NCBI GenBank assembly: GCA_031081715.1
Contig: JAVHMA010000018.1
Coordinates: forward strand, 1 to 64,000
Length of the DNA stretch: 64,000 bases
Origin: Armatimonadota bacterium
GTDB lineage: Bacteria > Sysuimicrobiota > Sysuimicrobiia > Sysuimicrobiales > Humicultoraceae
Reading direction: 5' to 3'
Position numbers and translations under genes: made by a program. The notes beneath the pieces were generated by a model. The model made no database searches. It saw nothing but the letters and a program-made list of their open reading frames with translations, and was not told the DNA's origin. Positions 1 through 64,000 of this stretch are shown piece after piece. Positions within the stretch are counted from its first letter, which is position 1; every line of letters begins with the position of its first letter.

Positions 1-99
1 GCGTCCACGATGGAGGGCAACCTGCTGACCGAGGACGACCAGTGGGCGAAGCTGCGGCTCGTCGCCGAGACGGCGCGAGAGGTGTGGGGGGAGACCTAG
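1..99 (+). CDS. 3' end of an unidentified gene
   Basis: Frame 1 is open from the left edge to a TAG at 97-99 and gives the last 32 residues of a protein that begins outside the window. The tail is polar and probably helical (it contains LTEDDQWAKLRL) and ends in EVWGET. No family can be recognised from so little. It ends 22 bases before the stop of the convergent ligase gene, so the two genes meet tail to tail. It could also be a chance open frame, although its codon use matches the neighbours. Confidence 0.45.
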   Translation, partial: ASTMEGNLLTEDDQWAKLRLVAETAREVWGET

Positions 100-121
100 C
101 CCGGGGATGCGCGGACCGCTG

Positions 122-1717
122 CTAGGCGTTCACCCGCTGGCGGCGGTCGTGATGCAGGTGCAGGATCTTCCCGGTCGCGGTCAGGAGCGGCGCCGCTCGC
201 TCGACCCGCAGCATGTCGGCGCCGCGCCAGAACAGTTCCATGACACGCGCCGGTCCTGGTCCGGCGCCGATGGCCGCGAGGAACGCATCGGCCACCGCGC
301 CCGGGTCAACCGGACCCACCGCTGGGTGCACGAGCAGCCGCAGCAGGGGGCGCCCCCCTGGCCCTTCCTCCTCGACAAGTTGATAGTGCGTCGGACCGCC
401 GCCGAAGCGGGCCGGCAGCACCTCCTCGAGCACGCGAACCAGGTCGGTGTCGAGGAAGGTCATGCCGCCGGCCGTCAGCTTCTCGTAACCTCGGATCGCC
501 TGTAGGTGCGTTCGCCAGCCCAGCGCCTCCAGCGGGCACCCGCACGCGCGCTCCTCGACGCGGGCCACGTCGCCCGACGAGACATTCAAGAGAATGAACG
601 GCGCGCTCGCCCGCAGCGAGGTCAGGAGGATCGCCTCCGGCGGCAGACCGGCGCCGTCCGCGCGCTCGCCGGGCTGGATGATGGCCTGAAGGTCGCTCAG
701 CACGTGGTGGTCGTCCGCGGCCGCGGGCGCCAGGCAGCCGTAGGCGATGTGCCCGGACTCGACGCTCGCGTACTGCGGCACGATCCGCGCGCCGGCCCGC
801 GCGCCGACCGCGGCCCGCGTGGTCGTCAGTGGCTCGCCACCGGCCGTGAACTCGGTGCCGCTGATGTCCACGCCGGCGTCCAGCGCCGCCTGGCAGACCA
901 GGACCGCGGTGCTCGGCGTCGCCCGCAGGTGCGGCACCAGGCCGCGGCGGCGGACCTGCGCGATCCACTTGAGGATCGGGCGCGGGTCGTCGGGCCGGAC
1001 GTGCCGCGGGGAGCCGAACGGCTGGCCCCCAAGCCAGCTCCCCCACCGCACGACCCGTACACTCCAGCGGTAGCGCGGGTGGAGTTCGGGTGTCGCCGGG
1101 TCCACGTGCGAGAACCACGCGTGCGGCGGTAGCCCGGCGCAGGCCAGGCGCAGCATCGCGTGCACCGCCGACCCGCCCGGCACTCCGCAGTGCGCGTGCA
1201 CCCAGCGGCGGGCGCCGCGCGCGTCCAGGAACAGGCGAAGGCCGACGGCCTGATCGCGCAGGTGGGCCAGATCGATGCCGGCTGCGGTGCGCTCGCCGCG
1301 GCTCCCGCTGCTCTGGGTGGGCACGTGGACCGTGGCCAGGGGGTTGGCGAACTGCGCCGGGTGCACGGTGAGGGTCAGGCTGCCGCGGACCAGGGGTCGC
1401 CGACCCTTGAACTCGTCCGCGGTCAGGTAGACGCCGCGGCGGTAGAGCGCGTGTAGCGCACCCTCGACGCCGTCGCGCCGGACCATGGCGGCCAGGTCGC
1501 CGTACTCGCAACCGGCGTGCGACAGCAGGGCGCGGTAAGGGCTGGAGGTTCCTGCGAAGACTGTGCGGCGCATCAGGTCGAGAAAGTCGGCATCGCGCCG
1601 CTGCAGCCGGGTGCGCAGGACCGCCCGCGCGTGCTCGGGGTCGACGGGCGAGCGCAAAAACCAGGGCAGCGACCAGAGCAGCCGCGCTCCGGCGGTGAGA
1701 TCGGCGAGGGTAACCAC
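122..1717 (-). CDS. PaaK/LuxE-like adenylate-forming enzyme (phenylacetate-CoA ligase family)
   Basis: A protein of about 531 residues from the ANL superfamily, which activates a carboxylic acid as an acyl-adenylate and usually passes it to CoA. The glycine/serine-rich nucleotide loop appears as TQSSGSRGE. A second core block, EFTAGGEPLTTTRAA followed by PQYASVESG, resembles the PaaK and acyl-protein synthetase group more than classic acyl-CoA synthetases. The C-terminal part ends with TGKILHLHH. The frame stays open upstream to an ATG at 1861, but that extension overlaps the divergent promoter and is low in complexity. A GTG at 1715-1717, with GGAGG two bases upstream, starts a natural N-terminus (TLADLTAGARLLWSLPWFLRSP). 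Substrate unknown: aromatic acid and fatty acid are both possible. Confidence 0.72.
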   Translation of the reverse strand: MVTLADLTAGARLLWSLPWFLRSPVDPEHARAVLRTRLQRRDADFLDLMRRTVFAGTSSPYRALLSHAGCEYGDLAAMVRRDGVEGALHALYRRGVYLTADEFKGRRPLVRGSLTLTVHPAQFANPLATVHVPTQSSGSRGERTAAGIDLAHLRDQAVGLRLFLDARGARRWVHAHCGVPGGSAVHAMLRLACAGLPPHAWFSHVDPATPELHPRYRWSVRVVRWGSWLGGQPFGSPRHVRPDDPRPILKWIAQVRRRGLVPHLRATPSTAVLVCQAALDAGVDISGTEFTAGGEPLTTTRAAVGARAGARIVPQYASVESGHIAYGCLAPAAADDHHVLSDLQAIIQPGERADGAGLPPEAILLTSLRASAPFILLNVSSGDVARVEERACGCPLEALGWRTHLQAIRGYEKLTAGGMTFLDTDLVRVLEEVLPARFGGGPTHYQLVEEEGPGGRPLLRLLVHPAVGPVDPGAVADAFLAAIGAGPGPARVMELFWRGADMLRVERAAPLLTATGKILHLHHDRRQRVNA

Positions 1718-1856
1718 GGCCTCCGGCTCTCGGTGTGATGGCCGGGGCGTCTTGTTCGACGCGCCCAAGCCGGCGCCTGCCGGGCCTGGGTACTGCCAGT
1801 CCGCTGCGACGGGCGTCCGGCGCGGGAGAACACGCTCGGTGCGCAGGCTCGTAGGG

Positions 1857-1862
1857 TACAAT
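1857..1862 (+). promoter_or_regulatory. -10 element upstream of the kelch gene
   Basis: TACAAT lies 35 bases before the ATG at 1898, with GGGGGAG as ribosome binding site between them. No convincing -35 is seen. It sits inside the possible N-terminal extension of the opposite-strand ligase, which argues against that extension being coding. Confidence 0.45.
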
Positions 1863-1897
1863 ACGACCCAAACACTCGACGGGGGAGCGGTGAGCCG

Positions 1898-2941
1898 ATG
1901 GCGGATTCGAGGACGATGGTGCGGGCGATCGGCGTGGCGCTGGCCATCCTACTGATCCTTCAGGCCGCGGCGCCGATGACCCTGGCGCAGAGCCCGGAGC
2001 TATCCGGCCTCCCGGAGGTGAACGGCTGGCGTCTGGCCGCGGCGATGCTCGTCCCACGCTCCGAGCACGCGGTCGCGGCGCTCGACGGCAAGGTCTACGC
2101 GATCGGCGGCTACCCGCCCGGTCGCATCCCTTCCGAGGTCGTGCAGGTCTACGACGTGGCGGCCAACCGCTGGCAGTACGGTCCGCCGCTCCCGGTCCCG
2201 ATGCACCACACCGTGGCCGCGGCCGCGAACAACCGGCTGTACGTGATCGGCGGCGAGTTCGACGGCGCCGGCACCGGTCGGGTCGAGGTGTTCCTGGACA
2301 CGGTCTACGAGCTCGACCCGCCAATGGGGACGTGGCGACGGCGGGCGTCCATGCCGACCGCGCGGAGCGGCGGCGCGGCCGCGGTCGTGGATGGCAGGAT
2401 CTACGTCGCCGGCGGCCGGCCACCGCGAGGCCACGATTTCGCGGTCTACGATCCGGCCGCGGACCGATGGACCGTGCTGCCGAACCTGCCCACGCAGCGC
2501 AACCACCTCGCCGTTGCGGCCCTCGACGGCAAGGTCTATGTCGCGGGCGGCCGCTTCGGAGGAGGGTTCAACAGCGAGAAGACCGGGGCGCTCGAGATCT
2601 ACGACCCGGCGACCAACCGCTGGAGCGTCGGTGCGCCGATGCCGGCGCCGCGTGGCGGGGTCGCCGGCGTGGCTGCCAGCGGCTGCCTGTACGTCATCGG
2701 CGGGGAAGGCAACACCGCGGACCCCCGCGGGCTGTTCGACCAGAACGAGGCTTACGACCCCCGCGCGAACACCTGGGTGCGCTTTGCGCCCATGCCGACC
2801 CCGACCCACGGCCTGGTCGGCGGCGCATTCGTGGGGGGACGAATCTACCTGCCGGGCGGTGCCGTGACGCAGGGCGGCGGCTCGGGCTCGGTCATCCACT
2901 GGGTGTTCCGGCCGCCCGCGGACTGCCGCTCGGGGACGTGA
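1898..2941 (+). CDS. exported kelch-repeat beta-propeller protein
   Basis: 347 residues. The first ~31 form a typical signal peptide (hydrophobic run about 10-27, cleavage near TLAQS). Six kelch motifs follow about 48-50 residues apart, each with the pattern hydrophobic-DGK/R-hydrophobic-Y-hydrophobic-GG: KVYAIGG, RLYVIGG, RIYVAGG, KVYVAGG, CLYVIGG and RIYLPGG. Each is followed by a Tyr-Asp-Pro-type strand and a Trp (ATNRWSVG). This predicts a six-bladed propeller outside the cytoplasmic membrane, probably for binding rather than catalysis; no enzymatic motif is visible. The stop codon overlaps the GTG of the next gene (GTGA at 2938-2941), so the two propellers are made together. Ligand and role are unknown. 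Confidence 0.8.
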   Translation: MADSRTMVRAIGVALAILLILQAAAPMTLAQSPELSGLPEVNGWRLAAAMLVPRSEHAVAALDGKVYAIGGYPPGRIPSEVVQVYDVAANRWQYGPPLPVPMHHTVAAAANNRLYVIGGEFDGAGTGRVEVFLDTVYELDPPMGTWRRRASMPTARSGGAAAVVDGRIYVAGGRPPRGHDFAVYDPAADRWTVLPNLPTQRNHLAVAALDGKVYVAGGRFGGGFNSEKTGALEIYDPATNRWSVGAPMPAPRGGVAGVAASGCLYVIGGEGNTADPRGLFDQNEAYDPRANTWVRFAPMPTPTHGLVGGAFVGGRIYLPGGAVTQGGGSGSVIHWVFRPPADCRSGT

Positions 2942-3882
2942 TCGGCCGCCTGGCGGTCCTCGCCGCAGTCGTCCTCGCGGCGAGTGCCGCCGCGCCGCTC
3001 GGTGCGCAGCCGCGACGCCCCGCGATCTACCTGAGCGATCCCGGTAACCAGCGCGTCGTGCGCATCGAGGACATGAGCGGCGCCGGCTGGATCGCGCTGC
3101 CCGTGCGCGATCCAGCTCCGCGGGGGTTTGCGTTTCAGTCCGGCCTCGCCCTCGATTTCGCCGGACGCATTTACCTGAGCGACGCCGCCGGCTCGCGCGT
3201 CGTGCGCGTAGACGACATGGCCGGCGCCGGGTGGACCGCGTTCAGCCGCTCGGCGGGCGGGCAGCTCGGGTTTCCTGTCGGAGTGGCCGTGGACCGCCAG
3301 GGGCGGATCTACATCGCGGACGCCACCAACCACCGCGTGGTGCGGGTGGACGACCTGACCGGCGCCGGGTGGGTGGCGCTGGGGAGCCGCGGCGCGGGCC
3401 CGCGGCAGTTCAACTTCCCGCAGGGGCTGGCCCTGGACGCGTCCGGCCGGCTGTATGTCGTCGATGCGCTGAACGACCGTGTCGTGCGAGTGGACGACAT
3501 GAGCGGCGCGGGCTGGGTGGCGTTCGGCCGCAGCGGGACCGGCCGCGGCGAGTTCGACTTTCCCGCCGGCATCGCGCTCGACGCCGCCGGCCGCATCTAC
3601 GTCACCGACTCGAGCAATAATCGGATCGTCCGCACGGACGACCTGCGCGGCGCCGGGTGGGTCGCCTACGGCACCGCGGGCGCCGCGCCCGGGCAGTTCA
3701 CCTTCCCTACCGGCATCGCGGTGGACGCGTCCGGCCGCATCTACGTCACCGACGAGGAGCACCGCCTGATCCGCATCGCCGACATGAGCGGCGCCGGCTG
3801 GACCGCGCTTGGCAGCCTGGGAAGCGGTCGCCTGCAGTTCGCGTTCCCGTCGGCGGTCGCGGTGGACGGCGCGCTACGGTAG
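2938..3882 (+). CDS. exported NHL-type repeat protein with DDMSGAGW repeats
   Basis: 314 residues, starting at the GTG of a GTGA overlap with the kelch gene. A short signal peptide (VLAAVVLAASAAAPLGAQ) is followed by six repeats of about 45-48 residues. The repeats share RIYLSD/RIYVTD, an Asn/Arg-rich turn, RVVRVDDMSGAGW, an aromatic-glycine step, and FPxGIALDASG. The layout is that of an NHL/SMP-30-like propeller. The constant block DDM(S/T)GAGW is very strongly conserved between blades, also at DNA level, which suggests recent internal duplication or gene conversion. Probably a secreted or surface scaffold; no catalytic residues are recognisable. The frame is also open further upstream, but that part lies inside the kelch gene. 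Confidence 0.77.
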   Translation: MIGRLAVLAAVVLAASAAAPLGAQPRRPAIYLSDPGNQRVVRIEDMSGAGWIALPVRDPAPRGFAFQSGLALDFAGRIYLSDAAGSRVVRVDDMAGAGWTAFSRSAGGQLGFPVGVAVDRQGRIYIADATNHRVVRVDDLTGAGWVALGSRGAGPRQFNFPQGLALDASGRLYVVDALNDRVVRVDDMSGAGWVAFGRSGTGRGEFDFPAGIALDAAGRIYVTDSSNNRIVRTDDLRGAGWVAYGTAGAAPGQFTFPTGIAVDASGRIYVTDEEHRLIRIADMSGAGWTALGSLGSGRLQFAFPSAVAVDGALR

Positions 3883-3886
3883 AGGT

Positions 3887-3915
3887 TTGACATCCTCCGG
3901 CCCAGTCTCTACCAT
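3887..3915 (+). promoter_or_regulatory. promoter of the thrS T-box transcript
   Basis: TTGACA (3887-3892), a 17-base spacer, then TACCAT (3910-3915). It starts only four bases after the stop of the NHL gene and predicts transcription from about 3922, just before the T-box stem I. Confidence 0.7.
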
Positions 3916-3921
3916 GACGGT

Positions 3922-4189
3922 AGCAACGACGAGGACGAGTACGTCGAGCGCCGGTCTGCGCCGTGGTGGCACGGCAGGAGAGAGGCGGGGCCGCCGGCTG
4001 AGAGCCCTGCCGGCCGACTCGACGGAACACCCCCTCCGAGCCGCGAGCGAACGGCGGTCGGTCGACCGCCTAGGAAGCCGCCGGGTGCGCCCGTGATCGC
4101 GCGCTGAGCGCCCGGCCGGCGACGGTGGCCGGCGGGCATCGAGGGTGGAACCGCGGACACCCGCCCCTCTGGGGCGGGTGTAGTGTTTT
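3922..4189 (+). promoter_or_regulatory. T-box riboswitch controlling thrS
   Basis: The leader carries the conserved T-box sequence GGGTGGAACCGCGG (4143-4156), which pairs with the acceptor end of uncharged tRNA. Next comes an intrinsic terminator. Stem I features are visible: GAGTA near 3936, AGAGAG near 3980 and GGCTGAGAGCC near 3996. The specifier is read as ACC (Thr) at 4029-4031 within GAAC-ACC. The glyQ leader in this window has the same layout with GAAC-GGC, which supports both readings. Known role: uncharged tRNA-Thr stabilises the antiterminator so that thrS is transcribed when threonine or charging is low. Confidence 0.88.
4157..4189 (+). terminator. T-box-controlled intrinsic terminator before thrS
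   Basis: A perfect 11-bp stem (ACACCCGCCCC at 4157-4167 with GGGGCGGGTGT at 4171-4181), a three-base loop, and then AGTGTTTT. The left arm directly abuts the T-box sequence. Confidence 0.85.
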
Positions 4190-4216
4190 CGCGCACGACG
4201 TAAGGAGGGACGGGAC

Positions 4217-6136
4217 ATGGCGCAGGTCGTGGTCGAGTTGCCAGGCGGGCAACGGCACGCGGTGGCCGCGGGCACCACGCTCGCGGCGCTGGCTCGGTCG
4301 CTGGGGCTGGACGGTGTCGTCGGCGCCCTCGTGGACGGCCGCGCTTGCGACCTGGCCGCGCCGCTGGCCGCGGACGCGCGCGTGCAGTTCCTGACCTTCG
4401 ACGACCCGGCCGGCCGCGAGGTGTACTGGCACTCCACGGCCCACCTGATGGCGCAGGCCGTCAAGCAGCTCTTCCCCGGGGCCCGGCTCGCCATCGGCCC
4501 GCCGATCGAGGACGGATTCTACTATGACTTCGACATCGGCCGGCCGTTCGAACCGGACGATCTGGAGCGCATCGAGGCGCGCATGCGCGAGCTGGCCGCG
4601 GCCGACCAACCCATCGAGCGCGTCGAGATCCCGCGGGAGGAGGCCCGGCGCCGGTTCGAGGCCGAGGGGGAGGTCTACAAGCTCGAGCTGCTCGACGACA
4701 TCCCGGACCAGCGCGTGAGCTTCTACCGGCAGGATGGGTTCCAGGACATGTGCCGCGGCCCGCACCTGCCGCGCACGGGGTTGATCCGCGCGATCAAGTT
4801 GCTCTCCACCTCCGGGGCGTACTGGCGCGGCGACGAGCGCCGGCCGATGCTGCAGCGCATCTACGGTGTCTCGTACCCGACGCCTGAACAGTTGGACGCG
4901 CACCTGCGCCGGATCGAGGAGGCGCGCCGGCGCGACCACCGGCGCATCGGCCGCGAGCTCGGGCTGTTCCACATCGCCCCGGAGGTCGGCCAGGGGCTGC
5001 CGCTGTGGCTGCCGCGCGGGGCCACGATCCGGCGCGTCATCGAACGCTACATCGTGGACCTCGAGGTGGCCTCGGGCTACCAGCACGTCTACAGTCAGGA
5101 GCTCGCGTCCTCGCAGCTCTACAAGATGTCCGGTCACTGGGAGCACTACCGCGAGAACATGTACCCGCCGATGCAGCTCGACAACGAAGAGCTCGTGCTC
5201 CGGCCGATGAACTGCCCGCACCACATCATGATCTACCGGCACGGGCAGCACTCGTACCGCGAGCTCCCGGTGCGCATCGCGGAGCTCGGCAAGGTGTTCC
5301 GCTACGAGCGCTCCGGCGTGCTCACCGGGTTGCACCGCGTGCGCGGGATGGCGATGAACGACGCGCACATCTTCTGCCGGCGCGACCAGATCAAGGACGA
5401 GATCAAGGGCGTGGCCGCGCTCATCCAGCGGGTCTACGCCGACTTCCAGATCACGGGCGCCTGGTACCGGCTGTCTCTGCGCGACCCGGCGGACCGCGTC
5501 AACTTCATGCCGCACGACGAGCTGTGGGACCTGGCGGAGGCCCAGCTGCGCGATGCGCTCGAGGAGATGGGGCTGCCCTTCCGCGAGGCGCGGGGTGAGG
5601 CCGCGTTCTACGGCCCGAAGCTCGACGTGCAGGTGCCGACGGCCACGGGCAAGGACGAGACGATGTCGACGATTCAGCTCGACTTCCTGCTGCCCGAGCG
5701 GTTTGCCCTGGAGTACATCGGCGAGGACGGCGCCGCCCACCGGCCGGTAATGATCCACCGCGCGGTCACAAGCACGATGGAGCGGTGGATGGCCCTGCTC
5801 ATCGAGCAGTACGAGGGCCGGTTCCCCCTGTGGCTCGCGCCCGAGCAGGTGCGCGTCCTGCCGATCGCTGACCGGCACCAGGAGTACGCGCGCGGCGTGG
5901 CCGCGCGGCTGGAGGCGGCCGGGTTCCGCGTGAGCGTGGACGCGTCCAACGAGCGCATCAGCTACAAGATCCGCCACGCGCAGCTCCTCCACGTGCCGTA
6001 CATGGCGGTCGTCGGCGACCGCGAGGCGGCCGCCGGCGCGGTGGCGGTGCGCAGCCGCAGCGCCGGCGACCTCGGCCCGGTGCCGGTCGCGGAGTTCGCG
6101 CGGCGCTTGGCGGAGGAGGTCGCAACCAAGGCCTGA
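4217..6136 (+). CDS. thrS: threonine--tRNA ligase
   Basis: 639 residues, the usual length for ThrRS (EC 6.1.1.3), which charges tRNA-Thr in the cytoplasm. Order of parts: N-terminal TGS domain (about 1-62), the editing domain with HSTAH (His72 and His76), the class II catalytic core from about 240 with the motif RPMNCPHH near residue 331, and the C-terminal anticodon-binding domain from about 535. A near-perfect TAAGGAGGG lies 7 bases before the ATG. Transcription depends on the T-box upstream. comEC follows 57 bases downstream. Confidence 0.97.
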   Translation: MAQVVVELPGGQRHAVAAGTTLAALARSLGLDGVVGALVDGRACDLAAPLAADARVQFLTFDDPAGREVYWHSTAHLMAQAVKQLFPGARLAIGPPIEDGFYYDFDIGRPFEPDDLERIEARMRELAAADQPIERVEIPREEARRRFEAEGEVYKLELLDDIPDQRVSFYRQDGFQDMCRGPHLPRTGLIRAIKLLSTSGAYWRGDERRPMLQRIYGVSYPTPEQLDAHLRRIEEARRRDHRRIGRELGLFHIAPEVGQGLPLWLPRGATIRRVIERYIVDLEVASGYQHVYSQELASSQLYKMSGHWEHYRENMYPPMQLDNEELVLRPMNCPHHIMIYRHGQHSYRELPVRIAELGKVFRYERSGVLTGLHRVRGMAMNDAHIFCRRDQIKDEIKGVAALIQRVYADFQITGAWYRLSLRDPADRVNFMPHDELWDLAEAQLRDALEEMGLPFREARGEAAFYGPKLDVQVPTATGKDETMSTIQLDFLLPERFALEYIGEDGAAHRPVMIHRAVTSTMERWMALLIEQYEGRFPLWLAPEQVRVLPIADRHQEYARGVAARLEAAGFRVSVDASNERISYKIRHAQLLHVPYMAVVGDREAAAGAVAVRSRSAGDLGPVPVAEFARRLAEEVATKA

Positions 6137-6193
6137 CCCCCGCACGCCCGGCCGGTCCGGTCCGATGCTTCAGGCAGGAGGCGGATCGGGCCG

Positions 6194-8584
6194 ATGCGCG
6201 TGCCCACCCCGGGCCCGCTGGTGTGCGCGGCCGCCGCGTTTGCGGCGGGTGTCGCGCTGCACGCCCGCCTCGTCCTGCCGCTCGCCTGGAGCGTCCTGGC
6301 CGCCCTGCTCGCCGCGGTCACGTGCGCGGCCGCGTGGCGTTTGGGGCGGCGCCGGGCGTTCCTGGTCGGTGCGATCGTGCTGTACGCCGCCCTTGGCACA
6401 ACGCATGCCACGCTGCAGGCGCCACCGCCACCGTTCTGGGTCGAGGTCGCCGACGGCCGCACAGTGCGGGCCGAGGGGATCGTGCTCGAACCGCCGGAGC
6501 CGACGCTGCGCGGCTGGCGGGGTGTGCTGCGGGTGCGCCGCCTCGAGCTGGACGCCGGGCGGCTCGAGGTGGACGCGAGCATTCGCCTGACCGGTCGCGG
6601 TCCTCCGCCTCATGCCTCGGGAGGGTCACTCGTCGCGGTGCGGGGCCGGTTCCGCGCGGGGGCGCCGGCCGGCAACCCGGGCGAGCGCTCCGAGCGCGAC
6701 GCGTTGCGCCGGCGCGGGCTCGTCGGCGTGCTGGCGGTCGGTACCACGCCGGTCGTGGTCCAGCGCCCCGGTGGGGGGTCGGCGCGCGGCACCCTCGCCT
6801 GGCTGCGACGGCGCATCGTCGATGCGGCGCTCGGCGCGCTGCCCGAACCGCGCGGTGCGCTGCTGCTGTCGCTGCTGCTCGGCATCGACGCGCACCTGCC
6901 GCCGGAACTCTACCGGCAGTTTTCGGCCGCCGGTATGGTCCACCTGATGGTCGTCTCGGGCGCGCAGGTCGGGATCGTCGCGGGGGCGTGTGCGTGGGCG
7001 ATGCGGCTGGCCCGCCTGCCGCCGGCACCGGCGGCCGCGCTGAGCGTGGCCGCGGTCGTGGCGTTCGCATCGCTCGTGGGGTGGGCGCCGTCGATCGGCC
7101 GCGCCGTGGTCATGAGCGCGATCGTGCTCGGCGGCGTCGCGCTCGGACGGCCGCGCGACCGGGCCGCGACGCTGGCCGCCGCCGCGCTCGCGTTGCTGGT
7201 CGCGCAGCCCGCGGTCCTGTTCGACGTCGGGTTCCAGCTCTCGTTCGCGGCGAGTTGGGGGCTGTTGTTTCTGGCACCCGCGGTGGCGGCACGGCTGGCC
7301 GTGCTCGGGCGGCACGCCGCCGGGGCGCTCGGCGTCACGGCGGGCGCGCAGGTCGCGGTTGCGCCGCTGCTCGCCGCGCACTTCCAGGCCGTCCCCGTCG
7401 CCGGGTTGCTCGCGAATTTGCTCGCCGTGCCGGCGATCGCGGTCCTGGTGCCCGCGGGGTTCGCGCTGATCCCGCTGGTCGTCGTCGCGCCCGAGGCGGC
7501 CGCGCCCCTGCTCCGCGCGCTCGGCCCGTTACTCGACGCCGTGTTGTGGATGGGCCGGACGTTCGGCGGGCTGCCCTGGGCCACCGCTCCCTCGCCGCCC
7601 GTGCCTGCCTGGGCGGTCGCGGCCGCGTTGGGCGCGCTGGGCGCCGCGGCGGCCGCGCTCTCCGGGAGCTGGCGGCCGGCCCGCGTACAGACGTTCACAG
7701 CCGCCGCCGCGGCTGTTGCGGTGGCCACCGCCTGGCTGGCCGGGGCCACGGCGCCGCCGGCGCTGCTGACGGTCACGGTCATCGACGTGGGCCAGGGCGA
7801 CGCGATCCTCATCCGCAGCCCCTCCGGCCGTGTGGCATTGCTCGATGGCGGCGGCGAGATCGGCGCCGGGCGCCTCGGATGGGACGTCGGGCGCATGCGG
7901 GTGGTGCCGGCTCTGCGCCGTGCTGGCGTCCGGCGCCTCGATGTCGTGGTGCTCTCGCACCCGCACGAGGACCACGTTGGAGGACTGCCTGCGGTGCTGG
8001 AGAACTTCCCGGTCGGACTGGTGCTGGATCCCGGCGTCCCGCACGCCTCTGTGTCGTACGCGCGCCTGCTTCGCCTGATCGAGGCCGGCCGGATCGCCCA
8101 CCGGTCGGCGCGGCAGGGGCTGGCCGTGGATCTTGAAGCCGGCGCGACCTTGCGCGTGCTCTACCCGCCAGAGCCGGCGCCGGCCCTGGGCGGCGATCCG
8201 GTGCACGCGCGCGGGGTGGTCGCGCGCCTCGCCCACGGGGCCGCGGCGATGCTGCTCGCCGGGGACGCCGAGGCCCCGGTCGAGCGCTACCTGCTGGACC
8301 ACGGCGTGCCGATCGCCAGCGACGTGCTCAAGGTCGGTCATCACGGCAGTCGGACCTCCACGACGCCGGCGTTCCTCGCGCGCGTGGCCCCGCGGGTGGC
8401 GGTCATCTCCGTCGGGGCCGACAATCCCTTCGGCCACCCGCACGAGGCCACGCTGGCGGCGCTCGCGCGGGCCGGCGTGACCGTTTACCGCACCGACCGG
8501 GATGGTGCGGTCACGCTCGCCACCGGCGGCGACGGATGGCGCGTGACCACAGCCAGGACGAGGCCGCATGCGCGGATTCATTGA
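6194..8584 (+). CDS. comEC: ComEC/Rec2 DNA-uptake channel with C-terminal metallo-beta-lactamase domain
   Basis: 796 residues. Hydrophobic helices at the N-terminus, a DUF4131-like region, the polytopic ComEC permease domain (from about 210, containing MVHLMVVSGAQVGIVAG), and a soluble metallo-beta-lactamase domain from about 525. That domain starts with VIDVGQGDA and carries SHPHEDHVGG (near 587) and VGHHGS (near 714), the metal-ligand motifs. In known systems ComEC carries single-stranded DNA through the inner membrane during transformation. All three usual parts are present. AGGAGG precedes the ATG. Other competence genes are not in the window. Confidence 0.92.
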   Translation: MRVPTPGPLVCAAAAFAAGVALHARLVLPLAWSVLAALLAAVTCAAAWRLGRRRAFLVGAIVLYAALGTTHATLQAPPPPFWVEVADGRTVRAEGIVLEPPEPTLRGWRGVLRVRRLELDAGRLEVDASIRLTGRGPPPHASGGSLVAVRGRFRAGAPAGNPGERSERDALRRRGLVGVLAVGTTPVVVQRPGGGSARGTLAWLRRRIVDAALGALPEPRGALLLSLLLGIDAHLPPELYRQFSAAGMVHLMVVSGAQVGIVAGACAWAMRLARLPPAPAAALSVAAVVAFASLVGWAPSIGRAVVMSAIVLGGVALGRPRDRAATLAAAALALLVAQPAVLFDVGFQLSFAASWGLLFLAPAVAARLAVLGRHAAGALGVTAGAQVAVAPLLAAHFQAVPVAGLLANLLAVPAIAVLVPAGFALIPLVVVAPEAAAPLLRALGPLLDAVLWMGRTFGGLPWATAPSPPVPAWAVAAALGALGAAAAALSGSWRPARVQTFTAAAAAVAVATAWLAGATAPPALLTVTVIDVGQGDAILIRSPSGRVALLDGGGEIGAGRLGWDVGRMRVVPALRRAGVRRLDVVVLSHPHEDHVGGLPAVLENFPVGLVLDPGVPHASVSYARLLRLIEAGRIAHRSARQGLAVDLEAGATLRVLYPPEPAPALGGDPVHARGVVARLAHGAAAMLLAGDAEAPVERYLLDHGVPIASDVLKVGHHGSRTSTTPAFLARVAPRVAVISVGADNPFGHPHEATLAALARAGVTVYRTDRDGAVTLATGGDGWRVTTARTRPHARIH

Positions 8585-8792
8585 TCGGGTGACGGACGGG
8601 GTCGCGGTGGTCCTGCTCGAAGGCGGTGGCCGGGCCTACCTGCACGCGGCAGCGCTCCCGGCCGGCGTCGCGGCCGGCACCGTGGTCGAGTGCGAGCTCC
8701 GGCGGCTCCCGCCGCCGGCGGGCGCCGACGAGGCGCAGGAGGTCGCGGAGCTCATCGCTCGCCTGCGCGCCGGGGAGCACCAGCATGGCTGA
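8568..8792 (+). CDS. small DUF3006-like protein
   Basis: 74 residues, overlapping the end of comEC by 17 bases and the start of holA by 8. The beginning, MRGFIDRVTDGVAVVLLEGG, matches the DUF3006 pattern (a small beta-rich protein often found next to ComEC or its metallo-beta-lactamase domain). The function of the family is not established. The overlap on both sides implies coupled translation with comEC and holA. Confidence 0.7.
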   Translation: MRGFIDRVTDGVAVVLLEGGGRAYLHAAALPAGVAAGTVVECELRRLPPPAGADEAQEVAELIARLRAGEHQHG

Positions 8793-9765
8793 GCGGCCGA
8801 CGCTGGTGATCGGGGAGGAGGACTATCTCGCCGACCAGATCGTCGCACGGCTCGTCGGCGAGCGGCTCAGCCCGGACGAGCAGCGCATGAACCTGGACGT
8901 CCTTGACGCCACCATGCCCGTCGGGGAGCTGCTGACCCGGCTGGACACCGCGCCGTTCTTCGGCCCCCAGCGGGTGGTGGTGGTGCGCCGGGTGGAGGCG
9001 ATGCGGGAGTCCGACCAGGAGGCGCTCGTCCGCCACCTGGAGCGCGGGGACAGCCCGACGGCGGCCATCTTCGTCGCGCGCGAGCTCGACCGGCGCCGGC
9101 GCCTCTTCCTCACGTTCAAGAAGCTGGCGACGATCGTCGAGGCGCGACCGATCGCCGCCCGGGACCTGCCGCGGTGGGTGGCCGACCGGTTCGCGGCCGC
9201 GGGCAAGCCGGCAGCCCCCGGCGCCGCGGACGCGCTCGTCACGCTGGCGGGCGGCGGCCTGCGCGACCTGGCGCACGAGGTGGACAAGATCGTGGCCTAC
9301 GTCGGCGATCGGCCGCAGGTGCGCCGCCAGGACGTCGAGGCGGTGGCGACGCGCATCGGCGAGGCTTCGATCTTCACGCTCACCGACGCGCTCGGCGGCC
9401 GCGACGCGCGCGGGGCCGTGCGCGCGCTGCACGACATCCTGGCCACCCACGAGCCGCTTCAGGTGCTGTTCATGGTGGCGCGCCAGTTCCGGCTCATCCT
9501 GCGCGCCCATACGCTCGCGGGCCGCGGCGAAGTACGCAACCTGCCCGAGCGCATGGGCCTGCACCCGTACGTGGCCCGCAAGGTTGCCGATCAGGCGAAG
9601 GGCTATCGGGCCGGGCAGTTCCCGGGGATCTTCGCCGAACTCGAGGCCGCGGACCGGGCGATCAAGACCGGCTCGCCGCCGCGGCTGGTGCTGGAGGCGC
9701 TCTTCGTCCGGCTGTGTGAATCCGACCGCGCGGGCGTGCGCCGGCCGCTGGGCGCCCGGTCCTAG
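8785..9765 (+). CDS. holA: DNA polymerase III subunit delta
   Basis: 326 residues. Begins TLVIGEEDYLADQIVARLV, typical of the delta subunit that opens the beta clamp within the clamp-loader complex. The AAA-like domain lacks a real Walker A, as expected for delta. The C-terminal collar region contains LFMVARQFRLILRAH. The ATG at 8785 is preceded by GGGGAG; the open frame upstream belongs to another reading of the DUF3006 gene. The gene ends in CTAG, where its TAG overlaps the stop of rpsT on the other strand. The comEC-holA-rpsT order is a widely conserved neighbourhood. Confidence 0.9.
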   Translation: MAERPTLVIGEEDYLADQIVARLVGERLSPDEQRMNLDVLDATMPVGELLTRLDTAPFFGPQRVVVVRRVEAMRESDQEALVRHLERGDSPTAAIFVARELDRRRRLFLTFKKLATIVEARPIAARDLPRWVADRFAAAGKPAAPGAADALVTLAGGGLRDLAHEVDKIVAYVGDRPQVRRQDVEAVATRIGEASIFTLTDALGGRDARGAVRALHDILATHEPLQVLFMVARQFRLILRAHTLAGRGEVRNLPERMGLHPYVARKVADQAKGYRAGQFPGIFAELEAADRAIKTGSPPRLVLEALFVRLCESDRAGVRRPLGARS

Positions 9766-10004
9766 CCCTGCGTGGACGCCAGGCGACGCATCAGGCGCGC
9801 CTTCTTCCGGGCCGCGGCGTTGGGGTGGATGATACCCCGGGCGGCTGCCTTGTCCAGCGCCTGCTGGGCCGCGCCGAGGGTGCCTGGATCGGTCGCGGCG
9901 GCGCGCACGAGCGTCTTGATCCGCGACCTGACCGCGGTGTTGGCCTGGCGACGCCGGGCCGCCTTCCGAAGGTGCTTGAGCCCTGACTTGATTCGCTTCG
10001 CCAC
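9762..10004 (-). CDS. rpsT: 30S ribosomal protein S20
   Basis: 80 residues, very basic: AKRIKSGLKHLRKAARRRQANTA-type N-terminus and the C-terminal IIHPNAAARKKARLMRR are diagnostic for S20, which binds 16S rRNA early in 30S assembly. The start is a GTG at 10002-10004 with GGAGGA seven bases upstream on the minus strand; the longer open frame beyond it is a shadow of murJ. Monocistronic, convergent with holA, with its own promoter. Confidence 0.93.
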   Translation of the reverse strand: MAKRIKSGLKHLRKAARRRQANTAVRSRIKTLVRAAATDPGTLGAAQQALDKAAARGIIHPNAAARKKARLMRRLASTQG

Positions 10005-10050
10005 CGGCGTTCCTCCGGCCGCCGCGCAAGGACGGCGGCGATCCCGCGCG

Positions 10051-10079
10051 ATTCTAGCACGGGCTCTCGAGGGCGACAA
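10051..10079 (-). promoter_or_regulatory. rpsT promoter
   Basis: Read on the minus strand: TTGTCG (10079-10074), a 17-base spacer, TAGAAT (10056-10051). It predicts a start near 10044 and a leader of about 40 bases to the GTG at 10004. Confidence 0.65.
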
Positions 10080-10100
10080 GGCGCCGCGGGGCCGGGTCAC

Positions 10101-11690
10101 GTGAACGCCGGCGAGGCGTCTGCGGCGCTTCCCGGCCGGCTGGCACGCGCGGCGTCGTTCGTGGCCGCGGCTACGGTCGCCAGCCGCGCCATGGGGCTGC
10201 TGCGCGAGGTGGTCGTGGCCGCGCTCTTCGGCGCCTCGGACGCGCGCGCGGCCTACGTCATCGGTTACTACGTGCCGTTCTTCGTGCAGCGCCTGCTGCT
10301 GGGCGGGACGCTCAGCATCGTGCTCATCCCGACGCTCGCCGATGTGCTCGCCCGCGGCGATCGGGACGAACTCCGCGGGCTGACCGCGCAGCTGTTCAGC
10401 GCCGTGGTTGCGATCGGCGTGGCGATGGTACTCGCCGGCCAGCTCGTGGCGCCGCTGCTCGTGCCGCTCGCCGCGCCGGGGTTCGCGGCCGACCCGGCAC
10501 AACTTGCCCTGGCGGTGCACCTGACGCGCCTCAACTTCTACTCGATGTTCTTCCTGGCCCTGGGCATTTTCGCCACCGCCTACCTGCAGGCGCAGCGGCG
10601 CTTCGCGCCGCCGGCGGTCGCCCCCCTGGTGTTCAACGCGGTGACGATCGGGCTGACGGTCTGGCTGGGGCCGCGCATGGGCATCGTCGGGCTGGCCGTG
10701 GCCTGGATCGCCGGCACCGCCGCGCAGTTCCTCGTGCAGGCGCCGGCGATGGCGGCCGTCGGGTTCCGCTACGGGCTGACCGCGCGCTGGTCGCACCCGG
10801 CCGTGCGGACTGTGGCCCGGCTCGCGGTGCCGGCGATGCTCGGACTGGCGATCATCGAGATCAACGCCTACGTGGGCCGATTCTTCGCGTCGCTGCTACC
10901 CGCCTCGGCCGGGGTGAACGCGGTCGCGGTCCTGGACTACGCCTACTCGATCGCGCAGGCACCGGTCGGCATTCTCGCGATCTCGGTGGCCACGGTGCTG
11001 TTCCCGGGTATGAGCCGGCTCGCCGCCTCGGGGCAGCGCGAGGCGCTGGGCCGTACGACTGCGCTTGGGTTGCGCAGCGTGCTGTTCCTGATGCTGCCCG
11101 TCTCCGCGGGACTGGTCGTCTTCGCGCGGCCGGTCGTGCGATTGCTGTTCGAGCGCGGCCAGTTCGGACCTGCCGCCACGGAGGCGGTGGCTGCGACGCT
11201 CGCCGCCTACGCCGCGGGCCTGGTGCCCATGGCCGCCTACTACGTCGTGACGCGCGCGTACTACGCCCTGCACGACATGCGCACGCCGGTCCGCACGGGC
11301 GCCGGCATGGTCGCGCTGAACGCGGCGCTGGCCTATGGCTTCATGCAGGTCTGGGGGGCGACGGGCATCGCCCTCGCCGCCGCCGCGGTCAGCGCGACCA
11401 ACGTCGGGCTGCTGTTGCTTCTCTTGCGGAGGAGGGTGGACGCGCTCGGCGCGCGCGAGCTGCTGACATCGCTCGCGCGGCTCGCCGTGGCCGCGGCGAG
11501 CGCGCTGGCCATCTGGTGGGGGATCATGCCGATCCTGACCGCCGCGCTGGAGCCGTGGCGGTTCGCGTGGGCCGCCGCCCTGGCCGTCGGCGCGGCGGCC
11601 GCGGCCGCGGCCTACCTGGGCCTCTGCCTGGTGCTGCGCGTGGAGGAGGCGCGGCTCCTCGCCGGTGCCCTGCTGAGGCGGGCTGGATAG
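10101..11690 (+). CDS. murJ: lipid II flippase MurJ (MviN family)
   Basis: 529 residues, hydrophobic throughout, with about 14 predicted membrane helices. The N-terminus contains ATVASRAMGLLREVVVAALFG, the conserved MurJ first helix, and later FFVQRLLLGGTLS and LNFYSMFFLALG. MurJ moves the peptidoglycan precursor lipid II across the cytoplasmic membrane. The GTG start gives the expected N-terminus. The TAG stop shares one base with the GTG of the MFS gene, so the two are cotranscribed. Confidence 0.9.
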   Translation: MNAGEASAALPGRLARAASFVAAATVASRAMGLLREVVVAALFGASDARAAYVIGYYVPFFVQRLLLGGTLSIVLIPTLADVLARGDRDELRGLTAQLFSAVVAIGVAMVLAGQLVAPLLVPLAAPGFAADPAQLALAVHLTRLNFYSMFFLALGIFATAYLQAQRRFAPPAVAPLVFNAVTIGLTVWLGPRMGIVGLAVAWIAGTAAQFLVQAPAMAAVGFRYGLTARWSHPAVRTVARLAVPAMLGLAIIEINAYVGRFFASLLPASAGVNAVAVLDYAYSIAQAPVGILAISVATVLFPGMSRLAASGQREALGRTTALGLRSVLFLMLPVSAGLVVFARPVVRLLFERGQFGPAATEAVAATLAAYAAGLVPMAAYYVVTRAYYALHDMRTPVRTGAGMVALNAALAYGFMQVWGATGIALAAAAVSATNVGLLLLLLRRRVDALGARELLTSLARLAVAAASALAIWWGIMPILTAALEPWRFAWAAALAVGAAAAAAAYLGLCLVLRVEEARLLAGALLRRAG

Positions 11691-12859
11691 TGCAGCCCGG
11701 CGCGCGCCCACGGGGCTGGCCCCCGCCGGCGCTGCCCGACCTGATCATGCTGGCTTTCACGGTCGCCACGCAGGCGCTGGCGCCGTTCGTACCGCTGTAC
11801 GCCAGGCAGCTCGGCTTCGATGCCCGGCAGATCGGCGCGCTCCTCAGCCTCCCCGGCCTGGCCGCGATGGCGGCGAGCCTGCTGGCGGGTGTGTGGCTGG
11901 CGCGCGCCGGCGCCCGGTCGGTGCTCGTGGGCGCCTCGGTCGTCTCCGCGGCCGCGCTGCTGGCGGTCTGGGCGTTCCCCTCGGCCGTGGTGCTGGTGCT
12001 GGTCATGCCGGCCTTCTGGGCCGGGCACCCCCTCGCGGCCGTGGCCTGCCAGCTCACGGTCGTCGCCGGCGCGTCGGGCCCGGCGCGGGACCGCGCGGTG
12101 GGTATGCACGCGTTCTACTCGGCGCTGGGGGTGTCGGTCGGGCCGCTGCTCGGTGCCGCCGCGATCCGTGCCGGCGGCGGGCTCGGCGCGGTGTTCCTGG
12201 CTGCGGCGGCGGTCAGCGCCGTGGCGGCGATTGCGGCCCTGCGTGCGCCCGCGGTGGGGAGGCTGGACGTCACCCCGGGCATCTCGATGCTGCGGGGCCT
12301 GGGCAACGTGCCGCCCGCCGCCCGACTCGGCTTGGTGCTGGTGGCGCTCGGGGAGTTCTGCTGGGTCTCGTGGATGACGTTCTACCCGCTGGCCCTGCGC
12401 GCCGCCGGGCTCTCGGTCGGGGTGATCGGTGTCGTCTTCGGGTTGCACGGGCTGGCGCAGTCCGCGTTGCGGCCCGCGATGGGCTGGATTGTCGCCCGAA
12501 TGGGCCGGCCACGCGCGCTGGCCGCGTCCTGGGCGCTGGGGGCCGTGGGGCTGTGGCTCGCCCTCGTCCCGGGAACGCCGCTGGCCGCCGTGACCGCGGC
12601 GGTCGTGCTGGGGGTCGGGTTTGGGCTCGTCTTCCCGATCACGATCGTCTTGGTCTCCCTCGACGCCGAGCCGCACGCGATCGGCCGGTTGCTGGCGGCG
12701 CGCTTCTTCGTCATGATGGCCGGCGGAATGGCTGGCCCGGCGGTGGTCGGCCTCGCCGCCGGGGTCAGCCTGCCGGTGGGGCTGGCGCTGCCGGCTGTGG
12801 TCGCCACGGCGGGGGGCCTCTACGTCGCGGTGCGCGCGCGGGGGAGGGGGTTTCCTTGA
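11690..12859 (+). CDS. major facilitator superfamily transporter
   Basis: 389 residues with about 12 hydrophobic segments. The first helix pair contains LAPFVPLYARQLGFDARQIG, typical of MFS drug or sugar efflux proteins. The GTG at 11690 overlaps the murJ stop by one base; the longer open frame upstream lies within murJ. Substrate cannot be told; position next to murJ is not enough to claim an envelope role. Its TGA stop lies inside the -35 hexamer of the hrcA promoter. Confidence 0.82.
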   Translation: MQPGARPRGWPPPALPDLIMLAFTVATQALAPFVPLYARQLGFDARQIGALLSLPGLAAMAASLLAGVWLARAGARSVLVGASVVSAAALLAVWAFPSAVVLVLVMPAFWAGHPLAAVACQLTVVAGASGPARDRAVGMHAFYSALGVSVGPLLGAAAIRAGGGLGAVFLAAAAVSAVAAIAALRAPAVGRLDVTPGISMLRGLGNVPPAARLGLVLVALGEFCWVSWMTFYPLALRAAGLSVGVIGVVFGLHGLAQSALRPAMGWIVARMGRPRALAASWALGAVGLWLALVPGTPLAAVTAAVVLGVGFGLVFPITIVLVSLDAEPHAIGRLLAARFFVMMAGGMAGPAVVGLAAGVSLPVGLALPAVVATAGGLYVAVRARGRGFP

Positions 12860-12885
12860 CACTCAAAAACGGCGGGTGGTACGCT
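12856..12885 (+). promoter_or_regulatory. heat-shock operon promoter
   Basis: TTGACA (12856-12861), 18-base spacer, TACGCT (12880-12885). The -35 contains the stop codon of the preceding MFS gene. The CIRCE operator begins 12 bases downstream, at the expected start of transcription. Confidence 0.65.
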
Positions 12886-12897
12886 GGGTCAGGTGTT

Positions 12898-12924
12898 TTA
12901 GCACTCTCCGGGCAGGAGTGCCAA
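12898..12924 (+). promoter_or_regulatory. CIRCE operator (HrcA binding site)
   Basis: TTAGCACTC, nine bases, GAGTGCCAA: the classic inverted repeat with one mismatch in the right arm. HrcA binds it as a repressor and releases it on heat stress. It lies between promoter and hrcA, so the operon is autoregulated. Confidence 0.93.
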
Positions 12925-12937
12925 CGGGGAGGCGGCC

Positions 12938-13969
12938 GTGGTCGAACTCGATCAGCGCAAGCGGGTGGTGCTGCGGGCTGTCGTCGAGGCCTATGTCCGC
13001 TCGGCCGAGCCCGTCGGCAGCGAGCACCCGGCTCTGCTGGAAGAGCTGCGCGTCAGCCCGGCGACCATTCGTGGCGTGCTCGCCGCCCTGGAGGAGATCG
13101 GCCTGCTCACCCACCCCCACACGTCCGCCGGCCGCGTGCCCACCGACCAGGGATACCGTGCCTACGTGGACATGGTGGTCGAGGGTGAGCGTCTCACCCC
13201 GGCCGAGCGCAGCGCGGTCCGGCGCCGGCTGGGCGCCGGCGGCGAGGAACCCGAGAGCCTGACGGATCAGGCGGCGCGCGTGCTCGCGTCGATCACGCAG
13301 TACGCTTCGGTGGTGGCGAGCCCGACGCTCGGTGCGCAGACCTTCGCGTCGCTCCATCTCTTGCCGCTGGGCGAGCGCCGGGCGCTGGCGGTCATCGTGA
13401 CCGACGCCGGCACGCTCCAGGGTCGGGCCATCGAGCTGCCCGACGGCGTGGCCGCGGATGACCTGGAGCGGCTGTCGCACGCGGTGACGCGGCGGCTGCA
13501 GGGTTTGCGGGTGGCCGACCTGACGCGCGACCGGCTCGAGCAGGTCACCGGTGAGGTGTCGCGACACCAGCACGTGTTGGAGGCGCTGAAGGCGTGGCTG
13601 ACGCGCGACCTGACGCGCGAGGGCCGCGCGCGGCTCCGCGTCGAAGGGACGCGGCACCTGCTCCGCGAGCCCGAGTTCCGCCAGCCCGAGGCCGCCACGT
13701 CGGTGCTCGAGGCGCTCGAAGAGCACACGGTGCTCGCGCAGACGCTCGCCGCGGCGCCGGAGGCGGGGGTGCTGATCTCGATCGGGTCGGAGAACCAGGC
13801 GGCGGAGCTGCGCGCGTGCAGCCTGGTCGCGGCGAGCTACCGGGTCGGTGGCCGTCCGGGCGGCGTGGTCGCGCTGGTGGGGCCCACGCGCATGCGCTAC
13901 CGCCGCGCCGCCTCCGCGGTCCGCTACGTGGCCGACCGACTGAGCGAGGCCCTGGGGAATCCCGCGTGA
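12938..13969 (+). CDS. hrcA: heat-inducible transcription repressor HrcA
   Basis: 343 residues. Winged-helix N-terminus (about 1-75, with RVSPATIRGVLAALEEIGLL followed by HTSAGRVPTDQGYR, the HrcA signature), then the GAF-like inserted dimerisation domain. It starts with GTG after GGGGAGG. It sits directly behind a CIRCE element and ahead of dnaJ. Known role: represses chaperone genes, with activity set by chaperonin availability. Confidence 0.95.
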   Translation: MVELDQRKRVVLRAVVEAYVRSAEPVGSEHPALLEELRVSPATIRGVLAALEEIGLLTHPHTSAGRVPTDQGYRAYVDMVVEGERLTPAERSAVRRRLGAGGEEPESLTDQAARVLASITQYASVVASPTLGAQTFASLHLLPLGERRALAVIVTDAGTLQGRAIELPDGVAADDLERLSHAVTRRLQGLRVADLTRDRLEQVTGEVSRHQHVLEALKAWLTRDLTREGRARLRVEGTRHLLREPEFRQPEAATSVLEALEEHTVLAQTLAAAPEAGVLISIGSENQAAELRACSLVAASYRVGGRPGGVVALVGPTRMRYRRAASAVRYVADRLSEALGNPA

Positions 13970-13996
13970 GGCCGCCGCGCGCGGCGGGCGGTGCCG

Positions 13997-15115
13997 ATGG
14001 CTACGCGTGATCTCTACGAGGTCCTCGGGGTGGACCGCCGGGCTACCCAGGAGGAGATCAAGCAGGCCTTCCGCCGCCTGGCCCGCGAGGCGCACCCCGA
14101 CGTGCGTCGCGACGATCCGCACGCGACCGAGCGGTTCAAAGAGATCAACGAGGCCTACCAGGTCCTCAGCGACCCCGCAAAGCGCAGCCAGTACGATCGG
14201 TTCGGCCGCGTGGGCGAGGTGCCGGCGCCTGGCGGGGTCTCGCCCTTCGACGACATCTTCGAGATGTTCTTCGGCGCGCGCGGGGGCACCCGCGGCGTGG
14301 ACCGCCAGGGGCCCGAGGCAGGCGCCGACTTGCGGTACGACCTCGAGGTCACGCTCGAGGACGTGGCGCGGGGGGCCGAGCGGAGGCTCAAGCTCACACG
14401 GCTGGAGACCTGCCCGACCTGCTTCGGCACCGGCGCCGAGCGCGGCTCGAGGCCCGAGACGTGTCCGACATGCGACGGGACCGGCGAGGCCCGGCATGTA
14501 CAGCGAACCGTCTTCGGCGTGATGACCCAGATCGGCCCGTGCCCGCGCTGCGGCGGGACCGGCGTCTACATCGCGCGGCCGTGCGACCGTTGTCGCGGCG
14601 CCGGACGCAGCGAGGTGCCGCGCGAGGTCACCGTGGCCATTCCGCCGGGCATCGAGGACGGCGCGCACCTGCGCCTGGCCGGTGAGGGCGAGGCCGGCGT
14701 GCGCGGCGGGCCGCGCGGCGACCTCTACGTGGTGGTGCACGTCGCCGCCCACCCGGTGTTCGCACGGCGCGGCCGCGACCTGTTCGCGGACATCGAGATT
14801 CCGATGACCCGGGCGGCGCTGGGCGGAGAGATCACGGTGCCCGGGCTCGACGGACCGCAGCAGGCGGTGGTGCCGCCCGGCACGCAGCCGGGCGACGTCA
14901 TCACCCTGCGCGGGCAGGGGCTGCCGGACGCGCGCGGCACGCGCGGCCACCTGCACCTGACCGCGCGCGTCGTCATCCCCCGGCGGCTCACCGCCGAGCA
15001 GCGCGCGCTGCTCGAGGCGTTCGAGGCCGGCGGCGGGGACCGCCGACCGCGGTCGGAGAAGCGAGGCGGCGGCCGCAAGCCGATCCTCCACAAGGTCAAG
15101 GACCTCCTTCAGTAG
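13997..15115 (+). CDS. dnaJ: chaperone DnaJ (Hsp40)
   Basis: 372 residues from the ATG at 13997 (a GTG six bases earlier is also possible). J domain with HPD at residues 33-35, a short linker with no long Gly/Phe run, the cysteine-rich domain (about 135-205) with four CxxCxGxG repeats (CPTCFGTG, CPTCDGTG, CPRCGGTG, CDRCRGAG), then two beta-sandwich client domains. Co-chaperone that stimulates DnaK. grpE and dnaK, which often lie between hrcA and dnaJ, are missing here. Confidence 0.95.
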   Translation: MATRDLYEVLGVDRRATQEEIKQAFRRLAREAHPDVRRDDPHATERFKEINEAYQVLSDPAKRSQYDRFGRVGEVPAPGGVSPFDDIFEMFFGARGGTRGVDRQGPEAGADLRYDLEVTLEDVARGAERRLKLTRLETCPTCFGTGAERGSRPETCPTCDGTGEARHVQRTVFGVMTQIGPCPRCGGTGVYIARPCDRCRGAGRSEVPREVTVAIPPGIEDGAHLRLAGEGEAGVRGGPRGDLYVVVHVAAHPVFARRGRDLFADIEIPMTRAALGGEITVPGLDGPQQAVVPPGTQPGDVITLRGQGLPDARGTRGHLHLTARVVIPRRLTAEQRALLEAFEAGGGDRRPRSEKRGGGRKPILHKVKDLLQ

Positions 15116-15122
15116 GTAGGCC

Positions 15123-15968
15123 GTGCGCTGGCTGGAGGTGTCGGTGACGGCGCCCGAGGACCAGGCCGAGGCCGCGGGCGCGGTGCTACTGCAGGCTGTC
15201 CCCGCCGGGCTGGTCGAGCGCCCGGCCCGGCGCGGTGCGACGACCCTCCAGGTGTACCTGCCGGCCGAGGGCGGCCGCAGGCCCCTTGGGGGCCTGCGCC
15301 GCGCGCTGCGCCGGGCCGCGCCCGCCGCGCGGGTCGCGGTGCGCGCGCGCGACGACGCCGCCTGGGCGCGCGGTTGGGTGGACCGCACGCGCCCCGTGAT
15401 CGCCGGGCGCGTCGTCGTGGCGCCGTCGTGGTGGCGCGGCCGCCTGCCGGCGCGCCGCGCGACGGTGCGCATCGACCCCGGGCTCGCCTTCGGCAGCGGC
15501 GAGCACGCCACGACGCGCCTGTGCCTCGACGCCGTGGGCCGCTACGTTACCGAGGGGGACGCCGTCATCGACGTCGGCACGGGCTCCGGTGTCCTGGCGA
15601 TCGCCTCGGCCCGGCTCGGCGCGCGCCGCGTCGTCGCCACCGACACCGATCCCGTCGCGGTGCGCGTCGCGCGGGCCAACGTCGCCGCCAACCGCGTGGC
15701 CCGCCGCGTGCGCGTGCGCGCGGCCGAGGGTCTCGCCGGCGTGCGTCTGCGCGCCGACCTGATCGTGGCGAACCTGACGGCGCCGGCGATCGCGGCCCTG
15801 GCGGCGGCCGCGGCGCGGCGGCTGGCGCCGCGGGGCCGGCTCGTCGTCAGCGGGTTTGGGGCTGCGGACGCCCCCGGCGTCGCACGCGCGTTGCGCGCGG
15901 GGGGCCTGCGCGTGCGCAGGATCGTGCGGCGGAGGGGCTGGTGCGCGATGCACGCGGCACGGGCGTGA
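15123..15968 (+). CDS. prmA: ribosomal protein L11 methyltransferase
   Basis: 281 residues. The S-adenosylmethionine site shows FGSGEHATT and DVGTGSGVLAIASARLGA, and the PrmA block IVANLTAPAIAALA is present. The N-terminal substrate domain is short and Arg/Ala-rich. GTG start seven bases after the dnaJ stop; the stop overlaps the GTG of rsmE (GTGA). The dnaJ-prmA-rsmE order is a known conserved cluster in Gram-positive-type genomes. Confidence 0.9.
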   Translation: MRWLEVSVTAPEDQAEAAGAVLLQAVPAGLVERPARRGATTLQVYLPAEGGRRPLGGLRRALRRAAPAARVAVRARDDAAWARGWVDRTRPVIAGRVVVAPSWWRGRLPARRATVRIDPGLAFGSGEHATTRLCLDAVGRYVTEGDAVIDVGTGSGVLAIASARLGARRVVATDTDPVAVRVARANVAANRVARRVRVRAAEGLAGVRLRADLIVANLTAPAIAALAAAAARRLAPRGRLVVSGFGAADAPGVARALRAGGLRVRRIVRRRGWCAMHAARA

Positions 15969-16690
15969 GCGCGCGGCGATTCTACGTCGCCCCGCCGGGC
16001 CTCGACGGCGAGAGCGTGACGTTCGGGCCGCGTGAGTCACGGCACATCGCCACGGTGCTGCGCCTGCGGCCCGGCACACGTCTGCGCGCGTTCGACGGCC
16101 GGCAGGAGGTCGAGGTTGAGGTCGTGGCGCTCGGCGAGGCGGTCACGGCGCGGGTGGTCGGGCCGCGCCTGCCCGCGGTGCGTGAGGTCGCGGTCACGCT
16201 GCTCCAGGGGCTGCCGCGCGGTCCGAAGATGGACCTCATCGTTCGTACGGCCACCGAGGTCGGCATCACCGCGATCTGGCCCGTCCTTACCGCGCGCTCG
16301 CTGCCGCCCCCGGGCGCGGCGCGCGTCGCCCGCTGGATGCGCGTCGCCCGGGAGGCGGCCCGGCAGTGCGGCCGCACGGACCCACCCGAGGTACGCCCGG
16401 CGCGACCGCTCGCGGAGGCGCTGGCCGATCTCGGCCCGGTGGACCTCTTCGTGGTCCCCTGGGAAGAGGAGCCCCGGCCGATCGGCGCGCTCATTGCCGG
16501 CACGACGTTCCAGGCCGCGGCCGTGCTGATCGGGCCCGAGGGCGGGCTGGCCGCCGCCGATGTCGCCGCCGCGCGCGCCGCGGGCGGGCAGACCGTCTCG
16601 CTGGGGCCCCGCCTGCTGCGCACCGAGACGGCGGGCGCGGTCTGCGCCGCCATCCTCCTCTATGAGCGGCTCCTGCGGCCCCGTTCCTAG
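15965..16690 (+). CDS. rsmE: 16S rRNA (uracil1498-N3)-methyltransferase
   Basis: 241 residues. N-terminal PUA-like part with ESRHIATVLRLRPG, C-terminal SPOUT knot with LIGPEGGLAAADV and LGPRLLRTETA, both diagnostic of RsmE. The GTG start overlaps prmA by four bases; the longer upstream frame is a shadow. Last gene of the CIRCE operon; the arginine promoter begins right after it. Confidence 0.93.
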   Translation: MSARRFYVAPPGLDGESVTFGPRESRHIATVLRLRPGTRLRAFDGRQEVEVEVVALGEAVTARVVGPRLPAVREVAVTLLQGLPRGPKMDLIVRTATEVGITAIWPVLTARSLPPPGAARVARWMRVAREAARQCGRTDPPEVRPARPLAEALADLGPVDLFVVPWEEEPRPIGALIAGTTFQAAAVLIGPEGGLAAADVAAARAAGGQTVSLGPRLLRTETAGAVCAAILLYERLLRPRS

Positions 16691-16694
16691 CCCG

Positions 16695-16732
16695 GTTGCA
16701 TTTCCATGCAATTAGATGTATGATTATTCTAT
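16695..16732 (+). promoter_or_regulatory. tandem ARG boxes (ArgR operator)
   Basis: Two 18-base palindromic sites in an AT-rich island. Box 1 (16695-16712) contains TTGCAT-TTCC-ATGCAA; box 2 (16715-16732) contains TGTAT-GATT-ATTCT. They are two bases apart, 20 bases centre to centre, close to the paired arrangement bound by ArgR hexamers in other bacteria. They cover both promoter hexamers and the argC start codon. The repressor gene argR is the last gene of the same operon. Confidence 0.78.
16696..16724 (+). promoter_or_regulatory. argC promoter, probably leaderless
   Basis: TTGCAT (16696-16701), 17-base spacer, TATGAT (16719-16724). The start of transcription expected about seven bases downstream coincides with the A of ATG at 16731. 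No ribosome binding site is visible. Confidence 0.7.
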
Positions 16733-17765
16733 GGTCCGCGTGAGCGTCGTCGGGGCGTCCGGGTACGGTGGCGGCGAGCTGGTGCGCCTGCTCGCCGCGC
16801 ACCCTGACTGCACGCTCGTCCACCTGACCGCGGAGACGCGCAAGGGCGAGCCCTACGGCGAGGTTTTCCCGAACCTGCGCGGCATCGTCCCCCACGCCAC
16901 GGAGGAGGCCGACCCGGCGGCGATCGCCGCGGACTCGGACGTGGTGTTCTTCGCGCTGCCCAACGGCGTGCCGATGACGATGGCGCCCGCGCTGGGCCCG
17001 CGCGTGAAGATCGTCGACCTGGGAGCCGACTTCCGCTTCCGCGACCCAGCGACCTACGCGGCCTGGTACCGCGCCGAGCACGCCGCCCCGGGGCTGCTCG
17101 CCGAGGCGGTCTACGGGCAGCCCGAGCTCCACCGCGAGGCGATCCGCGCCGCGCGCATCGTCGGCAATCCGGGCTGCTATCCCACGGCGGCGCTGATCGC
17201 GGCGGCGCCGTTCGTCCGCACTGGCGTCGTTGAGCGCGACGGCATCGTGGTGGACGCGAAGTCGGGCGTCTCCGGGGCGGGCCGCGGCGTCTCCGCGGGC
17301 ACGCACTTCTCCGAGGTGAACGAGAACGTCAGGCCCTACAATGTGGCCGCGCACCGCCACGCGCCTGAGATCGAGCAGGAGCTCGCCGCGCTGGCCGGGG
17401 CGCCGGTGACGGTGACCTTCGTCCCGCATCTGATCCCGATGACGCGCGGCATTCTGACCACGGTCTACATGCGGCTCGCCCACGGGCTGACCGCGGCCGA
17501 GGCCGAGGGGGTGCTCCGAGAGGCGTACGCACAGGAGCCGTTCGTGCGCGTGCTGGCCGGCGGTCTGCCGCAGACGAAGGCGACCTTCGGCTCGAACTAC
17601 TGCGACGTCGCGGTGCGCGTGGACGCGCGCGCGCGTCTGCTGATCGCGATGGCGGCGATCGACAACCTGGTGAAGGGCGCCTCGGGTCAGGCGATCCAGA
17701 ACATGAACCTGATGTGCGGGTTGCCCGAGCGCTGCGGGCTTGAGGGCGCGCCGCTCTATCCCTAG
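16731..17765 (+). CDS. argC: N-acetyl-gamma-glutamyl-phosphate reductase
   Basis: 344 residues. Begins MVRVSVVGASGYGGGELVRLL, the nucleotide-binding start of ArgC; catalytic cysteine Cys149 in VGNPGCYPTAA. Third step of ornithine synthesis: NADPH-dependent reduction of acetylglutamyl phosphate. The ATG at 16731 is preferred over the in-frame ATG at 16716, because the latter lies inside the -10 element and adds MYDYS, which is not typical of the family. Confidence 0.95.
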   Translation: MVRVSVVGASGYGGGELVRLLAAHPDCTLVHLTAETRKGEPYGEVFPNLRGIVPHATEEADPAAIAADSDVVFFALPNGVPMTMAPALGPRVKIVDLGADFRFRDPATYAAWYRAEHAAPGLLAEAVYGQPELHREAIRAARIVGNPGCYPTAALIAAAPFVRTGVVERDGIVVDAKSGVSGAGRGVSAGTHFSEVNENVRPYNVAAHRHAPEIEQELAALAGAPVTVTFVPHLIPMTRGILTTVYMRLAHGLTAAEAEGVLREAYAQEPFVRVLAGGLPQTKATFGSNYCDVAVRVDARARLLIAMAAIDNLVKGASGQAIQNMNLMCGLPERCGLEGAPLYP

Positions 17766-17781
17766 CGTGGAGGTGGCAGGC

Positions 17782-19002
17782 ATGGCCGTCGCGTCGAGTC
17801 GGGTGACGCCGATCGACGGCGGGGTGACCAGTCCCCGGGGATTTCGTGCCGCGGGCATCCACTGCGGCATCAAGTCGCAAGCCCCCGACCTGGCGCTGGT
17901 GGTCGCCGATCGACCGGCCGCGGCGGCGGGCATGTTCACCCAGATCGCGACGCGCGCCGCGCCGGTGGTGCTCAACGAGGCGAAGCTGCGCGCCGCAGGT
18001 CGGGCGCAGGCCGTCGTCATCAACAGCGGTAACGCGAACGCCTGCGTGGGCGCGCGTGGGTACGACGACGCGCGCGCGATGACCGCGGCGGTGGCCGTGG
18101 CGCTGGGGATCGACGAGGCGCTCGTGCTCGGCGCCAGCACCGGGGTCATCGGCCGACCGCTCCCGGTGGACCGCATCGTCGCCGCGGTGCCGGCGCTGGT
18201 CGCGGCACTCGGGTCCGACAGCGCGGCGGCCGCGCGCGCGATCATGACCACCGACGCGTTCCCCAAGACCGCGGCGGCGCGGGTAGATGTGGGTGACGGC
18301 ACCATCACGATCGGCGGCATGGCCAAAGGTGCCGGAATGATCCACCCGGACATGGCCACCATGATCGCGGTCATCGCCACCGACGCGGCGCTCGACCCGG
18401 CGGTCCTGCGGGCCGCGCTGCGCGGCGCCGTCGACCGCACGTTCAACTGCATCAGCGTGGACGGCGACACGAGCACGAGCGACAGCGTCTTCGTCCTCGC
18501 CAGCGGCGCGGCAGGCCTGGTCCCGATCGCGCCTGACGGAGAGCGTTACCAGGCGTTCCTGGCCGGACTCACCGACGTGGCGGCGCGGCTGGCGACGCTG
18601 ATCGTCCGCGACGGCGAGGGTGCCACGCGGGTGGTGGAGGTGCGCGTGACCGGTGCGCGGTCTGACGCCGATGCGCGCCTGGCGGCCCGGACCATCATGA
18701 CCTCGCTGTTGGTCAAGACGATGTTCCACGGCGCCGAGCTCAACTGGGGCCGGCTCGTCGCGGCGGCCGGGCGCAGCGGCGCGGCGGTGGACCCGGACCG
18801 GATCGCGGTGGCGATCGGCGAGCACTGGGTGGTGGAGGGTGGCGTGGGCCGGCCCGAGCGCTACCCGCTTGCCGAGCCCCTGCTCCGCGCGCCGGAGGTG
18901 CGCGTGACCGTCGATCTGGGCCTGGGCGAGGGGCGGTATACCGGCTGGACCAGCGACCTCGGCGAGGCGTACGTCCGGATCAACAGCGGGTACCTGACGT
19001 GA
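17782..19002 (+). CDS. argJ: bifunctional ornithine acetyltransferase / N-acetylglutamate synthase
   Basis: 406 residues. Ntn-type enzyme that cuts itself before Thr193 in the motif KGAGMIHPDMATM. It moves the acetyl group from acetylornithine to glutamate, so the pathway is the cyclic version. INSGNANACVG and LVKTMFHGAELNWGR are further conserved blocks. The ATG at 17782 has GGAGG eight bases upstream. Whether it can also use acetyl-CoA (true bifunctionality) cannot be read from sequence. The stop overlaps argB (GTGA). Confidence 0.94.
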   Translation: MAVASSRVTPIDGGVTSPRGFRAAGIHCGIKSQAPDLALVVADRPAAAAGMFTQIATRAAPVVLNEAKLRAAGRAQAVVINSGNANACVGARGYDDARAMTAAVAVALGIDEALVLGASTGVIGRPLPVDRIVAAVPALVAALGSDSAAAARAIMTTDAFPKTAAARVDVGDGTITIGGMAKGAGMIHPDMATMIAVIATDAALDPAVLRAALRGAVDRTFNCISVDGDTSTSDSVFVLASGAAGLVPIAPDGERYQAFLAGLTDVAARLATLIVRDGEGATRVVEVRVTGARSDADARLAARTIMTSLLVKTMFHGAELNWGRLVAAAGRSGAAVDPDRIAVAIGEHWVVEGGVGRPERYPLAEPLLRAPEVRVTVDLGLGEGRYTGWTSDLGEAYVRINSGYLT

Positions 19003-19916
19003 GCCCGCGCGCGGCGTCCCGAGGCCGCAGGACTCCGGTGCCGGCGCCCGCGGTCGCACGACCGGACTCGGCGACCGAGGCGCGCCTGATCGCCGCGGGG
19101 GTCCGGTACGCCGCGGCCTGGCGGGGCAAGACCGTGGTGGTGAAGTACGGGGGGAGCGTGCTCGAAGCCGGCGCCGCGGGTACCGTGGTCGAGGACCTGG
19201 TGCTGCTCAAACGCGCCGGCGTGGATCCGGTGCTCGTCCACGGCGGCGGGCCGGAGATCACCCGGATGCTCGAGCGGGTGGGCAAGGAGAGCCACTTCCT
19301 GGGCGGCCTGCGGGTCACCGACGCGGAGACGATGGAGATCGTCGAGATGGTGCTCGCGGGCCGCGCCAACAAGGCGCTGGTCACGATGATCGGCGTCGCG
19401 GGCGGGAGCGCCGTGGGCCTCTCGGGGAAGGATGCGGGGCTGCTGCAGGCCCGGCGGCTGCGCGAGCCCGCCGAGTTGGGGCTGGTGGGCGAGGTCGTCG
19501 AGGTGCGGCCGCAGATCGTGCAGACGGTGAGCGCCACCGGGCACGTGCCGGTGATCGCGTCGGTGGGCGTCGGCGAGGGCGGCGAGAGCCTCAACCTGAA
19601 CGCCGACCACGCGGCGGGCGCGCTGGCCGCGGCGCTGGGCGCGAGCAAGCTGATCATCCTGACCGACGTACCGGGCGTGATGCAGGTCGCCGACGGCGCG
19701 CCGCGCCTGCTCTCGAGCCTGACGGCCGCCGAGGCGCGGCGGCTCGTCGCCGACGGCGTGGTCTCGCGCGGGATGATCCCGAAGGTCGAGGCCTGCCTGG
19801 ACGCGATCGACCGCGGCGTGCCCAGCGCCCACATCATCGGTACGGACGCGCCGCACGCGCTGCTGGTGGAGCTGTTCACCGAAGAAGGCATCGGCACGAT
19901 GATCACCCCGGGCTAG
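18999..19916 (+). CDS. argB: acetylglutamate kinase
   Basis: 305 residues. Amino-acid-kinase fold with VVKYGGSVLE (phosphate loop), LVHGGGPEITRML and SLNLNADHAAGALA. Second step of ornithine synthesis. The N-terminus carries about 20 extra Arg/Pro/Ala-rich residues before the fold begins. Some arginine-inhibited ArgB enzymes have an N-terminal helix; this stretch could be that, though its composition does not clearly show a helix. Confidence 0.95.
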   Translation: MSPRAASRGRRTPVPAPAVARPDSATEARLIAAGVRYAAAWRGKTVVVKYGGSVLEAGAAGTVVEDLVLLKRAGVDPVLVHGGGPEITRMLERVGKESHFLGGLRVTDAETMEIVEMVLAGRANKALVTMIGVAGGSAVGLSGKDAGLLQARRLREPAELGLVGEVVEVRPQIVQTVSATGHVPVIASVGVGEGGESLNLNADHAAGALAAALGASKLIILTDVPGVMQVADGAPRLLSSLTAAEARRLVADGVVSRGMIPKVEACLDAIDRGVPSAHIIGTDAPHALLVELFTEEGIGTMITPG

Positions 19917-19929
19917 GGAGGGGACGCGC

Positions 19930-21135
19930 ATGACCACCGACGACGTCATCGCCACGGCCGACCGGTACCTGATGCCCACCTACCGCCGGGCGCCCGTCGC
20001 GTTCTCCCACGGCCAGGGCGTCTGGCTCTACGACCTGGAGGGGAAGCGCTACCTGGACTTCATCGCCGGGATCGCGGTGAGCGCGCTTGGCCACGCGCAT
20101 CCCGCGCTGGTCGCCGCGATCCAGCGGCAGGCCGCGCGTCTCCTGCACACCTCCAACCTGTTCCACATCGCCGAGCAGGCCGAACTGGCGCGCGTGCTCT
20201 GCGAGGCCTCAGGCTTCGATCGGGCGTTCTTCTGTAACAGCGGCGCCGAGGCCGTCGAGGCGGCCATCAAGCTGGCGCGCCGCTGGGGGCGCCGCGGCGA
20301 GCGGCCACGGTATGAGATCATCGTCGCCCAGCAGTCTTTCCACGGCCGGACGATGGGCGCGCTGTCCGCGACGATGCAGGCCAAATACCAGGACGCGTTC
20401 GCGCCGCTGGTGCCCGGGTTCGTGGCCGTGCCGTACAACGACATGGACGCCGTCCCCGGGGCGACGACCGACCGCACGGTTGCGATCATGCTGGAGCCCG
20501 TGCAGGGCGAGGGCGGGGTGGTTCCGGCGCAGGCCGACTACCTCCGCAGCGTGCGCGAGTGGTGCGACGCGCGTGACCTGCTGTTGATCTTCGACGAGGT
20601 GCAGACCGGGATCGGCCGGACCGGCCGGCTCTTCGCCTTCGAGCACTACGGCATCCGCCCCGACGTGATGACCGTGGCCAAGGGCCTGGGCGGCGGGGTG
20701 CCGATCGGCGCGGTGCTCGCGACCGAGCGGGCCATGGCCCTGGTGCCGGGTGACCACGGCAGCACGTTCGGCGGCAACCCGCTGGCCGCCGCCGCGGCCC
20801 TGGCGGTCCTGGCGACTGTGGCCGAGCAGCGCCTGTCGGAACACGCGGCGGCGATGGGTCAGCGGCTGGTGGAAGGGCTGCGGCGGCTCGTGGACCGTGG
20901 CCTCGCCCGGGGCGTGCGCGGCCTGGGGCTGCTGATCGCGCTCGAGGTGAGCGGCGAGGCCGCGGCGGTCGTGGATCAGTGCCGCGAGGCCGGCCTACTC
21001 GTGAACGCCGTCGGCCCGGCCGCGATCCGCCTGGCACCGCCGCTGGTCGTCCAGCCCGCCGAGATCGACGAGGCGGTCGCGATCCTCGAGCGTGTGCTAC
21101 CATCCGTGCAGGTTCCCGCGGCGCCGGCCCGCTAG
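19930..21135 (+). CDS. argD: acetylornithine aminotransferase
   Basis: 401 residues, class III PLP aminotransferase. PLP lysine Lys251 in VAKGLGGGVPIGAV; FCNSGAEAVEAAIKLAR and LIFDEVQTGIGRTG are typical. Transfers the amino group from glutamate to acetylglutamate semialdehyde; family members often also act in lysine synthesis. AGGGAGG lies just before the ATG. Confidence 0.94.
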   Translation: MTTDDVIATADRYLMPTYRRAPVAFSHGQGVWLYDLEGKRYLDFIAGIAVSALGHAHPALVAAIQRQAARLLHTSNLFHIAEQAELARVLCEASGFDRAFFCNSGAEAVEAAIKLARRWGRRGERPRYEIIVAQQSFHGRTMGALSATMQAKYQDAFAPLVPGFVAVPYNDMDAVPGATTDRTVAIMLEPVQGEGGVVPAQADYLRSVREWCDARDLLLIFDEVQTGIGRTGRLFAFEHYGIRPDVMTVAKGLGGGVPIGAVLATERAMALVPGDHGSTFGGNPLAAAAALAVLATVAEQRLSEHAAAMGQRLVEGLRRLVDRGLARGVRGLGLLIALEVSGEAAAVVDQCREAGLLVNAVGPAAIRLAPPLVVQPAEIDEAVAILERVLPSVQVPAAPAR

Positions 21136-21159
21136 CCGCCGGGGGAGAGGAGCGAAGCC

Positions 21160-22389
21160 ATGACCGTCCACAAGATCGCGCTCGCGTACTCCGGAGGCCT
21201 GGACACCTCCGTCGCGATTCCCTGGCTGCGGGAGACCTACGGCGCCCAGGTCGTCGCCGTCATCGTGGACATCGGCCAGGGCGAGGATCTGGCCGCGGTG
21301 CGCGACAAGGCACTGGCGAGCGGCGCGGTCGCCGCGCATGTCGTGGACGTGCGGCGGACCTTCGTGACCGACTATCTGGTCCCCATGGTGCAGGCCGGCG
21401 CGGTCTACGAGGGGCGGTACATGCTGGGCACCGCGATCGCGCGACCGCTGATCGCCAAAACCCAGGTGGAGGTCGCTCTGGCCGAGGGCGCCGACGCCCT
21501 GGCGCACGGGTGCACCGGCAAGGGCAACGACCAGGTGCGGTTCGAGCTCGCCTACCAGGCGCTGGCGCCGCAGCTGGCGGTGATCGCGCCGTGGCGCCAG
21601 TGGCACATCCGGTCGCGCGAGCAGGCGATCGAGTACGCGGAGCGCCACGGCGTGCCGGTGACGGCGACCCGGGCGCGGCCCTACAGCGTGGACCGTAACC
21701 TGTGGCACTGCAGCAGCGAGGCGGGCATCCTGGAGGACATTTGGGCCGAACCGCCGGACGACCTCTACCAGTACACCGACGACCCGCGCACCGCGCCAGA
21801 CGACCCCGAGTACGTGGAGATCGAGTTCGAGGAGGGCCGGCCGGTCGCGCTCGACGGCGCGCGGCTGGACCCGCTGGCCCTGATGGAGCGGCTCAACGCC
21901 GCCGGCCGCCGCCACGGCGTCGGCCGCATCGACATGGTCGAGAACCGGCTCGTGGGGATGAAGACGCGCGGGGTCTACGAGACGCCGGGCGGCACGATCC
22001 TCCATGTGGCCCACCGCGACCTCGAGGCGATCACCGTGGAGCGCGACTGCCAGCACTACAAGCTCCAGATCGGCCCGCGCTACGCCGAGCTGGTCTACTA
22101 CGGCCAGTGGTTCTCCCCGCTGCGGCAGGCGTTCGACGCGTTCGTCGCGTCCACGCAGCGCACGGTCACCGGATCGGTGCGCGTGAAGCTGTTCAAGGGC
22201 TCGGCCATGGCCGTCGGCCGGCGCTCGCCGCAGTCGCTGTACGATATGCACCTGGCGACGTTCGGCGAGGACGCGGTCTATGACCAGCGCGACGCGGGCG
22301 GCTTCATCGCGTTGTGGGGGTTGCCGACCCGCGTCTTCGCCCAGGCGAACCCGCGGTTGATCCGCTCGCTCCGTGAGCCCGTCCGCTAG
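21160..22389 (+). CDS. argG: argininosuccinate synthase
   Basis: 409 residues. ATP-pyrophosphatase loop LAYSGGLDTS near the N-terminus, ACTGKGNDQVRFE-like block (HGCTGKGNDQVRFEL) and YAELVYYGQWFSPLR. Joins citrulline and aspartate. GGGGGAGAGGAG precedes the ATG. The end overlaps argH by 17 bases. Confidence 0.96.
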   Translation: MTVHKIALAYSGGLDTSVAIPWLRETYGAQVVAVIVDIGQGEDLAAVRDKALASGAVAAHVVDVRRTFVTDYLVPMVQAGAVYEGRYMLGTAIARPLIAKTQVEVALAEGADALAHGCTGKGNDQVRFELAYQALAPQLAVIAPWRQWHIRSREQAIEYAERHGVPVTATRARPYSVDRNLWHCSSEAGILEDIWAEPPDDLYQYTDDPRTAPDDPEYVEIEFEEGRPVALDGARLDPLALMERLNAAGRRHGVGRIDMVENRLVGMKTRGVYETPGGTILHVAHRDLEAITVERDCQHYKLQIGPRYAELVYYGQWFSPLRQAFDAFVASTQRTVTGSVRVKLFKGSAMAVGRRSPQSLYDMHLATFGEDAVYDQRDAGGFIALWGLPTRVFAQANPRLIRSLREPVR

Positions 22390-23860
22390 ACCCGCGCCCT
22401 ACCGCATGTGGGGCGGCCGGTTCGGCGAGGAGCCGGACCCCGCGGTGACGCCGCTGCTCTCGGCGCTGGAGGTGGACGCGCACCTGCTGCGCTGGGACCT
22501 GCTCGGCAGCCTGGCGCACCTCACCTCCCTGGCCGAAGCAGGGGTCGTACCGGCCGAGGCGGCGCAGGCACTCGGCCGCGGCCTGCGCGAGATGCTCGCC
22601 GAGACCGACGCGGGTCGGCTTGAGGCGGCCGGCGACTACGAGGACGTGCACTCGTTCATCGAGGCGACGCTGGCTGCGAGGGTGGGCGTCCCCGCAGGCT
22701 GGCTCCACACCGGTCGTAGCCGCAACGACCAGGTCGTCACCGCCTTCCGGCTCGACCTCAAGGACCGCATCCGCCGGCTGGTGTCCGCGGTTGCCGATCT
22801 GCAGGAGGCGGTTCTGGCACAGGCCGAGCGCGCGGGCGAGCTGCTGGCGCCCGGCTACACGCACCTGCAGCGCGCGCAGCCGGTGCTCCTGGCCCACGCC
22901 TGGCTCGTGCACTGCTGGACGCTGGGGCGCGACACGGCCAGGCTGCGCGACGCCTACCGCCGGGTGGACGTCTCTCCGCTGGGCTCCGGCGCCATCGCCG
23001 GCACGGCCTTTCCCGTGGATCGGCGACGCCAGGCGAGCCTGCTCGGGTTCGCACAGATCAGCTCGAACAGCATCGACGCGACCGGCGACCGCGACTTCGT
23101 TTTCGAGGCGGTGGCCGCGGTGGTCGGCCTGCTCCTGCACCTCTCGCGCTGGGCGGAGGAGCTCCTGCTCTGGAGCAGCCAGGAGTTCGGCTTCGTCCGC
23201 CTCCCGGACGCGGTGCTCACGGGCAGCAGCCTGATGCCGCAGAAGCGCAACCCGGACCTGCTCGAACTGGTCCGCGCCCAGGCGGGCGTGGGGCTGGGCG
23301 CACTGGTCGGGTTAGGGGCCGTCCTCAAAGGCGTGCCCTACGGCTACCACCGTGACCTTCAGGAGGACAAGGCCCCGGCGGTCACCGCCTTCCAGTCAGC
23401 GGCCATGGCGGTGGCTGCCATGACCGTCGTCGCCAGGCGGCTGGAGGTGCGGGCCGACCGGCTGGCCGCAGCGCTTCGGGGCGGGTTCCTCACAGCGACC
23501 GAGGTCGCCGACTACCTGGTGCGGCGCGGCGTGGCGTTCCGCGAGGCCCACGAGCTCGCAGGCCGCGTGGTGCGCGCGGCCGAGGCTGCGGACTGCGAGC
23601 TGTGGGAGTTGCCGCTGGAGGCCTACCGCGCCGTCTCCCCGCGGTTCGAGGCCGACGTGCTCCAGGCGGTGACCCCGCGCGGCGCGGTGGACGCCCGGGA
23701 CACCCCGGGCGGGACCGCGCCCGGCCGCGTCGCCGAGGCGACTGCCGAGGCGCGCGCGACCGTGACCGTGGAGCGAGCCTGGGTCGAGCAGGCGGCCGCC
23801 GCGCAGGCCGAGGCAGAACGGCGCCTGCTCGAGGCGGCGCCTGGGGCGAAGCCCGCGTGA
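22373..23860 (+). CDS. argH: argininosuccinate lyase
   Basis: 495 residues, somewhat longer than the usual ~460, with an Ala/Glu-rich C-terminal tail (AWVEQAAAAQAEAERRLLEA) that looks like an added helix. Signature GSSLMPQKRNPD with the catalytic serine loop (Ser285/286), plus HTGRSRNDQV. Final step to arginine and fumarate. The GTG start lies within argG; the stop overlaps argR (GTGA). Confidence 0.95.
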   Translation: MSPSARPAPYRMWGGRFGEEPDPAVTPLLSALEVDAHLLRWDLLGSLAHLTSLAEAGVVPAEAAQALGRGLREMLAETDAGRLEAAGDYEDVHSFIEATLAARVGVPAGWLHTGRSRNDQVVTAFRLDLKDRIRRLVSAVADLQEAVLAQAERAGELLAPGYTHLQRAQPVLLAHAWLVHCWTLGRDTARLRDAYRRVDVSPLGSGAIAGTAFPVDRRRQASLLGFAQISSNSIDATGDRDFVFEAVAAVVGLLLHLSRWAEELLLWSSQEFGFVRLPDAVLTGSSLMPQKRNPDLLELVRAQAGVGLGALVGLGAVLKGVPYGYHRDLQEDKAPAVTAFQSAAMAVAAMTVVARRLEVRADRLAAALRGGFLTATEVADYLVRRGVAFREAHELAGRVVRAAEAADCELWELPLEAYRAVSPRFEADVLQAVTPRGAVDARDTPGGTAPGRVAEATAEARATVTVERAWVEQAAAAQAEAERRLLEAAPGAKPA

Positions 23861-24315
23861 GGGAGCGCGACCGGCGCATCCTCGAGATCATCGCCCGCCG
23901 GCCGGTCACCACCCAGGCGGAGCTGGTGGCGGCGCTGCGCGCCGCCGGAATCGCCGTCACCCAGGCCACCGTGTCGCGCGACATCCGCCGCCTGGGCCTG
24001 GTTAAGGTGCCCGCTGGTACCGGTCCCGCCCGCTACCAGGCGCCCCCGGCCTCGGTGCGACCCCCAGCCGCCGAGCTGGACGCGCGGCTGCGGCGCGCCT
24101 TTGGCGACTACGTGGCCGCCATCGAGGAGGGCAGCGGGCTCATCCTCGTCAAGACCAGCACGGGTAGCGCCGGCACCGTGGCCGAGGCGATCGATGAGGC
24201 CGACTGGCCTGATGTCGCCGGGACCGTGGCCGGGGACAACACCATCATCGTCGTGCCGCGCCGCGCCGGCGTGCGCCGCCAGGTGCTGCGGCGACTGCGG
24301 GGGTACCTGGTCTGA
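23857..24315 (+). CDS. argR: arginine repressor ArgR
   Basis: 152 residues from the GTG in a GTGA overlap with argH. N-terminal winged helix with TQATVSRDIRRLGLVKVP, C-terminal hexamerisation and arginine-binding domain with GTVAGDNTIIVVPR. Binds ARG boxes when arginine is high. The likely target, two ARG boxes, lies at the head of this same operon, so the circuit is closed within the cluster. Confidence 0.95.
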   Translation: MRERDRRILEIIARRPVTTQAELVAALRAAGIAVTQATVSRDIRRLGLVKVPAGTGPARYQAPPASVRPPAAELDARLRRAFGDYVAAIEEGSGLILVKTSTGSAGTVAEAIDEADWPDVAGTVAGDNTIIVVPRRAGVRRQVLRRLRGYLV

Positions 24316-24328
24316 GGCGGCCTGGAGG

Positions 24329-24354
24329 AGGCCTTCGGGCTGCGCCGAAGGCCT
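24329..24354 (+). terminator. hairpin after argR, no T-run
   Basis: AGGCCTTCGG and CCGAAGGCCT form a 10-bp stem with a six-base loop, 14 bases after argR. There is no run of T, so it may be a weak terminator or a message-stabilising stem rather than a full stop; phoH starts 18 bases later. Confidence 0.45.
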
Positions 24355-24372
24355 AGTGTCCGGGAGGTCCGC

Positions 24373-25362
24373 TTGGCCGAGCCTGCGACGCGCGAAGCGA
24401 CCATCGTGCTCCCGTCCGGCCCGGACGCCGTCGGCGTCCTGGGGCAGCACGACGCCCTCCTCCGGCTGGTGGAGGCCGAGCTGGGCGCCCAGCTCACCGT
24501 ACGGGGCGAGACCCTGGTGATCCGCGGCACGCCTGTCCAGGTCCGGGCAGCGGTCAGGGTCTTCGACCGTTTGCTCGCGGAGGCCGCCGGCGGCCGGATG
24601 CCCGATCCGGCCGAGGTACGCCGGGTGCTGCGCGCGCGGGACGGCGAGCCAGAGGAACCCGCGCCCGGCGGTGACGTCATCCTGGTCACCGCGGCCGGCA
24701 AGCCCGTCAGTCCGCGCACAGCTGGCCAGCGCGCCTACGTGACCGCGATCGGGGGCCACGATCTGACCTTTGCCATCGGCCCGGCCGGCACGGGCAAGAC
24801 CTACCTGGCGGTGGCCATGGCAGCGGTGGCGCTGCGGGCGCGAGCGGTCCAGCGCCTGGTGCTCACGCGACCGGCGGTCGAGGCCGGCGAGAAGCTCGGC
24901 TTCCTCCCGGGCGACATCGCGGCCAAGGTCGACCCCTACCTGCGCCCCCTGTACGACGCGCTCTACGAGATGCTCGGTCCGGAGCGTGTCGCGCGCCTGA
25001 TGGAGCGTGGCGTCATCGAGGTGGTACCGCTCGCGTTCATGCGGGGCCGCACGCTGAACGACGCCTTCATCATCCTGGACGAGGCCCAGAACACGACGCG
25101 CGAGCAGATGAAGATGTTCCTGACCCGGATGGGGTTCGGGTCGAAGGCCGTGGTCACCGGGGACGTCACGCAGATCGACCTGCCGCGGGACCGGACGTCG
25201 GGCCTGGTGGAGGCGCGCGAGGTCTTCCGGGGTCTCGGGGGGATCGCGTTCGTTGCCCTCACAGAAAGCGACGTGGTCCGTCACGAGCTCGTCCAGACCA
25301 TCGTCCGGGCCTACGAGCGGTTCGAAGCCGGCCGCGACGACAGCCAGGGGGGCTCGCCGTGA
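24373..25362 (+). CDS. PhoH-like ATPase
   Basis: 329 residues from a TTG start with GGGAGG six bases upstream. Walker A GPAGTGKT (136-143) and Walker B FIILDEAQNTT are in the spacing of PhoH-type P-loop ATPases; an N-terminal ~115-residue region precedes them, as in PhoL/YbeZ-type members. The family is linked to RNA metabolism and ribosome maturation and is often next to ybeY, as here. The exact reaction is not established. Overlaps the next gene by four bases. Confidence 0.92.
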   Translation: MAEPATREATIVLPSGPDAVGVLGQHDALLRLVEAELGAQLTVRGETLVIRGTPVQVRAAVRVFDRLLAEAAGGRMPDPAEVRRVLRARDGEPEEPAPGGDVILVTAAGKPVSPRTAGQRAYVTAIGGHDLTFAIGPAGTGKTYLAVAMAAVALRARAVQRLVLTRPAVEAGEKLGFLPGDIAAKVDPYLRPLYDALYEMLGPERVARLMERGVIEVVPLAFMRGRTLNDAFIILDEAQNTTREQMKMFLTRMGFGSKAVVTGDVTQIDLPRDRTSGLVEAREVFRGLGGIAFVALTESDVVRHELVQTIVRAYERFEAGRDDSQGGSP

Positions 25363-27464
25363 GATCACGGCGGGCCAGGTGGCTGGCCGGGTGGACCGTG
25401 GGGCGCCCGGTGTGGGCCCGACGGCTCCTGGTCGGCGTCGTGACCCTGGCCGCGCTGGTCGCCATCATCGGCGCCGACTACCTGCCGCCGGGCCTGACCA
25501 TTCAGGCTGGCCAGCCCAGCCCGCGCGACATCGAGTCGCCCCGCACGGTGGAGTTCGTGGACCTGGTCCGCACCGAAGCGCTCCGCCAGGACGCGATGCG
25601 GGCCGTGGCACCGGTGGTGCGGCACGCCCCGGGGCAGGTGGAGGTGGCGCGGGCCGCGGTTGAGGCCGCGTTCGACGCTATCGAGGCCGCGCGTGCCTCG
25701 GCGGCCTCCGGCCCCGAGCGCCGGCGGGCGATCCGCGACGGGGTCGGGCCACCGCTGTCGGACGCGGCGCTGAGCGCTGCGGCGTCCGCATCGCCGCAGG
25801 CCCTGGCGGCCGCGCGCCGTGCGGCGCTGGAGGCGCTGGCGCAGACGATGGCGGACGGCGTGGCCCAGGACGGGGTGGCGCTGGCACGCGATCGGGCCCG
25901 CGCCGCGGTCCGTGCCGCGGGCCTGGCCCCGGGGCTGACGGCGTTGGCCGCGGACGTGGCGGCGGGGTCCGTGCGGCCCACCATGGAGGTCGACGCTGCG
26001 CGGACCGCCGAGCTGCGCGCGGCGGCCGCGAACATGGTGATGCCCGTTCGCACGCGCATCCAGCGCGGGGAGAGCATCCTGCGCAAGGGCGATGTGGTCT
26101 CGCCGGCACACCTCCAGATCCTGGCCGTCGTCGGCATCTACCCGCCGCGGGTCGCCTGGGTCGGGCTCGGCGGACTCGTGTTGCTGGTCGGGCTCCTGCT
26201 CGCGCTGACCGGGGCCTACCTGTGGCAGTTCCAGCGCGAGATCTGGGCGCACGACCGGCAGGTGCTCCTGTGGAGCCTCATCGTCGTGGGTACGGTGGGC
26301 CTCGCGCAGGTGCTCGGGGCGCCGCGGTTCTCCAACTTCCTGGCGCCGACTGCGGCGGGCTCCATGCTGCTGGCGATCCTGCTGCGCCCGCGGCTCGCGC
26401 TGTTCTCGACCGCGGTGCTCGCGGTGCTCGTGGGGCTGACCGCCGGCAGAGAGCTCGCGCCGGTCCTGGTAGCGTTCGCCGGCGGGCTGGTCGGTGTCTT
26501 CGCCACGCGGCAGATCCAGCGACGCGCGGACTTCGGCGCAGCCGGGTTCCGGGTGGGCGCGGCCAACGTGCTCGCGGTGGTCGGCGCCGGCATGGTGGAC
26601 GGGGTGACCGAGGTCCGGGAGCTGGCGACCCACGCCGCCTATGCGCTGGGCAACGGTGTCCTCTCGGCGGTGATCACCATCGGCGTGTTGCCGTTTCTCG
26701 AAACGCTCTTCGGGCTGCTGACCCCGATCAAACTGCTCGAGCTCGCCAACCCGGCGCACCCGCTCCTGCGGCGTCTACAACTGGAGGCACCTGGGACGTA
26801 TCACCATAGCATCATGGTCGGTAACCTGGCCGAGGCCGCCGCCGAAGCGGTAGGCGCCGACGCCCTGCTGGTGCGGGTGGGCACCTACTACCACGACATC
26901 GGCAAGCTGCGGCGGCCGGCGTTCTTCGTCGAGAACCAGATGGGGATGGAGAATCCACACGAGCGCATGGCGCCGAGCCTCTCGGCGCTCACGGTGAGTG
27001 CGCACGTGCGCGACGGGCTGGAACTCGCGCGCGAGTACGGACTGCCCCGGGCGGTCGCGGACTTCATCCCCCAGCACCACGGGACGTCGATGCTCTCGTA
27101 CTTCTACCACCAGGCGCTGGAGCAGGGCGACCCGCCTGACGAGGCCGCGTTTCGCTACGACGGGCCGAGGCCGCAGACGCCCGAGACCGCGATCGTGATG
27201 CTCGCCGATGCCGTGGAGGCCGCGGTGCGCAGCCTCACCCGGCCCACGCCCGACCGGATCGATGAGGTGGTGCGGCGCCTGATCCGCGAGCGGCTCGAGG
27301 ACGGGCAGCTCGACGAGTGCGCGCTCACGTTCCGCGACCTGGACCGGATCGCCCAGGCGTTCGTCCGCATCCTGGCGGGCATGCTGCACCCCCGCCTCGA
27401 GTACCCCGACCTGGAGGGGGAGCTCAGCCGGCGCCGACGGGAGCCGGCGACGCGGGCGCGCTAG
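25359..27464 (+). CDS. 7TM-HD membrane phosphodiesterase (PgpH type)
   Basis: 701 residues: an N-terminal helix, an extracytoplasmic Ala-rich domain (about 45-250), seven membrane helices (about 265-460), then a cytoplasmic HD domain with YHHSIMVGN (near 481), YYHDIGK (near 510) and IPQHHGTS. Characterised relatives degrade cyclic di-AMP. This assignment is by domain order; the nucleotide is inferred. phoH-pgpH-ybeY-dgkA is a conserved order in Gram-positive-type bacteria. Confidence 0.9.
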   Translation: MRSRRARWLAGWTVGRPVWARRLLVGVVTLAALVAIIGADYLPPGLTIQAGQPSPRDIESPRTVEFVDLVRTEALRQDAMRAVAPVVRHAPGQVEVARAAVEAAFDAIEAARASAASGPERRRAIRDGVGPPLSDAALSAAASASPQALAAARRAALEALAQTMADGVAQDGVALARDRARAAVRAAGLAPGLTALAADVAAGSVRPTMEVDAARTAELRAAAANMVMPVRTRIQRGESILRKGDVVSPAHLQILAVVGIYPPRVAWVGLGGLVLLVGLLLALTGAYLWQFQREIWAHDRQVLLWSLIVVGTVGLAQVLGAPRFSNFLAPTAAGSMLLAILLRPRLALFSTAVLAVLVGLTAGRELAPVLVAFAGGLVGVFATRQIQRRADFGAAGFRVGAANVLAVVGAGMVDGVTEVRELATHAAYALGNGVLSAVITIGVLPFLETLFGLLTPIKLLELANPAHPLLRRLQLEAPGTYHHSIMVGNLAEAAAEAVGADALLVRVGTYYHDIGKLRRPAFFVENQMGMENPHERMAPSLSALTVSAHVRDGLELAREYGLPRAVADFIPQHHGTSMLSYFYHQALEQGDPPDEAAFRYDGPRPQTPETAIVMLADAVEAAVRSLTRPTPDRIDEVVRRLIRERLEDGQLDECALTFRDLDRIAQAFVRILAGMLHPRLEYPDLEGELSRRRREPATRAR

Positions 27465-27467
27465 ACC

Positions 27468-27905
27468 GTGCGGGTCCACGTCGTCACGCGGCGGGCCCGA
27501 CACGGGCTGCCGCACCGGTGGGTGGCGCGCGTGGCCCGCGTGGCGCTGCGGGCGGCGGGGTTCGGCCGCGCCGCGGAACTCGAGGTGGCCCTGGTCGACG
27601 ACGTGACGATCGCAACCGCCAACCGGCGGTTCCTCGGGCACCGCGGTCCCACGGACGTGCTCACGTTTCCGGCCGGCGGCGCGCGGGCCGGGGGGCTGCT
27701 CGGGGAGGTGGTGGTCTCGGTGGACCGGGCGCGGGCGCAGGCGCGCGAGGCGGGCTGGCGGCTGCGCGACGAGGTGGCGTTGCTCGTGGTCCACGGCGTG
27801 CTCCACCTGGCCGGCTACGACGATCGGACGCGGGCCGGGGCCCGGCGGATGCGAGTGGCGCAGGCGCGCATCCTCGAGCACCTCCGGCGCGGTGCGGAGA
27901 CCTGA
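27468..27905 (+). CDS. ybeY: endoribonuclease YbeY, with altered metal site
   Basis: 145 residues, slightly short. Contains the family core FLGHRGPTDVLTFP and GEVVVSVDRA, and the zinc motif HGVLHLAGYDD. In the standard motif HGxLHLxGYDH three histidines hold the metal; here the third is aspartate. The first two are intact. YbeY takes part in 16S rRNA 3' end maturation and ribosome quality control. GTG start three bases after the upstream stop. Confidence 0.86.
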   Translation: MRVHVVTRRARHGLPHRWVARVARVALRAAGFGRAAELEVALVDDVTIATANRRFLGHRGPTDVLTFPAGGARAGGLLGEVVVSVDRARAQAREAGWRLRDEVALLVVHGVLHLAGYDDRTRAGARRMRVAQARILEHLRRGAET

Positions 27906-27909
27906 CCGG

Positions 27910-28398
27910 ATGCGGCACTCACTGTGGCAGAGCTTTCGGTTCGCCGGCCGCGGGCTGCGGGTAGCGCTGGCATCGCAGCGCACGATGCGCGTCCACGTCG
28001 CGCTGGCCGTCGCCGTGGTGGCCGCGACGACCTGGCTCGACCTGCCGGCATCCGGCGCGGCGATGCTCGTGCTGGCCGTCGGCGCGGTGTTAGCCGCGGA
28101 GCTGATGAACACGGCGGTGGAGTGTGCCGTGGACCTCCGGGTCGGCCGGCGCGACGACGCGCTGGCCGGGCGCGCCAAGGACCTGGCCGCCGCGGCCGTC
28201 CTGGTGACCGCGGCCGCCGCGGCGGCCGTCGGCCTGCTGGTGCTCGGCCCGCCGCTGCTCGTGCGCCTGGGTGTCGGTGTGGACGCCCTGGCAATGGCGC
28301 GCGCGGGGACGCTGGCCGCGGTGCTCGCGCTCGCGCTGCTCGCCCTGTACCGTCCGCGCGGCGGGTCCTCGCGTGGGCCGCGAGGACACCTGCCGTGA
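27910..28398 (+). CDS. dgkA: diacylglycerol/undecaprenol kinase family membrane protein
   Basis: 162 residues. RHSLWQSFRFAGRGL at the N-terminus and AAELMNTAVECAVD followed by AKDLAAAAVL are the DgkA signature (Glu, Asn and Glu of the active site present). Four or five hydrophobic helices; the C-terminal part is longer than in the small Gram-positive undecaprenol kinases. ATG at 27910 with GGAG upstream is preferred to a GTG at 27892. Probably recycles undecaprenol or diacylglycerol by phosphorylation. Confidence 0.88.
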   Translation: MRHSLWQSFRFAGRGLRVALASQRTMRVHVALAVAVVAATTWLDLPASGAAMLVLAVGAVLAAELMNTAVECAVDLRVGRRDDALAGRAKDLAAAAVLVTAAAAAAVGLLVLGPPLLVRLGVGVDALAMARAGTLAAVLALALLALYRPRGGSSRGPRGHLP

Positions 28399-30401
28399 GC
28401 CACGACGCGCTCCGGGGTGTGGGGCCGGTACCCGGGACCGAGGCGCGCGCGGCGCCCGAGGTCGAGCAGCTGCTGCGTCAGGTCGAGCCGGAGTACAGCT
28501 ACCGCACGCTGAGAGGGACCTGGGCCGCGGCGTTCTCCCTCATCGCGGTCGCGATGGCGCTGTTCCACATCTACACCGCGCGCTTCGGCACGCTGGAGGC
28601 GCTCCGCCAGCGGTCGGTGCACCTGGCGTTTGCGCTCGTGCTCGTCTTCCTTCTCTACCCGTTCCGGCGGCGCCACGCCGCCGGCGGCCGCATCGGCCTG
28701 CCCGACCTCGCCATGGTGGCCGCCGCGCTGGCCCCGTTGGTCTACCTGTTCGCCAATCAGGCCGAGCTTACGCTCCGGGCGGGCAGCCTCTCGCGGCTGG
28801 ATTTCGCGATGGGCGTCCTCGGTGTGCTGGTGGTGCTGGAGGCCGGGCGCCGGATGATGGCCATCGTGCCCCTGATCGCGGCCCTGGCGCTCGTCTACCC
28901 GTTCCTCGGCCCGTACCTGCCCGGCCCGCTGGCCGTGGCCCGCATCTCGCCGGAGCGCGTGATCGAGCAGATGTTCTACACGACCGAGGGCGTCTTCGGG
29001 ATCCCCATCGGCGTCTCGGCCACCTTCGTCTTCCTGTTCGTGTTGCTTGGCGCGTTCCTGGAGAAGACCGGGCTGGGCCAGTTGTTCGTGGACGTCGCGC
29101 TGGCGCTGGCCGGGTGGATGACCGGTGGCCCGGCTAAGGTGTCCGTGCTCTCCAGCGCATTCATCGGGACGGTCTCAGGTAGCTCGGTGGCGAACGTGGT
29201 GGCCGACGGCGTGTTCAACATCCCGCTGATGAAGCGGTTGGGCTACGGCGCGCGCTTCGCCGCCGGGGTGGAGGCCGCGACGTCGGTCGGCGGCCAGATC
29301 GTCCCCCCGGTGATGGGCGCGGCCGCGTTCGTGATGGCGGAGTTCCTGGGCGTCCCCTACCTGACGATCGCGAAGGCGGCCGCCATCCCGGCGGCGCTGT
29401 TCTACCTCTCGCTGGGGTTCATCATCCATTTTGAGGCGAAGCGTCTGGGGCTGGTCGGCCTGCCGCGCGCGGAGCTCCCCAGTCTCTGGCGGGTGCTGGC
29501 GCGCCGGGCCTATCTCGTGGTGCCGCTCGTGGTCCTGGTCGGCTTCCTGCTTCACGGGGCGAGCCCGATGCGGGCGGCGTACTGGGGCATCATGGTCGCG
29601 GCGGGCGTGCACCTGGTCACCTGCGTGCTGGAGCGCCGGCCCCTCGCCTGGCCGCGCGAGATCTGGGACATCCTGATCCACGGGTCGCGCCTGGCGCTCC
29701 CGGTGGCCGTGGCGACCGCGGTCGTGGGCATCTTCATTGGGATCGTGACGCTCTCGGGCCTGGGCCTGGCGTTCGTGAGCCTCACGGTCACGCTCGGCCA
29801 GAACAACCTGTTCCTGACGCTGGTGTGGGTTATGGTCGCCTGCACGATCGTCGGGTCGGGCATCCCGACGACCGCGACCTACATCATCCTGGCCGCGATC
29901 GCCGCGCCGGCCCTCATGCAGATGGGGGTGCCGGCGCTCGCCGCGCACATGTTCATCTTTTACTTCGGGGTGATCGCGGATGTGACGCCGCCGGACGCCC
30001 TGGCGGCTTACGCGGCGGCGGGCATCGCGAAGACCGACCCGTTTCGGACCGGACTCACGGCTACACGCCTGGCGCTGGCCGGGATCCTGGTACCGTACAT
30101 GTTCGTCTACTCACCGACGATCCTGCTCCAGGGCGGCGAGACCGCGGATATCGTGCTGACCGTGGTCACGGCGAGCGTCGGGGTCGTCGCGCTCGCGGGC
30201 GCGGTGGCCGGGTACTTACTCACCACAGCCACCTGGCCGGAACGCGCGCTGCTCGGGGTGACCGCGGTGGCGCTGATCTTTCACGACCTCCGCGCGGATG
30301 CGGTCGGGCTCGTGCTGCTGTCGGCCGTGGCCGCCGCCCAGACCCTTCGCCGCCGGCGCAGCCGGCCGCGTCCGGTGTCCGAGGGGGCCGGCACACGCTG
30401 A
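28395..30401 (+). CDS. TRAP transporter fused permease (DctQM type, TAXI group)
   Basis: 668 residues, starting at the GTG of a GTGA overlap with dgkA. About 15-18 membrane helices. The N-terminal ~200 residues form the small-subunit-like part and the rest is the DctM-type large subunit with FVFLFVLLGAFLEKTG, SSAFIGTVSGSSVANV and FGVIADVTPPDALAAYAAAG. Family members import organic acids with sodium or proton gradients. The TAXI-type binding protein needed for uptake is not in the window. The partner DUF1850 gene follows directly. Confidence 0.92.
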   Translation: MSHDALRGVGPVPGTEARAAPEVEQLLRQVEPEYSYRTLRGTWAAAFSLIAVAMALFHIYTARFGTLEALRQRSVHLAFALVLVFLLYPFRRRHAAGGRIGLPDLAMVAAALAPLVYLFANQAELTLRAGSLSRLDFAMGVLGVLVVLEAGRRMMAIVPLIAALALVYPFLGPYLPGPLAVARISPERVIEQMFYTTEGVFGIPIGVSATFVFLFVLLGAFLEKTGLGQLFVDVALALAGWMTGGPAKVSVLSSAFIGTVSGSSVANVVADGVFNIPLMKRLGYGARFAAGVEAATSVGGQIVPPVMGAAAFVMAEFLGVPYLTIAKAAAIPAALFYLSLGFIIHFEAKRLGLVGLPRAELPSLWRVLARRAYLVVPLVVLVGFLLHGASPMRAAYWGIMVAAGVHLVTCVLERRPLAWPREIWDILIHGSRLALPVAVATAVVGIFIGIVTLSGLGLAFVSLTVTLGQNNLFLTLVWVMVACTIVGSGIPTTATYIILAAIAAPALMQMGVPALAAHMFIFYFGVIADVTPPDALAAYAAAGIAKTDPFRTGLTATRLALAGILVPYMFVYSPTILLQGGETADIVLTVVTASVGVVALAGAVAGYLLTTATWPERALLGVTAVALIFHDLRADAVGLVLLSAVAAAQTLRRRRSRPRPVSEGAGTR

Positions 30402-30931
30402 CGCGGAGCGGGGCGCGCCCGCTGGAGCACCGCTCGGGTGCCACGCGGCGCCGGCTCCTGTGGGCGGGCCTGGTCGCGGCGGCCGCCGCCGGGGCCGTGG
30501 GACTGCTCGAGCGGCCGACGGCCCTCGAGGTGCGCATCGTGGCAGCGGAGGGCCGGCGGGTCGTGCGCGCCGGTCTGGTGCCGCCTGGCGGGCGCCTGGA
30601 GCTGCGCTACCGGCACTCCGTGGAGCGCACGCCAGTGGTCGAGGTCTTCCGGGCCGAGCCCGACGGCCTGTGGTTCGTCGAGATGCGGTTCCTCTCGCAG
30701 GGCGCGGGTCTGCCCACGGAAGGGTACGTCCGCGAGGGCGGCCTCTTCGTGCTGCGGAGGCCGCGCCGCATCGGCGAGGTGCCGCTGCTCGTCTCGGCGG
30801 AGGGGGGCCACCGGCTCCGTGTGGGTCAGGACGAAGTCGATCTCGTCGCGGCGTTCGGGGAGGGAGCGGCCGTGCGCCTCGTGTCGGCGCCGGCCGGGTG
30901 GCGCCTGCGGCGCCCGCGTCCGGCCCGATAG
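30398..30931 (+). CDS. DUF1850 protein, CTG start suspected
   Basis: About 177 residues. One N-terminal membrane helix (LLWAGLVAAAAAGAVGLL), then a beta-rich domain with LELRYRHSVERTPVVEVF, the DUF1850 hallmark. The family occurs beside TAXI TRAP permeases, as here; its role is unknown but it is likely an accessory of the transporter. No ATG, GTG or TTG exists in frame between the permease stop and the helix; a CTG at 30398 overlaps the TGA as CTGA. Another CTG at 30422 is possible. Confidence 0.78.
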   Translation: MTRSGARPLEHRSGATRRRLLWAGLVAAAAAGAVGLLERPTALEVRIVAAEGRRVVRAGLVPPGGRLELRYRHSVERTPVVEVFRAEPDGLWFVEMRFLSQGAGLPTEGYVREGGLFVLRRPRRIGEVPLLVSAEGGHRLRVGQDEVDLVAAFGEGAAVRLVSAPAGWRLRRPRPAR

Positions 30932-30936
30932 ACCTG

Positions 30937-30945
30937 TGCTATACT
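30937..30945 (+). promoter_or_regulatory. extended -10 promoter before corC-like gene
   Basis: TGC-TATACT, an extended -10 with no clear -35, in the 65-base gap after DUF1850. It predicts a start near 30952 and a leader of about 45 bases. Confidence 0.55.
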
Positions 30946-30996
30946 CATAGCGACTCCGCGGGGCCGCCTGGGCCCAAAAGGCAGGCACGACGCTCC

Positions 30997-32277
30997 TTGG
31001 ACACCTCAAGTTATGTCGTGGAACTGGTGGTCCTGGGCCTGCTGCTGCTCCTCTCAGGGTTCTTCTCCGGGGCCGAGACCACGCTGTTCTCCGCCAACCG
31101 TCTGAGGCTGCGCACGCTCAAGGAAGACGGGAACCGGAGCGCGCGTGTGGCGCTCGAGCTGCTCGAGCAACCGGCGCGGCTGCTCTCCACGATTCTCATC
31201 GGCAACAACCTGGTGAACACGGCGGCGGCGGTGGTCGCGACCGCGACGCTTGTGCGCGTACTCGGTCCGGAGCGCGGGTCGGTCTATGCTTTTCTGGTCG
31301 TAACGCTGCTCCTGCTGTTGTTCGGTGAGATCACTCCCAAGACGTTCGCCGCGCACCACGCGGACCGCCTTGTGCTCGTGCTCGCCCGGCCGATCCGGTG
31401 GATCGCGTTAGCGCTCTCGCCGCTGAGCCGGCTGCTGTCGATCGTGGTGAACCTCTTCGCCCGTCCGCTGGGAGGCCGCGTCCGGCCGGATGCGCCACTG
31501 GTCACGGAGGAGGAGATCCAAACGCTCGTGCGCATGGGCGAGGAGCAGGGGGTCCTCGAGCAGGAAGAGCGCGAGATGATCCACTCGATCTTCGAGTTCG
31601 GCGATACCGTGGTGCGCGAGGTCATGGTACCGCGCGTGGACATCGTGGCGGTCGAGGCCGGCGCGCCGGTGGAGGCCGTGCTCCAGATCGTGCGGGAGCA
31701 TGGGCACTCGCGCATCCCGGTCTACACGGAGGACATCGACCACATCGTGGGCACCATTCACGTCAAGGACCTGCTGTCGGCGTTCCGCGACGGGCGCCTG
31801 GGGGGCGTCGCCCGGACGTTCGCGCGCCCGGCCTACTTTGTGCCGGACACGAAGCGCCTGGACGAGCTCTTCCGTGAGATGCGGCGCAAGAAGGTGCACA
31901 TGGCGATCGCGGTCGACGAGTACGGCGGCACGGCCGGGCTGGTCACCATCGAGGACCTGCTCGAGGAGATCGTGGGGCCGATCCAGGATGAGTACGACGT
32001 CGAAGAGCCGCCCATCAAGGTGCTCAACGAGCGCACGGCGCTGGTCGACGGCGCGCTCCATCTGGAGGACGTCAACGCCGCGCTTGGGATCAACCTGCCC
32101 GTGGGCGAGGTGGACACCGTGGGCGGGTTCGTCACCAGCCGGCTGGGGCACGTCCCGACGCAGGGCGAGGCCGTCGAGTTCGACGGCGTGGAGCTGACCG
32201 TGGAGCGCGTGGACGGCAATCGCATCCTCCAGGTCAAGGTCACGAAGGTGGAGCCCGCCCCCGTCTTCGACGACTGA
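30997..32277 (+). CDS. CorC/HlyC family CNNM-CBS membrane protein
   Basis: 426 residues from a TTG start (GTG at 31018 is an alternative). DUF21/CNNM membrane domain (about 1-190: LLLSGFFSGAETTLFSANRLRL, STILIGNNLVNTAAA, LLFGEITPKTFA), a CBS pair (about 200-325: REVMVPRVDIVAV, HSRIPVYTEDIDHIVG, VDEYGGTAGLVTIEDLLEEIVG), then a CorC_HlyC domain (about 340-420). Homologues act in magnesium or cobalt export. Magnesium transport genes mgtE lie downstream, so a shared ion role is plausible. Confidence 0.9.
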   Translation: MDTSSYVVELVVLGLLLLLSGFFSGAETTLFSANRLRLRTLKEDGNRSARVALELLEQPARLLSTILIGNNLVNTAAAVVATATLVRVLGPERGSVYAFLVVTLLLLLFGEITPKTFAAHHADRLVLVLARPIRWIALALSPLSRLLSIVVNLFARPLGGRVRPDAPLVTEEEIQTLVRMGEEQGVLEQEEREMIHSIFEFGDTVVREVMVPRVDIVAVEAGAPVEAVLQIVREHGHSRIPVYTEDIDHIVGTIHVKDLLSAFRDGRLGGVARTFARPAYFVPDTKRLDELFREMRRKKVHMAIAVDEYGGTAGLVTIEDLLEEIVGPIQDEYDVEEPPIKVLNERTALVDGALHLEDVNAALGINLPVGEVDTVGGFVTSRLGHVPTQGEAVEFDGVELTVERVDGNRILQVKVTKVEPAPVFDD

Positions 32278-32900
32278 TGCGCCAGCGGTTGCGGAACTAC
32301 CTCATCGCCGGGTTCTTGGTCATCCTGCCCGTCGGCGTCACGGTCTTCGTCCTGATTGCCCTGTTCCGCTTCCTCGACAGCCTGCTGGGCCCGGTCTTCC
32401 GTTTCTTCGGCGTCGAGGTCCCGGGCCTGGGGTTGCTCTCCGGCATCGCGCTCATCCTGATCGTCGGGGCACTCGCCAGCAACGTGATCGGGCGCCGCGT
32501 GGTCGGCGCCTTCGACCAGGTGATGCTGCGCATCCCCTTCGCCCGGACCATCTACGGGGCGGTGAAACAGTTCAGCGATACGGTGTTCATGCAGAACCGG
32601 GCGGCGTTCCGCGAGGCCGTGCTCGTGGAGTGGCCGCGCCAGGGGCTCTACAGCGTCGGGTTCGTCACCGGCGAGACGCGCGGCGAGGCGCAGGTCAAGA
32701 CGACCGAGCGCGTGGTCAACGTGTTCATCGTCACCACCCCGAACCCGACGACCGGGTTCCTCTGCCTGGTGCCCGAGAGCCAGGTCGTCCGGTTGGAGAT
32801 GAGCGTCGAGGACGCGCTTAAGCTGGTGGTGTCCGCGGGGATCGTGGTGCCGCCGTACCGGGGCGAGGCATCCGGCGGCGCCCGGGTCCCGGGCGCGTGA
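32277..32900 (+). CDS. DUF502 membrane protein
   Basis: 207 residues, ATG overlapping the previous stop (TGATG). Two N-terminal membrane helices with NYLIAGFLVILPVGVTVFVL and LILIVGALASN, then RIPFARTIYGAVKQFSDTV and NPTTGFLCLVPESQV, the DUF502 blocks. Function of the family is not known; it occurs widely in bacteria and in plants, in membranes. Confidence 0.9.
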   Translation: MRQRLRNYLIAGFLVILPVGVTVFVLIALFRFLDSLLGPVFRFFGVEVPGLGLLSGIALILIVGALASNVIGRRVVGAFDQVMLRIPFARTIYGAVKQFSDTVFMQNRAAFREAVLVEWPRQGLYSVGFVTGETRGEAQVKTTERVVNVFIVTTPNPTTGFLCLVPESQVVRLEMSVEDALKLVVSAGIVVPPYRGEASGGARVPGA

Positions 32901-33337
32901 GGGATCGGCGGCGTACCGCCGCGGGGGCCCCGACCGTCGCCCAGCGGGGCGCGCTCGTCCGGGCGGCGCGCGCGGCCCGGTCGGCCGCGTACGCGCCCTA
33001 CTCCGGGTTCGCGGTGGGAGCCGCGGTGCTGACCGCTTCGGGCGCCGTGGTGGCGGGGTGCAACGTGGAGAACGCGTCGTACGGCCTCTCGGTGTGCGCC
33101 GAGCGGGTCGCGGTGCAGCGCGCGGTCGCCGAGGGCCACCGCGCGCTGGTCGCCGTGGCCGTGGCGAGCGGGCCTGCGGCCGCCCCGCCCTGCGGCGCGT
33201 GCCGGCAGGTACTGCTGGAGTTCGGGGTGCGGACCGTGCTGGTGGACCGGCCGGGTCGCGCGCCCCGCGTGCTCGCGCTGCGCACGCTGCTCGGGCAGCC
33301 TTTTGAACCTGCGGCGCTGCAACGGCGGCTTCCTTGA
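32897..33337 (+). CDS. cdd: cytidine deaminase
   Basis: 146 residues. Zinc site of the small tetrameric type: CAER with the catalytic glutamate and PCGACRQ, so three cysteines bind zinc; substrate block CNVENASYGLSV. Converts cytidine and deoxycytidine to uridine forms in pyrimidine salvage. GTG start overlaps DUF502 by four bases. Its TGA lies within the -35 of the mgtE promoter. Confidence 0.94.
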   Translation: MRDRRRTAAGAPTVAQRGALVRAARAARSAAYAPYSGFAVGAAVLTASGAVVAGCNVENASYGLSVCAERVAVQRAVAEGHRALVAVAVASGPAAAPPCGACRQVLLEFGVRTVLVDRPGRAPRVLALRTLLGQPFEPAALQRRLP

Positions 33338-33362
33338 CGCTCCCGACCCCCGGGAGTATAGT
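33334..33362 (+). promoter_or_regulatory. mgtE promoter
   Basis: TTGACG (33334-33339), 17-base spacer, TATAGT (33357-33362); expected start near 33369. The -35 contains the cdd stop codon. Confidence 0.72.
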
Positions 33363-33368
33363 GGTCGC

Positions 33369-33596
33369 GAGTTGCACGCCACCATGACGCGACGCGCAGG
33401 GTCGGGGACGTGTATGTTGCGCGACGGCTCATCACAGCGCTCCATCGGCGCCGCGCCCGCCCGGCCGGGCGGCCCGCGCGCGGGCCTCGTCCCGGCCGTG
33501 CCTGCGTCGTCGCGCCGCCTGCTGCCCGCGGCCTGACCCTTCGTGCGTCCCGCCGGCGCGAGCGCGCCGGCGCGCCCCATTACGTTGGAGTCCCGC
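33369..33596 (+). promoter_or_regulatory. long structured leader of mgtE
   Basis: About 228 transcribed bases before the preferred mgtE start. Three perfect palindromes can form hairpins: 33457-33472 (16 bases), 33472-33485 (14 bases), and a 10-bp stem CGCCGGCGCG/CGCGCCGGCG at 33551-33572 close to the ribosome binding site. None is followed by a T-run. A short frame (ATG 33384 to 33536) encodes about 50 Arg/Pro/Ala-rich residues. It does not match the M-box (ykoK) magnesium riboswitch by eye. A regulatory role is an inference. Confidence 0.4.
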
Positions 33597-34946
33597 GTGG
33601 ACGCTGAGGCGCTCGCCCGCGCGGTCCGCGACCGCCTGGACGGCCGCGACCTGCCCGGCATGGCGCAGCTCCTCCGGCCGCAGCGTCCCGCCGAACTGGT
33701 CGACCTGATCCGTCACCTCGATCCACCGGACGCGGCCGCTGTCCTGGTCGTATTGCCCGACGCCGATGCCGCCGAGGTGCTCGCCGGGCTCTCCGCGGAG
33801 GAGCAGGGGCTGATCGCGGCATCGCTGGCCGACGAGCGTCTGGCGGCGCTGCTGGGCGAGATGGCCAGCGACGAGGCCACGGACCTGCTGGGCGAGCTGC
33901 CCGAGGAGCGCGCGAGGCGGCTGCTCGCGTTGCTGCCGCCCCCCGAGGCGACCGCGGTCTCGCGGCTACTGGCCTACCCCGAGCGGTCGGCCGGCGGGCT
34001 GATGTCGGCGGAGTGGCTCGCGGTCTCGCCCGAGGCGACCGCCGCGGAGACGATCGACGCGCTGCGCCAGCGGGGGCGCGAGATCGACCTGGTCTACTAT
34101 GTCTACGTGGTCGAGGCCGACCGCCTGGTCGGCGTGGTCACGCTGCGTGACTTGATCGTCTCGCCGCCGACGCGCCGTATCCGCGAGTTCATGCGGACGC
34201 GGCTTGTGACCGCGGGTCCGCTGGACGACCAGGAGACCGTCGCGGCGCTCGCCCGGAAGTACGCGCTGCTGGCGGTTCCGGTGGTGGACGGCTCGGGCCG
34301 GCTGCTGGGTATCGTGACCGCCGACGACCTGGTAAAGGTCGTGAAGTCCGAGGCCACCGAGGACGTGCTGCGGTTCTCCGGCGCGGTAGCTGGCACCGAG
34401 ACGCGGGCGCGGCCGTTTCCCTGGGGCGTGGTCGGACGTCGGGTGGCCTTCCTGGTCCTGAACCTGCACCTCAACATTGTCGCGGCGCTGCTCATCAGCC
34501 GCTTCGAGGCCACGCTGCGCGCCGCGGTCGCCCTGGCGTTCTTCGTCCCGGCGCTGGTCGCCACGGCCGGCAACGTGGGCACCCAGTCCCTGGCGCTCAC
34601 CGTCCGCGGGCTGGCGACCCGCCGGTTCGACGGCGGGTCCTGGGGCCCGGCGCTGCGGGAGACCTACACCGGCGCCCTGGTGGGTGCGGTCTGCGGGCTG
34701 GCGGTGGGCGCGTTCGCGGCGGTCTGGCAGCGGGACCTGGGGCTCGGTTTCGTGGTGGGCGCCGCGATGTGGATCGCGCTGATCGTGGCGGCGCCGATCG
34801 GGATGCTCATCCCGATCGGCATGGAGCGCCTGGGCGTGGACCCGGCCATTGCATCGGGCCCGCTGACGACCACCGTAACCGACAACACGACGCTGCTGGT
34901 CTACCTGCTCATGGCCAGCGCGTTCATCCACACACTGGCCCGATGA
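33597..34946 (+). CDS. mgtE: magnesium transporter MgtE (first of two)
   Basis: 449 residues from the GTG at 33597, which has TTGGAG six bases upstream; the frame opens at a GTG at 33543 without a ribosome binding site. N-domain of helical repeats (about 1-125), CBS pair (about 130-250), five-helix membrane domain (about 285-449) with ATAGNVGTQSLALTVRGLA and the pore aspartate in TVTDNTTLLVYLL. Mg2+ channel gated by cytoplasmic Mg2+ in studied homologues. Overlaps the second mgtE by four bases (ATGA). Confidence 0.92.
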   Translation: MDAEALARAVRDRLDGRDLPGMAQLLRPQRPAELVDLIRHLDPPDAAAVLVVLPDADAAEVLAGLSAEEQGLIAASLADERLAALLGEMASDEATDLLGELPEERARRLLALLPPPEATAVSRLLAYPERSAGGLMSAEWLAVSPEATAAETIDALRQRGREIDLVYYVYVVEADRLVGVVTLRDLIVSPPTRRIREFMRTRLVTAGPLDDQETVAALARKYALLAVPVVDGSGRLLGIVTADDLVKVVKSEATEDVLRFSGAVAGTETRARPFPWGVVGRRVAFLVLNLHLNIVAALLISRFEATLRAAVALAFFVPALVATAGNVGTQSLALTVRGLATRRFDGGSWGPALRETYTGALVGAVCGLAVGAFAAVWQRDLGLGFVVGAAMWIALIVAAPIGMLIPIGMERLGVDPAIASGPLTTTVTDNTTLLVYLLMASAFIHTLAR

Positions 34947-36292
34947 GCCAGTCGTTGACCGCCGAGGTCCTGCGCGGGCTCACGGCTCGCGGCGACCGTC
35001 TCGAGCTCCGCCGCCTGCTCGCCACCCACCACCCCGCCGACGTGGCGGAGGCGCTGGGCGCGCTGGACGACACCGTCGCCGCGCGCGTGCTCGCGGCGAT
35101 GCCCGGCGAGGGCGCCCCGGTCCTGGAGTATCTACCGCCCGAGCGCCAGGAGCGGCTGCTCGCGCTGATGAGTCCGGAGCAGGCCGCCGACGTCCTGGAA
35201 GAGATGTCGTCGGACGAGGCCGCGGACCTCCTCGGCGACCTGCCCGCGGAGGACGCGCGCCGCCTGCTCGCGACCATGGCGCGCGACGAGGCCGCCGACG
35301 TCCGCGAGCTGCTGGCCTACCGCCCGGATACCGCCGGCGGCCTGATGGCCACCGAGGTGGTGGCGATCCGCGAGACCGCGACCGTGGCCGAGGCGCTCGC
35401 CGACCTGCGGGCGCAGGCCCCGGACGCGGAGACGATCTACTACGTCTACGTGGTGGACGCGGCGCGCCGCCTGGTCGGCGTCGTCTCCCTGCGCGATGTG
35501 ATCCTCGCGGAGGAGGGCGCGCGCGTCTCGACGATCATGCGCACCGACGTCGTAAGTGCCCAGGTGCACGACGACCGCGAGGCCGTCGCCCGCCTCTTCG
35601 AGCGGCACCGGCTGCTCGCGCTGCCGGTGGTGGACCCGGGGAGCCGGTTGGTGGGGGTCGTCACGGTGGACGACGTGCTCGAGGCCGTGACCGACGAGGC
35701 CTCGGAAGACGTCTACCGTCTCGCGGGACTGGTGGAGGAGGTCGAATCGCTCGACGCGCCGGCCCGGCGGGCGGCGAAGCGGCTGCCCTGGCTGCTCGCG
35801 CTCATGGTGGTCGAGGCTGCGGCCGCGCGCGTCATCGAGGGATTCGAGGCGGTTCTCCACGCGGTCGTGGCCCTGGCGTTTTTCATTCCGATGCTCAACG
35901 ACCAGGCGGGCAACATGGGCGTGCAGTCCGCCGCCATCGCGGTGCGGGCGATCGCCACCGGCGAGGTGGACCGGCGGTCGTACCGGCGCTTCGTGCTGCG
36001 CGAGGTTGCCGTGGGCTTCCTCGCCGGGCTCGCCAGCGGCGCCGCGGCGTGCGCCATCGGATTCCTCTGGCAGCGCGACCTGATGCTGGGCGCGACGCTG
36101 GGCCTCACCCTGGCCGTGGTCATGCTGATCGCGTCGCTGGCGGGGTCGGTGGTCCCCGTGGTCATGACGGCGCTGCGGCGCGACCCGGCGGTCGCCGCCG
36201 GGCCGTTCATCACCTCGGCCATGGACCTGGTGACCGTGGTCGTCTACTTCACGGTGGCGTCCGTGTTGCTGCGCCCCCTGATCGTCAGGTAG
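34943..36292 (+). CDS. mgtE: magnesium transporter MgtE (second of two)
   Basis: 449 residues, the same length as the copy before it and with the same domain order: acidic helical N-domain, CBS pair (YYVYVVDAARRLVGVVSLRDV and LPVVDPGSRLVGVVTVDDV), membrane domain with QAGNMGVQSAAIAVRAIA and the pore Asp in SAMDLVTVVVYF. The two copies are clearly diverged in the membrane part, so the duplication is old. MgtE forms homodimers in known cases; the ATGA coupling makes a heterodimer possible, which is speculation. Confidence 0.92.
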   Translation: MSQSLTAEVLRGLTARGDRLELRRLLATHHPADVAEALGALDDTVAARVLAAMPGEGAPVLEYLPPERQERLLALMSPEQAADVLEEMSSDEAADLLGDLPAEDARRLLATMARDEAADVRELLAYRPDTAGGLMATEVVAIRETATVAEALADLRAQAPDAETIYYVYVVDAARRLVGVVSLRDVILAEEGARVSTIMRTDVVSAQVHDDREAVARLFERHRLLALPVVDPGSRLVGVVTVDDVLEAVTDEASEDVYRLAGLVEEVESLDAPARRAAKRLPWLLALMVVEAAAARVIEGFEAVLHAVVALAFFIPMLNDQAGNMGVQSAAIAVRAIATGEVDRRSYRRFVLREVAVGFLAGLASGAAACAIGFLWQRDLMLGATLGLTLAVVMLIASLAGSVVPVVMTALRRDPAVAAGPFITSAMDLVTVVVYFTVASVLLRPLIVR

Positions 36293-36300
36293 CCGGCGGC

Positions 36301-37074
36301 GTGGGCCTGTACAAGATCGAAGGGGTCGTGCTACGGCGCCGCAACCTGGGCGAGGCGGACCGGCTGGTCACGGTGCTCTCGCGCGACCGCGGCAAGCTCA
36401 CGCTGGTCGCCCGCGGCGCGCGGCGGCCGCGCAGCCGGCTCGGCGGCCGGCTGGAGCCGTGCACGCGGTTCCGCGCCCTGGTCGTCGAGGGGCGCAGCCT
36501 CGATCTCGTCTCCCAGGTCGAGGTGCTGGATGCGCGCGCGACGCTGCGCGATGACCTGGAGCGCATGGCGGCGGCGACGATCTTGCTCGAGCTGACCGAC
36601 CGTGCCCTGGCCGACCGACAACCGCACCCGGACGTCTACCAGCTCCTGGAGGCGGCGCTCGACCTGATCGGCCGCGGCGGGGCCCACCTTGCGTGGATGT
36701 GGTACGCGGCGCGGCTGCTGGGGGCGACGGGCCACCGGCCGTCGATCGTGCGGTGCGTCGCGTGCGGCCAGCGGTCCTCCGGCGCGGTCGCCTGGAGCGT
36801 GCCCCTCGGTGGTGCGCTCCACGAGCGCTGTCGCGCGCGGGACCCGCGGGCGGTGGCGCTGCCGGGCGGGGCCATGGCGCTCCTGGCGTTCCTGCTGGAC
36901 GCTTCTCCCGCTGCCGTGCGCCGGCTGACCCCGCCGGTGCGCGACCTGACCGCCGCGGGCGAGGCGCTCCTGGCCTACGCGGAAGCCCGGTGGGAGGCGC
37001 GGCTGCGCGCGCCGGCGGTGGCCGCGCGCCTGGCGGGCGGCGCTTTGGCCGTGGTCCGGGCGGCGCAGGACTGA
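36301..37074 (+). CDS. recO: DNA repair protein RecO
   Basis: 257 residues from the GTG at 36301. N-terminal OB fold with YKIEGVVLRRRNLGEADRLVTVLSRDRGKLTLVARGARRPRS, then a helical domain and a zinc-finger-like loop CVACG...HERC. Many RecO proteins have two CxxC pairs; here the second pair is HxxC. RecO loads RecA with RecR at gaps. Lies just after the mgtE pair. Confidence 0.92.
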   Translation: MGLYKIEGVVLRRRNLGEADRLVTVLSRDRGKLTLVARGARRPRSRLGGRLEPCTRFRALVVEGRSLDLVSQVEVLDARATLRDDLERMAAATILLELTDRALADRQPHPDVYQLLEAALDLIGRGGAHLAWMWYAARLLGATGHRPSIVRCVACGQRSSGAVAWSVPLGGALHERCRARDPRAVALPGGAMALLAFLLDASPAAVRRLTPPVRDLTAAGEALLAYAEARWEARLRAPAVAARLAGGALAVVRAAQD

Positions 37075-37088
37075 GGCGGCGCGGGCTG

Positions 37089-37097
37089 TGGTATAGT
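37089..37097 (+). promoter_or_regulatory. extended -10 promoter after recO
   Basis: TGG-TATAGT, extended -10 with no clear -35. Expected start near 37104, so the ATG at 37100 would not be transcribed and the one at 37124 is used. Confidence 0.55.
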
Positions 37098-37123
37098 GCA
37101 TGAAGAGAGGGGGTGCGGCGGTC

Positions 37124-37378
37124 ATGGAGATCGATCTCGATCGCGCGCGGCGCGCGCTGCTGGAGCTCGGGGCGGCGCTGTCGGAGGCGCGCGGGGTCGT
37201 GCGGCCGGGACCGGGCTCGACGGTCCGCATCAAGACCGAGACCGAGGTGATCGAGTTGCCGGTCTGGTGGGCCGTCGCTGGTCTGGTGGCGTTCACCGCG
37301 GCGGCGCTGATCTCCACGATGCCCACGCCCTCGGTCCGCCGTCGCGTTCGGGAGGAAGAGCCGCTCGGTATCGGTTAG
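37124..37378 (+). CDS. small membrane protein of unknown function
   Basis: 84 residues. A polar, partly helical N-terminus (about 1-50), IKTETEVIELPVW, one membrane helix (about 53-72, AVAGLVAFTAAALIS), then a basic-acidic tail. GAGAGGGGG stands about 11 bases before the ATG. The IELP step before the helix is loosely like DUF4342-type proteins, but I would not name it. It has its own promoter and is followed by the glyQ T-box. Confidence 0.6.
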   Translation: MEIDLDRARRALLELGAALSEARGVVRPGPGSTVRIKTETEVIELPVWWAVAGLVAFTAAALISTMPTPSVRRRVREEEPLGIG

Positions 37379-37408
37379 GTCCCGCGGCACGCCGGGCAAT
37401 CACCGGCG

Positions 37409-37437
37409 TTGACCGGCTCCCCCGCGGTCAGTAGACT
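37409..37437 (+). promoter_or_regulatory. promoter of the glyQS T-box transcript
   Basis: TTGACC (37409-37414), 17-base spacer, TAGACT (37432-37437); start expected near 37444. Confidence 0.65.
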
Positions 37438-37443
37438 ATCCAG

Positions 37444-37681
37444 AGGACTGTCATCGCCACGGCGATGCGGGAGAGGACTACCCGCGGCAACCGCCGGAGA
37501 GAGCCCGCGCAGGGTGGAAGCGGGTGCGGACCGCGGGGAACGGCGCTCCCAAGCCGCGGGCGGCTGCGGCCGTCCCGCCGGGATCCGCCCGAGATCGCGG
37601 GCCGAGTGCCTGCGGCCTCCTGCCGCGGGAATCAGGGTGGAACCGCGGAGTTGCCGTCCCTGAGACGGCGCTCCGCGTTTT
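37444..37681 (+). promoter_or_regulatory. T-box riboswitch controlling glyQS
   Basis: T-box sequence GGGTGGAACCGCGG at 37635-37648, preceded by stem I elements (GGAGAGAGCC near 37495, GGGTGGAAGC in the distal loop near 37512). The specifier is read as GGC (Gly) at 37542-37544 in GAAC-GGC. The right part of the T-box sequence is also the left arm of the terminator, so antiterminator and terminator exclude each other. Uncharged tRNA-Gly should switch on glyQ, glyS and possibly ppdK downstream. Confidence 0.9.
37644..37681 (+). terminator. T-box-controlled intrinsic terminator before glyQ
   Basis: Two-part stem: CGCGGAG (37644-37650) with CTCCGCG (37671-37677), and GCCGTC (37653-37658) with GACGGC (37664-37669), then TTTT. 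The outer arm overlaps the T-box sequence. Confidence 0.85.
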
Positions 37682-37708
37682 CTGTGTCCGGCGATGCCGA
37701 AGGATCCG

Positions 37709-38584
37709 ATGACCTTTCAGGAGATGATCCTGGCGCTGCACCGATACTGGTCGGCGCGCGGGTGCGTGCTGGAGGAACCCTTCGACGTGGAGGTGGGCGC
37801 CGGCACCCTGCATCCGGCGACCTTCCTGCGCGCGCTGGGGCCAGAGCCGTGGCGGGTGGCCTACGTGCAGCCGAGCCGGCGGCCGGCCGACGGCCGCTAC
37901 GGCGAGAACCCGAGCCGCTTCTTCAAGCACTATCAGTATCAGGTCATCCTCAAGCCCGCGCCTGACGACGTCCAGGACCTCTACCTGCACAGCCTGGAGC
38001 GCCTGGGGCTGGTGCTCCGGCACCACGACATCCGCTTCCTCGAAGACGACTGGGAGGCCCCCACCCTGGGCGCGTGGGGTGTGGGCTGGCAGGTGTTCCT
38101 GGACGGGACCGAGATCACCCAGTTCACCTACTTCCAGCAGATGGGCGGGCTCGACCTGGACCTGATCTCGGTGGAGCTGACCTACGGGCTGGAGCGCCTG
38201 GCCATGTTCCTTCAGCGCAAGGCCCGGGCGTTCGACATCGCCTGGACGCACGGCGTCACCTATGGCGAGCTCCGGCGCGACGACGAACGGCAACAGTCCG
38301 CCTACGGCTTCGAGCACGGCGACCCGGACCGGCTGCGGCTGCTGTTCGACACCTACGAGGCCGAGGCCCGGCGCCTGCTTGAGATCCCGCTCGTGCTGCC
38401 GGCCTACGAGGCCGTGCTGAAGTGCTCGCACCTGTTCAACCTGCTGGACGCGCGCGGCGCGGTCGGCGTCACGCAGCGCGTCGAGCTGATGGGCCGCACG
38501 CGCGCGCTCGCGCGCGCGTGCGCGGCGGAGTACCTGCGCGGCCGCCGCGAGGCGGATGCGCGCGCCGGGGTCGCGCATGCCTAG
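37709..38584 (+). CDS. glyQ: glycine--tRNA ligase alpha subunit
   Basis: 291 residues from the ATG at 37709, which has GAAGGA four bases upstream and gives [14 protein letters not shown], close to the usual GlyQ start; an ATG at 37694 adds five residues. Catalytic subunit of the alpha2beta2 class II enzyme: [35 protein letters not shown]-type block and [18 protein letters not shown]. The end overlaps glyS by eight bases. Confidence 0.96.
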
Positions 38585-40661
38585 GGCAGGCGCGCGTCTC
38601 CTCCTGGAGATCGGCTGCGAGGAGTTGCCGCCGGCCTCGGTGGCGCCTGCCCTGGCGCAGCTCGCCCGCGACGCCGCGGCGGCGCTGCGCGCGGCGCGTC
38701 TGGAAGGCGGCGAGCCGCAGACGACCGGCACGGTCCGCCGGCTGGTCCTCATGGTGAACGGCCTGCCGTTGCGGCAGGCCGACCGCGTGAGCGTGGTGCG
38801 CGGGCCCGCGGCGCGCGTGGCCTTCGACCCCTCCGGGGCACCGAGCGCGGCGGCGCTCGGGTTCGCGCGCGCGCAGGGCGTGGCGGTGGACGCGCTGCAG
38901 GTGCGCGAGATCGACGGCGGCCGTTACGTGGTGGCCGAGGTGCGCGAGCGTGGGCGTCCGGCATCGCAGGTGCTGGCCGAGGTGCTGCCGCGCGTGGTCG
39001 CCGGCCTGGCGTTCCCCAAGACGATGCGCTGGCAGGCCGACGGGTTCCGCTTCGGTCGACCGATCCGCTGGGTCGTGGCGATGTTGGACAGGCGTGTCCT
39101 CCCCCTGGCCATCGCCGGCGTGCGGGCGGGCCGGGCGACCCGCGGCCACCGGTTCCTTCGGCCCGCGGCGGTGACGCTGTCCGACGCCTCCGGGTACGCC
39201 GCGGCGGTACGGCGCGGCCACGTGGTCCTCGACCCCGAGGCGCGCAGGGCGCGCATCGCCACGGCCGCGACGGCACTGGCGCGTCGCCTGCGCGGTGTGC
39301 CGGTGATCGATGCGGACCTGCTCGAGGAACTGGTGTGGTCCACCGAGCACCCCACGCCACTGCTCGGGGCGTTCGACCGCGCGCTCGCCGAGGCGCTACC
39401 CCGCGAGGTCGTGCTGGTCACCCTGCAGCACCACCAGAAGTCGTTCGGGATCACCGACGCCAGCGGCCGTGTGCTGCCCGGGTTCATCGCGGTCCGGGAT
39501 GGTGGGACGGCACACCTCGACACGGTGCGGACCGGCCACGAGTGGGTCGTGCGCGCGCGTCTGGAGGACGCCCGGTTCTTCCTCGACGATGACCGCCGGC
39601 GCGGGTTCGAAGCGCGCGCGGGGGAGCTCGCGCGGTTGGCCCATGCCGCGGGTCTGGGGTCGATGGCCGACCACGTACGGCGCCTGGAGGCGTTGTGCGC
39701 CTGGTTGGCCGAGACCGCCGGGCTCGGCACCGACGAGCGCGGCGTGCTCGCCCGCGCCGCGGCTCTGTGCAAGGTTGACCTGGTCACGGCGCTGGTCCGC
39801 GAGCTGCCGGAGTTGCAGGGCACCGTCGGCCGCATCTACGCGCTCGAGGCGGGCGAGCCGGTCGAGGTCGCATCCGCGATCGAGCAGCACTACTGGCCGC
39901 GCGCCGCGGGCGCGGCGCTACCCGAGCGGCGGCCGGCCGGGATGCTCGGGGTCGCCGACCGCGCCCTGCTGCTCGTCGGCGCGCTGCTCGCGGGCCTGGA
40001 GCCCAGCGGCTCGCAGGATCCGTACGGGTTGCGGCGCGCGGCATCGGGAATCGCGGCCATCCTCCAGGTGCACGGAGGGCGTGTGGGGCTGCGCGACCTC
40101 TTCGCGGCCGCCGCGGCACGCTACGACGCGGCGCCGGACGCGCGGGCACGCGCCGTCGGGGCCGCCGTCGAGGTAACGCTCCAGCGGCTGCGCGCGGCGC
40201 TACTCGAGCAGGGCGTCGGCTACGACACCGCCGATGCGGTGTTCGCCGCGGGCGGCGACGTGGTGGCCGACCTCGTGGCGCGCGCCCGGGCCCTCCAGGC
40301 GGTTCGCGGCGACGCCGCGATGCCGCGGCTGGTGACCGCTTTCGCCCGCGCGTCCCGCATCCTGGGCCAGGGGCAGCCCGCCGGAGGCGTGGACCCGGCG
40401 CTGTTCGACGCGGACGCCGAGCGCGCGCTGCACGACGCCCGGGAGGCCGCCGAGGCGGAGGTCGCCCGGGCCGCCCGCGCGGGCCGCTACGACGAGGCCC
40501 TCGCGGCGCTGGTTCGCCTGGCCGACCCGATCGACCGGTTCTTCGACGAGGTGCTCGTCATGGGACCGGAGCCCCGGGTGCGCGCCAACCGGCTCGCGCT
40601 GTTGGAGGCCGTGACCAGAACGTTCCTGCACGTGGCCGACCTGGGAAAGCTGGCGGGCTGA
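38577..40661 (+). CDS. glyS: glycine--tRNA ligase beta subunit
   Basis: 694 residues, the normal size. Starts [40 protein letters not shown] and [10 protein letters not shown]-type blocks and the C-terminal anticodon-binding DALRE-like region are present. Binds tRNA-Gly together with GlyQ. The ATG at 38577 lies within the end of glyQ, so translation is coupled. Confidence 0.96.
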
Positions 40662-40751
40662 GAGGCCGCACCGCGGGTTGCGGAGAACTGTTGCCCTTAG
40701 AGCCCGCGGCCGGCGCCGGTCCGGACACTTGACGCGAGGGAGTGAGGGTGC

Positions 40752-43646
40752 ATGTCCATGACGACCGACGTGCCGCGCACGGGGTTCCGCTGGACGATGC
40801 TGTTCGAGGAAGGGGACGCGTCCATGCGGGACCTGCTCGGCGGCAAGGGTGCCGGCCTGGCCGAGATGAGCCGCGTCGGCCTGCCGGTCCCGCCCGGCTT
40901 CACGATCACGACCAAGGCCTGCGTGGCGTACATGCAGTCGGGCCGGCAGTTCCCAGACGGCCTGATGGACGAGGTCGACGTCCGCATGCGCGCCGTGGAG
41001 GCCAAGACCGGGAAGCGCTTCGGTGAGGCCGCCAACCCGCTGCTCGTGTCGGTGCGGTCGGGTGCGAAGTTCAGCATGCCCGGTATGATGGACACCGTGC
41101 TCAACCTGGGGCTCAACGCGCAGACCCTGGAAGGGCTCATCCGCCTGACCGGCAACGAGCGGTTCGGCCGGGACGCGTACCGCCGCTTCGTCCAGATGTT
41201 CGGGAAGATCGTGCTCGACATCCCGGGCGAGCGCTTCGAGCACGAGATCGAGCGCATCAAGGCCCGCAAGCGCGTCCGGCAGGACACCGACCTTGACGCC
41301 GGGGACCTGGAAGCGCTGGCCGCCACGTTCAAGCGCATCATCAAGGCCGAACGGGGAGTGGAGTTTCCCGAGGACCCGCGGGAGCAGCTCCGCATGGCGA
41401 TCCAGGCGGTGTTCGACTCGTGGTCGGGCAAGCGGGCCGTGGACTACCGCACCTTCCACGGTATCCCCCACGACCTGGGGACCGCGGTGAACGTGCAGAC
41501 GATGGTGTTCGGGAACATGGGGGCGGACTCGGCCACCGGCGTCGCGTTCACGCGCAACCCGGCGACGGGCGAGCGGGTCGTCTACGGCGAGTACCTGGTG
41601 AACGCCCAGGGGGAAGACGTGGTGGCGGGCATCCGGACCCCCAAGCCGATCGCCGAGCTGGCCCGCGAGATGCCAGCATCGTATCAGGAGTTCCTGCGCG
41701 TCTGCGAGATGCTCGAGCGTCACTACCGCGACGTGCAGGACCTCGAGTTCACCATCGAGCGCGGCCGCCTCTGGATGCTCCAGACCCGCACGGGTAAGCG
41801 CACGGCCCAGGCGGCGGTGAAGATCGCGGTGGACATGGCCCACGAGGGGCTGATTACGCGCGAGGAGGCGTTGCTGCGGGTCGAGCCCGGCCAGATCGAC
41901 CAGCTCCTGCACCCGCGGTTCGACCAGGCCGCCAAGGACGCGGCGACCCGGCGCGGGCAGTTCCTCGCCCGGGGGCTCAACGCCTCGCCCGGGGCCGCGG
42001 TGGGTGTTGCCGTCTTCGACGCGGACACGGCCGAAGCGTGGGGCAAGGACGGCAAGGCGGTCATCCTGGTGCGGCCGGAGACGAACCCCGACGACGTCCA
42101 CGGCATGCTCAACGCGAAGGGCATCCTGACCAGCCGTGGGGGCGCGACCAGCCATGCGGCCGTGGTCGCCCGCGGACTCGGCGTGCCGTGCGTCGCGGGG
42201 ACCGAGGCCATTCGGGTCGATCCCGAGCGCAGGCAGTTCTCGGTGGACGGGAAGGTCATCCGACAGGGCGATTACCTCTCGATCGACGGCGGGACCGGCG
42301 AGGTCTTCGCCGGGCAGCTTCCGGCGCTCGAGCCGCGCCTGGAGGAGCAGCGGGAGCTGGTTGAGCTCCTGGGCTGGGCCGACCAGACGCGCCGGCTCGG
42401 CGTATGGGCCAACGCCGACTATCCCCGCGATGCGGCGCGCGCCCGAGGGTTCGGTGCCGAGGGCATCGGGCTGTGCCGGACCGAGCACATGTTTTTCGAG
42501 GAGGAGCGCCTGCCCGTCGTGCGCCAGATGATCCTGAGCGCCTCCGAGGCGCAGGCGGCCTACGATCGCGTGCGCGCGGCCGAAGCGGCGCTGCGCCAGA
42601 CCCCGGACGATCGGCAGGCCACGGCCGGGCTGAAGGAGGCGCGGCGCGCCCTCAAAGCCTCGCCTGCCGTTCGGCGCTACGAGTCGGCGCTCGCCGTCCT
42701 CCTGCGGCTGCAGCGGCGCGACTTCGAGGGGATCTTCCGCGCGATGGACGGCCTGCCGGTCATCATCCGGTTGATCGACCCGCCGCTGCACGAGTTTCTG
42801 CCGTCGCACGACTCGCTGCTCGAGGAGGTCAGCGCGCTGCGGGCCCGGATCGCCCTGATCGAGGGGCTGCCTCGCTACCGGCCGCGGAGGGGCCAGCCGA
42901 CGCTTGAGCGGCTGCGCGCGCAGCTCCGGCGGCGCGAGGCCGAGCTGGCCGCGGTCACGGCGATGCGTGAGGCGAACCCGATGCTGGGGCTGCGAGGGAT
43001 CCGCCTCGGTCTGACCTACCCCGCCATCATCGCGATGCAGGTCCGCGCGATTCTCGAGGCCGCCTGCCGGGTCACCAAGAAGGGCGTCCGCGCGATCCCC
43101 GAGATCATGATCCCGCTTGTCGGCCACCCGAACGAGTTGCGCGAGACGCACCGTACCTTCAGCGCCGTCGCGCGCGAGGTGCTCGCGCGGGAGGGCGTGT
43201 CGGTGCCCTACAAGTTCGGCACGATGATCGAGATCCCGCGGGCCTGTTTCGCCGCAGGCGAGATCGCCGAACTCGCCGAGTTCTTCTCGTTCGGCACCAA
43301 CGACCTCACGCAGACCATCTTCGGCATCTCGCGCGACGACGCCGAGGGCAAGTTCCTGCTCCAGTACGTGGAGCGCGGGATCCTGCCGGCCAACCCGTTC
43401 CAGACGCTCGACCACGGCGGCGTGGGGGAGGCGATGCGGATCGCCGTGGAGCGCGGGCGCGCGCGGCGGCCGGACTTGGAGGTCGGCATCTGTGGCGAGC
43501 ACGGCGGCGACCCGGCCTCGGTCGAGTTCTGCCACCGGCTGGGGCTCAACTACGTGAGCTGCTCGCCCTACCGCGTGCCTGTCGCGCGCCTGGCGGCGGC
43601 GCAGGCTGCGCTGCGGGAACGCGTCGCGGCGAGCCGGGACGTTTAG
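40752..43646 (+). CDS. ppdK: pyruvate, phosphate dikinase
   Basis: 964 residues against about 880 usually. Parts in order: ATP-grasp domain (LLGGKGAGLAEMSR, VSVRSGAKFSMPGMMDT), the phosphohistidine domain with catalytic His468 in GGATSHAAVVARG, and the TIM-barrel PEP/pyruvate domain with IRLIDPPLHEFLP and catalytic Cys937 in YVSCSPYRV. An extra charged helical segment of roughly 40-45 residues lies near 595-655, between RLPVVRQMIL and QRRDFEGIF. Interconverts pyruvate and PEP using ATP and phosphate. Start ATG at 40752; an in-frame ATG at 40758 is also possible. Confidence 0.95.
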   Translation: MSMTTDVPRTGFRWTMLFEEGDASMRDLLGGKGAGLAEMSRVGLPVPPGFTITTKACVAYMQSGRQFPDGLMDEVDVRMRAVEAKTGKRFGEAANPLLVSVRSGAKFSMPGMMDTVLNLGLNAQTLEGLIRLTGNERFGRDAYRRFVQMFGKIVLDIPGERFEHEIERIKARKRVRQDTDLDAGDLEALAATFKRIIKAERGVEFPEDPREQLRMAIQAVFDSWSGKRAVDYRTFHGIPHDLGTAVNVQTMVFGNMGADSATGVAFTRNPATGERVVYGEYLVNAQGEDVVAGIRTPKPIAELAREMPASYQEFLRVCEMLERHYRDVQDLEFTIERGRLWMLQTRTGKRTAQAAVKIAVDMAHEGLITREEALLRVEPGQIDQLLHPRFDQAAKDAATRRGQFLARGLNASPGAAVGVAVFDADTAEAWGKDGKAVILVRPETNPDDVHGMLNAKGILTSRGGATSHAAVVARGLGVPCVAGTEAIRVDPERRQFSVDGKVIRQGDYLSIDGGTGEVFAGQLPALEPRLEEQRELVELLGWADQTRRLGVWANADYPRDAARARGFGAEGIGLCRTEHMFFEEERLPVVRQMILSASEAQAAYDRVRAAEAALRQTPDDRQATAGLKEARRALKASPAVRRYESALAVLLRLQRRDFEGIFRAMDGLPVIIRLIDPPLHEFLPSHDSLLEEVSALRARIALIEGLPRYRPRRGQPTLERLRAQLRRREAELAAVTAMREANPMLGLRGIRLGLTYPAIIAMQVRAILEAACRVTKKGVRAIPEIMIPLVGHPNELRETHRTFSAVAREVLAREGVSVPYKFGTMIEIPRACFAAGEIAELAEFFSFGTNDLTQTIFGISRDDAEGKFLLQYVERGILPANPFQTLDHGGVGEAMRIAVERGRARRPDLEVGICGEHGGDPASVEFCHRLGLNYVSCSPYRVPVARLAAAQAALRERVAASRDV

Positions 43647-43656
43647 CGACGCCGGC

Positions 43657-44718
43657 GTGCGGCCGCGGGAGGCCACCGAGCAATGGGAGGCGGGCGCGCT
43701 GCACCCCCGCGCCGCGCGCGCCGCCGCCTCGCGCGGCCGCGCGACCCCGGAGCCGGACGACGATCTGCGCACGGCCTTTCAGCGCGACCGGGACCGGATC
43801 GTGCACGCAAAGGCGTTTCGCCGCCTGATGCACAAGACACAGGTCTTCCTGGCCCCGGAAGGCGATCACTACCGGACGCGGCTTACGCACACGCTGGAGG
43901 TGGCACAGATCGCCCGCACGGTCGCGCGTGCGCTGCGGCTGAACGAAGACCTGACCGAGGCCATCGCGCTGGCACACGACCTGGGCCACCCGCCGTTCGG
44001 GCATGCGGGCGAAGCCGCTCTCGACGAGGCGATGGCCGCCTGGGGAGGCTTCCGGCACGACCAGCAGAGCCTGCGCGTGGTCGAGCGGCTGGAGCACCGC
44101 CGCCGCGCGGACGGCACCCTCGCCACCGGCCTCAACCTGACGTGGGAGGTGCGGGACGGGATCGGCGGCCACTCCAAGGGCCTGGGCGACCTCGAGGCCG
44201 CGGGCGCCACGGGTGGGCCCTCGACGCTGGAGGGGCAGGTCGTGCGCATCGCCGACCGGGTGGCCTACGTGCACCACGACACCGACGACGCGATCCGCGC
44301 CGGGTTGATCCGCGAGGAGGACACCCCCGCCGAGGTGGCCGCCGTCCTCGGGCCGACGCGCGGCCGGTGGTTGGACGTCATCGTCCGCGACATCGTGGCG
44401 CAGGCCGCGGACGGCGAGGCGATCGACCTGAGCGCCACGGTGCGGGACGCGCTCAACCGGCTGAAGGACTTCCTGGTTGAGCGCGTGTACCTGAGCGCGA
44501 CCGCGCGGGTGCAGGCGGCCCGGGGTCAGCGGATGCTGCGGCTGCTCTTCGAGCACTTCGCAAGCCATCCCGAGGCCGTCCCGGTCGACCTACGCGCCGC
44601 CGCCGCGGACGAGCGGCCCGCGCGCGCCGTGTGCGACTACCTGGCAGGCATGACCGACCGCTACGCGATCCGCACGTTCGAGGACGTGTTCGTGGTGGGG
44701 GGGCTGGAGAGCCGGTAG
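43657..44718 (+). CDS. dgt: dGTPase-like HD phosphohydrolase
   Basis: 353 residues. The N-terminus has FQRDRDRIVHAKAFRRLMHKTQVF and the HD residues are seen in TRLTHTLEVAQIARTVAR and ALAHDLGHPPFGHAGE, all typical of the deoxyguanosinetriphosphate triphosphohydrolase-like group. Splits dNTPs into nucleoside and triphosphate; the preferred dNTP is not readable. In many genomes this gene lies near dnaG or ppdK, as here. GTG start ten bases after ppdK. Confidence 0.92.
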   Translation: MRPREATEQWEAGALHPRAARAAASRGRATPEPDDDLRTAFQRDRDRIVHAKAFRRLMHKTQVFLAPEGDHYRTRLTHTLEVAQIARTVARALRLNEDLTEAIALAHDLGHPPFGHAGEAALDEAMAAWGGFRHDQQSLRVVERLEHRRRADGTLATGLNLTWEVRDGIGGHSKGLGDLEAAGATGGPSTLEGQVVRIADRVAYVHHDTDDAIRAGLIREEDTPAEVAAVLGPTRGRWLDVIVRDIVAQAADGEAIDLSATVRDALNRLKDFLVERVYLSATARVQAARGQRMLRLLFEHFASHPEAVPVDLRAAAADERPARAVCDYLAGMTDRYAIRTFEDVFVVGGLESR

Positions 44719-44765
44719 GCCACGGGCGGGCGGCCCGTGGACGACCATGGAGGTGAGGTGACGGC

Positions 44766-46715
44766 ATGGACGTCTTGTGGTACGGCCCGGCGGCGGGGGT
44801 GCTGGCGTTGCTCTACGCCGGGGCCCTGGCGCGGCGCGTGGCCCGGCGGGACCCGGGCACCCCGGAGATGCAGTCGATCGCGGAGGCCATCCGCGAGGGC
44901 GCCATGGCGTTCCTGGGCCGGGAGTACCGGGCGATCGCCGTCTTCGTGGCCGTGATGTTCGTTATCCTGGCTACGGGCATCACGCCGGGCATCGAACTGC
45001 CGACGGCCGTCGCATTCGTCATCGGCGCGGCGTGCTCGGTGGCGGCCGGGTTCGCCGGCATGCGGGTCGCCACGCTGGCCAACACGCGGACCGCGCAGGC
45101 TGCGCGCTCGGGGCTGGTCCAGGCGCTGGGCGTCGCGTTTCCGGGCGGCGCGGTCATGGGCATGACCGTGGTCGGGCTGGGCCTGCTCGGGGTGGGCGTC
45201 CTCTACGCGATCTTCCGCGACGCCAGCCAGGTCATCGGCTTCTCGCTGGGAGCCTCGTCGGTGGCGTTGTTCGCACGCGTGGGCGGCGGCATCTACACCA
45301 AGGGCGCCGACGTCGGCGCAGACCTGGTGGGCAAGGTGGAGGCCGGCATCCCCGAGGACGACCCGCGCAATCCCGCGGTGATCGCGGACGCGGTGGGCGA
45401 CAACGTCGGCGACGTCGCGGGCATGGGAGCCGACCTGTTCGAGTCGTACGTGGGGTCGGTGATCGCGGCGGTCGCCATCGGCTTCGTGCAGTTCCAGGAG
45501 CGCGGGGCGCTCACCGCGCTCCTGCTTGCGGCGGCCGGGATCGTGGCCTCGATCGTCGGCACGCTGTTCGTCCGCGGGACCGACGCGCAGCGGGCGCTGC
45601 GGTACGGCACCCTCAGCAGCGCCGCGGCGGTGGCCGTCGCCGGGTACTTCGTCGTGGCCGTCACGCTGGGCGACCTGCGCCCGTACTGGGCGATGCTCCT
45701 GGGCCTGGCCGCCGGCATCATCACCGGCCTGGTGGCCGAGTACTACACCTCGGGGCGCGAGGTCCGCACGCTCGCCGACGCCGCCACCAAGGGCCCGGCC
45801 CCGACACTGATCGCCGGGACCGCCCAGGGCATGCTCAGTGCGGTGCTGCCCCTGGTCGTCATTGCGCTGGCGACCATCTTCGCCTTCCGCCTGGCGGACT
45901 TCTACGGCATCGCGCTCGCCGCGGTCGGCATGCTGTCGATCACAGGGATGACCGTGTCCGTGGACGCCTACGGGCCGATCGCCGACAACTCCGCGGGCAT
46001 CGCTGAAATGGCGCACCTGGGCGCGGAGGTGCGCCGCGTCGCGGACTCGCTCGACGCGGCGGGTAACACCACCGCGGCGATCGCGAAAGGGTTCGCGATC
46101 GGGTCGGCGGCGCTGACGGCGCTGGCGCTGTTCTTCTTCTACCGGCAGGCCGTGGGGCTCGAGACGATCAACATCATGGACCCCGATGTCATCGCCGGCC
46201 TGTTCATCGGCGGCGTCGTCCCGTTCCTGTTCGCGGCGCTCGCGATGCGCGCGGTGGGACGGACCGCGCAGACCATGGTGGAGGAGGTGCGCCGCCAGTT
46301 CCGTGAGATCCGGGGCCTGATGGACGGGAAGGCGCGGCCGGAGTACGCCCGCTGCGTGGATATCGCGACGCGCGGGGCGCTCCGAGAGATGATCGTCCCG
46401 GGACTGGCCGCGGTCGTCATCCCGATCGCGGTCGGGGTGCTGTTGCACAAGGAGGCCCTGGGCGGCCTGCTGGCCGGGGCGATCGTGACCGGCGTCCCGC
46501 TCGCCCTCTACCTGGCCAACGCCGGGGGGGCCTGGGACAACGCGAAGAAGTTCATCGAGGAGGGCCATCACGGCGGCAAGGGGAGCGACGCGCACAAAGC
46601 GGCGGTCATCGGCGATACGGTGGGCGATCCGTTCAAGGATACCGCCGGGCCGGCGCTCAACATCCTCATCAAGCTGATGACGGTGGTAGCACTGGTGTTC
46701 GCCCCGCTGTTCTAG
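44766..46715 (+). CDS. hppA: membrane-bound pyrophosphatase, potassium-dependent type
   Basis: 649 residues, about 16 membrane helices. Pyrophosphate site: [40 protein letters not shown]-type block and C-terminal [17 protein letters not shown]. The position that separates types reads [18 protein letters not shown]: alanine (not lysine) predicts dependence on potassium. Couples pyrophosphate hydrolysis to pumping of protons or sodium; the ion cannot be settled here. Works well with ppdK, which also releases pyrophosphate. Confidence 0.94.
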
Positions 46716-46814
46716 CGGGCAAGACGCACGCGCGGGCCGGCGGCGGGAGGAGCGGGTCGCGTACCCGCAGAAGCAGACCGCGCTTCCGCCGGGCCCGCAG
46801 TCTGGAGGCGCACG

Positions 46815-47408
46815 GTGAGCAGGGACAGGCACCTCGGCGAGATTCCCATCCGGGTCCAGGGGAAGCACATGGCTATCACGGACGCGCTCCGCGCCTACGT
46901 CACGGAGAAGCTGGCCCGGCTGCCCCGCTACTTCGACCAGGTCCAGGACGCGCAGGTCGTCCTCAGCGTGGCCCGCGACCGCAACCGCGGCCGCGCGCAG
47001 GTGGCCGAGATGACGGTGTGGTGTGACGGGCTCGTGCTGCGGGCAGAAGAGGCGTCCGAGGACATGTACGCCTCGATCGACCTGGCGGCCGAGAAGCTTG
47101 AGCGCCAGATCGAGAAGTACCGCAGTCGCATGATCGAGAAGCGCCGGTCCGACGAGGCGCGCCGTCGGGAGCGGCAGGCCAGCACGGCCGAGGCCGCCCT
47201 GCGGGCGGGCCCCGACGCGGAGCCCGCGGAGCCGGCTGTCGTCCGCACGAAGCGGTTCGCAATGAAGCCGATGACCGTCGAGGACGCGATCGTCCAGATG
47301 GAGTTGCTGGGCCACGCGTTCTTCGTGTTCCGGCAGGCGGGCAGCGAGCGGATCGGCGTGCTCTACCGCCGCCGGGACGGCAACTACGGGTTGATCGAGC
47401 CCGACTGA
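46815..47408 (+). CDS. hpf: ribosome hibernation promoting factor, long form
   Basis: 197 residues. N-terminal YfiA/Hpf domain (about 1-115: IRVQGKHMAITDALRAYVTEKLARL, MYASIDLAAEKLERQIEKYR), a charged linker, and the C-terminal dimerisation domain (from about 145: VVRTKRFAMKPMTVEDAIVQMELLGHAFFVF) that makes 100S ribosome dimers in long-form organisms. GTG start with TGGAGG upstream. hpf shortly before secA is a common order in Gram-positive-type bacteria. Confidence 0.95.
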   Translation: MSRDRHLGEIPIRVQGKHMAITDALRAYVTEKLARLPRYFDQVQDAQVVLSVARDRNRGRAQVAEMTVWCDGLVLRAEEASEDMYASIDLAAEKLERQIEKYRSRMIEKRRSDEARRRERQASTAEAALRAGPDAEPAEPAVVRTKRFAMKPMTVEDAIVQMELLGHAFFVFRQAGSERIGVLYRRRDGNYGLIEPD

Positions 47409-47433
47409 CGCCGTCGGGCCCCGGGGGTGAGCC

Positions 47434-48087
47434 GTGGCGCGTGAGGTCAACCAGTCGCCGGCCGAGCGGGCCGAGGAGATCGTGCGCCGCCTCCGGGGCG
47501 TGGTGGCGGTCCGGGTCGTGCCGACGCCCGAGGGTGACATCGACGTGGTTCACGTGCTGGGGCAGGCGGACCGCAGCCCCAAGCTCATCGCCATCGACGT
47601 CGTCTCCGCGCTGGCGGCCGAGCTCGACGTGCAGCTCGACGCCCGACAGGTGCGCGTGGCCGCGCTGCGGCCCGAGGAGCAGGCGTCCCCGGTTCCGCAG
47701 GCCCGCCTGAAGTTCGTGGGCCTCTCGGTGAGCGTGGTCCGCGGCAACGCCGAGGTGAAGGTGCACCTGGAGGACCGGGGTATGCTCTACGAGGGGATCG
47801 CGAGCGGCCCCGGCGTGCCTCGGACCCGCCTGAGCCTGGTGGCCCAGGCGACGATGCGCGCAGTCGAGGTGTTCCTGCGCGCGCAAGGCCTGCTGGTGTT
47901 CGAGGGCGTCGGGGTGCACACAGTCGGTGACCACGAGGTGGCCGTGGTGACGGTCACGCTCGCCGGCGGGGACCAGGAGACGCTCGCTGGGGCGTCGGTG
48001 GTGCGCGACGACCCGCGCGAGGCGGTGGTACGCGCGGTGCTCGCCGCGGTGAACCGTCCGATCTCCTGGCTCTCCGCCCACCGGTAG
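47434..48087 (+). CDS. unidentified conserved-looking protein between hpf and secA
   Basis: 217 residues, soluble, no signal peptide or membrane helix. Two halves: about 1-85 (IVRRLRGVVAVRVVPTPEGDIDVVHVL, then KLIAIDVVSALAAELDVQLD) and about 90-217. The second half has KFVGLSVSVVRGNAEVKVHL and a pattern GVGVHTVGDHEVAVVTVTL followed by AGASVVRDDPREAVVRAVLAAVNR. The alternation of strands with an ending ...AVLAAVNR is loosely like the allosteric domain of LeuA-type enzymes, but this is only a resemblance. I do not recognise the family. GTG start 25 bases after hpf. Confidence 0.75.
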   Translation: MAREVNQSPAERAEEIVRRLRGVVAVRVVPTPEGDIDVVHVLGQADRSPKLIAIDVVSALAAELDVQLDARQVRVAALRPEEQASPVPQARLKFVGLSVSVVRGNAEVKVHLEDRGMLYEGIASGPGVPRTRLSLVAQATMRAVEVFLRAQGLLVFEGVGVHTVGDHEVAVVTVTLAGGDQETLAGASVVRDDPREAVVRAVLAAVNRPISWLSAHR

Positions 48088-48163
48088 GCGTCGCCGGCCC
48101 GGGAACAACGCCGCGCCCCCGTTCGTCCCCTCCACTGTTGGGGCGCTCGCGGGGCTGCGTGCC

Positions 48164-48169
48164 TATAAT
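48164..48169 (+). promoter_or_regulatory. secA -10 element
   Basis: Perfect TATAAT, 44 bases before the secA ATG, with no well-spaced -35 (TTGGGG at 48138 is 20 bases away). GAGGTG is the ribosome binding site. Confidence 0.55.
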
Positions 48170-48213
48170 GGGGGCACCGGCCGCCCGCCGCGGGCGGCCC
48201 GCTGAGGTGTGCG

Positions 48214-50868
48214 ATGCGGGGACTGCTGAACCGGCTGCTGGGCGACGCGGGCGACCGAGAGGTCGCCCGTATCCGGCCCCTGGTCGACGAGATCAACGAA
48301 CGCGAGGCACACTACCAGGCGCTCGGCGACGACGAGCTGCGCGCGCAGGTGGTGGCCTGGCGCGAGCACGTACGCGACGCGCTGGACGGGATCGAGGAGG
48401 CGGACCAGCGCAAGGCGCGGCGGCGGGAGGTGCTCGACGAGCTGCTGCCCGAGGTGTTCGCCGCGGTGCGCGAGGCTGGCCGGCGGACGATCGGCCTGCG
48501 CCACTTCGACGTGCAGCTCGTCGGCGGCGTGGTGCTGCACCGGGGGAAGATCGCGGAGATGCGCACCGGCGAGGGCAAGACGCTGGTGGCTACGCTGCCG
48601 GTGGCCCTCAACGCCCTGGCCGGGCGCGGCGTGCACGTGGTGACCGTGAACGACTACCTGAGCCGGCGCGACGCCGGCTGGATGGGACCGATCTACCACG
48701 CGCTGGGCCTCTCGGTGGCGGCGATCGGGCACGAGTTCTCCGGGCTCTACGACCCCTCCTACACCGACCCGAAGCCGCACCACGACGACCGGCTCAACCA
48801 CTTCCGGCCGGTCTCGCGGCGCGAGGCCTACGCGGCCGACATCACCTACGGCACGAACAATGAGTTCGGGTTCGACTACCTGCGCGACAACATGGCGCTA
48901 CGCCTCGACGACCTGGTGCAGCGCGAGCTGTACTACGCGATTGTCGACGAGGTGGACTTCATCCTGATCGACGAGGCGCGGACCCCGCTCATTATCTCCG
49001 GGATGGTGGAGGGAGCGGTGGACCGCTACGAGCGGTTCGCGCGCGTCGTGCAGCGGCTGCGGGTCGGGGAGGACTACACGGTCGACGAGAAGCACAAGAA
49101 CGCGGTGCTCACCGACGAGGGGGTCGCGCACGCCGAGCGGCTGCTGGGCCTCGACAACCTGTCCGACCCCGAGAACGTCCAGACGATGCACCATCTCACC
49201 CAGGCGCTGCGCGCCGCGGCCTGCTACCGGAAGGACGTGGACTACGTCGTCAAGGACGGCCAGGTCATCATCGTCGACGAGTTCACGGGCCGGCTCATGT
49301 TCGGTCGGCGGTACGCCGACGGCCTCCACCAGGCGATCGAGGCCAAGGAAGGGGTCAAGGTGGAGCGCGAGAGCCAGACGCTGGCCACCATCACCTTCCA
49401 GAACTACTTCCGGATGTACGAGAAGCTGGCGGGCATGACCGGGACGGCCAAGACCGAGGAGGAGGAGCTCCAGAAGATCTACAACCTGCCCGTGGTCGTG
49501 GTCCCGACCCACCGGCCCATGATCCGCCAGGACCACCCCGACCTGATCTACAAGACCGAGCGCGCCAAGTGGAAGGCGGTGGTCGAGGAGATCGCACAGT
49601 GGCACGACCAGGGCCGGCCGGTGCTCGTGGGGACCCGGTCGATCGAGAAGAACGAACACCTCTCGGAGTTGCTGCGGCGCCGCGGCATCCGTCACGAGGT
49701 GCTGAACGCCAAGCACCACGAGCGCGAGGCGGAGATCATTGCCCAGGCAGGCCGGGTCGGCGCCGTGACCATCGCGACCAACATGGCCGGCCGCGGCGTG
49801 GACATCCTGCTGGGCGGTAACCCGCCGGAGGCAGCCGAGGCCGAGCGGGTGCGGGCGCTCGGCGGGCTGCACGTCATCGGCACCGAACGCCACGAGGCCC
49901 GCCGGATCGACAACCAGCTCCGCGGGCGCGCGGGTCGGCAGGGGGACCCCGGGTCCAGCCGGTTCTACATCGCGCTCGACGACGAGCTAATGCGCATCTT
50001 CGCGGGCGAGCGCATCGCCGGGCTGATGGACCGCTTGGGGATCGACGAGGACACCCCGATCGAGCACAACCTGGTAACGCGGCAGATCGAGGCGGCGCAG
50101 AAGAAGGTCGAACAGTACCACTTCGATGTGCGGCGGCACGTGCTCGAGTACGACGACGTCATGAACGTCCAGCGGAAGGTCATCTACGCCGAGCGTCGCA
50201 AGGTCCTCGAGGGGCAGGGCCTGCGCGACAACGTGCTGGACATGATCGGCCGGCTGGTCGCCGCCGAGATCGAGCAGGTCTGCGTCCGGGACGTCCACCC
50301 CGACGACTGGGACCTGGAGGGGCTGGTGGAGCGGGTCGCGGTGCTGATCCCCGCCGCCGCTGACCTGGACCCGGAGTCCCTGCGCGGGCTGAAGGCCGAC
50401 GAGATCGAGGAGCGGCTGGTCGCGCTCGGGGAGGAGGCCTACGAGCGCAAGGAGGCCGAGCTCGGCGCCGAGGTCATGCGCGAGATCGAGCGGCTGGTGC
50501 TGCTGCAGACGATCGACAGGAAGTGGATCGATCACCTCCACAATATGGATGCTTTGCGGGAGGGCATCGGGCTCCGCGCCTACGCGCAGACTAGCCCTCT
50601 GATCGAGTACCAGCGCGAGGGCTACGACCTGTTCCAGCAGACGCTCGCCGCCATTCAGGAGGAGGCCGTGCGCGTGCTGCTGCGCGTGCAGGTGACGCCC
50701 GAGGAGCGTCCCGTCGCGCGCCCGGTGGCGCGGCCCGCACCCGCCCGGGAGCCCGCGGGGGTCGGTGCGCGCGCGGCGCCGGCGGGCGGCCCGAAGCTCG
50801 GGCGCAACGATCCCTGCTGGTGCGGGAGCGGCAAGAAGTACAAGAAGTGTCACGGCCGGGAGGCGTAG
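48214..50868 (+). CDS. secA: preprotein translocase ATPase SecA
   Basis: 884 residues. DEAD motor with [20 protein letters not shown] (Walker A), [21 protein letters not shown] (Walker B), [12 protein letters not shown]-type block and [26 protein letters not shown]. Cross-linking, wing and scaffold regions follow, and a C-terminal linker ends in the zinc motif [13 protein letters not shown] that binds SecB or phospholipid. Drives post-translational export through SecYEG. Own promoter; end overlaps lnt. Confidence 0.97.
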
Positions 50869-52844
50869 CCGCGAGCGGGTGGTGGCGCCGCGCCGCCGCC
50901 GCCGGCCTCTGTGGACTGCTGATCGCCCTCGCCTTCCCCAGTGCCGACCTGGGATGGCTGGCCTGGGTGGCGCTCGTCCCGCTGCTGGTTGCCATCCGCT
51001 CGGCGGCGCCCGGCGAGGCGTTCCGGCTCGGGTTGCTGGCGGGCGCGATCGCCTACGGCGGCCTGGTGGAGTGGATCCGTCTCTTTGGGGTGCCCGCGTG
51101 GGCGTTCGTCACCCTCGGCATGGCGCTGTGGATGGCCGCGTTCGCCGGCGGCGCGAGTGCCCTCGCCGCGCACTACCGCCGCCAGGGGCACGGCGCGTGG
51201 CTGTGGATCGTCCCGCTCACCTGGATGGCGGTGGAATGGGCACGGTCGGTCGGGCCGATTGGGTTTCCCTGGGGGCTGCTCGGGTTGACCCAGCACCGCG
51301 GCGGGCCGGCGCTTGGGCTCGCGGCGGTGGTCGGCGTCTACGGCGTCGGCGGGCTGGCGGCGCTGGCGAACGCCGCAGTCGCTGACCTGGTCGTCCGGCG
51401 CCGGCTGAGCGCACCGTCGGTGGCCGCGGCCGCGGTCGTCGGCGGGGCGCTGGTCGTTGCCCTGGCCGCGCCCGCGCGGCCAGGGGAGGTCGTCCGGGTC
51501 ATCGCGGCCATCCAGCCCAATGTGGACCCCCGGATCAAGGACGACGCGGCGCACGCCGATCGAATCATCGACGGCCTCCTCGACCAGACCGGCCGCGCGC
51601 GGAGCGCCGGCGCCGAGATCATCGTCTACCCCGAGACCGCGGTGCCTGACCGCCTGGCCAGCTCGCCGCACCTGCGGTGGGCGATCAGCCGGCAGGCAGA
51701 GGGCGCCATCGTGGTGGCCGGGACGCCGTTGCCCGGCCCGCGCAACGGCGTCCTTGTGCTCGGCGGGGACGACCGGCCCCTGGGCCAGTACGCGAAGCGC
51801 CGGCTCGTGCCGTTCGGCGAGGCTGGGGTGCGGCCTGGTACCAGTGACGCGCCGATCCGCACGCCGGCCGGCGTGATCGGGCTGGCGGTCTGCTACGAGT
51901 CGGCGTTTTCCGGTCAGGTGCGCGCGATGGCTGCGGCGGGCGCGGAGGTGCTCGCGATCCTGACGAACGACGGATGGTTCGGCACCACGGCCGGTCCGGC
52001 GCAGCACGCGGCGCACGCCGTGCTCCGCGCCGTCGAGACCGGCCGCAGCGTCGTGCGCGCTGCCAACACCGGCACCTCGATGCTCATCCGGCCCGACGGC
52101 GTCGTGGTCGCGGAGCAGCCGCTGGGGACGGCGGGCGTGCTCGCGGCCGCGCTGCCGGTGGGCGGTCCGCCGACGCCATACGTCCGCGTGGGCTGGCTGC
52201 TGGCTCCGCTCGCCGCCGCGGCCTGGGTGGGCGCGGCCCTGCCGGCGGCGTCGGCCGCATGGCGCGGCCGCCACGCGGCGGTTCTGCGTCTCGCCGCCGC
52301 GGTCGCCGTGCCCGGTACCGCCTGGCTGGGCGGGCGCCTCCTCGGCGGAGGCGACCAGATGCCGGTGGTCGCCTCCGGACTGCTGCTCGTGGCCGCGTGG
52401 GTCGTCGCACCCGGACGGCTGCTCGACCGGCGCGGGATCCGATGGTCGCTGCCGCTCTCGCTGGCGGGCACCGCCGTCTTGCTGGCAGCCATGCGCACGA
52501 CTTACGCGGCGTACGGCTTCGAGATGATCGTCGGACCGCCTGATGGCGCCTGGCTTCCCTGGGCGCTGCCGTGGGTCGCGCAGGGCGTCGCGGTGGAGGC
52601 CTGGCTGCGGGGCGCCATCTTCGGGCGGGCGTACGACGTGGGCGGATGGCCGCTCGGTCTCGCGCTGTCCACCGGGCTCGGCCTCCTGCTCCACGCCGGC
52701 TGGCCCCAGGAGATCGTCTACTGGTATCTGTTGACGTCGATCGGGTTCGGGTTGCTGCGGTTGTGGACGCGCGACGCCGCCGGCCTGGGCGCGGCCCGCG
52801 GTCTCGGTGACGCGGTGATCGCCGGGCTGGCCTCGCTCCGGTAG
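50847..52844 (+). CDS. lnt: apolipoprotein N-acyltransferase with C-terminal CPBP-like membrane domain
   Basis: About 665 residues against 500-550 usual. N-terminal membrane part, then a nitrilase-fold domain with the full Lnt triad: Glu263 (YPETAVP), Lys317 ([10 protein letters not shown]), Cys349 (CYESAFSG). After about residue 430 come further helices not found in Lnt, ending with a region like CPBP/CAAX membrane proteases: VEAWLRG (Glu584) and LGLLLH (His616). The usual double Glu and third motif are missing, so it is probably not an active protease. Adds the third acyl chain to lipoproteins. The GTG at 50847 lies in the secA end; exact start uncertain. Confidence 0.85.
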
Positions 52845-52878
52845 CGCGGCCCCTCTCCGTGGAGTCCACCGGGAAGTC

Positions 52879-52887
52879 TGCTATAAT
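52879..52887 (+). promoter_or_regulatory. prfB extended -10 promoter
   Basis: TGC-TATAAT. The expected start near 52894 is only about three bases before the ATG at 52897, so the message would be leaderless or nearly so. Confidence 0.65.
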
Positions 52888-52896
52888 GCTGTCGCC

Positions 52897-53998
52897 ATGA
52901 TGCAGCTCGACGACTTGCGATCGACGCTCAACGAGAGCCGCAGACGCCTCCAGGACCTCCGGGGGCACCTTTGACCTTCCCGCCAAGCAGGCCCGTATCG
53001 CCGAGCTCGAGCGCGCCATGCAGCAGCCCACCCTGTGGGCCGATCAGGCGCGCGCGCGCGCGACCGGGCAGGAGCTGAGCACGCTCCGGGGGACGCTCGA
53101 TCGGGTCTCGTCGCTGGAGCGCCGGCTCGACGACCTGGGTGCGCTGCTCGAGCTGGCGGCGGAGTCGCCCGACAGCCTCGACGCCGGTGAGCTGGCCGAG
53201 GAGGCGCGGGCGGTGGCAGCCGACCTCGACCGCCTGGAGGCCGCGGCGCTCCTGTCGGGTCCGCACGACACCGCCAACGCGATCCTTTCGATCCATGCCG
53301 GCGCCGGCGGCACCGAGTCGCAGGACTGGGCCGCGATGTTGTTGCGCATGTACCTGCGGTGGGCGGAAGCCCGGGGGTTCGCCACCGAGATCGCGGATAT
53401 CTCGCCGGGCGAGGAGACCGGTCTGAAGAGCGTCACGGTCTTCGTCACCGGGCCGTACGCCTACGGGTACCTCCGGACCGAGCGCGGCGTGCATCGTCTG
53501 GTTCGGCTCTCGCCCTTCGACTCGGCGCACCGCCGCCACACCTCGTTCGCGCTGGTGGACGTGATCCCCGATGTGCCCGAGGCCGAGGTGGAGATCCGCG
53601 ACGACGAGATCGAGATCGCCACCTACCGCGCGGGCGGCGCCGGCGGCCAGAACGTCAACAAGGTGGAGACCGCCGTGCGCGTGACGCACCTGCCCACGGG
53701 CATCGTCGTCCAGTGCCAGAACGAGCGCTCCCAGCACGCGAACAAGCTGACGGCCCTGCGCATCCTCAAGGCGCGGCTCGCCGAGCGCGCAGAGGCGGAG
53801 CAGCGCGAGCGCATCGCTGCCATCCGCGGCGAGCACCGCGATGCGGCGTGGGGGAACCAGATTCGCTCGTACGTGCTCCACCCCTACCAGATGGTCAAGG
53901 ACCACCGGACCGGCGTGGAGACCGGTGACGCGGCGCGCGTGCTCGACGGCGGGCTCGACGCGTTCATCGACGCGGCCCTGCGGGCGAGGTCGGCGTAG
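52897..53998 (+). CDS. prfB: peptide chain release factor 2 (programmed +1 frameshift)
   Basis: The first 25 codons (52897-52971) end at an in-frame TGA (52972-52974); the rest is read in the +1 frame from GAC at 52973 to the TAG at 53998, giving about 366 residues, the normal RF2 length. The stop-recognition motif SPF appears in [13 protein letters not shown] and the catalytic GGQ in [15 protein letters not shown]2 ends translation at TGA and TAA, and low RF2 allows the shift. ATG at 52900 is an alternative start. The stop overlaps the next gene by one base. Confidence 0.96.
52961..52975 (+). other. prfB: RF2 programmed frameshift site
   Basis: GGGGG-CAC-CTT-TGA-C: internal Shine-Dalgarno-like G run (52961-52965), the slip codon CTT (52969-52971), the stop TGA and the following C, in the spacing of the known prfB autoregulation site. 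Confidence 0.95.
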
Positions 53999-54681
53999 TG
54001 CGCCGCGCGGTCCTGCTCCTCGCGGTCCTCGTCGGCCTGGGGGCGACGTGGGTCTGGTTGCCATCCGTCCTCCTGCAGGGGCCGCTGGAGCGTCACCTCG
54101 TCGCGGCGCTCCAGGCCCGCGGCCCCGTGTCGGTGCGCGCGGTGACCTCGCCGCTTGCGCTCGTGCGGGGTCGCATCGAGCGCCTGGACGTGACGGCCGT
54201 CGGGGTGCGCGCGGGCGACGTCACCGCGAGCCGGCTGGTCGCGTCGTTTCGCGGCGTGACCGCCAGGCGTGCCGGCGCCGCTCTGGAGATTGTGGCCGTG
54301 ACCGCCGGTACAGTCCAGGTCGAACTGACCGCGGCCGACCTCGAGGGATACCTTGGGGCTCGGGGCGTTGAGCAGGCCTCCGTGCGGATCGCCGCCGACG
54401 GCATCGAGGCGTCAGGGGCCGTGCGGGCCGGGCCCGTGCTGGCGGCGGTGCGCGTCCGCGGGCAGTTTTACGTGGCGGACCGCAGCGACGTGTACTTCCG
54501 CATCGACGCGCTCGACCTCAGCGGCATGGACATCCCGCCCGCGGCGGCGACGGCAATGCTCGCAATGGCGGGCCGGCCGGTGGTGACGCTGCGGGGCCTG
54601 CCGGTGCCCGCGCGCATCGAGCGCATCGCGGCCCGCGAGGGCCGCCTGATCGTGGACGGCCGCGTGGGAGCGGAGCCCTGA
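53998..54681 (+). CDS. DUF2993 (LmeA-like) protein
   Basis: 227 residues. N-terminal membrane anchor or signal (LLLAVLVGLGATWVWLP), then an all-beta/alpha domain of the DUF2993 type with GRIERLDVTAVGVRAGDV, VTAGTVQVELTAADLEGYL and GQFYVADRSDVYFRID. Members bind lipids; LmeA of mycobacteria works in envelope glycolipid synthesis. Here next to DUF5693 and csaB, which suggests an envelope task. GTG shares one base with the prfB stop. Confidence 0.78.
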   Translation: MRRAVLLLAVLVGLGATWVWLPSVLLQGPLERHLVAALQARGPVSVRAVTSPLALVRGRIERLDVTAVGVRAGDVTASRLVASFRGVTARRAGAALEIVAVTAGTVQVELTAADLEGYLGARGVEQASVRIAADGIEASGAVRAGPVLAAVRVRGQFYVADRSDVYFRIDALDLSGMDIPPAAATAMLAMAGRPVVTLRGLPVPARIERIAAREGRLIVDGRVGAEP

Positions 54682-54692
54682 GCACGCGCAGG

Positions 54693-56645
54693 GTGCTGCT
54701 CGCCTGTCTCGTGGTCGGCCTGGTCGCGGCGGCCGTGGTGCTGGCCGCGCGAGTCCGGCTTGAGGCCCGCTATCGCGCCGTGGAGATCGTGCTCGATGGC
54801 GACGACTGGTTGACGCTGATCCGGCGCGAGGGCCGCGACCCGATGGAGGTGCTCCGGGCGGCGCGCGGCTACGGGGCGACGTCCATCGCGCTCGGGGACA
54901 ACACGTTGAAGCGGCTGGCCGCGGATGGCGTGCTGAGCTACGCCTCGGGTGGGGCGCTCGCAGCCCTCGCCCGCCAGGCCGCGCCGGCGCCGGCTGTCGA
55001 GCGACTCCTGGCCCGGGGCGCGCTGCGCCCGGACGCGGTCTACGTTTCGGGCCCGCCCGAGGCTCTCGCGTTCGCCGGCGGCCGGCTCCGGCTGCTGCTG
55101 GGCGCCGGGCGCGTGCAGGACCTGGGCGGCGTGCTCGAGGTGTCGGGCACTCCCGAGGACCTCGAGGAGATCGGGCTCGGGTTTCGGCCCGAGGACGCGC
55201 GCCTGGCGCGGGCCGCCGGCCTGGGCGTGGTGCTGCGACCTCGCAACTACCGTGGGTTGACGGCCGAGCGCCTGACCGCGCTTGCCGAGGCCGCGGCCGC
55301 CACCTCCCCGGAGCCCACCCTGATCTTCGCCCTCACCGAGGTGGCCGGGTACGAAGGACTCATCCCCGAGGCGGCCGACGCATACCGCCGGATCGGCGCG
55401 CGGTTCGGCCGCATCGAGGTGTTCACGGCGCGGCGGCAGCAGCGTGGTGAGGATCGGTTCACCGCGGCCATGCAACCGGCCGTGATCCGCGTGTTCAGCA
55501 TCACACCCGAGGAGCTGGCCACCTTCCGCCCGCACGACGTCGTCGAGCGGTTCGTGCGCGCGGCCCAGGAGCGCAACCTCCGGCTGCTCTACCTGCGGCC
55601 GATGCTGGCGACGACCGCGGGGTACTCACCCGTCGAGGTGAACCTCCAGCTGGTGCGCACCATTGCCGGGCGGCTCCGCCAGGCCGGGTTCGCGATGGCG
55701 CGCGCGCGGCCGCTGGAGCCGCTGGGCGTCCCCGCACCCCTCGTTTGGCTCGTGGCGCTGGGCGCGGGCGCGCTATGCCTGCTCGTGGCGGACGGCCTGG
55801 CGCGCGCGATGGGAGTGGACCTGCCGGCCTCCTGGCGGTGGGCGGTGTTGGCGCTCATCCTGATGGTCACCGCCGCGGTGGGCGCCACGCGGCTCGACGC
55901 GGCGTGGCGGCAGGTGCTCGCGCTGGCGACCGCGGTGGCAGGCGCGACTGGTGCCGTTGTCTGGGCCCTCCCGCGCCCGGGAACGCGTCCCCACTGGGCT
56001 GCCGCGGGGTGGGGTACGTTGCTCCGCGCGCTCGCGGTCGCCGTGGCGACCGGGGTGCTCGTCGCGGCCCTGCTCTCGCAGTGGGGGTTCATGATGGCGG
56101 TCTCGACGTTCCTGGGCGTCAAGGTCGCGCACGCGGCGCCCGTGCTCCTGGCCGGCCTGTGGCTGGCGTTCGCGGGACGTCCGGGTCGGTGGCCGGAGCG
56201 CCTCCGCGAGGCGTCCGGGTGGCTGGCCCGGCCGGTCGGGGTGGGCGCCGCGCTGGCCGCGATCGTCGTGGGGGCAGGGGCCGTGCTGCTGCTCGCCCGC
56301 ACCGGCAACGTGAGTGTGCCCCTCTCCGGCATCGAGCAGCAGCTCCGGGAGACCCTGGAGGCCGCGCTCGGCGCGCGGCCGCGCACGAAGGAGTTCCTGA
56401 TCGGATACCCCGCCCTCGTTCTCGCCGGCCTGAGCGCCGCGGCCGGGTGGCGGAGGCTTGCGCTGCCGCTGGCCATGGTGGGCGCCATCGGCACCGCGGG
56501 CGCCGTGAACTCGTTCTCGCACATCCACACACCGGTCGTCTACACCTTCTGGCGCACCGCCAACGCGCTGCTGCTGGGCGCGCTGGCGGCCACCCCGCCC
56601 GCGCTGGTGCTCCTCTGGATCACGAGGCGGACCGTCCGGTCCTGA
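54693..56645 (+). CDS. DUF5693 polytopic membrane protein
   Basis: 650 residues. One N-terminal helix, a soluble extracytoplasmic domain (about 25-345) with TLIRREGRDPMEVLRAARGYGATSIALGDNTLKRL and ATTAGYSPVEVNLQLVRTIA, then about nine membrane helices to the end. The soluble part looks like a barrel-type domain. The family stands next to csaB in several Gram-positive-type genomes and is thought to act in surface polymer or exopolysaccharide work; this is inferred from context only. GTG start 12 bases after the DUF2993 stop. Confidence 0.82.
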   Translation: MLLACLVVGLVAAAVVLAARVRLEARYRAVEIVLDGDDWLTLIRREGRDPMEVLRAARGYGATSIALGDNTLKRLAADGVLSYASGGALAALARQAAPAPAVERLLARGALRPDAVYVSGPPEALAFAGGRLRLLLGAGRVQDLGGVLEVSGTPEDLEEIGLGFRPEDARLARAAGLGVVLRPRNYRGLTAERLTALAEAAAATSPEPTLIFALTEVAGYEGLIPEAADAYRRIGARFGRIEVFTARRQQRGEDRFTAAMQPAVIRVFSITPEELATFRPHDVVERFVRAAQERNLRLLYLRPMLATTAGYSPVEVNLQLVRTIAGRLRQAGFAMARARPLEPLGVPAPLVWLVALGAGALCLLVADGLARAMGVDLPASWRWAVLALILMVTAAVGATRLDAAWRQVLALATAVAGATGAVVWALPRPGTRPHWAAAGWGTLLRALAVAVATGVLVAALLSQWGFMMAVSTFLGVKVAHAAPVLLAGLWLAFAGRPGRWPERLREASGWLARPVGVGAALAAIVVGAGAVLLLARTGNVSVPLSGIEQQLRETLEAALGARPRTKEFLIGYPALVLAGLSAAAGWRRLALPLAMVGAIGTAGAVNSFSHIHTPVVYTFWRTANALLLGALAATPPALVLLWITRRTVRS

Positions 56646-57751
56646 TCAGCGGATACTACGGGTTCGGCAACCTCGGTGATGAGGCGGTGCTGGCCGGGCT
56701 ACTGGCCGAGCTGCGCGCGCGCGCGCCCCGGGCGCGCCTGGTCGTCCTCTCCGCCGACCCGCCGGCGACCGAGGCGCTCCACCGCGTGGAGGCGGTGGGA
56801 CGGGCGCCGGTGGCGGTCTGGCAGGCGGTCCGGGGCGCGCGGCTGGTCGTCTGCGGCGGCGGATCGCTGGTCCAGGACGCGACGAGCGCGCGCAGCGCGG
56901 TCTACTACCTGGGCGTGATGATGGCGGCCGCGCGACGCGGCGTGCCGGTGGCGGTGGTGGGTCAGGGCGTCGGTCCCCTCCGCCGGCCGTGGGTGCGGCG
57001 CCTGGCGGCGCGCGCGTTCGCCGGCGTTCGGGTGCTCAGCGTGCGCGACGCGGCCTCGGCGCGCGCGCTGCGGCAGCTCGGCGTCACCTCCGAGATCCAC
57101 CTGGGGGCGGATCTGGCGGCGCTCACGCCGCGGCCCGACCCGCAGCGGGTCCGGCGGATCCTCGCCGCCGAGGGTCTCGACCGGGCGAACGCGCGCGTGG
57201 GGGTCGCGGTCCGCGCCTGGCCGGGCATGCGGTCGCCCGCGGAGATCGGCCGGGGCATCCGGCGGGTCGCCGAGACCTACGGGGCGCGCGTCGCAGTCTT
57301 TCCGTTCGACCTGGCGCGCGACCGCGAGATTAGTGAGGAGGTGGCCGCGGCGGCAGCCGGTCGGGTCGTGCCCGTGCCCGATCCGCGAGACCTGCTCGGG
57401 GTCGTTGGGGCGATGGACGTGATGGTGGCGGTGCGGCTCCACGGGTTGATCTTCGCCGCGCTCGGCGGCGTGCCCGCGGTCGCCGTCGCCTATGACCCCA
57501 AGGTTTCCGCGTTTGCGGCCGAGGTCGGCCTGCCCGGCGTGGTGCCGGTGGACGCCACCGGGCTGGCGATCGCCGAGGCGCTCGGCCGGACCTTCGAGGG
57601 GCGTGTGGTGCTGCGCTCGCGGCTGCAGCAGGCCGCGCCGGGACTGCGCGCCCGGGCCTCCACGGCCGTCGGGCTGGTCGCGGCGGTCCTGTCGGAGCGT
57701 GACGGGGCGCGGGCGGCGCGTGCAGGAGTTCCTCCAAACTGGACGGAATAG
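56615..57751 (+). CDS. csaB: CsaB-type polysaccharide pyruvyl transferase
   Basis: About 378 residues. Starts with the family block LISGYYGFGNLGDEAVLAGLL, followed by VVCGGGSLVQDATSARSAVYYLG, VGQGVGPLRRPWVRR and AVRLHGLIFAALGGVPAVAVAYDPKV. CsaB adds pyruvate ketals to secondary cell wall polymers that hold SLH-domain S-layer proteins. No ATG, GTG or TTG is near the start: CTG at 56615 keeps the first strand, CTG at 56642 overlaps the DUF5693 stop as CTGA. The downstream gene is spoVS. Confidence 0.88.
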   Translation: MDHEADRPVLISGYYGFGNLGDEAVLAGLLAELRARAPRARLVVLSADPPATEALHRVEAVGRAPVAVWQAVRGARLVVCGGGSLVQDATSARSAVYYLGVMMAAARRGVPVAVVGQGVGPLRRPWVRRLAARAFAGVRVLSVRDAASARALRQLGVTSEIHLGADLAALTPRPDPQRVRRILAAEGLDRANARVGVAVRAWPGMRSPAEIGRGIRRVAETYGARVAVFPFDLARDREISEEVAAAAAGRVVPVPDPRDLLGVVGAMDVMVAVRLHGLIFAALGGVPAVAVAYDPKVSAFAAEVGLPGVVPVDATGLAIAEALGRTFEGRVVLRSRLQQAAPGLRARASTAVGLVAAVLSERDGARAARAGVPPNWTE

Positions 57752-57802
57752 GCCCCCAGACACCCGCCAGCCGTCGCAGCTTTCGAGGAGGCATTGATCG
57801 GC

Positions 57803-58066
57803 ATGCCGGAGGTGCTCAAGGTCTCCGCGGACTCCAAACCGAAGGCGGTCGCGGGCGCGGTGGCGGCGATCGTCCGGGAGAAGGGCTCCGTGGAGATCCA
57901 GGCGGTCGGCGCCGGCGCCGTCAACCAGGCCGTGAAGGCGATCGCGATCAGCCGCGGGTTCGTGGCGCCCAACGGCATCGACCTCGTGGCCATTCCTGCG
58001 TTTACGAAGGTGGAGATCGACGGGGAGGAGCGCACCGCGATCAAGTTCCTCGTCGAAGCGCGATAG
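57803..58066 (+). CDS. spoVS: stage V sporulation protein S
   Basis: 87 residues, the standard size. MPEVLKVSADSKPKAVAGAVAAIVREKG and the middle AVNQAVKAIAISRGFVAPNGIDLVAIPAF are diagnostic for SpoVS, an Alba-like small protein. It acts in sporulation in Bacillus but also occurs in non-spore-formers such as Thermus relatives, where its role is unknown. ATG at 57803 with GAGGAGG eleven bases before is preferred to TTG 57794. No other sporulation gene is seen here. Confidence 0.93.
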   Translation: MPEVLKVSADSKPKAVAGAVAAIVREKGSVEIQAVGAGAVNQAVKAIAISRGFVAPNGIDLVAIPAFTKVEIDGEERTAIKFLVEAR

Positions 58067-58069
58067 CCG

Positions 58070-59029
58070 GTGCCCACGGACGGAGCGGCCTACGGCGAGC
58101 TGAAGCTGTTCTGCGGCTCGTCCATTCCCGCGCTGGGACGCGAGATCGCCGACTACCTGCACGTGGCCCTCGGCCGCGTGACCCTGATGCGGTTCGCCGA
58201 CGGCGAGATTTACTGTCGGTACGAGGAGAACGCGCGCGGCGAGGACGCCTTCGTCATCCAGTCCACCTGCGATCCGGTCAACGAGCACCTGATGGAGCTG
58301 CTCATCATGGTGGACGCCCTCAAGCGCGCCTCGGCGGGCCGGATCACCGCGGTGGTGCCCTACTACGGCTACGGCCGCAAGGACAAGAAGGACGCGCCGC
58401 GCGAGCCGATCACCGGGCGGCTCGTGGCCGACCTGCTCACGACCGCGGGTGTCAACCGCATGCTCACCATCGACCTGCACGCCGGGCAGATCGAGGGCTT
58501 CTTCAACATCCCCGTGGACCACCTGCGGGCGCTCCCGTTGTTCGCGGACTACCTGGGGCGGAAGGGGCTGCGAGACGGCGTGGTCGTCGCCCCCGACGAC
58601 GGCGCGGTGCGCCGCAGCAAGCAGCTCGCCGACCGCCTTGACCTGCCGCTCGCCGTGATCTTTCAGCGCCGGGTGGGCACCGATGCGAAGGAGCCGATCC
58701 AGGTGGTGGGGGAGGTCCAGGGCCGGATCCCGATTCTAATCGAGGACATCATCGACACCGCCGGGACGGTGATGCGCGCCGCGGACGTGCTGCTCGCCCA
58801 GGGGTGCCAGCCTGAGATTTACGTCTGCTCCACGCACCCGGTGTTCGCCGGCCCGGCGTTCGAGCGGCTGGCGCGGCCCGAGATCAAGGAAGTGATCGTC
58901 ACGAACACCATCCCCGTGCCCGCGGAGCGCAAGCCGGCCAAGGTGACGCTGCTGTCGGCCGCGCCGCTGCTCGCCGAGGCGATCCGGCGAATTCACCTGA
59001 ACCAGTCGGTCAGCCTGCTCTTCACCTGA
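58070..59029 (+). CDS. prs: ribose-phosphate pyrophosphokinase
   Basis: 319 residues. Motifs: FCGSSIPALGREIADYL, RFADGEIYCRYEENARGEDAFVIQS, YGYGRKDKKDAPREPIT-type block, the catalytic flexible loop VVAPDDGAVRRSKQLA and the PRPP loop IEDIIDTAGT. Makes PRPP from ribose 5-phosphate and ATP for nucleotides, histidine and tryptophan. GTG start three bases after spoVS, so the two are coupled. Confidence 0.96.
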   Translation: MPTDGAAYGELKLFCGSSIPALGREIADYLHVALGRVTLMRFADGEIYCRYEENARGEDAFVIQSTCDPVNEHLMELLIMVDALKRASAGRITAVVPYYGYGRKDKKDAPREPITGRLVADLLTTAGVNRMLTIDLHAGQIEGFFNIPVDHLRALPLFADYLGRKGLRDGVVVAPDDGAVRRSKQLADRLDLPLAVIFQRRVGTDAKEPIQVVGEVQGRIPILIEDIIDTAGTVMRAADVLLAQGCQPEIYVCSTHPVFAGPAFERLARPEIKEVIVTNTIPVPAERKPAKVTLLSAAPLLAEAIRRIHLNQSVSLLFT

Positions 59030-59034
59030 CTGCC

Positions 59035-60519
59035 GTGGGATCGGTCCGCACGCGCTACGCGCCGTCGCCGACCGGCTACCTGCACGTCGGCGGGGCCTGG
59101 TCGGCCTTCTTTGGCTGGCTGTTCGCGCGCCATCACGGTGGCGCGTTTATCCTGCGCATCGAGGACACCGACCGGTCGCGCTCGACGCAGGCGTACGAGG
59201 CCGCGATCCTCGAGGACTTCCGGTGGTTGGGCCTGAGGTGGGACGAGGGGCCCGACGTCGGCGGTCCGGTCGGGCCGTACCGCCAGACGGAGCGGGCGCC
59301 GCTGTACGCGCGCTACGCCCAGGAGCTGGTGGCGCGCGGGGCGGCGTATCCCTGCTACTGCACGCCGCAGGAGCTCGACGCCGAGCGCAAGGCCGCCGAG
59401 GCCGCGCGGCGGCCTCACCGGTACTCCGGCCGTTGTCGCGCGCTCACCGACGCCCAGCGGGCCGCGTTCGAGGCCGAGGGCCGCCGACCGTCGTTGCGGG
59501 TGCGCGTGGCGGAGGGGGCCGAGCCGATCGTCATCGACGATCTGATTCGCGGCCGCGTGGTGTTCGACCCCGAGCACCTGGACGACTACATCATCGTCCG
59601 CTCCGACGGCACGCCGTTGTACAACTTCGCCAACGTGGTGGACGACCACCTGATGGGGATCACGCATGTCATCCGGGGCAGCGAGCACCTCTCGAACACG
59701 CCCAAGCAGTTCGTCATGTACCGGGCGCTCGGGTGGGAGCCGCCCGCCGTCGCCCACCATCCGACGATCCTCGGCGCGGACCGCAAGAAGCTCAGCAAGC
59801 GCCACGGCGATACCGCGCTGCGCGACTACCGCGACCAGGGGTTCTTGCCCGAGGCGATGCTCAACTTCTTCGCGCTGATGGCGTGGCACCCCGAGGCGGA
59901 GCGTGAGGTCTACTCGATCGACGAGCTGATCCGAGGGTTCCGGATCGAGGACGTGGGCGCGGCCTCGCCGATCTTCGACCTGGAGAAGCTCACGTGGCTG
60001 AACGGGGTCTACATGCGCCGGCTGCTCGAGGCGGACCCGGACCGGGTGGTGGAGCTGTGCGAGGGTATCCTGCGGCGCGCGGGCCTGCCCGTCGCGGAGG
60101 ACGCCGCTGGCCGGCGCTACCTCCGGGGGGTGATCGACGTCGTGGGCGAGCGGCTCAAGGTGGGCCGCGACATCGTGGTCTACGGTGACTTCTTCTTCAG
60201 GGATGTAGTCTTCGACACTGGCGCCGTGGCGCAGTACCTGAAGCCCCAGGCCGCGCCGCTGCTGGCCGCCTACGCCGACGCGCTTGCGGCGCTCGGGCCG
60301 TTCGAGCGTGGCGGAATCGAGCGCGCGCTGCGCGAGGTGTGTGCGCGCGCGGGGGTGGACGCCAGGGCGCTGGTGCACCCGGCGCGCGTGGCGCTGACCG
60401 GGAAGACCGCCGGGCCCGGTCTGTTCGAGCTGATCGAGGTGCTGGGGCGCGAGCGGGCGGTCGCGCGGCTGCGCCGCGGCGCGGCGATGGCGGCGGGGGA
60501 GGGGGTGGAGGGCCCATAG
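59035..60519 (+). CDS. gltX: glutamate--tRNA ligase
   Basis: 494 residues, class I enzyme. The HIGH-type site is SPTGYLHVGGAW and the KMSKS-type site is DRKKLSKRHGD. IEDTDRSRSTQAYEAAI and PCYCTPQEL are further family blocks. Charges tRNA-Glu; in organisms without GlnRS also tRNA-Gln, followed by amidation with GatCAB. Whether this one is non-discriminating depends on anticodon-domain residues I cannot judge safely. A tRNA-Gln gene lies directly downstream. GTG start. Confidence 0.96.
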   Translation: MGSVRTRYAPSPTGYLHVGGAWSAFFGWLFARHHGGAFILRIEDTDRSRSTQAYEAAILEDFRWLGLRWDEGPDVGGPVGPYRQTERAPLYARYAQELVARGAAYPCYCTPQELDAERKAAEAARRPHRYSGRCRALTDAQRAAFEAEGRRPSLRVRVAEGAEPIVIDDLIRGRVVFDPEHLDDYIIVRSDGTPLYNFANVVDDHLMGITHVIRGSEHLSNTPKQFVMYRALGWEPPAVAHHPTILGADRKKLSKRHGDTALRDYRDQGFLPEAMLNFFALMAWHPEAEREVYSIDELIRGFRIEDVGAASPIFDLEKLTWLNGVYMRRLLEADPDRVVELCEGILRRAGLPVAEDAAGRRYLRGVIDVVGERLKVGRDIVVYGDFFFRDVVFDTGAVAQYLKPQAAPLLAAYADALAALGPFERGGIERALREVCARAGVDARALVHPARVALTGKTAGPGLFELIEVLGRERAVARLRRGAAMAAGEGVEGP

Positions 60520-60606
60520 AGGGGGGCGACCGGATCGGCGCGTGGCGCGGGTGGCCTCCGGGTTCTTGTCTTTCCTCGAGCGCGGAGACCGCCGGGGCAG
60601 CGGCAG

Positions 60607-60636
60607 TTGACCCGGCTCGCGCGGGCTGCCTATAAT
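60607..60636 (+). promoter_or_regulatory. tRNA-Gln promoter
   Basis: TTGACC (60607-60612), 18-base spacer, perfect TATAAT (60631-60636). A leader stem GCCGCGG/CCGCGGC (60655-60673) lies before the tRNA and is probably removed on processing. The 87 bases between gltX and the promoter show nothing else. Confidence 0.78.
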
Positions 60637-60684
60637 CAAGTTGCTCTTCGAATCGCCGCGGCCTCTCCGCGGCGTCTTGCACGC

Positions 60685-60758
60685 TGGGGGATCGTCTAAC
60701 GGTAGGACGACGGGCTCTGGACCCGTTAGTGGGGGTTCGAATCCTCCTCCCCCAGCCA
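60685..60758 (+). tRNA. tRNA-Gln (anticodon CUG)
   Basis: 74 bases with encoded CCA (60756-60758). Acceptor stem TGGGGGA with TCCCCCA, discriminator G, anticodon stem ACGGG with CCCGT, loop CTCTGGA giving anticodon CTG at 60717-60719 (reads CAG), T-loop TTCGAAT. The first pair T-A is the loose 1-72 pair typical of tRNA-Gln. CUG reads only CAG, so another tRNA-Gln for CAA must exist elsewhere. Confidence 0.97.
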
Positions 60759-60978
60759 CAACTGCGGTGTGTCCCGAGCAATTACTGTCTTGAGGTCGTC
60801 GAGTTGATATCGCGCAGACTGCTCCGAGCACTCGTCCACCCCCGCCGCCTCCGGATTCTCAAGGCTGTCCCCAATGCCGAGAGGCACGTTCGCGAACCCG
60901 TAGGGGCCCTTGCCAGCGAGATGGCTTCGTGAAGATGCGACCGCATCTCCGCGAGCCGTAGCCCGTCTCCCGGTCTTC
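60759..60978 (+). other. gap after tRNA-Gln, possible decayed fragment
   Basis: No clear gene. A short frame (TTG at 60804 to 60932, 42 residues) contains LLRALVHPRRLRILKAV followed by VREPVGALA, which faintly resembles the first helices of ArsR-type winged-helix repressors, but it lacks the recognition helix. AGATGCG and CGCATCT at 60933-60948 form a small stem with no T-run. It may be a gene remnant or chance. Confidence 0.2.
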
Positions 60979-60987
60979 TGTTACAAT
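60979..60987 (+). promoter_or_regulatory. extended -10 before the phosphoesterase gene
   Basis: TGT-TACAAT, extended -10 without a clear -35; start expected near 60994, giving a leader of about 28 bases. Confidence 0.5.
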
Positions 60988-61021
60988 CTCGGCACCGGCC
61001 CCCGAAGCCGTGGGTGACGAG

Positions 61022-62074
61022 ATGACTCGCTCCGCCCGTGCCCGCCTGCGTCCCGCGAGTCACCACATCGCCCTGGCCGCGCTGCTCCTCTCCGCCCTGC
61101 TGGCTCCGCGGCCGGGCGACGGCGCTCCAACGGCAGGCGAGCGTGTGCGGGCCGTGGTTTTCGGCGACTTCAACGGTCCCTACGGCTCGACCACCTACAG
61201 TCCTGCGGTGGCGCGCGTCGTGCGAACCATCGTGGACGCTTGGCGGCCTGACATTGTGCTCTCCGCCGGAGACATGATCGCGGGGCAAAAGGCGGACCTG
61301 CCGGACGCCCGCTTCCCGGAGATGTGGCGCGCGTTCGACGCGGCGGTGGCCGCGCCCCTGAGGCGCGCCGGCATCCCCTTTGCGTTTGCCCTGGGGAATC
61401 ACGACGCATCGGCTGCGCGCAGCGCGGGGGGAGCGTATCTCTTCCAGCGGGAACGCGACCACGCCGCGGCCTACTGGCGCGACCCGGCGCACCGGCCCCG
61501 GCTCGACTATGCGAGCGCCCGGGACTTCCCGTTCGCCTACGGCTTCCTGTTCAAGAAGGTGTTCTTCCTGGTCATCGACGCGTCCTCACACGTCGTCCAG
61601 AATCACGCGTGGGTGCAGGCGGCCCTGGAGAGTGCGCCCGCCCGCGCCGCGCCGATGCGCGTCGTGCTCGGGCACCTGCCCCTCTACGGCGTCTCGATGG
61701 GACGCAGCAAGGCCGGCGAGGTCATCGAGGGCGGGGAGGGGTGGCGAGCGCGGTTCGAGGCGCGGGGTGTCGACCTATACATCAGCGGCCATCACGCGGC
61801 GTACTACCCCGCCCACCGTGGCCGGCTCCGCTTGCTGCACTCGGGGGGCGTGGGCGCCAGGCGCTACGTGGGCCATCCCCACGTGCCTTCCCGGTCGACG
61901 GTGACCCTGCTGGACATTGACCCCCGCGTGCGCGCAGTCGCCTTCGTGACATATGACGTGGACACCGGGGCGCGGGTCGAGCTCGCCGAGCTGCCCGCGT
62001 GCCTCGACGGCTACAACGGTCCCGTCTTCCGGTTCGACCTCCCCCAGGCCGCCGGATGCGCGCCGGGCCCCTGA
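61022..62074 (+). CDS. exported calcineurin-like metallophosphoesterase
   Basis: 350 residues from the ATG at 61022 (GTG at 61010 possible). Signal peptide about 1-35 (IALAALLLSALLAPRPGDGA). The five metal-site blocks are in order: GDFNG, SAGDMI, ALGNHDAS, VLGHLPLYG and ISGHHAAYYPAHRG. In the first block Asn replaces the usual His of GDxH, as in several acid-phosphatase-like members. Probably hydrolyses a phosphoester outside the membrane; substrate unknown. The stop shares one base with the ATG of the next gene (TGATG), so they are cotranscribed. Confidence 0.88.
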   Translation: MTRSARARLRPASHHIALAALLLSALLAPRPGDGAPTAGERVRAVVFGDFNGPYGSTTYSPAVARVVRTIVDAWRPDIVLSAGDMIAGQKADLPDARFPEMWRAFDAAVAAPLRRAGIPFAFALGNHDASAARSAGGAYLFQRERDHAAAYWRDPAHRPRLDYASARDFPFAYGFLFKKVFFLVIDASSHVVQNHAWVQAALESAPARAAPMRVVLGHLPLYGVSMGRSKAGEVIEGGEGWRARFEARGVDLYISGHHAAYYPAHRGRLRLLHSGGVGARRYVGHPHVPSRSTVTLLDIDPRVRAVAFVTYDVDTGARVELAELPACLDGYNGPVFRFDLPQAAGCAPGP

Positions 62075-64000
62075 TGGCGTCGCCTCTGTTCATCGGCCGC
62101 GATGCCGAGCTGGCTGAACTCGCTGCCGGTCTCGAGGACACGCTCCGCGGCCGCGGCCGGCTGTTCCTGGTCGCCGGCGAGCCGGGTATCGGCAAGACGA
62201 TGCTTGCCGAGCAACTCGCGGCGCGCGCGGTGGAGCGGGGCGCGCGCGTGCTCTGGGGGCGATGCTGGGAGGGCGGCGGCGCCCCGGCGTACTGGCCGTG
62301 GACACAGATCCTCCGGCCGATCCTCCGCGACGAGCCCCTGGAGGGAACGGCCGGGGACGCGGGCCACCTCGTGGGGCTGTTCCCGGGGCTGGCGGAGGCA
62401 CCGGGCGGCGGGACCCCGGACGTCGCAGCGCAGCCGGCGGCCGCCCGCTTTCGTCTCTTCGCCGCGGTGACGGCCGCCCTGAGGCGGGCGGCGGCCGCGC
62501 AGCCGCTGGTGCTCGTACTCGACGACCTGCACGCGGCCGATCCAGCGTCGCTGCTGCTGTTCCAATTCGTCGCCGCAGACCTTCGGGGGACGGCGCTGCT
62601 TGCGCTGGCGGTGTACCGCGACGTTGAGGCGCGGCAGCGCGACGACATGGCCGAGGCGTTGGGTGCGCTCGTGCGCGAGGGGCCGAGCATCCGCCTCCGC
62701 GCCTTCGATCGCGCCGAGGTGCGGCGATTCATGGAGGCTCTGATGGGTGCGGCCGCTGCCGCGGACGACCTGTCCAGGATCTGCGAGGCCACCGGCGGAA
62801 ACCCGCTGTTCATCCGGGAGATGGTGCGCCTCATGGCCGCGCGGCCGGCAGAGGCGATGCGTGCGCAGCCAGCGATCCCCGAGGGCGTGCGGGCGGTCAT
62901 CCACCAGCGCCTCGCGGCGCTGGACGCGGCCGCAGTCCATGTGCTCTCGGTGGCGGCGACCGTGGGGCGCGACTTCGACACCCCGCTCGTCGCGGACGTG
63001 GCCGGACTCGCCCCGTCCGGCGCCAGCGAAGTCCTGGCCGGCGCGGAGCGGCTCGGGCTGGTTGCGGGTGTGCCGGGGACGAGCGCGTTTCGCTTCTCGC
63101 ACGGGCTCCTGCGCGAGACCCTCTACGACGACCTCCCGGTCGTGGTCAGGCGGGAGCTGCACGAGAAGGTGGGCACCGCCATCGAGCGCCTGTACGGCCC
63201 GGATCTGACGTCCCACCTGGGGGAGCTCGCCTATCACTTCGCCGAGGCAGCGGCCGGTGGGCCGAGCGTCAGGGCCCGGGAGTACGCGCAGAGGGCGGGC
63301 GACCACGCCATGGCCGCCTATGCCTACGAGGAAGCGGCGGCGCAGTACCGGCGCGCGCTCGAAGCGGGTCGGCTCACCGACGCCGACGAGGCCACGCGCT
63401 GCGAGTTGCTCCTGCGCCTGGGCGCCGCCCAGGCGTGCGCGGGCAGCTACCAGGAAGCGAAGGACAGCTTCCTGCGTGCCGCGGAGCTCGCCCGTCGCCT
63501 GGACGCCGCCGAGGCGTTCGCGCGGGCCGCGCTTGGCGTCGGCGAGCCCCAGGTCGACGGGGTGGCCGTGGACCGGCGGCTCCACGACCTGCTGCGTGAA
63601 GCGCTCAAGCGGCTCGGGCCTGGCGACAGTGCCCTCCGAGTGCGGGTGCTGGCCCGCCTGTCGCTCGAACTCTCGTTTTCCGACGACCCGGACCTGCGGG
63701 AAACGCTCAGGAGTGCCCTCAGCCGCGAGGCGCTCGAGATGGCCCGACGGGTGCGGGACGTCGGGGCGCTGGCAGTGGCGCTGCGCGCCCGGTGGCTGGC
63801 GGCATGGGGGCCTGACGAGCTCGAGGAACGAGTGGCCCTTGCCGCGGAGATGTTGCGCCTGGCGCGGGAGAACGGCGACCGCGAGCTGGAGCTGGTGGGC
63901 CGAGCCAGGCGGCTCACGGGTTTAGTGGAATCCGGGGACACCCGGGCGGTGGACACCGACATCGCGGCCCATGCGGCGCTGGCTGCCGAGCTTCGCATGC
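62074..64000 (+). CDS. AAA/STAND-type ATPase with TPR-like repeats (cut at window end)
   Basis: The first 642 residues of a larger protein. N-terminus FIGRDAELAELAAGLE, Walker A GEPGIGKT (35-42), Walker B LVLVLDDLHAAD (near 149), then a winged-helix-like part (ATGGNPLFIREMVRLM, FRFSHGLLRETLYDDL) and, from about 400, helical repeats of TPR type (YAYEEAAAQYRRALEAG, GSYQEAKDSFLRAAELARRL). This is the layout of large MalT/LuxR-type (LAL) regulators or class III cyclase-associated ATPases; the deciding C-terminal domain lies outside the window. It stays open to the right edge with no stop. Confidence 0.85.
   Translation, partial: MASPLFIGRDAELAELAAGLEDTLRGRGRLFLVAGEPGIGKTMLAEQLAARAVERGARVLWGRCWEGGGAPAYWPWTQILRPILRDEPLEGTAGDAGHLVGLFPGLAEAPGGGTPDVAAQPAAARFRLFAAVTAALRRAAAAQPLVLVLDDLHAADPASLLLFQFVAADLRGTALLALAVYRDVEARQRDDMAEALGALVREGPSIRLRAFDRAEVRRFMEALMGAAAAADDLSRICEATGGNPLFIREMVRLMAARPAEAMRAQPAIPEGVRAVIHQRLAALDAAAVHVLSVAATVGRDFDTPLVADVAGLAPSGASEVLAGAERLGLVAGVPGTSAFRFSHGLLRETLYDDLPVVVRRELHEKVGTAIERLYGPDLTSHLGELAYHFAEAAAGGPSVRAREYAQRAGDHAMAAYAYEEAAAQYRRALEAGRLTDADEATRCELLLRLGAAQACAGSYQEAKDSFLRAAELARRLDAAEAFARAALGVGEPQVDGVAVDRRLHDLLREALKRLGPGDSALRVRVLARLSLELSFSDDPDLRETLRSALSREALEMARRVRDVGALAVALRARWLAAWGPDELEERVALAAEMLRLARENGDRELELVGRARRLTGLVESGDTRAVDTDIAAHAALAAELRM

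Follow-up and report, generated by a model that had tools for sequence, protein, structure and literature searches.

Two putative ARG boxes, a promoter and the first start codon of an arginine gene cluster are packed together upstream of argC (16695-16732) in the window, by which is meant the whole 64,000-nucleotide stretch of DNA analysed. This raises the question of how the cluster is controlled from such a site and whether the argC mRNA carries any leader at all. The answer proposed here is that this is very probably the promoter-operator of argCJBDGHR, subject to arginine-dependent repression by ArgR, shared with argF and carA, and giving rise to a leaderless argC mRNA.

NCBIfam profiles identify seven genes, all on the + strand, in the order argC, argJ, argB, argD, argG, argH and argR. 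The first, argC (16731-17765; N-acetyl-gamma-glutamyl-phosphate reductase; TIGR01850, 434.6 bits), is followed by ORFs for argJ (17740-19002; NF003802, 466.9 bits from residue 28) and for the acetylglutamate kinase gene argB (18999-19916; TIGR00761, 243 bits), in both of which the real start is probably more internal. Beyond these lie argD (19930-21135; acetylornithine transaminase; TIGR00707, 501.8 bits), argG (21160-22389; argininosuccinate synthase; NF001770, 612.3 bits), argH (22373-23860; argininosuccinate lyase; TIGR00838, 498.9 bits) and argR (23857-24315; arginine repressor; PF02863 above cut-off), with the argR start overlapping the argH stop by 4 bp (GTGA). This argR is the single gene in the 2.98-Mb draft genome with a match to PF02863, the ArgR C-terminal domain. 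Its product scores 125.6 bits against TIGR01529 over residues 1-145, slightly below the cut-off of 130.45, and solved ArgR/AhrC chains align to it over the full length of both domains, the N-terminal winged helix and the C-terminal hexamer/arginine-binding domain that characterise ArgR/AhrC proteins. The arginine-site motif of this ArgR reads GDNT, compared to GDDT in solved ArgRs. A first-pass annotation of this DNA had put argR at the end of the operon; it is indeed the last arg gene, but the operon cannot be taken to end with it. A co-directional phoH-like ORF starts about 58 bp past argR (24315-24373), and because a terminator scan between the two detected none, the phoH-like gene may share the transcript of the argC cluster.

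The full stretch from 16690 to 16740 reads gcccggTTGCATttccATGCAAttagatgTATGATtattctATGgtc on the + strand. Within it, positions 16695-16732 have a GC content of 11/38 in a window of about 73% GC and form the most AT-rich 38-mer cluster, unique at that level in the 64 kb. ARG box 1 (TTGCATTTCCATGCAA; 16696-16711, + strand) is a perfect 6-4-6 palindrome, TTGCAT-TTCC-ATGCAA, for which 0.0001 exact matches are expected per 64-kb window, and a scan of the window allowing up to 3 mismatches returned its own site, one 3-mismatch match and nothing else. ARG box 2 (16716-16731, + strand; core TGTAT-GATT-ATTCT) is weaker than box 1, with half-sites TGTAT (16717-16721) and ATTCT (16726-16730) that are 1 mismatch off symmetry, and its conserved parts, GTAT and ATTATTC, are present also at argF and carA. 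The box centres at 16703.5 and 16723.5 are 20 bp apart. Taken together, the sites have the properties of ARG boxes, which are imperfect palindromes of 16-20 bp paired at about 20-21 bp and placed over the promoters of arginine genes; the present boxes hold the -35 and -10, and the pair occurs at argC, argF and carA only. The -35 hexamer TTGCAT (16696-16701, + strand) lies inside box 1 and is weak, matching TTGACA at 3/6 positions, with its TTGCA conserved, while the -10 hexamer TATGAT (16719-16724, + strand) lies inside box 2 with 5/6 matches and a spacer of 17 bp. A generic sigma-70 scan called no promoter at 16695-16732 because the -35 matches at only 3/6 positions. The argC start codon, ATG at 16731-16733 on the + strand, follows the -10 by about 6-7 nt and is the predicted start of a leaderless transcript, with no SD-like sequence between the -10 and this ATG on direct reading. 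In all of this the first-pass annotation proved accurate, having described the AT-rich 38-base island with its two ARG boxes, the hexamer in each box, the 20-base spacing of the ArgR pattern and an argC without a ribosome binding site. It had also claimed that the operator covers both hexamers and the initiation codon, of which the former holds, while box 2 reaches into the initiation codon with no more than its outermost one or two bases.

The best matches to ArgC come from MAGs labelled Armatimonadetes (including CSP1-3), Terrabacteria group ANGP1 and Nitrosymbiomonas, the CSP1-3 lineage now being called Sysuimicrobiota (PMC11604079), and on the strength of these matches the genome probably belongs to that lineage. 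In the phylum group of 43 genomes, ArgC was found in 41 and the upstream DNA was readable in 40, and the operator-promoter precedes argC in 40/40 of these scorable genomes, which are related neighbours and not independent samples, being weak in a few (G002, G004). Box 1 is near-invariant across the 40 genomes, and the columns 16696-16710 and 16718-16729 are strongly conserved, with a drop just ahead of the start codon. In four close relatives (G007-G010; L093, L092, L095, L096) box 2 has decayed in its downstream half (TGTATAAAGACGTC and similar) with box 1 and the -10 half retained, such that one and a half boxes may suffice there. Outside the phylum, a MAG labelled Acidobacteria (L012, upstream of 1834) has a comparable promoter of ARG type, in which the ATG follows TATAAA at 7 nt.

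The distance from the -10 to the argC start falls into two classes among the 40 genomes. In the short class of 19 genomes it is 6 (n=10), 7 (n=4), 9 (n=4) or 11 nt (n=1), while in the long class (21/40 genomes) it is 26-85 nt, and no genome among the 40 has a distance of 12 to 25 nt. Two modes of initiation would predict such an empty gap, in which an SD cannot fit. An SD of the GGAG/GAGG/AGGA type precedes argC in 16/21 long-class genomes, compared to none on the predicted transcripts of the short class. The start codon is ATG in 14/14 genomes with a distance of 6-7 nt, whereas GTG or TTG is used in 10/21 of the long class, the difference in start codon use between the 19 short and 21 long genomes giving a Fisher p of 0.004 with phylogeny ignored. 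The short state takes in the whole subclade of the window (7 species) and a second clade of 8, and occurs elsewhere singly or in a pair. On a quick ArgC tree with open forks there are at least 5 changes between short and long states, a rough minimum that carries no direction.

A -10 at 6-7 bp before the start codon and the absence of an SD are the features of leaderless promoters, and the two-peaked spacing in the phylum supports the reading that argC here is leaderless. As such the leaderless start put forward in the first-pass annotation gains support from the spacing, the lack of an SD in the short class and the uniform use of ATG at 6-7 nt, while staying a prediction from sequence. In a census of the genome itself, which covered 843 kb and 542 genes called with a simple method, 7 starts had a hexamer matching TATAAT at 5 of 6 positions 6-7 nt ahead of them and 0 had the reversed hexamer there, with SD-like motifs at 129 starts compared to 43 in the control zone. 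An earlier census that took all in-frame start codons was too noisy; a clearer, still small, signal emerged once gene starts had been called beforehand. Leaderless starts thus seem, on these small numbers, to be a minority class beside SD-led ones in this genome.

The argC mRNA could instead be leadered, starting further upstream through read-through from an rsmE unit or from an undetected promoter, with argC translated via coupling or a non-SD mechanism. In keeping with such a transcript, an rsmE-type methyltransferase gene on the same strand ends at 16690, 40 nt before argC, and a terminator scan between the two genes detected none. Yet these 40 nt contain no SD, an operator placed exactly on the -35 and -10 makes sense only for a working promoter, and phylum members with short spacing and no SD form one of the two peaks described above. 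Together these points make a leadered transcript improbable.

A leaderless argC mRNA also depends on translation starting at 16731, and two other in-frame codons, ATG 16716 and GTG 16740, were weighed as argC starts, the latter implying a leader of about 9 nt. The mechanical ORF list takes ATG 16716 as the start of argC. This codon lies upstream of the -10 and inside the operator, in sequence that recurs at argF and carA and opens no gene there, while GTG 16740 is poorly kept, not being start-compatible in most relatives, and its use would trim the first conserved strand of the protein. The match to the ArgC family profile begins at residue 2 of the product starting at 16731, for which the expected N-terminus is VRVSVVGASGYGG, and ArgC starts in the relatives fall in the column of 16731 or one codon ahead of the homologous residue. 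Translation from either of the other codons is accordingly very improbable, and annotators should be warned that the argC start given by the ORF-finder, ATG 16716, is operator DNA.

The 2.98-Mb genome was searched with the 32-base operator pattern, allowing up to 3 mismatches, with the reversed pattern as control. The operator pattern gave 3 matches, upstream of argC, argF and carA, as the first-pass annotation had predicted for argF and carbamoyl-phosphate synthase, and the reversed pattern gave 0 matches in the same genome. The argF operator lies at C3:38397-38428 (argF gene 37399-38307) and that of carA at C22:33450-33481 (carA gene 32374-33417), with all three sites having TTGCAT in the -35 place and ATGTATGATTATTC round the -10. 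About 2e-9 exact matches are expected by chance per genome, and the confinement of the three operators to argC, argF and carA is strong evidence for an operator of the arginine regulon. The argF start codon comes 77 nt past the -10, directly after AAGGAGGA, and that of carA 29 nt past the -10, after a G-rich run. Unlike argC, with its short spacing and no SD, both are leadered, and therefore one operator-promoter serves leadered and predicted leaderless genes in the same genome, the three sites providing a control within the genome for the leaderless reading. Among the relatives, the argF operator is not general, argF being found mostly in other contexts without one, while the carA operator is present in most genomes. 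In two of them (G001, L187; G015, L208) the carA start codon seemingly lies 7-9 nt past the -10 of an ARG-type promoter. An adjacent pair of carbamoyltransferase-family genes (G000:C14:95765-97684; L121, L122) falls below the ornithine carbamoyltransferase cut-off and has counterparts in several relatives. In Bacillota, argC promoters have the same geometry (TTGNAT and TATAAT separated by 17 bp within a pair of ARG boxes) with the start at least 21 nt downstream and an SD. While AT-rich tracts in GC-rich genomes are generally known to mimic promoters readily, the genome-wide confinement to arg genes, the empty control and conservation throughout the phylum, with sites of the same kind in Bacillota, make it scarcely credible that the site is merely an AT-rich intergenic stretch resembling an operator by chance.

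For the promoter-operator of argCJBDGHR the following mechanism is proposed, in which we infer the binding of ArgR, its dependence on arginine and the exact 5′ end of the mRNA. With abundant arginine, the ArgR hexamer, made from the 3′ end of the cluster, would bind both boxes (16696-16731) and physically block both promoter hexamers together with the start point, switching off the cluster with argR included, and the same operator would let ArgR repress argF and carA elsewhere in the genome. When arginine is scarce, RNA polymerase would initiate at or beside A16731, producing an mRNA that opens with the argC AUG and would be translated by leaderless initiation. Points that count against this scheme are the weak -35, the imperfect downstream half of box 2 with its decay in four close relatives, and possible rsmE read-through with an upstream leader. 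It is doubtful that the leaderless form of argC has been favoured for a reason rather than by neutral drift, with the leader gained or lost at least 5 times while the operator stayed fixed; one such reason would be, for example, expression free of SD competition under arginine scarcity.

Each element of this arrangement is known. The argCJBDR cluster of Streptomyces (Streptomyces clavuligerus and Streptomyces coelicolor) likewise has tandem boxes with a 20-bp centre spacing upstream of argC and argR within the cluster, the S. clavuligerus operator consisting of two 18-nt ARG boxes 2 bp apart (PMC3293853). Compared with Streptomyces, the cluster described here adds argG and argH, its boxes are more AT-rich and the start codon sits at the downstream edge of the operator. 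In E. coli, unlike here, argR lies apart from the biosynthetic cluster, and we know of no leaderless arg gene in that species. The ArgR operators of E. coli are alike in having paired 18-bp ARG boxes overlapping the promoter, with a 2-bp box separation at argR (PMC3293853). The leaderless genes of Deinococcus-Thermus and Actinobacteria resemble argC here in having the -10 at 6-7 bp, no SD and a transcript start predicted to coincide with the start codon (PMC12340547; PMC3160421). In Deinococcus radiodurans, experiments have tested how leaderless genes are driven by a -10 motif placed about 6-7 bp ahead of the ORF (PMC12340547), and change between leaderless and SD-led forms among orthologues has been surveyed (PMC3160421). 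No ArgR operator features in those surveys, whereas argC here has one and has in addition a -35, itself part of box 1. A repressor-controlled leaderless operon is known in acuR-acuI-dddL of Rhodobacter sphaeroides (PMC3017554), which shares a leaderless first gene and a repressor encoded within the operon but differs in that the repressor is of the inducible TetR family and is encoded first, and in that the pathway is unrelated.

In the limited open-access literature searched, no report was found of an ArgR operator combined with a leaderless start at an arg operon. Since promoters covered by tandem ARG boxes are known, as is a -10 placed six to seven bp ahead of an ORF, their joint occurrence is less remarkable than the first-pass annotation judged, and the novelty is modest, lying in the combination and in the repeated gain or loss of a leader under a fixed operator. 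The locus adds CSP1-3/Sysuimicrobiota to the lineages with an ArgR regulon in which tandem ARG boxes cover the promoter, with the argC cluster, argF and carA as predicted members, and the genomes in which one operator occurs with the leader present or absent offer a clean series for the conversion of SD-led to leaderless genes.
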